DNA from: an uncultured Bacteroidota bacterium
GTDB taxonomy: Bacteria > Bacteroidota > Bacteroidia > Flavobacteriales > Flavobacteriaceae
DNA: 38,496 nt
Assembly (NCBI GenBank): GCA_902622575.1
Contig: CACNQJ010000008.1
Coordinates: 7,501-45,996 of the forward strand
Direction of reading: 5' to 3'
In this document: piece after piece, positions 1 to 38,496 of the stretch
Position numbering within the stretch: position 1 is the stretch's first letter
Layout of the letters: each line of letters begins with the position of its first letter
Made by a program: the position numbers and the translations under genes
The notes under the pieces: model-generated
The model's database searches: none
What the model was told of the DNA's origin: nothing
Seen by the model: only the letters and a program-made list of their open reading frames with translations

Positions 1-226
1 TTTTGCTTTTTTAATATTATTTAGAGATTTATCAGTTCCCACAACTTTAAAACCTATTTCGTCTAGATAAATCGAATGTCTTCCAATTCCACAAGCAAGA
101 TCCAGAATTTTAGAGCCTTTTTTTCAAATCAAGATATTCAACAATGTTATTTATGAAATTTCTAGCCTCACTATAATCTCGATGTTTATATAGTATGTGA
201 TAGTAATCTGAGTCAAACCAATCCAT
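1..226 (-). pseudogene. Class I SAM-dependent methyltransferase, N-terminal part, frameshifted and cut by window edge
   Basis: Reading leftward from an ATG at 226-224, the protein starts MDWFDSDYYHILYKHRDYSE, a start typical of a Bacteroidetes class I methyltransferase family. The frame runs into a stop soon after a run of seven A residues on the coding strand (118-124 here). Dropping one A restores the expected frame, which continues with the SAM-binding motif I, ILDLACGIGRHSIYL, and then the motif II region VVGTDKS. The gene therefore appears split by a one-base homopolymer insertion, although a sequencing error is equally possible. The rest of the gene lies outside the window. It follows the DUF6048 gene by two bases on the same strand. 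Substrate unknown. Confidence 0.75.
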
Positions 227-228
227 GT

Positions 229-918
229 TTATTTTTTTACAATTGGAATTCGATAGGTTAGTGTGTAAGTTATCCCCGTTCCAAAATTATTGTCCTCAGT
301 TACAATATTAAATCCAGGTATATATAAGTTTCCAAAGTTTTTGGGTGACTTCTGATTAATCATTCTGTTAAGCCTTAATGATGTCCCCATGAAAATGTTT
401 TTTGAAATTTTTGCATTAAACCCAAGTATTAATTCTATCCAATTTGCACTTAGATTATTATACTCACTGTAATCTTCAATCCTACCATTTTCCCAATATT
501 TATCTAAATCATAAACTAAATAATCGAAAACTTCACTTTTAAATGAGCTTGTAGCAAATCTAAAACCAAAATATATTTCATTCTCTAAACCCGGGGGATT
601 GTTATAAAAGTTGTAATTAAAACCTGCTTTTAAATAGCTTCCTTTGAAGTTGGAGTCTATATTTTCATTATATATTTTTTTATCATCATTACCAACTTCA
701 GCAACGATGAATAATCTTTCTTTAATTCTTAAATCTGCGTAAAGAGAAACACCATTGTAGTCCTCTGTTATCATTCTTACTTGTTTGCTTAAATCAATTC
801 CAAATCGTATTCCATATTTTTCTTTGATTTTCAAAGTATCTGTTTTTGAGGGATTTTCTTGAGAAAATCCACCACTAAAAATTATAATAATAAAAAATTT
901 AATGATATATCTTGACAT
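229..918 (-). CDS. DUF6048 family outer-membrane-type protein
   Basis: About 229 residues with an N-terminal signal peptide (MSRYIIKFFIIIIFSGGFSQ, cleavage likely near the SQ/E junction). The body has the alternating pattern of a small beta-barrel or beta-sandwich protein, including the stretches YGIRFGIDLSKQVR, YLKAGFNYNFYNN and ENEIYFGFRFATSS that I associate with DUF6048, a family typical of Flavobacteriia. An in-frame ATG at 936 exists, but the ATG at 918 puts the signal peptide right at the start and shortens the overlap with the upstream gene to 20 bases, so I prefer it. It sits directly downstream of a DUF6452 lipoprotein, the usual pairing. Function unknown; an envelope location is inferred from the signal peptide. 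Confidence 0.75.
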   Translation of the reverse strand: MSRYIIKFFIIIIFSGGFSQENPSKTDTLKIKEKYGIRFGIDLSKQVRMITEDYNGVSLYADLRIKERLFIVAEVGNDDKKIYNENIDSNFKGSYLKAGFNYNFYNNPPGLENEIYFGFRFATSSFKSEVFDYLVYDLDKYWENGRIEDYSEYNNLSANWIELILGFNAKISKNIFMGTSLRLNRMINQKSPKNFGNLYIPGFNIVTEDNNFGTGITYTLTYRIPIVKK

Positions 919-1378
919 GGTGTGATATTTCGTCATTTACATCTATTATTTCAATAATTGAGTCTTCAATCCAATTAGAATTATCATTTTCTATAATGAT
1001 ATTATCAATTTCATATTCCATTTTATATCCACATGATCTAGATATGTAGACATTATTTCTCTTATAGTTAAAATAAATCAAATCTTCATTTTGCTGATTT
1101 GTGTTAAACTCTTTAGTAAAAGAAAATGATGAATTATCATCATAATTATTCAATGGTATTGAAATTGAATCTACAGTCCCAAGGAAAAAATCTTCATTAT
1201 TATTAATTCCCTTTATTTTCAAGTTGTTAACCGATTTAGTTTCACCTGTAAAATTATCAACAAATTTCAAAATCAGGTTAGGTGTGTCAGTGTTCGATTC
1301 TAGACATATGTCATCTGGTTCGCACGCTACTAAAAAAAACAAGATTAATATTGCTCTTGAATAAAGGTGAAAATTCAT
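899..1378 (-). CDS. DUF6452 family lipoprotein
   Basis: A 159-residue protein whose N-terminus ends in a lipobox (LVAC, Cys19), so it should be lipid-anchored in the envelope. The motif CEPDDICLE just after the lipobox, followed by a strand pattern like LILKFVDN, fits DUF6452, a small family of Flavobacteriia lipoproteins normally found next to DUF6048. The 3' end overlaps the DUF6048 gene, suggesting translational coupling and a shared role. No catalytic motif is visible. The gene is divergent from the Asp-box protein at 1447. Function unknown. Confidence 0.75.
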   Translation of the reverse strand: MNFHLYSRAILILFFLVACEPDDICLESNTDTPNLILKFVDNFTGETKSVNNLKIKGINNNEDFFLGTVDSISIPLNNYDDNSSFSFTKEFNTNQQNEDLIYFNYKRNNVYISRSCGYKMEYEIDNIIIENDNSNWIEDSIIEIIDVNDEISHHVKIYH

Positions 1379-1400
1379 TTTTTCTAAATTACAATTTCAT

Positions 1401-1430
1401 TTGCTTCTACACCATAATTTAATATATTTA
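1401..1430 (+). promoter_or_regulatory. Putative Bacteroidetes-type promoter for the Asp-box protein
   Basis: TTG at 1401-1403 is followed after 19 bases by TATATTTA at 1423-1430. This resembles the Flavobacteriia pattern of a -33 TTG and a -7 TAnnTTTG (last base A instead of G). The start codon is at 1447, so the leader would be very short. AT-rich sequence makes chance matches easy. Confidence 0.35.
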
Positions 1431-1446
1431 ATACAAATATTGAATC

Positions 1447-4400
1447 ATGAAAAAATATTATTTACTACCACTATTTCTGCTTTTTTTAACTTTATCTTTT
1501 TCACAGAAAAAGAAGAACTCTGATGATGGAATAAAATCTTCTGATTTATCAGGTCTAAAGTTCAGATCTGTAGGTCCAGCTTTCATGTCTGGTCGTATTG
1601 CAGATATTGCAATAAATCCTCAAAATGAAAACGAATGGTATGTTGCAGTTGGATCTGGTGTTTTTGTAAGTGATAATGGAGGTAAAAATTGGAAATCTAT
1701 GGGTTTAAAATCTTCAGAACACATATCTAAAATTATTGTTAGTCCAAAAGATCCAAATACAGTATTTGTAGCTTCACAGGGTCCTCTTTGGTCCTCTGGC
1801 GGAGAAAGAGGTTTGTTTAGAACTGACAATGGAGGAAAAACATGGAAAAACGTTCTAAGCGTTAATGAGTGGACAGGTGTTACTGACATAGCGATTGATC
1901 ATCAGAATCCAGATATTTTATATGCTGCAACATGGCAAAGACATAGAAATGTGGCTTCATATATGGGTGGAGGACCAGGAACTTCCATATATAAGTCAAC
2001 AGATCATGGGGTTACATGGACAGAAATTAAAAATGGCTTGCCAGGCTCTAATCTTGGAAAAATTGGTTTAGCAATATCTCCTTTTGATAGTACTATATTA
2101 TATGCTGCTGTCGAAACTGACAGACGAAATGGGGCTGTTTATAAGACGACTAATTCTGGTGGAAGTTGGAAAAAAATGTCCAATACTGTTTCAGGAGCAA
2201 CAGGACCGCATTATTATCAAGAGCTTGTTGCATCTCCTCATGTATTTGATAAAATATACTTGATGGATACAAAAGTTCAAGTATCTGAGAATGGGGGAAA
2301 AGATTTTTATATTATGAATGAAAGTGATAAACATGTAGACAATCATTCACTGACTTTCAAACTTAGTGATCCAAACTATTTGTTGATTGGAACCGACGGA
2401 GGTGTTTATGAGTCTTTTGATGACACTAAATCATGGAAATTTGTTGCAAACTTGCCACTTACGCAGTTTTATAAACTTGCCGTTGATGATGCATATCCAT
2501 TTTACAATATTTTTGGTGGTACACAAGATAATAATACACAGGGAGGTCCAAGTAGAACATTTAAATCATCTGGTATTACAAATTCTGATTGGTTTGTACT
2601 ACTTGGTGGTGATGGTCATCAACCTGCTACTGAGCCAGGAAATCCTAACATTGTTTATGCTCAGTCTCAAGAGGGAAATATTCATCGTATTGACAGAACT
2701 AACGGAGAAGCTACATTTATTAAACCACAAAATGATTTAGATGAAGATTATGAGAGATTTAATTGGGATTCACCAATTTTAGTTAGTTCGCATGACCCTA
2801 AAACAATATTTTTTGGATCTCAAAGAGTTTGGGTTTCAAACAACAGAGGAGATGATTGGAGGGCAATTTCTGGAGATTTAACTCTTAATCAAGAAAGATT
2901 CTCACTCCCTATAATGGGTAAAGTTCAAAGTTGGGATAATCCTTGGGATGTTTATGCTATGTCTACATACAATACAATAACATCATTATCTCAATCACCT
3001 GTAGATGAAAATATCATATACGCAGGGACTGATGATGGTATAATTCAGTATACTAAAGACTACGGTCAGACTTGGACTAAAGTTAACGTTGAAAAATTAC
3101 CAGGTGTTCCAAAAGGATCCTTTGTAAATGATATTAAGGCAGATTTGTTTGATGCAAACACTGTTTATGTATTATTGGATAACCACAAGTTTGGTGATTA
3201 CAAACCCTATGTATATAAATCTACTGATGGAGGTAAATCATGGAAAGATATTGGGGAAGGAATACCAAATGGTTTTTTATGTTGGAGGTTAGTTCAAGAT
3301 CACGTCGACAAGAATTTAATGTTTTTGGGAACAGAATATGGAATTTATGTTTCTGTTAATGGTGGTAATAAATGGGTTAAGTTTTCATCGGGTTTACCCA
3401 CAATTTCAATAAGAGATTTAGCTATACAAAAAAGAGAAAACGATTTGGTTGCTGCAACATTTGGTAGAGGCTTTTATGTTCTTGATGATTACTCCTCTTT
3501 AAGATTTTTATCATCAAATTCATTAAAAAGTAATTTAGTTTTTACACCTAGAAAAGCACTTCAATACACTCCAATAAGATCAGGATCATCTTCTCAAGGC
3601 AGTAACACTTATTATGCTAAAAATCCAGACTATGGCGCAATTCTTACCTATTATTTAAGTGATGAAGTATCAACAAAAAAACAAAAAAGAAAAAAAAGAG
3701 AAAAAGAACTTGAAAAATCCAATTCTGACATACCCTTTCCAGGTTGGGATGAGTTAGATGCTGAGTTGAATCAAGATTCACCTCAAATAGTTATTGAAAT
3801 TTATAATAGTAATAATGAATTTATTGATAGATTTTCTAGACCTTACAAAAATGGATTTAATAGGGTTTCATGGGATTTAACTAAAAACTTAAATTCAAAT
3901 GTTAACTCAGGATCATCAAGATTATATTCACCCAGCATTAGAGTTAATCCGGGGAGATATTCCTTTAATTTATATACAAGCTTTAATGGTGAGGTTAACA
4001 AAATAGGAAGTAAATTCTTCGAAGTTGAAAGAATTAGATCTGGGGTTTTAGATAACCCAAACTCCAATTCATTTGAAGACTATGTTGAAGAAATGGAAAA
4101 TACCTATAAAGCTTTCTCTGTCGTTAACAGTAAATTCAACAAAATCAAAGACAATAGTAAATCCCTAATGTCTTTGATTTCTAGATCGGTAAATTACAGC
4201 AACAATGTTGATTTGTATAAACAAATAAATAATAGCATTAATGAAATTAATGTTTTTATTTCTGGAAACAAATCGAAAAAGGATGTTAGGGAAAAGGATA
4301 TCGAAACAATCTCAAATAGACTAGGTGTAGCAGCTAGGGGATTAAATACATCATATGGACCAACTGGTATGCAGATTTCTAGTTTAAGTAAAGCCAAATC

Positions 4401-4503
4401 TTTAATTAAAAAATTTGAGGATATGGTGGATTCCCTAAGTATAGAATTTACAAAACTTAAAAATCAAGTTGAATCTGAGTTAGATTCATATATTTTAGAT
4501 TGA
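1447..4503 (+). CDS. Exported VPS10/sortilin-like Asp-box beta-propeller protein
   Basis: A 1018-residue protein with a signal peptide (MKKYYLLPLFLLFLTLSFSQ). It carries many Asp-box/BNR repeats of the form S/T-x-D/N-x-G-x-x-W, for example SDNGGKNWKS, TDNGGKTWKN, STDHGVTWTE, TTNSGGSWKK, TKDYGQTWTK and STDGGKSWKD. They are spread over roughly residues 70-650 and imply one or two beta-propellers. After a lysine-rich linker near residue 750 comes a beta-rich region and then a helical, probably coiled-coil C-terminus. Such proteins are widespread in Bacteroidetes and are often labelled glycosyl hydrolase or sortilin-like, but Asp-boxes alone do not prove enzyme activity. A periplasmic or surface binding or hydrolytic role is likely. 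The 3' end overlaps the convergent DUF3810 gene by 40 bases. Confidence 0.85.
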   Translation: MKKYYLLPLFLLFLTLSFSQKKKNSDDGIKSSDLSGLKFRSVGPAFMSGRIADIAINPQNENEWYVAVGSGVFVSDNGGKNWKSMGLKSSEHISKIIVSPKDPNTVFVASQGPLWSSGGERGLFRTDNGGKTWKNVLSVNEWTGVTDIAIDHQNPDILYAATWQRHRNVASYMGGGPGTSIYKSTDHGVTWTEIKNGLPGSNLGKIGLAISPFDSTILYAAVETDRRNGAVYKTTNSGGSWKKMSNTVSGATGPHYYQELVASPHVFDKIYLMDTKVQVSENGGKDFYIMNESDKHVDNHSLTFKLSDPNYLLIGTDGGVYESFDDTKSWKFVANLPLTQFYKLAVDDAYPFYNIFGGTQDNNTQGGPSRTFKSSGITNSDWFVLLGGDGHQPATEPGNPNIVYAQSQEGNIHRIDRTNGEATFIKPQNDLDEDYERFNWDSPILVSSHDPKTIFFGSQRVWVSNNRGDDWRAISGDLTLNQERFSLPIMGKVQSWDNPWDVYAMSTYNTITSLSQSPVDENIIYAGTDDGIIQYTKDYGQTWTKVNVEKLPGVPKGSFVNDIKADLFDANTVYVLLDNHKFGDYKPYVYKSTDGGKSWKDIGEGIPNGFLCWRLVQDHVDKNLMFLGTEYGIYVSVNGGNKWVKFSSGLPTISIRDLAIQKRENDLVAATFGRGFYVLDDYSSLRFLSSNSLKSNLVFTPRKALQYTPIRSGSSSQGSNTYYAKNPDYGAILTYYLSDEVSTKKQKRKKREKELEKSNSDIPFPGWDELDAELNQDSPQIVIEIYNSNNEFIDRFSRPYKNGFNRVSWDLTKNLNSNVNSGSSRLYSPSIRVNPGRYSFNLYTSFNGEVNKIGSKFFEVERIRSGVLDNPNSNSFEDYVEEMENTYKAFSVVNSKFNKIKDNSKSLMSLISRSVNYSNNVDLYKQINNSINEINVFISGNKSKKDVREKDIETISNRLGVAARGLNTSYGPTGMQISSLSKAKSLIKKFEDMVDSLSIEFTKLKNQVESELDSYILD

Positions 4504-5531
4504 TAATTATTAATTAATAAGTCAACAACCAAACTGTATGTTTTTATACCTGCTTTTTGGTTGTTGATTTTTAAGAAAATATCATAATTTTTTTTGAAAA
4601 AATCTTCGTATCTATTTTGGTATTTTTTATAGTATTCGTTTTTCTGCTGTATGTTTTTAATTACACCAATATTTAAATCTCTGATGTAAATTTTATGTAA
4701 TTCAGGATCTATCTTTCTAATTTCAGCAAGTAAATATTGGACAGCCATTAAATTTGCAGAATAACTTAAATAATTATTACTGCTTTTTGATAGAGTTTCT
4801 ATAGCTATGTAATTTGCTTCATCTTCAAACGCATATCCCAATTGATGTGCGATTTCGTGAGAAATAGTTACTGGAACTGAAATATCAGGTATATTATAAT
4901 TGATATTTGCCTCAAGTGTAAATGGATTAATATATCCAGAAAAACCCATGTATGAAAGTGGAGTTGAAAAGAGTGATTTTTTTACAGGAAAACTATTTAT
5001 CTGCATATTTTTAAACATCCAATTACTTTTTTTTATTGACTTAATACATTCATTTCTAATTTGATAAAAACTAAGTTTTGATTCAACTTTTTGTTCCTTT
5101 GATTCTGAAAGTTCAATTTGTAAATCATTTGTTTTTTTAATGTAATATTCTATTGTTGAGTAGAGGTCCTTTGTTGAATATTTATTAGTTTTTAATGATT
5201 CAAATTCTGATTTTATATTGTAATTAAAACCCCATGACCAGTAAAAAAAACAATATATTATGATAGGAATTTTTATAATAAAATAAAACTTGTCCCTTCT
5301 TCTTTTAATTCTAAAAAAATAAAGGATAACAAATAATGGAAATATGATATAGATTATGTCCCCAATAGCAATACTCGGATATATTAATGCAAAAGATAAA
5401 AAACTAAACCATTGAGTGTAAATTATTGAGTAGACATTATCAATATTAATTAGTGAGGTTTCATTTATTGTTAATGTAAGTAAGAAAAAGGTTAAAAAAA
5501 CAAGATATGATGTTTTTAAAAACCTATTCAT
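4464..5531 (-). CDS. DUF3810 family membrane zinc metalloprotease
   Basis: 355 residues. The N-terminus has about three membrane segments (roughly residues 8-25, 40-70 and 80-100), the last ending in YWSWGFNYN, a hallmark of DUF3810. The C-terminal half carries HEIAHQLGYAFEDEANYIA: HExxH supplies two zinc ligands and the catalytic glutamate, and the downstream EDEAN supplies the third ligand, as in gluzincins. The protein is probably an inner-membrane protease with its catalytic domain facing the periplasm. Substrates are unknown. It is the last gene of a minus-strand group after the peptidyl-prolyl isomerase (two bases apart). Its 3' end carries the terminator hairpin of the convergent gene. 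Confidence 0.85.
   Translation of the reverse strand: MNRFLKTSYLVFLTFFLLTLTINETSLINIDNVYSIIYTQWFSFLSFALIYPSIAIGDIIYIIFPLFVILYFFRIKRRRDKFYFIIKIPIIIYCFFYWSWGFNYNIKSEFESLKTNKYSTKDLYSTIEYYIKKTNDLQIELSESKEQKVESKLSFYQIRNECIKSIKKSNWMFKNMQINSFPVKKSLFSTPLSYMGFSGYINPFTLEANINYNIPDISVPVTISHEIAHQLGYAFEDEANYIAIETLSKSSNNYLSYSANLMAVQYLLAEIRKIDPELHKIYIRDLNIGVIKNIQQKNEYYKKYQNRYEDFFKKNYDIFLKINNQKAGIKTYSLVVDLLINNYQSKIYESNSDST
4522..4572 (+). terminator. Rho-independent terminator of the Asp-box gene, embedded in DUF3810 coding sequence
   Basis: A perfect 12-base inverted repeat, TCAACAACCAAA (4522-4533) and TTTGGTTGTTGA (4556-4567), is followed directly by TTTTT (4568-4572). The loop contains a smaller GTAT/ATAC pairing that could extend the hairpin. 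It begins 18 bases after the plus-strand stop codon. In the opposite orientation there is no T-run, so it should act on plus-strand transcripts only. Confidence 0.7.
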
Positions 5532-5533
5532 TA

Positions 5534-6613
5534 TTATTTTTGATCAACAATTTCAACTTCAAAAATTAAGTTAGATTTGGCTGGTATTCCTCTTGATTCT
5601 GTTTCACCATAAGCAAGGTAATATGGTAAAAATAAAGTTGCCTTATCTCCTATATTTAGTAGTTTTAGCCCCTCTTTAAAACCCTGTATCATCATATCTT
5701 TTGGACCAACTTTAGCTTCAATGGGGGAATATCCACCTGCTTGAGCTCTTCTTTGATCGATCATATTGTATTTTTGAGCAACTTTTTCTATTGATGTATC
5801 CAAAAGATTCCCATCCTCGAAATATACTGCGTAATGTGTTAAAATAACCTTATTTTCATCTACTTTTTCACCATTCCCCTTTTCATTAATATAGTATTTT
5901 AAACCAGTATTAGTTTCTTCAGCATCTTTTTTTAGCTTACTATGGATATTTGAAACATCCTCCTTTAGTTTAATCATTTGTTTTTCAACTTCTTTCTTTT
6001 TCTTTTCTTCATCTTTGAAATGATTACTAAAAACTTTAGAGGCATTAAATTTTTTAGCATTACTGCCTTCCCTTATAATTTCAACATTAATTATAGAATC
6101 CCCCTGTTCAATTTTGTCTACAATATCTTGTCCCTTTAAAACTTTTCCAAATACTGTATGTGCACCATCTAACCAAGGAGTTTCTTTGTGTGTAATAAAA
6201 AATTGGCTCCCATTAGTGCCTGGTCCTGCATTAGCCATTGAAAGTATTCCAGATGAGTCATGTCTTAGTTCATCTACAAATTCATCTTTAAAGTTATAGC
6301 CAGGAGAACCTGAACCAGTTCCTGTAGGATCACCTCCTTGAACCATAAAGTCAGGAATTACTCTGTGGAAAGTTAGCCCGTTATAGTATTTTTTTCCTTT
6401 ATATTGATTGCTTACCTCCTTATTTTTTCCCTCAGCCAAGGAAATGAAATTTGCAACCGTTACTGGTGTTTGATTAAAAAATAATTCGGTTTTAATTATT
6501 CCTTTTGTAGTTTCAATTGATGCGTATATTACTCCATCGTCTTTTTTTTGTGACATATTACATGAGAAATTAATAGTTAATAATATTATTAGAAGATATT
6601 TTTTTGAATTCAT
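5534..6613 (-). CDS. Two-domain peptidyl-prolyl isomerase lipoprotein (cyclophilin + FKBP)
   Basis: 359 residues with a lipobox near the start (INFSC, Cys18), so a lipid-anchored envelope protein. Residues about 25-180 form a cyclophilin domain: [20 protein letters not shown] carries the catalytic-loop arginine, followed by [20 protein letters not shown] and [13 protein letters not shown] charged helical linker follows at about 195-230. Residues about 235-358 form an FKBP domain ([37 protein letters not shown]). Both domains catalyse prolyl cis-trans isomerisation and act as folding helpers for exported proteins. The gene overlaps nrnA by four bases (ATGA), suggesting coupled translation. Confidence 0.9.
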
Positions 6614-7620
6614 AATTTAAAATTAAAGTCATTCACTGCTTTTTTAAATTTTTTAATAGCATTGTCTAGTTCTCCATCAAATTTACCACCTGCTGCATTT
6701 TTATGTCCACCACCATTAAAAAATTCTTTAGCAAACTTATCACATGGAAAGGTATTTTTTGATCTAAAAGATATTTTTATTTTGTTTGTCTCTTCAAAAT
6801 CTTCAATAAAAATTGCAGTAAAATCAATATTTTTTAGGGATAAACCATAATTTACTAGTCCCTCAGTATCCCCTTTTTCATAACCGTTTTCAATTAATTC
6901 ATTCCTTGTTAAAAACATAAAAGTTGTTTTACTTTCACTTAAGTATTTCAAATTACCCAAGGCACATCCAAGTAGCCTTAGTTTACTTAGATTATTGCTA
7001 TTGTATATGTTATTGTAAATTTTTGAGTGATCAATTCCATTAGAAAGTAATGTTGATATTATTGAATGTGTTTCGTTATTGACTCCATTATATTGAAACG
7101 AACCAGTATCTGTCATTATTCCAAGATACAAACAGGTTGATATGTTTTTATCGGTTAAGTTCCTCTTACTAAGTTTGGTAATTATCTTGAACACCAGCTC
7201 ACAAGTTGACGATATTTCAGGATATGAAAAAGAAATTTTTGCATAATCTGAGGGAGATTGATGGTGATCAATCATAACAACTTCATGTCTATATTTATCT
7301 ATATTTTCACCAATTAATCCACATCTTTTTAAATCATTGAAATCAAGTGTGAATATTACATCAGCTTCTTGGATTAATTTTTCAGACTTTTCAATATTTT
7401 CATCAAATACAATTACATTATTACACCCAGGAACCCAGTTTAAGAAACTTGGATGTTTGTTTGGGGTAACAACACTAACTGTATAATTCAATTTTTTAAA
7501 AAAATGATACAGTGCGAGACTACTTCCGATAGCATCTCCATCTGGATTTGTATGTGTTGTGATTATTATTCTCTTATCTGTGGAAAGTAACTTTTCTAGT
7601 TCTTTTATTTTTCCTTCCAT
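6610..7620 (-). CDS. nrnA: DHH-family oligoribonuclease / pAp phosphatase NrnA
   Basis: 336 residues, the usual NrnA length. DHH motifs are clear: [12 protein letters not shown] near residue 26, DFNDLKRCG near 97, the signature MIDHHQSP near 116, and [11 protein letters not shown] near 170. The C-terminal DHHA1 motif [10 protein letters not shown], which binds the substrate, is also present. NrnA degrades very short RNA oligomers and dephosphorylates 3'-phosphoadenosine 5'-phosphate, linking RNA turnover to sulfur assimilation, in the cytoplasm. It is the first gene of the minus-strand group with the isomerase and DUF3810 protease. A perfect TAnnTTTG element lies just upstream. Confidence 0.9.
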
Positions 7621-7628
7621 AATTTTTC

Positions 7629-7636
7629 CAAAGATA
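7629..7636 (-). promoter_or_regulatory. Putative -7 promoter element upstream of nrnA
   Basis: Read on the minus strand this is TATCTTTG, an exact match to the Bacteroidetes -7 consensus TAnnTTTG. It ends eight bases before the nrnA ATG, so the transcript would be nearly leaderless. About 19-20 bases further upstream is TTTAAA rather than a perfect TTG. Confidence 0.45.
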
Positions 7637-7705
7637 AGGATTACTTTAGGAATTTTTAAAGTATACTTGGAGTCATTTTTTGTAAATTTATTTTAAAATT
7701 TAAAA

Positions 7706-7990
7706 TTGAGTTTAATAAATATTTTTAGAAGACCCAGAAATAAAAAGTTTAGGTATTCTCCCAGATATTCAAAATCAAATAAAACAAACTTATATGGTTT
7801 TGATTCTGCTTATGCTAAGCACAGAGAAACTAATAGTGTATTTGACAAGTCAAATGCTTGGAGTGATGCAAGACTAAGATCTAGAAATCGATCCAACTCC
7901 CTGTTTTCAAAAACAATTGTTTTTATTGTTTTACTTCTTTGTTTAGTCTTTTTGTATATAATTGATTTTGATTTATCGATATTTTTTTAA
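7706..7990 (+). CDS. Small conserved basic membrane protein upstream of mutL
   Basis: 94 residues starting at a TTG codon; no ATG or GTG gives a sensible start. The N-terminal two thirds are strongly basic (NKKFRYSPRYSK, ARLRSRNRS). One membrane helix follows (TIVFIVLLLCLVFLYII), then the conserved ending DFDLSIFF. Homologous proteins with the same architecture occur upstream of mutL in many Flavobacteriia and are sometimes misnamed riboflavin synthase subunit beta; nothing in this sequence supports that enzyme. Its stop codon shares one base with the mutL start (TAATG), implying coupled translation. Function unknown; N-terminus-in topology is inferred from the positive charges. Confidence 0.8.
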   Translation: MSLINIFRRPRNKKFRYSPRYSKSNKTNLYGFDSAYAKHRETNSVFDKSNAWSDARLRSRNRSNSLFSKTIVFIVLLLCLVFLYIIDFDLSIFF

Positions 7991-9768
7991 TGAAAGCAAC
8001 AATCAATAAATTATCAGTTGATTTAGTCAATAAAATTGCTGCTGGTGAGGTTATTCAAAGACCATCATCTGTTGTGAAAGAGTTAATTGAAAATTCAATT
8101 GATGCTGCATCTAAAAACATAAAACTACTAATAAAAGATCATGGTAAAACATTGATTGAAATTAGTGATGATGGTGTTGGTATGAATGAAAAAGATTTAA
8201 ACCTTTGCTTCTTAAAACACACAACCTCAAAAATATCTAATTCTAAAGATCTTTTTTCATTGACCACAAATGGTTTCAGAGGTGAGGCTATATCTAGTAT
8301 TTCATCTGTTGCTAAAATAAAAATATCATCATCTATTGATAATATTGGTATCAGAAAGGTTGTATTTGTTGAGAATGGAGAGATAACAAAATCCTTTGAG
8401 GAGAATGGATTAAGAGGAACAACTATTAGTGTCAGCAGTATATTTTACAATATACCTGCTAGGAGAAAATTTTTGAAGTCAGATAATGTAGAGCTTAGGC
8501 AAATAATCAATGAGTTTACTCGACAGTCACTTTGTAATCCAAGTTTGTCATTTTCTTTAAAACATAATAACAAAGATTTATTTATCCTTAATAAAGCAAA
8601 TTTAAAGGAGAGAATTACAAGACTGTTTTCCAAAAACATTGATAAAAAACTTATTCCTGTAGATGAAAAAACCGATATTATCTCTCTTTCAGGATATGTA
8701 TTTAAACCTGAATTCCTGAATAAAACAAACTCGTTACAGTTTTTTTTTGTTAACGGCAGGTTTATTAGAAATAGCTATTTAAGCCACTCAATAAGTACAG
8801 CTTACGAGGGATTAATCAGACCAGAATTCCGACCATCTTATATACTTTTTATTGACATTCCGCCTGATCAAGTTGATGTTAATGTTCATCCCAATAAAAT
8901 TGAGGTGAAGTTTGAAAATGAAAGCTCATTATATTCGATAATGAGAGCTAGTGTAAGACACGCTTTGGGTAAATTTAATATTTCTCCTAATATTGACTTT
9001 AGCAATAATATAAATATATCAAGTCCTAAAATCAGTGTCAATAAAATTTCAAAACCTTCAATAGATTTTAATACTGATTTTAATCCATTTTTCACTAATG
9101 AAAAGAATAAGATTGATGAAAAGATAGATGAGAATATATACTCATTTTCTGAAAGTGTTCCCTCGTCAATGGATATTTTTAATGAGGATGAGTTAAAAAA
9201 ATACTCGACTTACTCAAACTTTAATTTTTTAAATAAATTTATTGTTACTAAAACAAAATCAGAATTACTTATAGTTAATATAAAAAGAGCATATCAAAGA
9301 ATATTATATGAAAGAATTTTGACTGAAATGAATAATAAAAAAAATGTTTCTCAAACACTCTTATTCCCTGTTAAATTCACCTTCAGTCGAAATAATTTTG
9401 ATATTTTACATAAATTAAAAGACACCTTAATCCATCTTGGCTTTATTTTTGAAAAATTTTCAAATAAAGAAATTGAAGTGAAAGGAATACATCCAATTTT
9501 TAATCATAACAATTTGGAAGATTTTTTTCATGAATTAATTGAAAAAGAGGTTTTAAATTATAAAAACCACTCGTCAAGCATTAATGATTACTTAGCCAAA
9601 TTAATATGCTTGTCAAAGTCTTTAAAAATTGATCATTTAGTTAATGAAAAAGAGCAGGTTTTACTTTTAAATCAGCTTTTTGCTTGCAAAGAGTCAAAAT
9701 TTACGCCTGATAATAAGAAAGTATTTATATCAGTTGAGGAAAACTACATTAGAAATAAATTCAATTAA
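7990..9768 (+). CDS. mutL: DNA mismatch repair protein MutL
   Basis: 592 residues, within the family range. The GHKL ATPase domain occupies about residues 1-330, with motif I ELIENSIDAA (31-40, catalytic Glu34 region), motif II DDGVGM (60-65) and motif III TNGFRGEA (93-100). The Ser5 domain 2-like transducer follows, containing VDVNVHPNK (295-303). After a variable linker (about 335-405) the dimerisation domain runs to the end. MutL couples mismatch recognition by MutS to strand removal. In this protein the C-terminal metal-binding motif, normally DQHRAHQR-like in relatives, reads NIKRAYQR (430-437), so endonuclease activity is doubtful. The gene shares single bases with both the preceding small gene and the following rhomboid gene. 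Confidence 0.95.
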   Translation: MKATINKLSVDLVNKIAAGEVIQRPSSVVKELIENSIDAASKNIKLLIKDHGKTLIEISDDGVGMNEKDLNLCFLKHTTSKISNSKDLFSLTTNGFRGEAISSISSVAKIKISSSIDNIGIRKVVFVENGEITKSFEENGLRGTTISVSSIFYNIPARRKFLKSDNVELRQIINEFTRQSLCNPSLSFSLKHNNKDLFILNKANLKERITRLFSKNIDKKLIPVDEKTDIISLSGYVFKPEFLNKTNSLQFFFVNGRFIRNSYLSHSISTAYEGLIRPEFRPSYILFIDIPPDQVDVNVHPNKIEVKFENESSLYSIMRASVRHALGKFNISPNIDFSNNINISSPKISVNKISKPSIDFNTDFNPFFTNEKNKIDEKIDENIYSFSESVPSSMDIFNEDELKKYSTYSNFNFLNKFIVTKTKSELLIVNIKRAYQRILYERILTEMNNKKNVSQTLLFPVKFTFSRNNFDILHKLKDTLIHLGFIFEKFSNKEIEVKGIHPIFNHNNLEDFFHELIEKEVLNYKNHSSSINDYLAKLICLSKSLKIDHLVNEKEQVLLLNQLFACKESKFTPDNKKVFISVEENYIRNKFN

Positions 9769-10505
9769 TGGGAAATACACCAAAAATAATCATTCACTTA
9801 TTAGTAATAAATGTTATTTGCTTTTTCGGAACACAGTTTTCAGGAACAATAAGTAATGATTTCTTAGCTCTTCATTACTATGAAAATGATAAGTTTTTAA
9901 TATCTCAATTGTTTACTCACTTATTCATGCATGGAAATATACCCCATCTATTCTTTAACATGTTTGGTTTATGGATGTTTGGCTCTACATTAGCTAATAT
10001 TTGGGGAAGTAACAAATTCTTGTTTTTCTATCTTTCATCTGGTTTAGGTGCAGCAATACTTCAAATGATAGTATATTATCTGAATATTGATGGTGTAACA
10101 ACTATTTTGTTAGAGCATGGAGTTTCAAATGATTCAATTTTAGAAATGTTTAAAACTGGGGCTGCCAATCCAATGATTTTTGAATATGTTAGGCAGTCAG
10201 AACTTGCAAGTGCAGTTAGTGACTATAATGCAGTTATGGTTGGGGCCTCAGGAGCTATCTATGGTGTGTTGGTTGCATTTACCTTTATGTTCCCTAATTC
10301 AAAATTAATGTTATTGTTTCCGCCAATTCCAGTAAAAGCTAAATATCTAATTCCTTTCATCATTTTGGGAGACTTTTTCTTTGGTTTTACATCTGCTTCT
10401 ATTGGCCCAATAGCACATTTTGCTCATATAGGTGGTGCATTGACGGGCTTTATTATGATGTGGTATTGGAAGAATAACCAATTCAATAAAAACAGATGGA
10501 ATTAA
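9768..10505 (+). CDS. Rhomboid family intramembrane serine protease (first of two)
   Basis: 245 residues with about six membrane helices. Rhomboid landmarks are all present: HGNIPHLFFNMFGLWMFG in the L1/TM2 region (conserved His and Asn), the catalytic serine in VGASGAIYG, and the catalytic histidine in HFAHIGGALTGF. A long inserted loop sits between TM3 and TM4 (roughly residues 105-155). Rhomboids cleave membrane proteins within or next to the bilayer; the substrate here is unknown. The start codon shares one base with the mutL stop, and the 3' end overlaps the next rhomboid gene by ten bases, so the two are likely co-translated. Confidence 0.9.
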   Translation: MGNTPKIIIHLLVINVICFFGTQFSGTISNDFLALHYYENDKFLISQLFTHLFMHGNIPHLFFNMFGLWMFGSTLANIWGSNKFLFFYLSSGLGAAILQMIVYYLNIDGVTTILLEHGVSNDSILEMFKTGAANPMIFEYVRQSELASAVSDYNAVMVGASGAIYGVLVAFTFMFPNSKLMLLFPPIPVKAKYLIPFIILGDFFFGFTSASIGPIAHFAHIGGALTGFIMMWYWKNNQFNKNRWN

Positions 10506-11326
10506 AAAATAAAATCAATTTATACATATCAAACTTGAATATTATTGAGAAGATTATTCTTTTAAACATCGTTTTATTTCTGTTACCATTTGTATTAAAA
10601 ACTATCCTTTATCTTTTCAATGTAAAGGACTTTAGCTTGCTTAACTGGTTTACAATAGATGCAAATTTTTCTGAATTTATTTTAAAACCGTGGTCGATAA
10701 TTACATATGGATTTCTACATGGCAGTTTTAGTCATATTTTTTGGAACATGTTGATTTTATATTACTTTGGAAATATTTTACTTAACATCTTTGGGGAAAA
10801 ACTAATTACAAACTTGTTTATCTCTGGTATCGTAGCTGGAGGTTTAACTTATTTAGTTAGCTATAATATTTTCCCTGTCTTCAGAGGAATTAATTCCGCA
10901 ATGATTGGGGCATCTGCTGGTGTAATGAGTGTTTTAGTTTTTTTAGCTACTTACAGCCCTCAATATCGTATTAGAATATTATTTTTTGATGTAAAAATTA
11001 TTTATATCGCTCTTTTTCTTTTCTTTTACGATATAATACAAATTCCATTGAATAATGCTGGAGGTCATATTGCTCACATCGGAGGAGCAGCTTGGGGGTT
11101 TTACTATTGCCAAAAATATAACAAAGGTGAAGATATAATGAATTCAATTACTTCTTATTTCAAGAAAACAAAAAAAAATAGATCATCGACAACAAATAGA
11201 TCAACCAAATTTGATCAAAAAAGAATCGATTCAATTCTTGATAAGATTTCTGATTCTGGATACGACAGTTTAACAAAAAATGAAAAAGAGTATCTATTCA
11301 AAGTAGGAAAAGATACAAATAAATAA
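10496..11326 (+). CDS. Rhomboid family intramembrane serine protease with C-terminal DUF6576-like tail
   Basis: 276 residues. About six membrane helices fill residues 15-215, with HGSFSHIFWNMLILYYFG (His and Asn of the oxyanion region), the catalytic serine in IGASAGVMSVL, and the catalytic histidine in HIAHIGGAAWGF. The last 60 residues are a soluble, basic then acidic tail; the segment RIDSILDKISDSGYDSL resembles DUF6576, a domain found at the end of many Bacteroidetes rhomboids. The tail is absent from the preceding paralogue. Ten-base overlap with the previous gene argues for one transcript. Last gene of the plus-strand mutL run. Confidence 0.88.
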   Translation: MELKNKINLYISNLNIIEKIILLNIVLFLLPFVLKTILYLFNVKDFSLLNWFTIDANFSEFILKPWSIITYGFLHGSFSHIFWNMLILYYFGNILLNIFGEKLITNLFISGIVAGGLTYLVSYNIFPVFRGINSAMIGASAGVMSVLVFLATYSPQYRIRILFFDVKIIYIALFLFFYDIIQIPLNNAGGHIAHIGGAAWGFYYCQKYNKGEDIMNSITSYFKKTKKNRSSTTNRSTKFDQKRIDSILDKISDSGYDSLTKNEKEYLFKVGKDTNK

Positions 11327-11369
11327 TATAATTATATAATTTAAATATTTATAAGTAAAAACCTAATAA

Positions 11370-11915
11370 TCAATTATTTAAATTTTTAAAAAAACTGAAT
11401 GTTGTGTCTCCGTATTTTCGATATTGAACAAAATTTGATATAGTTGATAAGTCATTCTGTGATGAGTGTTCAATAACAATAATACCGTCGTTTTTTAAAA
11501 TTTTGTTATCAAATATTTTAGTGATAAGGGCATTATACTTTATGATTTTAAAGTGATATGGTGGATCAGCAAAGATAATATCAAATTTTAAATTAATTAT
11601 TTTGAGAGAATTATATGCATCTGATTTTATGGTTTCAATATTTAAAAATTGTTTTTGACTAAAATTATTTATAAAATTTATGCATTTTGTATTATTATCA
11701 ATTGATATTACTTTTTTTGCACCTCTTGAAGAAAATTCATAACTAATGTTGCCTGTCCCAGCAAACAAATCCAATACCACAACTTTATTAAAATCAAATT
11801 CATTTTGTAAAATATTAAAAATAGACTCTTTACATCTATCAGTAGTAGGTCTTAACTTAAGGTTTTTTGGGGTATTGATCCTAATTCCCCCCTTATTTCC
11901 ACCTATAATCCTCAT
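11370..11915 (-). CDS. rsmD: 16S rRNA (guanine(966)-N(2))-methyltransferase RsmD
   Basis: 181 residues, the usual RsmD length. The family-defining start MRIIGGNKGG leads to LRPTTDRCKESIFNIL. The SAM-binding motif VLDLFAGTGNISYE follows, and the catalytic N6/N2-type motif DIIFADPPY. RsmD methylates G966 of 16S rRNA in the assembled 30S subunit. The gene overlaps the upstream DUF3822 gene by one base; this pairing with DUF3822 is common in Flavobacteriia. It converges with the rhomboid gene across 43 AT-rich bases. Confidence 0.93.
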   Translation of the reverse strand: MRIIGGNKGGIRINTPKNLKLRPTTDRCKESIFNILQNEFDFNKVVVLDLFAGTGNISYEFSSRGAKKVISIDNNTKCINFINNFSQKQFLNIETIKSDAYNSLKIINLKFDIIFADPPYHFKIIKYNALITKIFDNKILKNDGIIVIEHSSQNDLSTISNFVQYRKYGDTTFSFFKNLNN

Positions 11916-12691
11916 CAGGAATGTAAATAATCAACTTCAAAATTTTCATTAAATATTTTATAATTATCTAGGAAATTCTTTGAAATGTCCTCTAGATCAT
12001 CATAAATGTAATCAATAATATAGTTTACAACTGCTTTCTCAGGCTGGAGGTTATTTTCTTTCATAACAAGAAGAATAAAGTATATAATGTCTGTTGAATT
12101 TTCAACTTCGTATGAGTTAAAAAACCTTAGAGCTTCCTTGTCAAAAACAAGTATTTTAATTTTAGAATTATCGACATAGACAAAAAACTCTTGTTCATCT
12201 CTACTATTATATATTTTATTAATTAACTCAGTGTTAAAGTGGAAGTAATCAATATTATTGAAAAGTTCAACTAGCAAATTATTTATGTTAACGAATGGAA
12301 TGTAAACATTTTTAATTTGTAAAGAATCTAGGTTATCAACAGCAATAAAATCATCTTCTATTGTTTGTGTAGTATATTTTAGATAAGCTTTTTTTTCATT
12401 ATCACTATAAAGTTCATTTGGAACTAAAACATAGAAATCATTTTCTTGAAACAGCATGATCTTATTAATTTCAATATTATCAATATTATTGTCCAATATT
12501 TTTCTTAATTCATCATTGATATCTTTAATAGGAAGTGGTTTATTAAAATTTTTCTTAACAAACTTCACTGAATTACCTGAAATGTAGTCTTTTAAAGATA
12601 GGGATATGGAGTAATTTCCTACGGAAAGTACAAGAATTTTTTGACTGGATTTATTTTCTTTCAAAATCAAAGGTTGTAGGCCAATTTCCAT
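11915..12691 (-). CDS. DUF3822 family protein
   Basis: 258 residues without signal peptide or membrane helices. The pattern ILVLSVGNYSISLSLKDY near the start and repeated strand-helix units resemble DUF3822, a Bacteroidetes family with an actin-like ATPase type fold that is usually next to rsmD. The 5' end overlaps the preceding gene by 41 bases, which is long. I see no better internal start, because moving inward would cut into the first conserved strand. Function unknown; the fold comparison is from family knowledge, not visible directly. Confidence 0.75.
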   Translation of the reverse strand: MEIGLQPLILKENKSSQKILVLSVGNYSISLSLKDYISGNSVKFVKKNFNKPLPIKDINDELRKILDNNIDNIEINKIMLFQENDFYVLVPNELYSDNEKKAYLKYTTQTIEDDFIAVDNLDSLQIKNVYIPFVNINNLLVELFNNIDYFHFNTELINKIYNSRDEQEFFVYVDNSKIKILVFDKEALRFFNSYEVENSTDIIYFILLVMKENNLQPEKAVVNYIIDYIYDDLEDISKNFLDNYKIFNENFEVDYLHS

Positions 12692-13340
12692 TGGTACTAA
12701 CGTCTGAAAGTGAGCCTAAAACTATGTCTGGACCATTCACGCCATCTACAGATACAGTTTGTTTTTCTTGAGTTATTAAATCTTTACTTTGATCGAAAAG
12801 AATTAGATCTTTTGAAACTCTGACTTCAAAAACAGGAACATTGTAGCCGTTTTTATCTATTATATCTGCCTTTAATTTAAATTGTTCATCGATTCCATCT
12901 ACAGGGACAAATGCCATTTTTTGGTATGAGTCATTATTAGAAAATAAAGAATCTTTAACAGAAACGTAACCTAGTGTGTCAACAACTATAACTTCTCTAA
13001 GCATATCAATTCTGTAGACTCTATCATATTGCATGTAGCTTGAATCTCGTTTTTGAATAATTGTAAATTGAGCTGAGTCAACAAATTTTACTAATTCTTC
13101 AAAACTATTAGAATATATACCATTAACGCTTTTAAATGCAACCTGAGCATTGCGTATATCTTTCAGTCTATCAATTACTTTTAAATACCTTTCGTTTTTT
13201 ACTTTGTTGAATTCAATTGGCGAATTAATTGATTGATATATTTGATATACTAATATGAGGGATAAAAAATAAAGAACATAGGTGATTTGTTTCCTGTATT
13301 TGTCCGTCAAATCTGATAGTTGAGAGAATATTTTTTTCAT
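12651..13340 (-). CDS. Conserved Bacteroidetes membrane-anchored protein next to DUF3822
   Basis: 229 residues. One N-terminal membrane helix (about residues 20-38, ITYVLYFLSLILVYQIYQSI) is followed by a periplasmic-type domain. The segment RYLKVIDRLKDIRNAQVAFK, then GIYSNSFEELVKFVD, is the most recognisable part. It recalls proteins found beside DUF3822/rsmD in other Bacteroidetes, and loosely the anchored helix of pseudopilin-like proteins. No enzyme motif is visible. First gene of the minus-strand group ending in rsmD; divergent from kdsB. Function unknown. Confidence 0.7.
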   Translation of the reverse strand: MKKIFSQLSDLTDKYRKQITYVLYFLSLILVYQIYQSINSPIEFNKVKNERYLKVIDRLKDIRNAQVAFKSVNGIYSNSFEELVKFVDSAQFTIIQKRDSSYMQYDRVYRIDMLREVIVVDTLGYVSVKDSLFSNNDSYQKMAFVPVDGIDEQFKLKADIIDKNGYNVPVFEVRVSKDLILFDQSKDLITQEKQTVSVDGVNGPDIVLGSLSDVSTNGNWPTTFDFERK

Positions 13341-13433
13341 AGGTCAAAACAAAACTACAATTTTTTTTAATTTATGAAAACAATTTTGCTTAATCATATT
13401 TTATATGTTTTTATTATCTTTCATATATCAATA

Positions 13434-14165
13434 ATGACAGTATCTGCTTTAATTCCTGCGCGCCTTCATTCCACTAGATTAGAAAAAAAACTAGTAAAAA
13501 ATTTAAAAGGAATTCCTTTAATAGTTCGGACTTATCAGGCTGTGAATTCTTCGAAGCTTTTTGACGAAGTGAAGGTAGTTACAGACTCAGATGAAATAAT
13601 TGATGTTTTGAAAAAAAACAATATAGCTTATTTTAAAAGTATTAAACCTCACAAAACTGGTACAGACAGAATAGCAGAATTTGCTGATGACATGAAATCA
13701 GATCTTATAATTAATATTCAGGGTGATGAACCATTTGTAAGAAAGGAAGATTTAAGTAAAATTATCGGCGTGTTTAAAAATGATAGAAGTAAAAAAATCA
13801 ATGTCGCTTCCCTAATGATTAAATTAAAAAAAATGGAAGATATTACTAATATCAATAATGTTAAAGTAGTCGTGGATAGAAATAACGATTCTATATTGTT
13901 TTCCAGAAACCCAATACCATTCGTAAGGGGAGAATATGAGCCTAATTTTTATAAACATGTAGGTGTCTACGCATTTCGAAACACTTATTTAAAAGAGTTT
14001 TCAAAATATAAACAAACTCCACTAGAGAGGACCGAGATGATTGAGGCTTTGCGAATTATTGAAAATGGCAAAAAGATAAGGATGATTGAAATATTTAAGG
14101 AGCATGTTTCTATAGATACTATAGAAGACTTTAAAAGAGCTGAATCAATTTTAAGAAAAAAATGA
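13434..14165 (+). CDS. kdsB: 3-deoxy-manno-octulosonate cytidylyltransferase (CMP-KDO synthetase)
   Basis: 243 residues from the chosen start. KdsB activates KDO with CTP for lipopolysaccharide core synthesis in the cytoplasm. The nucleotide-binding start ALIPARLHSTRLEKK, the metal-binding INIQGDEPFV, the C-terminal TEMIEALRIIENGKKIRM and SIDTIEDFKRAE all fit KdsB. An in-frame ATG 60 bases upstream (13374) would add a hydrophobic stretch unlike any KdsB; the ATG at 13434 puts the PARxxSxR motif about ten residues in, as usual. The 3' end overlaps the acyltransferase gene by four bases (ATGA). Confidence 0.9.
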   Translation: MTVSALIPARLHSTRLEKKLVKNLKGIPLIVRTYQAVNSSKLFDEVKVVTDSDEIIDVLKKNNIAYFKSIKPHKTGTDRIAEFADDMKSDLIINIQGDEPFVRKEDLSKIIGVFKNDRSKKINVASLMIKLKKMEDITNINNVKVVVDRNNDSILFSRNPIPFVRGEYEPNFYKHVGVYAFRNTYLKEFSKYKQTPLERTEMIEALRIIENGKKIRMIEIFKEHVSIDTIEDFKRAESILRKK

Positions 14166-14689
14166 TCAAATTCATTTTTCACAAAATTTTAGGTTGGAAG
14201 ATTGTTGGATATTATAAACTTCCTAGTAAATGTGTCGTAATTGCCGCTCCACATACACATTGGATAGATTTATTTTTAGGATTTGCAATTAGAAATTCAA
14301 CAGGTGAGAATATAAGATTTATTGGAAAAAGTGAGCTTTTTTTCTTTCCACTTAATTTTTTTATGGAATATATGGGTGGAATTCCTGTCAACAGAAATAG
14401 TAAAACAAAAACTGTTGATCAAATTTCAAACTTAGTACAAAATAGTGAAGATTTTAAGCTTGCTATATCACCTGAGGGAACTAGAAAAAAAGTTTATAAA
14501 TGGAAATCAGGTTTTTACTACATCGCAAAAAAATCAAAAATTCCAGTGGTATGCATTTCATTAAATTTTAAAAAAAGGATAGTCAAATTTATCAAACCCT
14601 ATAAACTAACGGAGAATTATGACATAGACTTAAAAAAATTAAAAAATAACTTTAAAGACTCCGTTGGGAAAATTGCCGAGAACTCATAA
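14162..14689 (+). CDS. PlsC-type acyltransferase (1-acyl-sn-glycerol-3-phosphate acyltransferase-like)
   Basis: 175 residues, shorter than classical PlsC. The catalytic HxxxxD-type motif appears as APHTHWIDLFLG (His-x4-Asp: HTHWID), with GGIPVNR and SPEGTRKK as the acceptor-binding motifs II and III. Enzymes of this type move a fatty acyl group from acyl-ACP or acyl-CoA to a glycerophosphate or related lipid at the inner membrane. Translational coupling with kdsB suggests a role in envelope lipid or lipid A-related metabolism, but the exact acceptor cannot be read from sequence. Converges with the YebC-family gene with a six-base overlap of the stop regions. Confidence 0.85.
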   Translation: MIKFIFHKILGWKIVGYYKLPSKCVVIAAPHTHWIDLFLGFAIRNSTGENIRFIGKSELFFFPLNFFMEYMGGIPVNRNSKTKTVDQISNLVQNSEDFKLAISPEGTRKKVYKWKSGFYYIAKKSKIPVVCISLNFKKRIVKFIKPYKLTENYDIDLKKLKNNFKDSVGKIAENS

Positions 14690-15403
14690 ATCTTTCACAT
14701 TATGAGAGAGCTTTTGAACATCTTCGTCGTTTTCACAAATCTCTAAAAATTTATATACTTCATTTTTTTGCTCAATAGATAGTTCCTTAAAAGTAGTAGG
14801 TATCCTTTCAAAATCGGAACTAATAATTTCAATATCTCTTTTTTCCAGTTCACTTTGTATGGATCCAAAAGAAGCATAATTGCCATAAATACACAGAACC
14901 TCCTCTTCTCTATCAAACACAATCTCTTCTAAACCATAGTCGATTAGATCAAGTTCTAAATTATCAATATCCATATTATTTTTTTTTATTTTAAAAAGAC
15001 AGTATCTATTAAACATAAATTCAACAGACCCATTTGTTCCAAGATTTCCATTAGCCTTATTAAAATAGCTTCTAATGTTACCTACAGTTCTGTTATTATT
15101 ATCTGTTGTACAATCAATAATTACGGCAATTCCATGTGGTCCATAACCTTCAAGAGTTATTTCTTTATAATTTTCACTAGTTTTTTCTGAAGCATTCTTA
15201 ATTGCACGAAGAATATTTTCCTTCGGCATATTAGCAGATTTAGCATTTTGAATTATTGCTCTAAGTCTGGAATTTGATTCTGGATTTGGTCCACCCTCCT
15301 TAACGGAAACTACAATGTCTTTACCAATTCTGGTAAAAGTTTTTGCCATTGTTGACCACCTTTTTAGTTTTCTAGCTTTTCTAAATTCAAAAGCTCTACC
15401 CAT
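14684..15403 (-). CDS. YebC/PmpR family DNA-binding regulator or translation factor
   Basis: 239 residues with the family start MGRAFEFRKARKLKRW and the strongly conserved VKEGGPNPESNSRLRAIIQNA and MPKENILRAIKNA. The central EGYGPHGIAVIIDCTTDNNNRT and FNKANGNLGTNGSV segments are also present. The family comprises three-domain proteins described as transcriptional regulators in some bacteria and, more recently, as helpers for ribosomes stalled at proline-rich sequences. Which applies here is open. The 5' end overlaps gcvT by eight bases, so it is probably cotranscribed with it. Confidence 0.93.
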   Translation of the reverse strand: MGRAFEFRKARKLKRWSTMAKTFTRIGKDIVVSVKEGGPNPESNSRLRAIIQNAKSANMPKENILRAIKNASEKTSENYKEITLEGYGPHGIAVIIDCTTDNNNRTVGNIRSYFNKANGNLGTNGSVEFMFNRYCLFKIKKNNMDIDNLELDLIDYGLEEIVFDREEEVLCIYGNYASFGSIQSELEKRDIEIISSDFERIPTTFKELSIEQKNEVYKFLEICENDEDVQKLSHNVKDL

Positions 15404-16472
15404 TTTTTAAAGGAAGTTTAACTATTTCTGCTGTAATAAGCTTATCTCTTATTTTTAAGTATATACTTTCGCCAACTGAAAATTTCTTGTTTATATAGCC
15501 AATTCCTATTCCAGTTTTATGAGTTGGAGAAAATGTCCCCGATGTTACGTTACCAATTACTTTTCCAGTAGAATCACATATTTCATATCCATTTCTTGGA
15601 ATTCCCCTTTCAATCATTTTAAAATTAATCATTTTATTTAATGATTTATTCATAGAATTAATCACTCTATCCTTGCCGATAAAATCTTTGTTTAAATTCG
15701 TAGCCCACATCAAATTTGCTTCATAAGGGGTAGTATTGTCATTAATATCATTACCGTATAAACAGTAGCCCATTTCCATTCTTAATGTATCACGAGCTCC
15801 TAATCCAACTGGTTGTAATTCATACTTTTTACCTTTTATTAAAATATCATTCCAAATTTGTGAAATCACTTCTTTATTGATATAAATTTCAAAACCTTCA
15901 CTGCCTGTATAACCAGTGTTAGAGATGATGATTTTGGAGTTGTAAAACAATATTTCTTGGAAATTAAATTTTTTGAGTGAACTGAAATCTTGCTTAAAAA
16001 CGTCGTTAATCAAATAAATTGATTTTGGACCTTGAACAGAAATTAAGCCTATATTTTCTGACTCATTTGTAATTTCACATTGATAACCACCCAAATTTGT
16101 TTTTATCCAATTCCAATCCTTTTCAATATTTGAGGCATTAACAACCAACATGTATTCATGTTCATTGCATCTATATATAATTAAATCATCAACTATTCCT
16201 CCATTATTATTTGTAAAACAATTGTATTGAGCACCATTTATTTCAATTTTATCAATATCATTAGTGCACATGTAATTTAAAAAAGCCGATGAGTCTTTGC
16301 CAGAAACAAAAAATTCGCCCATGTGAGATACGTCAAATACCCCTACATTGTTTCGAACGCAATTATGCTCTATTGAGATTCCTTGATACTGGATTGGCAT
16401 ATTGAATCCTCCAAAATTTACCATTTTAGCGTTAAGTTCAACATGCTCTTTGTAAAGAGGAGTTTTTTTCAT
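15396..16472 (-). CDS. gcvT: Glycine cleavage system T protein (aminomethyltransferase)
   Basis: 358 residues, normal for GcvT. The N-terminus TPLYKEHVELNAKMVNFGG, the motif VGVFDVSHMGEF, then GGIVDDLIIYR and the folate-binding region NTGYTGSEGFEIYI are diagnostic. The C-terminal barrel contains GNVTSGTFSPTHKTGIGIGY. GcvT takes the methylamine group from lipoylated H protein, releases ammonia and passes the one-carbon unit to tetrahydrofolate. The other glycine cleavage genes are not in the window. It is followed by the overlapping YebC-family gene and is divergent from the plug-domain gene across 44 bases. Confidence 0.95.
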   Translation of the reverse strand: MKKTPLYKEHVELNAKMVNFGGFNMPIQYQGISIEHNCVRNNVGVFDVSHMGEFFVSGKDSSAFLNYMCTNDIDKIEINGAQYNCFTNNNGGIVDDLIIYRCNEHEYMLVVNASNIEKDWNWIKTNLGGYQCEITNESENIGLISVQGPKSIYLINDVFKQDFSSLKKFNFQEILFYNSKIIISNTGYTGSEGFEIYINKEVISQIWNDILIKGKKYELQPVGLGARDTLRMEMGYCLYGNDINDNTTPYEANLMWATNLNKDFIGKDRVINSMNKSLNKMINFKMIERGIPRNGYEICDSTGKVIGNVTSGTFSPTHKTGIGIGYINKKFSVGESIYLKIRDKLITAEIVKLPLKNG

Positions 16473-16516
16473 AAAATTTTATACAAATTAAGAGCAAATT
16501 TTATTACTTTACAACA

Positions 16517-16930
16517 ATGAAATTCATTAAGTTATTATTAGTATTTGTTTTTGTAAACTCTTATTCTCAACATTCTTTTGATCAACAAATTAAAGGAAAA
16601 GTAGCAGGTTTAAATATTTATTCACAATCAAGTTTTCCCGGAACACCAAGTAGGATTTTCATTAGAGGACAAGGTTCATTTTTTGGAAGCAACTCCCCAC
16701 TAATAGTGCTTGACGGAATACCCTATGAAAATATTCCTGTGGGGGCAAATGGTAGATTCCCCGGACTGGATATGCTTTCCTTTATTAACACTAGTGATAT
16801 AGAATCTGTTAAGGTGCTTAAAAGTGCTAAGGATGTTGCTCCTTACGGAGTTAGAGGCACTAATGGAGTAATAGTTATAACCACAAAAAATGGCTCGAGC
16901 AATGAAAAAAGATTTAAAATTTTAAAATGA
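16517..16930 (+). CDS. Free-standing SusC-type TonB plug domain protein
   Basis: 137 residues. A signal peptide (MKFIKLLLVFVFVNSYSQ) is followed almost directly by a plug domain of SusC/RagA receptors: IKGKVAGLNIYSQ, RIFIRGQGSFFGSNSPLIVL, DGIPY, SDIESVKVLKSAKDVAPYGV and RGTNGVIVITTK. There is no regulatory-like domain before it and no beta-barrel after it. The protein simply stops after a short lysine-rich tail, and the next gene starts within its stop codon (ATGA). It is not a visible frameshift remnant. A periplasmic binding or TonB-interaction role is an inference. Confidence 0.85.
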   Translation: MKFIKLLLVFVFVNSYSQHSFDQQIKGKVAGLNIYSQSSFPGTPSRIFIRGQGSFFGSNSPLIVLDGIPYENIPVGANGRFPGLDMLSFINTSDIESVKVLKSAKDVAPYGVRGTNGVIVITTKNGSSNEKRFKILK

Positions 16931-18546
16931 TTAAAATTAAAAACATTATAGTCATAAGTTTTCTATTGATTCCTTTTTTAATTTTATCACAAAATTTCAC
17001 AAGACAAGACACACTTAGAGGATCTATTACTGAACAAAGAGCGTGGTGGGATCTCACTTATTATCATTTAGATATTTTGGTAGATCCTGACAATAAATAT
17101 ATCAAAGGAAGTAATACAGTACAATACAAGGTTTTAAGTTCGAATACCAATGAAATGCAGATAGATCTACAAAAACCTTTAAAAATAACAAAAGTGACTC
17201 AAGATGGTCATTCATTGGATTATCGATCAGATGGGTATTCTCATTTTATTAAACTTAAAAAGAAGCAAAAAAAAGGTCAAATAAAAACTGTAAAAGTACA
17301 TTATGAGGGAAATCCAAAAATTGCAGTTAATCCGCCATGGGATGGTGGTTTAACGTGGACTAGAGATTCTAATGGTAAGCATTTTGTTGCAAATAGCAAT
17401 CAAGGTATAGGGGCAAGCATATGGTGGCCCAACAAAGATCATATGTACGATGAAGTTGATAGTATGCTTATAAGTGTAAATGTTCCTAAAGATTTAGTTA
17501 ATGTCTCAAATGGAAGATTAAGGTCTATTGAAGATTTTGGTGATACCAAAACATATCATTGGTTTGTTTCCAATCCTATTAATAATTATGGTGTTAATAT
17601 TAATATAGGTGATTATTTGATGTTTTCGGAAAAGTATGATGGAGAAAGGGGAGAGTTGGATATGGTTTATTATGTGTTAAGAGATAATATTTTAAGAGCC
17701 AAATCTCATTTTAAAGATGCGATTAAAATGATGGAAGCTTTTGAATATTGGTTCGGACCATATCCATTCTATGAAGATAGCTTTAAGATTGTTGAAGTAC
17801 CTTACTTGGGTATGGAACATCAAAGTTCAATAACCTATGGAAATAGATACATGAAAGGTTACAAAGGGATGGATTTATCAAGAACAGGTTGGGGATTAAA
17901 GTTTGATTATATAATTATTCATGAAGCTGGTCATGAATGGTTTGCAAATAATATTACATACAAGGATATAGCTGATATGTGGGTTCATGAATCTTTCACG
18001 ACATATTCAGAAAATCTATTTCTGGATTACCATTATGGGAAGGAGGCATCATCAGAGTATGTTATCGGAACCAGATCTTCTATAAGAAATAAATCTCCTA
18101 TTATTGGACAATATGGAGTAAATCAAAGAGGAAGTGACTTGTATTCAAAAGGGGCAAATGTTCTTCATACTTTACGTCAAATTTGTAAAGATGATGAAAA
18201 ATGGAGAAAAATATTAAGAGGACTAAATAAGGAGTTTTACCACAAGACAGTTACAACTCAAGAAATTGAAAACTATATCTCTGAAAATATGAATTATGAT
18301 CTAACTAAATTCTTTGATCAATATCTTAGGGATTTTAGAGTTCCAACATTTGAATATTTCATTGAAGATGGTGTTTTAAACTATAGATGGATAAATGTAA
18401 TTGATGATTTCAAAATGCCTATAGAGCTTTTAGTTAATGACAAACAAATTTACATCGAGGCTGAATCAAGTTATAAAAAGCTTAAGATTGACTCAGACAT
18501 GATAAAAATTAGTAATGATTACTATGTTTTCTCTCAAAAAATTTAA
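16927..18546 (+). CDS. M1 family metallopeptidase (aminopeptidase N-like), exported
   Basis: 539 residues with a signal peptide (cleavage near LILSQ/N). The N-terminal beta-sandwich domain covers about residues 25-235. The catalytic domain has the substrate-binding motif GMEHQ (M1 consensus GAMEN) and the zinc motif HEAGH followed by exactly 18 residues and then E in WVHESFTTYSENLF. The C-terminus is short, without the long helical domain of full-size aminopeptidase N. Such enzymes trim N-terminal residues from peptides, here probably in the periplasm or at the surface. Overlaps the plug-domain gene by four bases, so the two are translationally coupled. Converges with clpC four bases away. 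Confidence 0.92.
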   Translation: MIKIKNIIVISFLLIPFLILSQNFTRQDTLRGSITEQRAWWDLTYYHLDILVDPDNKYIKGSNTVQYKVLSSNTNEMQIDLQKPLKITKVTQDGHSLDYRSDGYSHFIKLKKKQKKGQIKTVKVHYEGNPKIAVNPPWDGGLTWTRDSNGKHFVANSNQGIGASIWWPNKDHMYDEVDSMLISVNVPKDLVNVSNGRLRSIEDFGDTKTYHWFVSNPINNYGVNINIGDYLMFSEKYDGERGELDMVYYVLRDNILRAKSHFKDAIKMMEAFEYWFGPYPFYEDSFKIVEVPYLGMEHQSSITYGNRYMKGYKGMDLSRTGWGLKFDYIIIHEAGHEWFANNITYKDIADMWVHESFTTYSENLFLDYHYGKEASSEYVIGTRSSIRNKSPIIGQYGVNQRGSDLYSKGANVLHTLRQICKDDEKWRKILRGLNKEFYHKTVTTQEIENYISENMNYDLTKFFDQYLRDFRVPTFEYFIEDGVLNYRWINVIDDFKMPIELLVNDKQIYIEAESSYKKLKIDSDMIKISNDYYVFSQKI

Positions 18547-18550
18547 TATT

Positions 18551-21079
18551 TCAATTAATTTTTATACTTAGAGACTCTGAATCCTTGTTATGTGTTATTT
18601 CAATTTTATCACCCTTTTTTATTTCACTATTGACGATTTTTTTAGCTAGGGGATCCTCAAGATGTTTTTGTATCGCTCTTTTTATTGGTCTTGCACCAAA
18701 TTCTTTATCATAACCTTTATTTGAGATAAATTTTAGAACTTTATTATCAATTTTTACGTGATAGTCTATTTCTTTCAGTCTAGAGATAAAAATATTAATT
18801 TCAATTTTTGCTATTTTTTCAATTTCATTAGTATGTAACTGATTGAAGACTACAATTTCATCAATTCTGTTTAGAAATTCTGGTGAAAATTTTTTGCTAA
18901 GACTCTTTTTTAGTACTTCTGATGATAGTTTATTTTCATCTTTCTTCTTGTAATCAGTGTCAAATCCTACACCAGTTCCAAACTCTTTAAGTTTTCTAGT
19001 ACCAATATTTGAGGTCATTATGATAACAGTATTTTTAAAATCAATTTTTCTCCCAACACTATCAGTGAGATATCCATCATCTAAAACTTGTAATAACATA
19101 TTAAAAACATCTGGATGAGCTTTCTCAATCTCGTCCAGTAAAACAACAGAGTATGGTTTTCTTCTTACTCTTTCACTGAGCTGACCTCCCTCTTCATATC
19201 CAACATAACCTGGGGGTGCCCCAATTAGTCTACTTACGGAAAACTTTTCCATATACTCACTCATGTCAATTCTTATCAATGAATCCTTATTATTAAATAA
19301 TTCTTCACCTAGGGATTTAGCCAGTTGAGTCTTTCCGATTCCAGTTTGTCCAAGAAAAATAAATGACCCAATAGGTTTATTGGGATCTTTCAAACCTGTT
19401 TTATTTCTTTGTATAGCATTAACAACGGCATCAACAGCATCATCTTGACCTATTATTTTGTCTTTTAAACTTTTTTCTAGATTAAATTCCACAACATTTT
19501 CAGTTTGATCAATTTTTCTTAGTGGAACACCAGATATGAGGGAAACAACCTCAATAATATTATCCTCTGAGACAATTTCTCTTTTTTTCTTTAATTCATC
19601 ATCCCACATGCTTTGTTGATCAAGCAATTCTTTTTCAATTTTTTTTTCATCATCTCTTAATCTCGCTGCTTCTTCATATTTCTGGTTTTTAACCACGGTA
19701 TTTTTTTTGTTTCTTACAGATTCAAGTTTATTTTCAAGTTCAACTATTTCTTTAGGAACATCCATATTTGTAATGTGTACTCTCGAACCAGCTTCATCCA
19801 TTGCATCAATTGCTTTATCTGGAAGATTCCTGTCATTTATATATCTGTCGGTTAGTTTAACACATGCCTCAATAGCTTCATCTGTGTATTTAACGTTGTG
19901 GTGATCTTCATACTTATGTTTGATGTCATTTAATATCTCAATTGTTTCGTTAACAGAGGTAGGTTCTACAATAATCTTTTGAAATCTTCTTTCAAGAGCA
20001 CCATCTTTCTCAATATACTTTCTATATTCGTCAAGGGTTGTTGCACCAATACACTGTATTTCCCCTCTTGCTAATGCTGGTTTAAACATGTTTGAAGCAT
20101 CAAGACTGCCCATGGCTCCACCAGCTCCAACAATTGTATGTATTTCATCAATAAATAAGATAATATCCTTATTCTTTTCTATTTCATTCATAACGGCCTT
20201 CATTCTTTCTTCAAATTGACCCCTATACTTTGTTCCGGCAACAACACTTGCCAAATCAAGAGATATTACACGTTTATTGTATAAAAGTCTAGAAACTTTT
20301 CTTTCTACTATCCTTAAAGCTAAACCCTCAGCTATGGCAGATTTACCTACACCAGGCTCACCAATTAACAATGGGTTGTTTTTCTTTCTTCTACTTAGTA
20401 TCTGAGAAACTCGCTCTATCTCTTTGTGTCTTCCTATAATGGGATCAAGTTTGCCTTCACTAGCAAAGTGAGTTAGATCTCTTCCAAAATTATCTAATAC
20501 AGGTGTTTTTGATTTTTTTGATTTATTCGATGATTTTACATTGAATGGATTTTCTTCTATAGGATTCTCATCCTGATCAGATTCATCATCGAAGGTTTGA
20601 GATGATTTGACTTCATCAATAACATCTTTAGATTCAGAAATTTGCTCTTTAAATTGATCCTTAACAACATCATAACTCAAGTTTAGTTTTTCTAATAATT
20701 TTGTTGTGGGATCGTTTTCATTTCTTAAAATACATAAAAGTAAATGAGCAGTATTAATTGAATTGCCCTGAAATAATTTTGCTTCAAGAAAAGTTGTTTT
20801 TAGAGCTCTTTCAGCTTGCCGAGTTAGGTGTAAGTTTTTTCTCAAATTTTCCTCATAATTCATTATTGGGTTAGGCGGGCTTAGAATTTCTATTTTTTTT
20901 CTTAGAAATTCAAGATCTATATCTAAAGAATTTAAAATTTTGATTGCCTTTCCGCCACCATCTCTCAGTATGCCAAGCAAAAGATGTTCAGTACCAATAA
21001 AGTCATGGCCTAACCTGATAGCTTCTTCCTTGCTGTAGGTTATAACATCCTTAACTCTTGATGAAAAATTATCGTCCAT
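18551..21079 (-). CDS. clpC: ATP-dependent Clp protease ATP-binding subunit ClpC
   Basis: 842 residues. Two Clp-N repeats (about 1-145) are followed by an acidic linker. The first AAA+ module has Walker A GEPGVGKS (240-247) and Walker B ILFIDE. A UVR-type coiled middle domain lies at about 445-500, and the second AAA+ module has Walker A GQTGIGKT (577-584) and pore loop GYVGYEEGG. A VGF tripeptide in GTGVGFDTD matches the ClpP-docking loop, so it should unfold substrates for ClpP. The UVR segment marks it as ClpC rather than ClpB or ClpA. The start MDDNFSSRVKDVITYSKEEA is the standard one. Divergent from gyrA across 157 bases. Confidence 0.95.
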   Translation of the reverse strand: MDDNFSSRVKDVITYSKEEAIRLGHDFIGTEHLLLGILRDGGGKAIKILNSLDIDLEFLRKKIEILSPPNPIMNYEENLRKNLHLTRQAERALKTTFLEAKLFQGNSINTAHLLLCILRNENDPTTKLLEKLNLSYDVVKDQFKEQISESKDVIDEVKSSQTFDDESDQDENPIEENPFNVKSSNKSKKSKTPVLDNFGRDLTHFASEGKLDPIIGRHKEIERVSQILSRRKKNNPLLIGEPGVGKSAIAEGLALRIVERKVSRLLYNKRVISLDLASVVAGTKYRGQFEERMKAVMNEIEKNKDIILFIDEIHTIVGAGGAMGSLDASNMFKPALARGEIQCIGATTLDEYRKYIEKDGALERRFQKIIVEPTSVNETIEILNDIKHKYEDHHNVKYTDEAIEACVKLTDRYINDRNLPDKAIDAMDEAGSRVHITNMDVPKEIVELENKLESVRNKKNTVVKNQKYEEAARLRDDEKKIEKELLDQQSMWDDELKKKREIVSEDNIIEVVSLISGVPLRKIDQTENVVEFNLEKSLKDKIIGQDDAVDAVVNAIQRNKTGLKDPNKPIGSFIFLGQTGIGKTQLAKSLGEELFNNKDSLIRIDMSEYMEKFSVSRLIGAPPGYVGYEEGGQLSERVRRKPYSVVLLDEIEKAHPDVFNMLLQVLDDGYLTDSVGRKIDFKNTVIIMTSNIGTRKLKEFGTGVGFDTDYKKKDENKLSSEVLKKSLSKKFSPEFLNRIDEIVVFNQLHTNEIEKIAKIEINIFISRLKEIDYHVKIDNKVLKFISNKGYDKEFGARPIKRAIQKHLEDPLAKKIVNSEIKKGDKIEITHNKDSESLSIKIN

Positions 21080-21236
21080 AAACGGTAAAAGTAATAATTA
21101 ATAAAAATAAACTAAAATAATTGAAACTTATTCTTAAAAACATAGTAATAATGTTAATAAGTTTACAAAAATCATACCCTTTTAAATTTAATCTTTTACC
21201 TCATATGATTATCTTTAATAACTAGAAAAAAAAACT
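21080..21236. promoter_or_regulatory. Divergent clpC-gyrA intergenic region
   Basis: 157 very AT-rich bases holding the promoters of both genes. For gyrA, TATCTTTA at 21210-21217 resembles the -7 element TAnnTTTG and lies 19 bases before the ATG. For clpC, the minus strand reads TACTTTTA shortly before its ATG. Neither has a clear TTG at the -33 position, and I see no heat-shock inverted repeat of the CIRCE type. Confidence 0.35.
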
Positions 21237-23732
21237 ATGGCTGAAGGTGAAAAATTAATCCCAATAAATATTGAAGATGCTATGAAATCCGCATACATTG
21301 ATTATTCGATGTCTGTAATTGTTTCAAGAGCTCTTCCCGATGTCAGAGATGGACTAAAGCCAGTGCATAGAAGAGTGCTTTTTGGTATGAGTGAACTAGG
21401 TTTAAGATCAAATAGTAAATACAAAAAATCTGCATTCATTGTTGGCGAAGTATTAGGTAAATATCATCCCCACGGTGATAGCTCTGTCTACGATACTATG
21501 GTAAGGATGGCTCAAGAATGGAGTCTTAGATATATGCTGGTTGATGGTCAAGGTAATTTTGGATCAATTGATGGTGATAGTCCAGCTGCTATGAGATACA
21601 CAGAAGCAAGGCTCAAGAAGATTTCAGAAGAAATGGTTGAAGATTTGGATAAAGATACAGTTGATTTTCAGTTAAATTATGATGACTCTATCAAAGAACC
21701 TACTGTACTACCAACTAAAATTCCGAGTTTACTTGTCAACGGTGCCTCAGGGATTGCAGTTGGAATGGCCACAAATATGCCTCCTCACAACTTATCAGAG
21801 GTAATTGATGGCACAGTTGCTTATATCGATAATAATAATATTGAAATAGATGAACTAATAAAGTATGTCAAAGCACCAGACTTTCCAACAGGTGGTGTTA
21901 TTTATGGTTATGATGGTGTGAAAAATGCCTTTGAGACTGGAAGAGGAAAAGTTGTTATGAGAGGAAAAGCATCTTTCGAAGAAGTCAATGGTCGTGAATG
22001 TATAATAGTTAGTGAAATTCCTTACCAGGTTAACAAAGCAGATATGATTCAAAGAACCGCTGAGCTTATTAATGATAAAAAAATTGAAGGTATTTCGAAT
22101 ATTAGAGATGAATCTGACAGGAAAGGTATGAGAATTGTTTATATTCTTAAAAGAGACGCTATTCCAAATATTGTATTAAATACACTATATAAATATACAG
22201 CTCTTCAGTCATCATTTAGTGTAAATAATATTGCTCTAGTGAATGGTAGGCCAATGCTTCTCAACCTTAAGGAGATGATTAAATACTTCGTTGAACATAG
22301 ACATGATGTTGTGGTACGAAGAACAAAATATGATTTAAAAAAGGCAGAAGAAAGAGCACACATACTTGAAGGATTAATTGTAGCATCTGATAATATTGAT
22401 AAAGTTATCGAAATAATAAAAAAATCTTCCAATGCTGACGATGCTAGAAAAAACTTAATAAAAGAATATGATTTATCAGAGGTTCAAGCGAAGGCAATTG
22501 TTGAAATGAGATTAAGACAATTGACTGGATTAGAACAAGATAAATTAAGAGATGAATTCGATGGATTGTTAGAGCTCATTAAAGATTTAAAAAACATTCT
22601 CGAAGATAAAGATAGAAGAATGTCGATTATTAAAGATGAGCTTATTGAAATTAAAGAAAAACATGGTGATGAAAGAAGATCAGTTATTGAGTTTTCGGGA
22701 GGAGAGCTAAGTATTGAAGATATGATTCCGGATGAGAAAGTTGTTCTAACAATCTCACATGCTGGATATATAAAAAGGACTCCTTTAGCAGAATACAAAA
22801 CACAACACCGGGGTGGTGTCGGCCAAAAAGGATCAACAACGAGGAGTGAAGACTTCTTGGAATATTTATTTGTTGGAACAAATCATCAATATATGCTTTT
22901 CTTTACTCAAAAAGGTAAATGCTTTTGGATGAGGGTTTTTGAAATACCCGAAGGGAGCAAGCTTTCGAAAGGAAGAGCAATTCAAAACTTAATTAATATT
23001 GAACCTGACGATAAGGTAAAAGCATTTATTTGTACTCAAGATCTTAAAGACGAGGATTACATTAATAATCATTTTGTGATAATGTGTACCAAGAAAGGTC
23101 AAGTTAAAAAAACATCACTTGAACAATATTCAAGACCTAGATCTAATGGAATTAATGCTATTACTATAAAGGAAGGGGATGAGCTATTAGAAGCTAAATT
23201 AACAACAGGAAATTCACAAATTTTAATGTCTGTCAAATCTGGCAAATGTATTAGGTTTGAAGAAAGTAAAACAAGACCTATGGGAAGGAATGCATCAGGT
23301 GTAAGAGGTGTGAGACTAAAAGATGATAATGATGAGGTTGTAGGAATGTTATCTGTAAATGATATGGATAGTGATATTTTAGTTGTTTCAGAAAATGGAT
23401 ATGGTAAAAGATCAAAATTAGATGACTACAGGATCACAAATAGAGGTGGAAAAGGTGTTAAAACAATTTCTATAACTGAAAAAACTGGAAATCTAGTTTC
23501 TATCAAGAATGTTGCCGATGGTGATGATTTAATGATTATAAATAAATCAGGAATCGCTATTAGAATGGAAGTCAATTCTCTTCGTGTCATGGGCAGGGCG
23601 ACACAAGGTGTAAAATTAATTAATTTAAAAGATAGTGACTCAATTGCCGCAGTAGCTAAAGTTGTACTTGATGATGAAGAAGTTCAGGATATTGATGATA
23701 TTGAGGTTGTTGATGATAATCAAATAAATTAA
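21237..23732 (+). CDS. gyrA: DNA gyrase subunit A
   Basis: 831 residues. The breakage-reunion domain starts [20 protein letters not shown]. The catalytic tyrosine is Tyr121 in [10 protein letters not shown], and the quinolone-determining region reads [11 protein letters not shown], with Ser82 and Asp86 at the positions equivalent to E. coli Ser83 and Asp87, so no classical resistance change is seen. The C-terminal beta-pinwheel contains a GyrA box [10 protein letters not shown], needed for DNA wrapping and negative supercoiling, which separates it from ParC. The C-terminus is acidic. With GyrB it introduces negative supercoils. The TPR gene follows after 18 bases. Confidence 0.97.
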
Positions 23733-23750
23733 TACATTTAAAAATAAATT

Positions 23751-25037
23751 ATGAGAAATATTGTTTGCATCGCATTAATTGCTTTATGTTTTAGCGTTCA
23801 GGCTCAAAAAAAAGAGTTAAGAAAGATTGATAAGTTAGTTCTAGAGTCTTTCTATGATGAAGCAAAAGACGAGCTTGAAAATGCTAAAAATTTAATACTT
23901 GCATCTGATGATAAGTACAAGGCACAGTATTATTTTTATGATAGTAAGGTTAGTAATGAATTGAAGGAGTTTGAGAATGCAATTAACTCTTTAAATAGTT
24001 TAAATAAAGTTAATCCAAATGAAAACCTACCTACAAAATATCAGCAAGAGTATTCCAATCTGAAAATTATTATTTCTAATTCAATTGTCAATTCCGCTGT
24101 TACTGATAATCAAAATGGAGATTTTTTAGATGCAGCTAAAAAATTGATAATGGCTTATGAAATGGATAAAGAAGAGTATATTAATTATCTATATTTTGCA
24201 GCTGGCAGTGCAGTAAATGGAAAAGATTACGAATCAGCATTAAAGCATTACCTGGCTCTAAAAAATAATGGGTACACTGGAATAGTTGATGAGTATTTTG
24301 TTACTAATAATGAGACAGGATTAGAGGAGAAGGTTTCTCAAACAGAATATGATTTACTGAAAAGCTCTAAGGATTATTCAAATCCAAGAATTGGACAAAC
24401 TGAATCGAGATTCCCTGAAATTGTAAAAAACATTGCATTGATTTATGTACAACAAGGTAAAAATGAGTTAGCTGAATCTGCTATTAAAGAAGCAAGAGAA
24501 ATTCAGCCTGATGATGTAAGTTTATTACTAAACGAAGCTGATTTATACATTAGAATCAGTAATAATTCCGTCAATGATGAGGATAGACTTTTATATAGAA
24601 ATAAGTTTAAAACATTGATGGAAAAAGCTATACAAATTGACCCTGATAATGGTATTTTGTATTATAATCTTGGTGTTATATACGCCGAGCAAGGCGAGTT
24701 TGTTTTGGCTAAAGAAAAATATTTTCAAGCTATAAAGCTTGTCCCTGACTATGTAGATGCGTATTTAAATTTAGTATCTGTTATTCTTGAGGATGAGACA
24801 GCAATTGTCGAGGAGATGAACAATCTTGGAAATTCAAGAAAGGATGATTTAAGATATGAGGAGTTGAAAGAACAACGTGAAGATTTATACCGTGAATGCA
24901 TTCCATTATTAGAGGACCTGATTACTGTTTCACCTTCAAACATTGATGCGTTAAACACCCTTAAAAATATTTATGGAGTTTTAGGAAATAATGAAGCTTT
25001 TATGAAGGTAAAGGCCAAGATTGATGAACTACAATAA
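23751..25037 (+). CDS. Exported tetratricopeptide repeat protein
   Basis: 428 residues with a signal peptide (MRNIVCIALIALCFSVQAQ). Several helical repeats follow; the clearest TPR is LYYNLGVIYAEQGEFVLAKE, continuing KYFQAIKLVPDYVDAYLNLV, near residues 302-342. Others start around FPEIVKNIALIYVQQGKNEL and YLYFAAGSAVNGKDYESALK. TPR arrays are protein-binding scaffolds. A TPR gene just after gyrA is a familiar arrangement in Flavobacteriia, but its function is not established. Location is probably periplasmic. It ends two bases from the stop codon of the convergent C40 peptidase gene. Confidence 0.85.
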   Translation: MRNIVCIALIALCFSVQAQKKELRKIDKLVLESFYDEAKDELENAKNLILASDDKYKAQYYFYDSKVSNELKEFENAINSLNSLNKVNPNENLPTKYQQEYSNLKIIISNSIVNSAVTDNQNGDFLDAAKKLIMAYEMDKEEYINYLYFAAGSAVNGKDYESALKHYLALKNNGYTGIVDEYFVTNNETGLEEKVSQTEYDLLKSSKDYSNPRIGQTESRFPEIVKNIALIYVQQGKNELAESAIKEAREIQPDDVSLLLNEADLYIRISNNSVNDEDRLLYRNKFKTLMEKAIQIDPDNGILYYNLGVIYAEQGEFVLAKEKYFQAIKLVPDYVDAYLNLVSVILEDETAIVEEMNNLGNSRKDDLRYEELKEQREDLYRECIPLLEDLITVSPSNIDALNTLKNIYGVLGNNEAFMKVKAKIDELQ

Positions 25038-25039
25038 AT

Positions 25040-25762
25040 TTAGCTAACTCTTTTTACTTTTTGAAGAATATGAGTTATTCTTTTTTCTTGTTCGTTATAA
25101 ATTCCCTTTGAGGTTAATTTATCTATTCTTACTGTTCCATATGCATGAATAATTTTTGATTTGTTAATTATTATTCCTACATGAGTTATTTTTTTAGGAC
25201 TTTTTCCAAAAAATGCTAAGTCACCTAGTTTAAAATCCGAATTAATTTCCTTTCCATATTTATACTGATCGCAGGCGTCACGAGGTAATATAATATTAAT
25301 TGTTTTAAATATAGATTGTACAAGTCCAGAACAATCGGTTCCAAATTTGGTTTTACCACCCCATAAGTAAGGGGAATTTAAAAAAGATTTTATGGTTTTT
25401 TTTATCGATTTAGATACATGAGTTTTTTTATAACTACAGTTAAGAAATTTAGCTGTACTAATTAAGCTTCCTGTTGGTACAGTAATTTTAAAATTAGAAT
25501 TTACTATTACCATTTCATTTGTAGCAAATTCATTCTCATTTTCGGATAAAAGATTGTAATCCTCTTTAAGAATTTTTTGGTAGTGCAAATTTCTAATCCA
25601 ACCTTTATAATCATCAAGATTACTTATTATTAAACTCCAATTATCTTTTACTTCTATTATGGAAATGATTTCACCAAAAAACAATTGATTTATCATTTCA
25701 GATTTTGCATTATTTTTCTTTCTAACAGGAACAATATTTAAACTTATTAGACCATATTCCAT
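25040..25762 (-). CDS. C40 (NlpC/P60) family cell-wall peptidase with N-terminal SH3-like domain
   Basis: About 240 residues. The N-terminal 70 residues (MEYGLISLNIVPVRKKNNAK) resemble a bacterial SH3 domain. The NlpC/P60 domain follows, with YLWGGKTKFGTDCSGLVQ holding the catalytic cysteine, THVGI the catalytic histidine, and IIHAYG the third polar residue. Such enzymes cut peptide cross-bridges of peptidoglycan. I chose the ATG at 25762 because the in-frame codon nine bases upstream is a TTG and relatives begin like MEYG. No clear signal peptide is present, as in many flavobacterial homologues, so its route to the wall is unclear. Confidence 0.88.
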   Translation of the reverse strand: MEYGLISLNIVPVRKKNNAKSEMINQLFFGEIISIIEVKDNWSLIISNLDDYKGWIRNLHYQKILKEDYNLLSENENEFATNEMVIVNSNFKITVPTGSLISTAKFLNCSYKKTHVSKSIKKTIKSFLNSPYLWGGKTKFGTDCSGLVQSIFKTINIILPRDACDQYKYGKEINSDFKLGDLAFFGKSPKKITHVGIIINKSKIIHAYGTVRIDKLTSKGIYNEQEKRITHILQKVKRVS

Positions 25763-25827
25763 TATCCTCAAAATTAATTTAAAAAAAAATAAAAAACTTA
25801 TTCAAGCATATTTTTTAAATTTAAGGT

Positions 25828-27198
25828 GTGATTGTTGAACAATTTTACACCTCCTGTTTATCTCAAGCTTCATACTACATTGAATGTTCAAGAGAGGTAG
25901 CTATTATTGATCCAAGCAGAGAAGTTGATCATTTTATTGAAAAAGCTAGTTCAACAAACTCTAAAATAAAATATATTTTTCAGACTCATTTTCATGCAGA
26001 TTTTGTTAGTGGTCACCTTACACTTTCAAAGCTTACTGAAGCTCCCATTGTATATGGTCCAAATGCTGATCCATTATATGAATGTGTAATTTCTAAAGAC
26101 GGTGATACTTTTAGACTAGGTGATTGCAATATAAAGGTGATTCACACTCCGGGACATACATTAGAAAGCACATCATATTTACTGATGGATAAAAACAATA
26201 AACAACATTCAATTTTTACAGGTGATACATTGTTTTTAGGTGATGTTGGTATTCCAGATGTTGCCCAGAGATATAAAGGAATGAGTAAAGAAGATTTAGC
26301 AGGAGTTTTATATGATTCTATAAATAATAAAATAAAACCTTTGAATAATGATATTACAGTCTATCCTGGACATGGAGCTGGATCTGCATGCGGAAAAAGT
26401 ATGATGAAGGAAACTGTAGATTCATTATCAAATCAAAAAATAATTAACTATTCACTTAATGGGACTTTTACAAAAACTGAGTTTATAAAAGAGTTAACTA
26501 ATGATCTTCCTGAACCACCAGCTTATTTTCCTGCAAATGTTAAATTAAATCAGGAAGGATATGATGATTTAAGTGTTGTAATGAACAATTCATTAAATCT
26601 TATCTCACCGAATGAATATAAACAGTTAATTAAAAGTGATGATATTAGTATTCTAGATACTAGAGATTCCATCGATTTTGTTAAATATCATTTGCCAAAT
26701 TCAATTTTTATTGGTCTAAATGGACGCTTTGCTCCATGGGTAGGTGCGATTTTGAAAGATGTAAACACACAAATAATCTTTGTATGTAATAGTGGTAAAG
26801 AAAAAGAAGTTATTACGAGATTAGCTAGAATTGGTTTTGATAAGTGTATAGGATATATCAATATTGATAATGAGGATCAAATTTTATCATTCTCAGAACC
26901 TAATTCTCTTAAATGTGTTAATCCATCTGATTTTATAAAATCAGTTGAAAATTCTAATATTATAGATGTGAGAACCAAAAATGAATTTAAAAATGGCACT
27001 TATAAGACATCTCAAAACATACCATTAAGTACAATTGAGGAAGAAATAGATAATATTTCTGATAATTCATATGTTTTTTGTGCTGGTGGATACAGAAGTG
27101 TAATTGCTTGCTCTATTCTAATGAAGAATGGGAAAAAAAATTTAATTAATGTTCATGAGGGTTACCTTGGAATTAATAAACAAATTGAATCACAATAA
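25828..27198 (+). CDS. Metallo-beta-lactamase fold protein with two rhodanese domains (persulfide dioxygenase-like)
   Basis: 456 residues beginning at a GTG codon; MIVEQFYTSCLSQASYYIE is the expected family start. The metallo-hydrolase domain (1-235) has THFHADFVSGH (His54, His56, Asp58), HTPGHT (His110) and TGDTLFLGDVG (Asp133), the pattern of ETHE1-type iron persulfide dioxygenases. Two rhodanese domains follow: one with Cys320 in IIFVCNSGKEKE, one with Cys418 in VFCAGGYRS. The protein likely handles glutathione-type persulfides or related sulfane sulfur in the cytoplasm. The next gene, an exported rhodanese, starts in its stop codon (TAATG), supporting a shared sulfur-handling role. Confidence 0.9.
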   Translation: MIVEQFYTSCLSQASYYIECSREVAIIDPSREVDHFIEKASSTNSKIKYIFQTHFHADFVSGHLTLSKLTEAPIVYGPNADPLYECVISKDGDTFRLGDCNIKVIHTPGHTLESTSYLLMDKNNKQHSIFTGDTLFLGDVGIPDVAQRYKGMSKEDLAGVLYDSINNKIKPLNNDITVYPGHGAGSACGKSMMKETVDSLSNQKIINYSLNGTFTKTEFIKELTNDLPEPPAYFPANVKLNQEGYDDLSVVMNNSLNLISPNEYKQLIKSDDISILDTRDSIDFVKYHLPNSIFIGLNGRFAPWVGAILKDVNTQIIFVCNSGKEKEVITRLARIGFDKCIGYINIDNEDQILSFSEPNSLKCVNPSDFIKSVENSNIIDVRTKNEFKNGTYKTSQNIPLSTIEEEIDNISDNSYVFCAGGYRSVIACSILMKNGKKNLINVHEGYLGINKQIESQ

Positions 27199-27578
27199 TG
27201 AGATTAGTTTATTTCATAATTATAATTTCACTTTCACTACATTCTCAAAATGAAATCAAATCAATAGATTTTGATGAGTACTCATCTTTATCCAAATCTA
27301 AAGACTTTTTAATTGTTGATGTTAGAACACCGGAGGAACATAAAATTAGTAGAATCAACAATTCTATTAATATTGATTTTTATGATGAAAAATTTATCAA
27401 AATGTTCAAAAAGATAGATTATGATAAACATGTACTAGTTTATTGTAGATCGGGCAGAAGAAGTCTTGAAGCAGTTAAAATATTGATTAACGAAGGATTT
27501 AGTAAGCTATATGATTTAAAGGGAGGTGTTTTGGCTTTAGATAAATCAAATATTGATTTTGGTTCCCTCGATGACTAA
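27198..27578 (+). CDS. Exported single-domain rhodanese
   Basis: 126 residues. A short hydrophobic N-terminus (MRLVYFIIIISLSLHSQ) looks like a signal peptide. One rhodanese domain follows, with FLIVDVRTPEEHKISRINNS near residue 35 and the active-site loop VYCRSGRRS (cysteine near residue 77), then LKGGVLALDKS. It should carry sulfane sulfur as a cysteine persulfide, probably in the periplasm. It is translationally coupled to the double-rhodanese protein upstream. The 3' end overlaps the convergent methyltransferase by 33 bases. Confidence 0.85.
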   Translation: MRLVYFIIIISLSLHSQNEIKSIDFDEYSSLSKSKDFLIVDVRTPEEHKISRINNSINIDFYDEKFIKMFKKIDYDKHVLVYCRSGRRSLEAVKILINEGFSKLYDLKGGVLALDKSNIDFGSLDD

Positions 27579-28163
27579 AGTTCCTTTCCAACTTCCAGAG
27601 CTACACAACTGATATTTTTTTACATTACTAAAACCAGATTCTATAAAAAGTTTTTCCCATTCATTTATTTTCATGAGATTCATTATGGAAACGCCAGTTT
27701 TTTCTTGCCAGTCGTGACAATCAGGATTTTCGTAATAAAAATCAATTCCCATCACAAATTTCCCATTTTTATCTAACCAATTATTAAAAATATTTCTAAG
27801 AACATTTATTGGATTTTCAAAATAATATAAAACCTCCATTGATATCACGGCATCTACTTTATTTACAGGTTTCCATTTCAATAAATCACCAAGAAAATAT
27901 TGATTATTTGAATCCAGTTTTTTTGCTTTTTTAATCATCAAATCAGAACCATCTATCCCACAGGAACTTTTGCAATTTGGATGTTTTCCAATATACCTAA
28001 CAGCCCATCCATTCCCACAACCAGCGTCAATAATCGAAAATTTTCCTTTTGAATTGACTATAATATCAAACATTTTTGAAACAGATTCAAAGTGATTCTT
28101 TTCCATACCATCATCCTTCCCATTCCTAACCCAATTAGAGAAGGTTTCTATAGGTGTCTTCAT
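27546..28163 (-). CDS. Class I SAM-dependent methyltransferase
   Basis: 205 residues with no signal peptide. Motif I is IIDAGCGNGWAVRYIG near residue 43, motif II CGIDGSDLMIKKAKK, and the motif IV region VDAVISMEVLYYF. This is a standard Methyltransf_11-type fold. The substrate is not evident; the acidic end of motif II binds the SAM ribose. It is the last gene of a minus-strand run (sulfatase, GH2, YwaF-like, this gene) with a one-base junction before it, which would make it part of that transcript. A link to glycan metabolism is only positional. Confidence 0.85.
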   Translation of the reverse strand: MKTPIETFSNWVRNGKDDGMEKNHFESVSKMFDIIVNSKGKFSIIDAGCGNGWAVRYIGKHPNCKSSCGIDGSDLMIKKAKKLDSNNQYFLGDLLKWKPVNKVDAVISMEVLYYFENPINVLRNIFNNWLDKNGKFVMGIDFYYENPDCHDWQEKTGVSIMNLMKINEWEKLFIESGFSNVKKYQLCSSGSWKGTLVIEGTKINI

Positions 28164-28164
28164 A

Positions 28165-28857
28165 TCAGGCTTTCTTTCTTGTTGTAATAACGTAAGTAGT
28201 GTAAGTAAAAATAACGATTATAAACTCCCAATAAATAACATAATATGGCCATTCTCCAATAATAAGTGGATTATTAACATTAGGAGGGTAGGCTAAATAC
28301 ATGTAATTAGAATCAATTTGAAAATTCAATGGCATAACAACCATAAGCACAACATTTAAATATAAAACTACTCTAAGCCATGAAAACTTAGTTATTTCAT
28401 AATTTAAATAATTGTACATGAATATTGGTAGTAAAATAATCCCAGCATGGCTAAAATGATATTCAATGTACTCATAATTAGATCCGTCAAAATTATTAAT
28501 TTGTGGAGTTAAAAAAGCTTGAATTCCACCAATGATTCCAGCATAAAATAAGAATTCAAACAAAACTTTATTCTTTTTAGTAAATAGTATAAAACAAGCA
28601 ACAAGATTTGAAATTCCACATAAGTGCAAGGGTAAATTCTCAGAAATATTCCAATATCCATTTGCAATATTTCTAGCATGACCAGTAACTGTGGTTATTA
28701 TTAATAGAATTGCAATTGATTTAGCTAAAAAAAGTCTCTGTTTGTAGGATAATAGTCTTCCAATAAAGAGGATCAGTAAAATATATAGTAATGAAACTAT
28801 AGTATTTCTTGTCCATTCATTGGAAAGAAAATCAATTACATAGTTTTCCGTGTTCAC
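28165..28857 (-). CDS. TIGR02206/YwaF-like integral membrane protein
   Basis: 230 residues starting at a GTG codon one base after the GH2 stop codon. About seven membrane helices span the protein. The signature LPLHLCGISNLVACFILF, followed by AGIIGGIQAFLTPQI and HFSHAGIILLPIFMY, matches the YwaF/TIGR02206 family, whose members have conserved histidines in the membrane core. Function unknown. The gene is in the same tightly packed run as GH2 and sulfatase genes. Confidence 0.82.
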   Translation of the reverse strand: MNTENYVIDFLSNEWTRNTIVSLLYILLILFIGRLLSYKQRLFLAKSIAILLIITTVTGHARNIANGYWNISENLPLHLCGISNLVACFILFTKKNKVLFEFLFYAGIIGGIQAFLTPQINNFDGSNYEYIEYHFSHAGIILLPIFMYNYLNYEITKFSWLRVVLYLNVVLMVVMPLNFQIDSNYMYLAYPPNVNNPLIIGEWPYYVIYWEFIIVIFTYTTYVITTRKKA

Positions 28858-28858
28858 T

Positions 28859-31831
28859 CTATCTAAAGTAATTAATAATATTCAATAAAACTATTTCTGA
28901 TACAGGATCATAATTTAAGTTTTCAACTAGTTTTAACGTAGATAAAACCATTTTCCCATTATTATATTTTACAATAGAAAGATCAGATCCAGACCAAACT
29001 TCACCTGAGCCAATATAATTCCTTTTTAGTATGTTTCCTTCTGGTATTCTGTCAAAAGCAATTGTTTGAACAATATTTTCACCTTTAAAATTTCTTAAAC
29101 TGATGGTTGGAGCAATATTTTCATAGACACCACTCATATTAACATTAACAGGTAGATTTTCAAAAAATTTATGCTTTGAGTTAATGTGTAGGATACCATC
29201 CCATAAACCTTGTGATATATTTTTAATAGGTTTTTGTGGTAAATAATCAATACCATCTGGCACAAATGTTAAATTTGGTCCGATTCTTTTTCTAGTTTTT
29301 CCGGGTATTTTTAAAAAAATTGCATTACCACCACTAGCCACAAAAACATTAATATTGTCAATAAGCTTCTTAAAATTATTTTTAATGTCAGTGTTGCCTT
29401 TTTCAATTATATTTCCATCTTTAGAACTAAAAAATTCACTATCTGATTGATTAATGATTACTGTTGTGTTTTTATCAGTTTTTTCATTAAAAATCTCATA
29501 ACTGATATTATATTTTTTTAAAAAATCAGTTAATTTTTTATCTTCTTTAATTAAAGCAACTTTCAGGTTTTTATTACTACTATCAATAAAAAAAACATCA
29601 AAATTTATTGTTGTTGAATAGTCAACATTTCCATTATTAATTAATGAAACTTTAATTTGATATTCTCCATCACCTAAACTATTTCCTAATTGAATTTTTT
29701 CAAGCTCTGTAATTCCGTTTTTTACATCAACTAAAAACTCATTGGTATATATCATTTTTTCTGTGTTATTTCCTGATATTTTGTCAACACTAAACTTGAC
29801 TTTATTTGTTTCATTTTCATTTTCATTAATTATGATAGTCGAAAATTCAACATTTTCACCAGAGTAATAATTTCTTTTTCCTGTTCTAATGACAGCAATT
29901 TTAGACATGTTACCTTCCTTAGTTTTTTCATAAGCTAAACCCTTAGGATTTCTCCATAAGTCTAATAGTCCAGCACCAATAATCCAATCTCCAGCTGTTA
30001 AGGCATGAACACAGTAACCTATAACGTTACTATTTGATCTTATTGCTTCTAACATTCTCTTGTTAGCTATTCCATGTATTTCTTGCTGTTTTTTGTAAAA
30101 ATTAGACGCAGATTTGAAAACTTTGATTAAACCTGTTTCCTTTAGCTTTTTCTTAATTTCTCTGTTAAATCTAAGGTGATATAAATATGGGTATGTAATT
30201 GGATTACCATCTTTTAAAAATCTCAATTCATTATCTTCCAAATCAGGAAGGCTTCCATAACCTATTTCTGAAACATATGAGGGTATGTTTGGAACAACAT
30301 TCCTCCCAGGTGTTCTAGCCTTAAGACCAAGTTTTTTATTTTCCTCAGGTGTCTTGCCAATCGTTAAAAAACCATCAAATTTGTTATTATTTATGTTTGG
30401 TCCTGGATAATTATGAATATCGTTGAATTTAAATGCTTTAGTGCTGTAGGGGAGATATAAATTAGCTCCTTCAGCCCATCCACCAGATTCATCTAGTATT
30501 AGTCTTGTTGGATCAAGCTCTCGTGCTTTTAATGACATTGGTTTTAACATGTTTGCAAGTACAGGTCTTCTAATTTCATTAAATAACTCCCATTGTACAA
30601 TTGAAGGATGGTTCCTGTCCCTAAGAATTGCTTCAGTAATTTCACTTTCAACTCTTTGAGGTAAATATGGTGTTTCAATAGGCATATCCATACATTCAAT
30701 CGCCATACTTCCAACAGTTAATACACCAATTGAATCTGCCAAGTGTAACCATTCCTTTGGAGGAGGTTTTCTCCAAGGTCGAATCATATTAAATCCTGCC
30801 TTTTTTGCCAATAAAATTTCTTTTATCATCATTTCTTTTGAATCAGGATATGAAAGTTTCACTGGATATAATCCTTCAAAAAAAGCAGCTTTTAAATATA
30901 ATGGCTTATCATTTAAATAAAATTTGTTGTTTTTTACTGTAAATTCTCTGAAACCAAATGTTTCTTTAACATTATCAAGTTCAGTAATAACTGTGTCTTT
31001 TTCACTAATGTTAACTTTTTCTAATTTGATATCAAATTCATACAAAAAAGGATTATCGGGTGACCAAGTTTTATGATTCTTAATTCTATTTTTTATTTTT
31101 TTAATTACATTCAGATTTGAGTTTTCAAGTTTCAAAAATTCTTCAAACTTGTGATTTTGGTCAACATTGTATGTCAATTTATATAACCCATCACCTAAAC
31201 CATTAGTTATTTCATTTATAACCTCTATATCTCCATTCATAAAGTTTCCTGTAATAAAGACGTCTTTTATATGTGTTTGTGCTGTGTATGAGAGAAATAC
31301 ATCCTGCCAAATTCCACCTGTGTATGACCCTCTCCATTGTGGAGTCTCCATTTGTCCAATTCCATCAATAACTTTATCTTGAATTGTTATTGGTCCCATA
31401 ACCTTTACAATTAATACATTTTCTGTATCGAAATCAATTATATGTTCAATATTGAAACTAAAAGGACTAAATCCTCCTTCATGAAAACCAACAGAATTAT
31501 TATTTAAAAAAACTTCAGTTATATAGTTAGAAGCATTAAAATTTAAATGAATTTTACTGCCCATTTTATCTTTATTAACTTTAAAACTTGTTCTGTAGTA
31601 AACAACTCCTTCATAATCTTTTTTAAACCTCTCCCATACACTTGGAACAGCAATTTTTTCAATCTTTCCTTTTGAAAACCCCTCATTACTATTATAAGAT
31701 TCTGATTTACCAATGTTGCTATAATCATATATTATTTCCCATTCTCCATTCAAATAGGTAATATCATCACGGATTTGTGAGTAGTTAATTAGAAATAAAA
31801 AAATAAAAATTACTGATGAAATCTTTTTCAT
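28859..31831 (-). CDS. Glycoside hydrolase family 2 enzyme (beta-galactosidase/beta-glucuronidase-like), exported
   Basis: 990 residues with a signal peptide (MKKISSVIFIFLFLINYSQ). The jelly-roll sugar-binding domain covers about 24-185 (LNGEWEIIYDYS, AVPSVWE, VVYYRTSF). An Ig-like domain follows to about 300, then a TIM barrel with the general acid/base Glu419 in WELFNEI and a likely nucleophile Glu522 in YVSEIGYG. The last 300 residues are beta-rich and may include a further sugar- or protein-binding module (SGGNAIFLKIPG). GH2 enzymes release terminal beta-linked sugars with retention of configuration; the exact sugar cannot be read here. The ATG directly abuts the sulfatase stop codon, arguing for joint action on a sulfated glycan. 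Confidence 0.88.
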   Translation of the reverse strand: MKKISSVIFIFLFLINYSQIRDDITYLNGEWEIIYDYSNIGKSESYNSNEGFSKGKIEKIAVPSVWERFKKDYEGVVYYRTSFKVNKDKMGSKIHLNFNASNYITEVFLNNNSVGFHEGGFSPFSFNIEHIIDFDTENVLIVKVMGPITIQDKVIDGIGQMETPQWRGSYTGGIWQDVFLSYTAQTHIKDVFITGNFMNGDIEVINEITNGLGDGLYKLTYNVDQNHKFEEFLKLENSNLNVIKKIKNRIKNHKTWSPDNPFLYEFDIKLEKVNISEKDTVITELDNVKETFGFREFTVKNNKFYLNDKPLYLKAAFFEGLYPVKLSYPDSKEMMIKEILLAKKAGFNMIRPWRKPPPKEWLHLADSIGVLTVGSMAIECMDMPIETPYLPQRVESEITEAILRDRNHPSIVQWELFNEIRRPVLANMLKPMSLKARELDPTRLILDESGGWAEGANLYLPYSTKAFKFNDIHNYPGPNINNNKFDGFLTIGKTPEENKKLGLKARTPGRNVVPNIPSYVSEIGYGSLPDLEDNELRFLKDGNPITYPYLYHLRFNREIKKKLKETGLIKVFKSASNFYKKQQEIHGIANKRMLEAIRSNSNVIGYCVHALTAGDWIIGAGLLDLWRNPKGLAYEKTKEGNMSKIAVIRTGKRNYYSGENVEFSTIIINENENETNKVKFSVDKISGNNTEKMIYTNEFLVDVKNGITELEKIQLGNSLGDGEYQIKVSLINNGNVDYSTTINFDVFFIDSSNKNLKVALIKEDKKLTDFLKKYNISYEIFNEKTDKNTTVIINQSDSEFFSSKDGNIIEKGNTDIKNNFKKLIDNINVFVASGGNAIFLKIPGKTRKRIGPNLTFVPDGIDYLPQKPIKNISQGLWDGILHINSKHKFFENLPVNVNMSGVYENIAPTISLRNFKGENIVQTIAFDRIPEGNILKRNYIGSGEVWSGSDLSIVKYNNGKMVLSTLKLVENLNYDPVSEIVLLNIINYFR

Positions 31832-33388
31832 TTATTTGATGTTTGAGAACCCCTCTGGGACCACAGGATAGGTCATTTCTTTTAAAAGATTCCTTAGTTC
31901 TTGTGTTTTTGGGTGAGTTTTGTTAAATATTAAATTATTCCATTCTTTGGGATCGTTGGAATTATTGTATAGTTCTTCTTCACCAGTATTGTATAATATG
32001 TATCTCCAATCTCTTGTTCTAACCGAATAGTGATGATTAGATGGTATATCAGCATTTTTGTCAGATGTATAGACTACACTTAAAGCTCCATCTGGGCCTT
32101 CCCATTCATTTAAATTGGGAGTTTTTAAAAATGGTTTTAAACTAAATCCATCTAGTGGTCTTCCTTGATCATTTTTGGTAGTTTCAAAGTCAAGCCCTGC
32201 TAAATCCAATAACGTTGGGTAAACATCTATTAATGATACTGGATGATATACTTTGGAATCAGCTTTAGATATTCCAGGAGCTCTAATGAGCATCGGAACT
32301 CTTGTGCTTTCTTCCCACAGAGAATTTTTATATACATGTTCTTTTTCACCCATTGTCCATCCATGATCACTTACAATAACAACTATAGTATTGTCTTTTA
32401 ATTTGGAATTATCTACAGCATTAAGAACCTGTCCTATATTTTCATCTACTGCTGTTACACATGCCAAGTATGCCTGTGTGAATCTTTTTAAACCTTCCTT
32501 ATCATCTGCGTATGATGCAACCAAGTTTTTATACATTTGAATTGATCGAACTCTTCTGCCAGGTGTTTCAAATTGACTGACAGTATGCAAATAAGTATCA
32601 TCTTTGTCATTCTCTAAAATATTTGCAAGTTCAATATCCTCTAGAGGATACATATCAAAGTATTTTTGTGGTACGATCAAGGGTGTATGAGGTCTTAAAA
32701 AACCAACAGCGAGAAAAAAAGGTTTTTCATTATCGGAGTTTGCTAATTCTGATAATCTATTTTCTGCCCATTCGGCATTAATTTCATCTGGTGTAAGATC
32801 TCTATTATTTTCATCTATGTATTTAAATGTTTTGCCCTTTCTTGATGGACCATATGCCCATCTAACTTCCTTGCCATCAACTTTAACACCATCTAAATTT
32901 TTAAGAGGACCGTAAGAACCATCAATAGCACCTCCTGCCATATTAAAACCATCAAGATCTTTTACTGTTCTGTATGGTTTAGGAACATCTGGATGAGCAA
33001 TCCCTTTTTTACCTCTTTTCCATTCACCTTGATATGCAATTGGACTGTAGTCAGCTTGATGTTCAAATTCAGTCCACAATTCATTTTTATTATGGTGTAA
33101 TATCTTACCACTTCCTATAACATCATAATTATTTTCTTTAAATTTTTCCATTATGGTTTTTGTGTTCGACAAAACATTGTTTTGTAACCATGATCTTTGC
33201 CAAAAGTTAGAGGAGTTATGAGGATACACCCCAAGTAACATGCTTGATCTAGATGGACCACACATTGGATCGTTTGAATAAGCATTCTTAAATGATACAG
33301 CCGATTTAGCAAAATTTTTGATATTTGGAGTAACAACTTGTGGATGACCATTTAGATCTTCATTATAATCATTTAAATCATCAATCAT
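31832..33388 (-). CDS. Type I sulfatase (iduronate-2-sulfatase-like), signal peptide out of frame
   Basis: 518 residues from the first in-frame ATG. Formylglycine-type sulfatase: Cys43 in MCGPSRSSMLLG fits CxPxR, so it needs an anaerobic-type or FGE-type maturase. Metal ligands are visible at MIDDLND and IVVSDHGWTMGEKEH. The opening DDLNDYNEDLNGHPQVVTPN resembles iduronate-2-sulfatase-like members (tentatively S1_7). The ATG at 33388 is not the natural start: the same frame continues upstream through SCNNQEKKPPNILLIM, the normal lipobox and first strand, but without any start codon. The signal peptide lies in another frame (see 33389-33480). As written, the protein would not be exported. Confidence 0.85.
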   Translation of the reverse strand: MIDDLNDYNEDLNGHPQVVTPNIKNFAKSAVSFKNAYSNDPMCGPSRSSMLLGVYPHNSSNFWQRSWLQNNVLSNTKTIMEKFKENNYDVIGSGKILHHNKNELWTEFEHQADYSPIAYQGEWKRGKKGIAHPDVPKPYRTVKDLDGFNMAGGAIDGSYGPLKNLDGVKVDGKEVRWAYGPSRKGKTFKYIDENNRDLTPDEINAEWAENRLSELANSDNEKPFFLAVGFLRPHTPLIVPQKYFDMYPLEDIELANILENDKDDTYLHTVSQFETPGRRVRSIQMYKNLVASYADDKEGLKRFTQAYLACVTAVDENIGQVLNAVDNSKLKDNTIVVIVSDHGWTMGEKEHVYKNSLWEESTRVPMLIRAPGISKADSKVYHPVSLIDVYPTLLDLAGLDFETTKNDQGRPLDGFSLKPFLKTPNLNEWEGPDGALSVVYTSDKNADIPSNHHYSVRTRDWRYILYNTGEEELYNNSNDPKEWNNLIFNKTHPKTQELRNLLKEMTYPVVPEGFSNIK

Positions 33389-33480
33389 TATTAAAAGAAT
33401 ATTTGGTGGTTTTTTTTCTTGATTATTGCAGCTATTAAATAAAAAAACGAAAGCAATAAAATTGATATGTGTTTTATCAT
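33389..33480 (-). other. Frameshifted lipoprotein signal peptide of the sulfatase
   Basis: On the minus strand an ATG at 33480-33478 begins MIKHISILLLSFF, a good signal peptide start, but this frame soon ends. A run of seven T on the coding strand (33441-33447 here) separates it from the sulfatase frame. Adding one T gives MIKHISILLLSFFLFNSCNN and joins it to EKKPPNILLIMIDD, with lipobox FNSC. So the intact gene would run from 33480 to 31832 as a surface lipoprotein. A one-base error or real slippage at the T7 tract explains the break. Confidence 0.8.
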
Positions 33481-33533
33481 AATATTTATTTTTATATTTA
33501 TTATTCTCATATAAATATCATTATTACTAATCT

Positions 33534-35309
33534 ATGAAAAAGAAAATTTTTTTACTAATAATATCTTTTTTTGTTATTGCATGTTCATCTGACTCTGGAG
33601 GTGATGGTGGAGGCTCAGATAACGGTGGAGGAAACAATAACGGTGGGGGTAATAATAACGGTGGAGGAAATAATTCGGGATCTGGAAACAGTACAGATCC
33701 AAATGATTACGATGCATCTACATCCCCTGGAGATACGACATATTACATAAGCTTCAATTCAGGTAACGATAACAATGACGGAAAGAGTGAAGATAAGCCA
33801 TTTAAAAATTTAGGAAAAATTAATAGTATAACCTTTAAACCTGGTGATAAAATTAAATTTAAATCTGGTGAAACATGGAAGGGTTATTTTAAGCTTAGAG
33901 GATCTGGGTCTGAAAATAAACCAATTGTTATTGAAAACTATGCTAGCGGTAACAAACCTATTATTGATGGTGATGGATATCAAGCAGCTGTGTTCATTGA
34001 AAATAGAGAATATGTTACTGTTTCTGGCCTAGAATTAACAAATCAAGCGTCTCATAAAAACAGTAGTGGATCAGTTAAACTTATGGACCAATCAAGTAGA
34101 TCAGGATTAAATGAAAGATATGGACTACTAGTTCTAAGAAGTGGGTCAAATAACATCAACAATATTAGCTTAAATGACTTAAAAATCAACAACATATATC
34201 CTTCTCCTACTAACTCTGATAACAATCACAAAGGTTATGGTATTAGATTTGAATCAGAAAATAATGACAATGTTTTAAATTTTTATGATGGTATAATAGT
34301 TGAAAATTTAGATATTTCGAACACTGGACATTATGGTTTGCACATAGTAAATAGAATGTCGGGTGCCCAAGCAGATTTTTATCATAGAAATATTATTATA
34401 AAAAACTCAAAGTTTACTGACACAGGTGGTTCGGGAATTGTTTTAGCCAGATGTAAGGATGTTGTAGTTGAAAATTCTGAATTTAAAGGATCTGGGTCAG
34501 GGAAAGACAACAGAATGTGGAATAGGGGAAGTAGCTTGTGGACGTACACTTGTAATGATACTGTAATTCAAAATAACTTATTTGAGGACGTGTATGGTCC
34601 TGCTGACTCATATGGTGCACATATAGATTGGGGATGTGAAAGAGTCGTAATTCAATATAATTTAAGCAAAAACAATTATGGTGGATTTGCTGAAATTTTA
34701 GGTGAAAATATTATGTGTGGATACAGGTACAACATTAGCATAGGAGATGGAGGAAGAACAAATTCTAATACTGGAAAGACATTTTGGGTTTCTGATTATG
34801 CCGGAAGTAATGAAAGACGAATTGGCTCATATGATAATTTTATTTATAATAATACTGTTTATATACCTAGTGAAAATGCATCAAATAATAATACTCCATT
34901 TGACCATTTAGAAATTTTTTTCAGACAGAATACTAAGGAAACATACATATACAATAATTTAATTTATATAGATGATAAAGCTAAATTAAAGATCAATACT
35001 AGAAATGATGGTACATTAAATGATTGGAAAAACAACTTGTTTTTTGGCAACTTAATTATCGATGGTTCCTCAGATTATGAGCATAATGGAACTGAAATTT
35101 TTTCAAATCCACTTTTAGCTAATCCGGGAGGTTCAACTGCCAATGATTATAAATTACAGTCCTCAAGTCCTGCAATTGGATCAGGTTATGTTATTAATGG
35201 AAGTAGCGATGTAAAAAACTATATTAAGAATAACGGGGGAAAAGATTACTTTGGAAATTCTGTGAGTTCTAATTCAAAACCTAATATTGGAGCATACAAT
35301 GGAAATTAG
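33534..35309 (+). CDS. Right-handed parallel beta-helix lipoprotein (putative glycan-active enzyme)
   Basis: 591 residues. The lipobox FVIAC (Cys17) is followed by a Gly/Asn-rich flexible linker (about 20-55), typical of surface-exposed lipoproteins of this group. The body starts TTYYISFNSGNDNNDGKSED and KPFKNLGKI, then shows stacked short-strand repeats (PIVIENYASGNKPIIDGDGY, VTVSGLELTN, VVVENSEFKGSG, TVIQNNLFEDVYG). This is a pectate-lyase-type beta-helix, used by many polysaccharide lyases and some hydrolases. I cannot assign a CAZy family or catalytic residues. The conserved YGPADSYGAHIDWGCERV segment is shared with the next gene, a paralogue starting directly after its stop codon. Context with sulfatase and GH2 suggests action on a sulfated algal glycan. 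Confidence 0.82.
   Translation: MKKKIFLLIISFFVIACSSDSGGDGGGSDNGGGNNNGGGNNNGGGNNSGSGNSTDPNDYDASTSPGDTTYYISFNSGNDNNDGKSEDKPFKNLGKINSITFKPGDKIKFKSGETWKGYFKLRGSGSENKPIVIENYASGNKPIIDGDGYQAAVFIENREYVTVSGLELTNQASHKNSSGSVKLMDQSSRSGLNERYGLLVLRSGSNNINNISLNDLKINNIYPSPTNSDNNHKGYGIRFESENNDNVLNFYDGIIVENLDISNTGHYGLHIVNRMSGAQADFYHRNIIIKNSKFTDTGGSGIVLARCKDVVVENSEFKGSGSGKDNRMWNRGSSLWTYTCNDTVIQNNLFEDVYGPADSYGAHIDWGCERVVIQYNLSKNNYGGFAEILGENIMCGYRYNISIGDGGRTNSNTGKTFWVSDYAGSNERRIGSYDNFIYNNTVYIPSENASNNNTPFDHLEIFFRQNTKETYIYNNLIYIDDKAKLKINTRNDGTLNDWKNNLFFGNLIIDGSSDYEHNGTEIFSNPLLANPGGSTANDYKLQSSSPAIGSGYVINGSSDVKNYIKNNGGKDYFGNSVSSNSKPNIGAYNGN
33621..33674 (+). repeat. Three 18-base tandem repeats encoding a Gly/Asn linker
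   Basis: Units at 33621-33638, 33639-33656 and 33657-33674 follow AACGGTGGAGGAAATAAT with a few third-position changes, giving NGGGNN repeats. They encode the flexible spacer behind the lipid anchor of the beta-helix protein. Such repeats can change copy number by slippage while keeping frame. Confidence 0.85.
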
Positions 35310-36908
35310 ATGAAAAATATATTTGTGCTTATATTATTTGTTTTTATATCATGTGATTGGATACAATATGGGGAGAAAAACAATATAGGTAATACATTTT
35401 ATTTTAACTCTAATTCAGTAGATAATTCAAATTTAGGAACTAAAGAAAAACCATTCAAAAGTCTTGACTATCTTAAGAAAATTAAACTATCTAACGGTGA
35501 TAAAATATTATTATCAAACGGATCTACTTTTACAAATACAATTGAATTAGTAAACAAAAATGGAATTGAAATCTCAAATTATAAGGCTGATAGTATTGAT
35601 AAACTTCCAATTATTAACTCTAAAGGTAAAATAGCATCGATTTTTATTGAAAATTCATCGAAAATAAAAATTAATAATATTGAAATTACAGCTGACGGTG
35701 GTGGTTCTAATAAATTTTTACATAAAAAAATAAAATCTGATTTAAGATCTGGAATTTTATATTTAGTAACTGATAAAAAATTACATAATAATTTAGAAAT
35801 AACTAATGTTTTAATTAAAGATATTTTTTATGAAAATAAAGGCTTTATTAGGGATCAAAAGGAGGTTAAAACACCCAATGGTACACAAAGTTATGGTTGG
35901 GGTATTAGAATTTTGAATCTATCAGAAAATGGAAATCTTGAAAATATTACTATTAAAGATTCAGATTTTATAAATATTTCACATACTGCTATTAGATTTA
36001 TTGGCAAAAGAAACAATCAATTTAAGAATATAAATATTTTAAATAATAATGTGTTTAAAACAGGAGGACCAGGAATGGTTTTTAATAGTACCACAAATCT
36101 ATTGGCTAAAAATAATGATATTAACTATACAGGATCTAATGATGATTCAAGAAAATGGGGAAGAGGAAGTGGTTTATGGACATGGGGAACTTCTTATGCT
36201 TTAATCACAAACAATAGTTTTCAAAATGCTAATGGACCAGCCGACTCAGCATGATGTCATATTGATTTTAATTGTAATGATATTATTGTTGAAAATAATC
36301 TAAGTAGAAATAACGCAGGTGGTTTTATTGAAATTCTTGGAAACAATTATAACTGTTCCTACAGAAATAATGTTAGCATCAATGATGGTCATAGGTTAAA
36401 AGGTGAAAAAGGTGCATTTCAGGAGGGAAAAACATTTTGGCTTAGTGGATATATAGGTAGAGGCAAAGATAGGAATGGACCATTTAATTCTTATATATAC
36501 GGTAATTATATTTATGTTTCAAAAAATATTATTCCAAAGATTGCTGTAGATAAAAAAGCAAAAGGTGTATTTGTAGCAAATAATATATTTTATTTTGAAA
36601 ATGATCCAGTTATGGTCCTAGGTGATCAATATAAACCTGATCTTGGAGGTAAATTAGAAATTGAAAATGTGTTTTTTGAAAATAATCTGTTTTTAAAAAA
36701 TCATTGGCCAAAAAATGTATTAATTCAACCTACTAATAATATTTATTCAAATAGTTATTTTGAGGTATTTCTTGATGATGCAGGATTATTAGACGATAAT
36801 GGGTTTAGTGTAAATCATACTTATGATTACCCTTATCCAAAGTTTTTCAGCTATATTAAAATTGATTATATAAATGGAGATTCAAATGGTCTCTGGAAAG
36901 GTTTTTAA
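35310..36908 (+). pseudogene. Second beta-helix lipoprotein, interrupted by an in-frame TGA
   Basis: The gene begins at the base after the previous stop codon with a lipoprotein signal (MKNIFVLILFVFISC, Cys15). It is a shorter paralogue of the preceding protein: GTKEKPFKSLDYL, NGDKILLSNGSTF and WGRGSGLWTW match equivalent segments there. After GPADSA a TGA (36252-36254) stops the frame, where the paralogue has glycine in DSYGAHID. The same frame then stays open for another 218 codons (CHIDFNCNDIIVENNLSRNN onward) to TAA at 36906-36908. One substitution from GGA would explain it. As written, a 314-residue truncated product results. Other genes here use TGA as a normal stop, so recoding is unlikely. 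Confidence 0.85.
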
Positions 36909-36911
36909 AAA

Positions 36912-38039
36912 ATGAAAATATCTAAAATAATTCCTTACGTTTTAAATGAGGATCTTGAAAAAGAGTTCTTCTTTTCCCAATGGGAATATAGTAATCGAAA
37001 AATTTGTATTGTAAAGATCATCTGTGATGATGGAATAGTTGGATGGGGTGAAGCTTATGGACCAGCTCCAGTTGTTAAAGAAAGTATTAATTATATCAAA
37101 CAAAATATAATTGGTATGAATCCACTTGAGTCTGATGTTATTTGGTCAACTTTATTTAGAAGAGTTCATGATTATGGTAGATCAGGTGTTTTTGTTTCTG
37201 CAATAAGCGCCATAGACATTGCTTTGTGGGATATTAAAGGAAAATATCATAAACTACCTGTATCTACTTTATTAGGTGGTTCATATAGAGAAAAAATAAG
37301 ACCATATGCAACTGGACTTTATTTTTCCGATTCAAAGACATTAACTGACGATTTATGTAATGAAGCTTTGGAATATGTAAATGAAGGCTTTAAGTCAATT
37401 AAAATGAAGGTTGGTTTAAATTTAAAGGATGATATTGCTAATGTTAAGGCAGTTAGAAATGCTATTGGTCCGGATATTGAATTAATGATAGACTCAAACC
37501 ACGCATACTCATATGATGAGGCTTTAAAATTATCCAAGAAATTAGAAGATCAAGATATTAAATGGTTTGAAGAACCATTGTCGCCTGAGTTTTACGATCA
37601 ATATTCAGAATTTAAATCAAAATCCTTAATCCCAGTTGCAGCTGGTGAGTGTGAGTATCTCAGATACGGTTTTCAAAAACTTTTGGACAAAAACTGTGTT
37701 GATTTTTTACAGATGGATATATGTTCATGTGGAGGTTTGACCGAGGCCAAAAGGATATCAGCATTATCCTTGACAAAAGGAGTTAAAGTTATTCCTCACA
37801 CTTGGGGTTCAGGCATTGCCTTTTATACAGCAATTAATTTTATTTCCAATCTTGAACCAATACCAGGGAGATTATATCTGGAGGATGCATATATTGAATA
37901 TGATAGAACAGAAAATAAAATTCGAGAAAATATTATAAAAGATAATATTATAATGAAAGATGGTTATATTTCTGTTAATGATAAACCTGGTATGGGTGTT
38001 GATGTTGATGAAACTTATTTAAATGAGATAAAGATTTAG
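36912..38039 (+). CDS. Enolase-superfamily (mandelate racemase/muconate lactonizing type) cycloisomerase or sugar-acid dehydratase
   Basis: 375 residues. The capping domain (1-125) has DDGIVGWGEAYGPAPV and AISAIDIALWDIKGK. The barrel has the base pair Lys164/Lys166 in IKMKVG, metal ligands Asp194 (MIDSNH), Glu220 (WFEEP) and Glu246 (AAGECEY), and the Asp269/His296 dyad with PHTWGSG. The whole pattern strongly recalls galactarolactone cycloisomerase, and the neighbouring 3,6-anhydro-L-galactonate cycloisomerases and sugar-acid dehydratases are also possible. It would act in the cytoplasm on an aldonic or aldaric acid derived from the degraded glycan. It lies three bases after the beta-helix pseudogene and two before an aldehyde dehydrogenase that could supply its substrate. 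Confidence 0.85.
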   Translation: MKISKIIPYVLNEDLEKEFFFSQWEYSNRKICIVKIICDDGIVGWGEAYGPAPVVKESINYIKQNIIGMNPLESDVIWSTLFRRVHDYGRSGVFVSAISAIDIALWDIKGKYHKLPVSTLLGGSYREKIRPYATGLYFSDSKTLTDDLCNEALEYVNEGFKSIKMKVGLNLKDDIANVKAVRNAIGPDIELMIDSNHAYSYDEALKLSKKLEDQDIKWFEEPLSPEFYDQYSEFKSKSLIPVAAGECEYLRYGFQKLLDKNCVDFLQMDICSCGGLTEAKRISALSLTKGVKVIPHTWGSGIAFYTAINFISNLEPIPGRLYLEDAYIEYDRTENKIRENIIKDNIIMKDGYISVNDKPGMGVDVDETYLNEIKI

Positions 38040-38041
38040 TT

Positions 38042-38496
38042 ATGAATTTTGGTAACCTTAAAATGTATATAAATGGAGAGTTAACCTCGTCACATAACAC
38101 CATGACTAAGGATATTGTTAGCCCATTAAATGATGAAAAAATAGCAACTCTTGACTGGGGATCAAGCAATGACTCTAATAGGGCTCTTGAATCGGCAAAA
38201 GAGGGATTTAAAGTTTGGTCAAATACTCCTATTAAAAAAAGGAAAGAGTGGATGCTTCTCTTTAGAGAAAAAATATTAGAAAATGAAGAAATATTAAGAA
38301 AGTCTATCTCTTATGAAATGGGAAAACCATACTCAGCCACAGCTGAAGATATTGAATCAATAACAAACAGCTTAAAATATTATTCTGATATTATTGAAGA
38401 CTATCAATCAGACAAAAAAATTATAGATAATGAAAACACTCATAAACACTATTTAGTTTCAAAACCTGTTGGTGTGGTGGTAGCATATTTAGCTTG
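38042..38496 (+). CDS. NAD(P)-dependent aldehyde dehydrogenase family protein, cut by window end
   Basis: The first 151 residues are present and the frame is open to the window end. MYINGELTSSHNTMTKDIVS, ALESAKEGFKVWSNTPIKKR, ISYEMGKPYSATAEDI and KPVGVVVAYLAW are typical of the N-terminal half of the aldehyde dehydrogenase superfamily (succinate-semialdehyde dehydrogenase-like branch). The catalytic cysteine and glutamate lie beyond the window. It oxidises an aldehyde to an acid. Coupled to the cycloisomerase gene (two-base gap), it could oxidise an aldose or anhydro-sugar to the aldonic acid, or a ketoglutarate-type semialdehyde at the end of a pathway. Substrate undetermined. Confidence 0.85.
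   Translation, partial: MNFGNLKMYINGELTSSHNTMTKDIVSPLNDEKIATLDWGSSNDSNRALESAKEGFKVWSNTPIKKRKEWMLLFREKILENEEILRKSISYEMGKPYSATAEDIESITNSLKYYSDIIEDYQSDKKIIDNENTHKHYLVSKPVGVVVAYLA

Follow-up and report, generated by a model that had tools for sequence, protein, structure and literature searches.

A candidate 3,6-anhydro-D-galactose utilisation locus with a sulfatase, GH2 and GH136-like front end in a flavobacterial contig

Which sugar does a sulfatase-bearing gene cluster at the end of a flavobacterial contig serve, and which of its enzymes would set that sugar free? We analysed a window of 38,496 nucleotides, whose last position, 38496, coincides with the end of the source contig (C8, 45,996 bases). 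The locus consists of two divergent units, the plus-strand one beginning 145 bases from the minus-strand one. The minus-strand unit carries a methyltransferase, a TMEM164-like protein, a GH2 enzyme and an S1-type sulfatase. On the plus strand, a pair of Beta_helix (PF13229) proteins is followed by an enolase-superfamily protein of the MR_MLE type and by an aldehyde dehydrogenase (ALDH), of which only the 151 N-terminal residues are present. This divergent pairing had been described in a sequence-only reading and was confirmed by Pfam matches and coordinates:

27546..28163, minus strand, class I SAM methyltransferase-like protein (MTase; PF08241, 1.3e-11)
28165..28857, minus strand, TMEM164-like integral membrane protein (PF14808, 5.8e-39; TIGR02206 over its cut-off)
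28859..31831, minus strand, GH2-family glycosidase of 990 aa (PF02836/PF02837/PF00703)
31832..33388, minus strand, S1-type sulfatase (PF00884, 1e-44; CGPSR motif)
33534..35309, plus strand, BH1, beta-helix lipoprotein 1, GH136-like (PF13229, profile and fold)
35310..36908, plus strand, BH2, beta-helix lipoprotein 2, GH136-like (interrupted by TGA at 36252-36254; fold of the L117 copy)
36912..38039, plus strand, predicted DauB-like 3,6-anhydro-D-galactonate cycloisomerase (PF13378, 3.2e-57; best solved match 5olc, 444 bits)
38042..38496, plus strand, DauA-like ALDH, first 151 residues, cut by the contig end (PF00171, 3e-22)

The genes are tightly packed, with gaps of 0 (GH2/sulfatase) and 1 base (TMEM164/GH2) on the minus strand and of 0 (BH1/BH2), 3 (BH2 frame/MR_MLE) and 2 bases (MR_MLE/ALDH) on the plus strand. 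The earlier count of 0-3 bases thus agrees with our measurements, but the three-base gap holds only if the in-frame TGA in BH2 is ignored. For comparison we used 20 named loci carrying the same block and 397 genomes of one family. Because the Pfam E-values are strong (1e-44 for the sulfatase, 3.2e-57 for MR_MLE) and relatives share the gene order, the locus is not a chance assembly. The methyltransferase holds the same position in 11 of the 20 related loci; eight of the other nine are truncated where their contig stops, and the ninth, L152, is rearranged.

The identity of the monomer is best approached through the cycloisomerase and the dehydrogenase. The best solved match of the MR_MLE protein is DauB, the 3,6-anhydro-D-galactonate cycloisomerase of the Zobellia carrageenan pathway (5olc; 52.0% identity over 369 residues, 444 bits), followed by galactarolactone cycloisomerase (AtGCI; 310 bits, 37.7%), so that by identity the protein lies nearer DauB than AtGCI. 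It scored 153 bits against the agar-type L-enzyme. A grouping with racemases or dipeptide epimerases, the outcome named beforehand as speaking against a glycan pathway, is not suggested by the scores (3jva, 103 bits). This placement uses pairwise scores against solved structures and a tree of the DauB rows. The catalytic DauB residues K166, D194, E220, E246 and H296 as well as the pocket residues D87 and W298 are all retained, and the eight positions checked are identical in 43 of 43 DauB rows. The ALDH fragment (151 aa) is 77% identical to the full-length copy of genome G149, whose best match is 6pnu (490 bits; next 321), a structure listed among the depositions of the DauA study in the part of that paper available (PMC6923384). 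Since DauB and 6PNU are closest to the cycloisomerase and the ALDH, 3,6-anhydro-D-galactose (D-AnG) is, judging by sequence likeness, the most likely monomer. The sequence-only reading had proposed a sulfated galactan or a uronate-containing glycan, with an ALDH and a cycloisomerase acting on anhydrogalactose in the former case; our matches favour the galactan and sharpen the sugar to the D-form, while uronate is disfavoured, though the solved structures nearest to the GH2 enzyme are beta-glucuronidases.

Could the DauA/DauB-like pair instead have turned to another aldose or aldonate, e.g. galactose/galactonate or, as in GCI, a uronic acid lactone, without any anhydrosugar? There is room for a substrate shift at 52% identity, and the window copy departs from GH127-associated DauB at 19 of the 144 columns that are conserved there. 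Among solved structures GCI comes second, the best-fitting NCBIfam models are those for arabinonate and galactonate dehydratases (both far under their cut-offs), and the GH2 enzyme has beta-glucuronidases as its nearest solved relatives. We nevertheless find such a shift improbable: all catalytic and both named pocket residues are kept, the ALDH is best matched by a structure from the DauA study, and Zobellia DauA was reported, in the excerpted text, as inactive on D-galactose (PMC5698469). On the tree, moreover, DauB copies from GH127-linked and GH127-free systems are interleaved, so their substrate is likely the same in both system types. Separate clades for the two kinds were rejected: five label changes are needed, and the starred branches force at least four. 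In this tree the label 'no GH127' was given to L126, L132, L134, L152, L158 and L162 on the basis of the locus only, and to the C6 copy of G246 on that of its contig.

Returning to D-AnG as the monomer, the remaining pathway genes are found in relatives. A RhaT-like symporter, presumably of the DMT sugar/H+ symporter kind, lies downstream in 19 of the 20 named loci, and a sugar kinase (PfkB type) and a KDPG-type aldolase in 18; in L024 all three follow the ALDH. The aldolase exceeds the eda cut-off, and the kinase and symporter matches fall below those of NCBIfam. The kinase and aldolase that had been sought past the window are therefore present in relatives, beyond the point where the contig ends here. 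SusC/SusD genes, sought likewise, gave no match in a Pfam scan of the 28 window ORFs, but the block is followed by SusC/SusD-like genes in two relatives (L130, L152) and by a SusD-like gene in a third (L129). The relatives thus join a full Dau-type set (DauA-like ALDH, DauB-like cycloisomerase, PfkB kinase, KDPG-type aldolase, RhaT-like symporter) to a sulfatase, a GH2 enzyme and the beta-helix pair. In our view the window probably covers the first part, about half, of a D-AnG utilisation locus fed by a GH136-like, GH2 and sulfatase front end.

How, then, would D-AnG be released? The core of carrageenan utilisation has been given as dagA plus dauA, dauB and dauD over 30 species, in the part of the study available (Ficko-Blean 2017, PMC5698469). 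We searched the 35 DauB-bearing genomes among the 397 with profiles for GH127 (DagA; strong if PF07944 E < 1e-30) and DagB, the enzymes known to release D-AnG, and for GH2 and the beta-helix proteins. Strong GH127 is present in 26 and absent from nine, the source genome included; DagB occurs in eight of the 35, none of them among these nine. At an E-value of 0.001, PF07944 gave no match in G000, G149, G332, G004, G067, G361 and G238. Marginal matches occur in G050 (2.2e-5, over the cut-off with its neighbours) and G389 (2.0e-4, below it), so that the nine lack the dagA part of the core or, in these two, match it only marginally; comparably weak matches are also found in genomes with strong ones. 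The GH2 of this type is carried by 8/9 genomes without strong GH127 vs 1/26 of the others, and the beta-helix proteins by 8/9 vs 3/26. Tree-aware pairing leaves only two to three independent pairs, with which a sign test does not reach significance, and we dropped any statistical claim from 8/9 vs 1/26. Exceptions are G238 (neither GH127 nor this GH2), G050 (neither strong GH127 nor beta-helix proteins) and G169, G246 and G323, which carry both GH127 and beta-helix proteins. G246 (loci L075, L076, L211) has two DauB copies, L209 beside GH127 and another on contig C6 with GH2 and beta-helix genes and no GH127 match there.

These absences might reflect ordinary carrageenan use, with GH127 and DagB in the unassembled part of the genome and the GH2 and beta-helix genes as accessories of a side branch. 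The nine genomes are 78-99% complete, and several are partial (G000 82%, G149 87%, G332 85%, G067 87%, G361 78%, G238 82%); the marginal match in G050 points the same way. Strong GH127 and DagB are, however, also missing from G050 and G389 (both 99%) and G004 (93%), and of the 26 genomes with strong GH127, 23 have it less than 30 kb from DauB, unlike this locus, which makes this explanation quite improbable.

If D-AnG is instead freed without GH127 and DagB, the candidates are GH2, BH1 and BH2. The accompanying sulfatase bears a CGPSR sequence, which we take to be the formylglycine-type motif; the nearest solved relatives of its L024 copy do not name a substrate. The GH2 enzyme has N-E (E419) and VSE (E522), presumably the family motifs. 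Because its nearest solved relatives are beta-glucuronidases (7xyr, 125 bits) and its NCBIfam matches to glucuronidases and to galactosidases both score far under cut-off, it gives no pointer to galactose.

BH1 and BH2 had been put forward as new depolymerases. This holds only in part, as their family is recognisable: both resemble GH136 by profile and fold, and their activity is predicted. The BH1 profile matches lacto-N-biosidases at E-values of 3e-66 to 2e-52, its only long matches, starting past the N-terminal domain of 6kqs (chain position 234 on). The top six Foldseek chains are GH136 lacto-N-biosidases for both the BH1 model and the model of BH2 (L117 copy), while aligned identity to solved members is 15-22%. 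The pairs D358-x6-D365 of BH1 and D312 and D319 of BH2 align with the GH136 pair D568/D575, reported, in the part of the paper available, as acid/base and nucleophile (Pichler 2020, PMC7335108); the mapping uses an offset of 2, inferred from the joint fit of W548, D568 and D575. Might these proteins rather be beta-helix polysaccharide lyases (PL6/PL9-like), with a uronate-bearing glycan as substrate? The next fold matches do include PL9, PL6 and rhamnogalacturonan lyase chains (E 3e-7 and weaker), and there is a short match to the alginate lyase 6kfn. This seems very improbable, since in E-value the top GH136 chain is ahead of the strongest chain of any other kind by about 14 orders of magnitude for BH1 and 7 for BH2, and the Asp pair does not vary among the 38 aligned beta-helix proteins. 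GH136 activity calls for a GH136I partner domain or subunit; going by position and length only, we see no candidate subunit among the genes of the block. Of 80 loci with BH2, 60 lack DauB in the DNA retrieved, so BH2 elsewhere need not act on anhydrogalactan.

On our reading, the sulfatase, the GH2 enzyme and the two GH136-like hydrolases would shorten imported sulfated galacto-oligosaccharides at the envelope, the hydrolases through a retaining mechanism with the conserved Asp pair and probably in an exo, biose-releasing manner as in lacto-N-biosidase. GH2, BH1 or BH2 would free D-AnG in place of DagA/DagB. The sugar would enter through the RhaT-like symporter and be oxidised by the ALDH; the cycloisomerase would open the ring of the product to 2-keto-3-deoxy-D-galactonate, which would be phosphorylated and split into pyruvate and glyceraldehyde-3-phosphate. 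Polymer and bonds are inferred. Tentatively, and with some doubt, we propose a GH127- and DagB-independent release of D-AnG by the GH136-like hydrolases and/or the GH2 clade in streamlined Flavobacteria of the surface ocean. Such are probably the hosts, whose origin we take from the AG- (single-cell) and MED-G codes in the names of their records.

The nearest known systems, as far as the excerpted papers describe them, each share part of this arrangement. The carrageenan cluster ZGAL_3145-3159 of Zobellia galactanivorans (Ficko-Blean 2017, PMC5698469) shares DauA-D, the DMT sugar/H+ symporter and sulfatases; there, a GH2 beta-galactosidase acting on carrageenan oligosaccharides lies in a distant gene, whereas our locus has no strong GH127 (DagA) or DagB and a compact block of sulfatase, GH2 and two GH136-like genes. 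The Pseudoalteromonas CarPUL (Hettle 2019, PMC6923384) shares the DauA-type dehydrogenase but belongs to another phylum and uses GH16/GH167 and characterised sulfatases; its D-AnG-releasing enzyme was reported as yet to be uncovered, so the step is unassigned there too. The lacto-N-biosidases LnbX and ErLnb136 (PMC7335108, PMC8106489) have the same beta-helix with an Asp acid/base and nucleophile seven apart, but BH1 and BH2 are distant in sequence, stand in a marine sulfatase setting and come without a noticed GH136I partner domain. A GH136 and sulfatase PUL of Winogradskyella forsetii (PMC9723794), likened by description, shows the same kind of pairing; its substrate was not assignable, and the text available mentions no Dau genes. 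The literature searched on GH136 with sulfatases, PULs or carrageenan and on anhydro-D-galactosidases, with few subscription journals covered, describes no such block. Through the present block, GH136-like and sulfatase enzymes become linked to the pathway of a defined monosaccharide, hence to a testable substrate. If confirmed, a carrageenan-like sugar would feed small-genome pelagic bacteria, not only seaweed-associated ones, and a hitherto unrecognised planktonic source of carrageenan-like sulfated galactan would be implied for these sulfatase-rich surface-ocean Flavobacteria. A kappa-carrageenase identity of neighbouring GH16 proteins was rejected for the two tested, from G361 and G246, both being nearest to laminarinases; G000 has a further GH16, on its contig C20.

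Two gene lesions had been overlooked in the sequence-only reading. The TGA at 36252-36254 sits between the two Asp of BH2, with the frame open afterwards to 36908, and the sulfatase ORF has no signal peptide at its start; a lipoprotein-like one is encoded just upstream in another frame, and uncut sulfatase relatives have 549-576 aa. A recoded stop is unneeded: 11 others of the 33 stop-ended window ORFs counted end in TGA, no tRNA was found in the window, and all 20 relatives are open at that site. These lesions could mean that the locus is decaying in this genome, with BH2 and the sulfatase as pseudogenes and the function being lost. We regard decay as unlikely, if the most serious of the alternatives, because all 20 related loci have an intact BH2 of 517-580 aa and dN/dS against two relatives is 0.10-0.12 for BH2 after the stop and 0.06-0.09 for the sulfatase, rough values with synonymous sites near saturation. 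Given these low ratios, any break in BH2 or the sulfatase is recent or a sequence error.

The locus in the window appears, from sequence throughout, to be a new variation on the carrageenan system for 3,6-anhydro-D-galactose (D-AnG), in which the sugar pathway is the same, whereas the front end and the kind of host differ. By ORF and domain scans, the named reading frames and domains lie where the sequence-only reading had placed them, in two divergent units 145 bases apart:

Minus strand: methyltransferase and TMEM164-like membrane protein (27546-28857), GH2 protein (990 aa) and S1-type sulfatase with CGPSR motif.
Plus strand: two PF13229 beta-helix proteins (BH1 and BH2), then an enolase-superfamily (MR_MLE) protein and the 151 N-terminal residues of an aldehyde dehydrogenase (ALDH).

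Both beta-helix proteins carry lipoprotein-like signals. The part of the window that precedes the block is mostly housekeeping (e.g. gyrase A, Clp ATPase, MutL, YebC, glycine cleavage T), and at its other end the window stops with the contig.

In a comparison with all solved structures, 5olc was the best match of the MR_MLE protein (444 bits, 52.0% identity), followed by 4ggb (310 bits, 37.7%) and the agar-type L-enzyme 5xd7 (153 bits). Ficko-Blean 2017 (PMC5698469) gives 5olc as the Zobellia cycloisomerase DauB and 4ggb as the galactarolactone cycloisomerase AtGCI. Residues K164, K166, D194, E220, E246, H296, D87 and W298 (AtGCI numbering) are unchanged in 43 of 43 DauB rows; the best NCBIfam models, arabinonate and galactonate dehydratase, both stay under cut-off. 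A full-length ALDH from the related genome G149 matches 6pnu with 490 bits (next match 321), one deposition of the Pseudoalteromonas DauA study (PMC6923384). Together with the symporter, kinase and aldolase of related loci, of which kinase and symporter match under NCBIfam cut-offs, the block corresponds to the gene set of Zobellia ZGAL_3153-3157 (PMC5698469). We infer that the monomer of the locus is most probably D-AnG. The chemistry to which the sequence-only reading had pointed, oxidation by an ALDH and opening by a cycloisomerase, would be right in outline, as far as function can be predicted from homology.

Besides the source genome, two members of its genus and one further genome of its family carry the block. 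At L024 (genome G004) and L071/L072 (G332), one strand reads MTase-TMEM164-GH2-sulfatase and the divergent strand BH1-BH2-DauB-ALDH-RhaT-like symporter-PfkB kinase-KDPG-type aldolase; G149 has its plus-strand genes carrying on through L022 and L023, with GH2-TMEM164-MTase placed on a different contig, at its end (L224). A BH2-family scan of named genomes retained 80 loci out of 167 relatives, and in 20 of these (L117-L135 and L152, with G332, G004 and G149 among them) BH1 and BH2 adjoin and are accompanied by ALDH. Within the DNA examined, these window-type loci hold DauB in 18/20, the symporter in 19/20, and kinase and aldolase in 18/20; DauB is absent from L129 and L130, kinase and aldolase from L133, and all three downstream genes from the short L135, while in L152 DauB sits on the opposite side, adjoining GH2. 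The methyltransferase and TMEM164-like protein accompany the GH2/sulfatase unit in 11 of the 20, with 8 others cut short, though neither has an evident part in sugar use, and L122 and L133 each have a tandem pair of full-length sulfatase genes. By their titles the records are single-cell genomes (AG- codes), MED-G bins and other uncultured marine Bacteroidetes of this sort, collections which we take to be of surface-ocean origin.

What could the beta-helix proteins be? With a profile built from 25 of them (535 positions), five lacto-N-biosidases are matched at E 3e-66 to 2e-52, spanning positions 20-533 in four and 19-355 in 6kqs; all other matches are short (6kfn, 8.7e-12; 8yk3, 0.0096). With AlphaFold2 models of BH1 (pLDDT 85.9) and of BH2 from the intact L117 copy (pLDDT 87.1), the top six fold matches are all GH136 chains (E 4e-21 to 3e-15 and 5e-14 to 2e-11, respectively), and other beta-helix proteins follow from 3e-7 and 9e-7; GH82 carrageenase is named in neither search among the matches listed (best 50 each). 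In ErLnb136 the acid/base residue is D568 and the nucleophile is D575 (PMC7335108). Assuming a numbering offset of 2, they align with D358/D365 of BH1 and the equivalent BH2 pair, and this pair is the same in all 38 BH proteins aligned. The profile, fold and Asp-pair matches make putative GH136-type retaining glycoside hydrolases the best reading of BH1 and BH2. Judged by position and length, no GH136I partner, needed by known GH136 members, was noticed in the block.

The solved structures nearest to the GH2 protein are a beta-glucuronidase (7xyr, 125 bits) and then other GH2 enzymes of that kind, so that it favours galactose not at all and a uronate somewhat. For the sulfatase, the L024 copy is closest to the arylsulfatase 6hhm (148 bits), while its match to an iota-carrageenan sulfatase scores 109 bits. 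The GH16 enzymes found in two related loci, considered as kappa-carrageenases, were rejected since they resemble laminarinases, and plain kappa-carrageenan is therefore not established as the polymer.

Is the new front end an alternative to the known D-AnG-releasing enzymes, GH127 (DagA) and DagB? Among 397 genomes of the family, DauB occurs in 35 and BH1-like matches in 22, 10 of them among the 35. A strong GH127 match is found in 26 of the DauB genomes, <30 kb from DauB in 23 (exceptions G002, G138, G180), and is absent from nine: the source genome G000, G149, G332, G004, G067, G361, G238, G050 and G389, with weak matches in G050 (2.2e-5, above cut-off together with neighbours) and G389 (2.0e-4, under cut-off). 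DagB, its query identified by 5opq, is present in 8/35 and in none of the nine. The window's GH2 type occurs in 8/9 genomes without strong GH127 versus 1/26 with it, and BH-profile matches in 8/9 versus 3/26 (Fisher p 3e-6 and 6e-5, with genomes that are not independent); tree-aware pairing leaves just 2-3 independent pairs, with which a sign test is unable to reach significance. Counter-cases are G238, without GH127 and without GH2, G050, without strong GH127 and without BH, and G169, G246 and G323, which have GH127 and BH together. The sole GH2 exception, G246, carries the DauB/ALDH/RhaT set twice, at L209 next to GH127 and at L211 on contig C6, which carries GH2/BH genes and shows no GH127 match; this genome is a natural test case. 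In the DauB tree, copies of both system kinds interleave (5 label changes), which argues that the DauB substrate stayed unchanged while the upstream enzymes changed.

Two lesions had escaped the sequence-only gene inventory, whose ORFs and domains otherwise stood. BH2 is interrupted by an in-frame TGA at 36252-36254 (residue 315), between putative catalytic D312 and D319, and the sulfatase ORF lacks a signal peptide, a lipoprotein-like signal lying upstream in another frame (33389-33520); in three relatives compared, a signal-like start is in frame. Since full-length BH2 is open at the TGA site in 20/20 related loci, this would be a recent lesion or sequence error. The same is argued for both breaks by dN/dS against two relatives (0.06-0.22, rough, with synonymous sites near saturation), because both genes are still conserved.

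Beyond the window type, a sulfatase-like ORF is found in 76/80 BH2 loci and DauB in 20/80 within the DNA examined, namely the 18 plus L158 and the Polaribacter bin L162, whose arrangement differs. Many other BH2 loci read SusC-SusD-sulfatase-BH2-sulfatase, an order conserved in L178, L164, L193 and other Algoriphagus loci, where no DauB, and nothing linking BH2 to an anhydrosugar, was found in the DNA examined. A published survey terms a Winogradskyella PUL with GH136 and sulfatase enigmatic (PMC9723794), and a Flammeovirga chromosome is described as enriched in several families, GH136 being one of them (PMC8653839). The 1.27-Mb source genome gives 16 sulfatase matches and has, at L217 (contig C3, 38001-58000), a sulfatase-rich cluster whose SusC/SusD-like genes are a possible uptake partner of the block.
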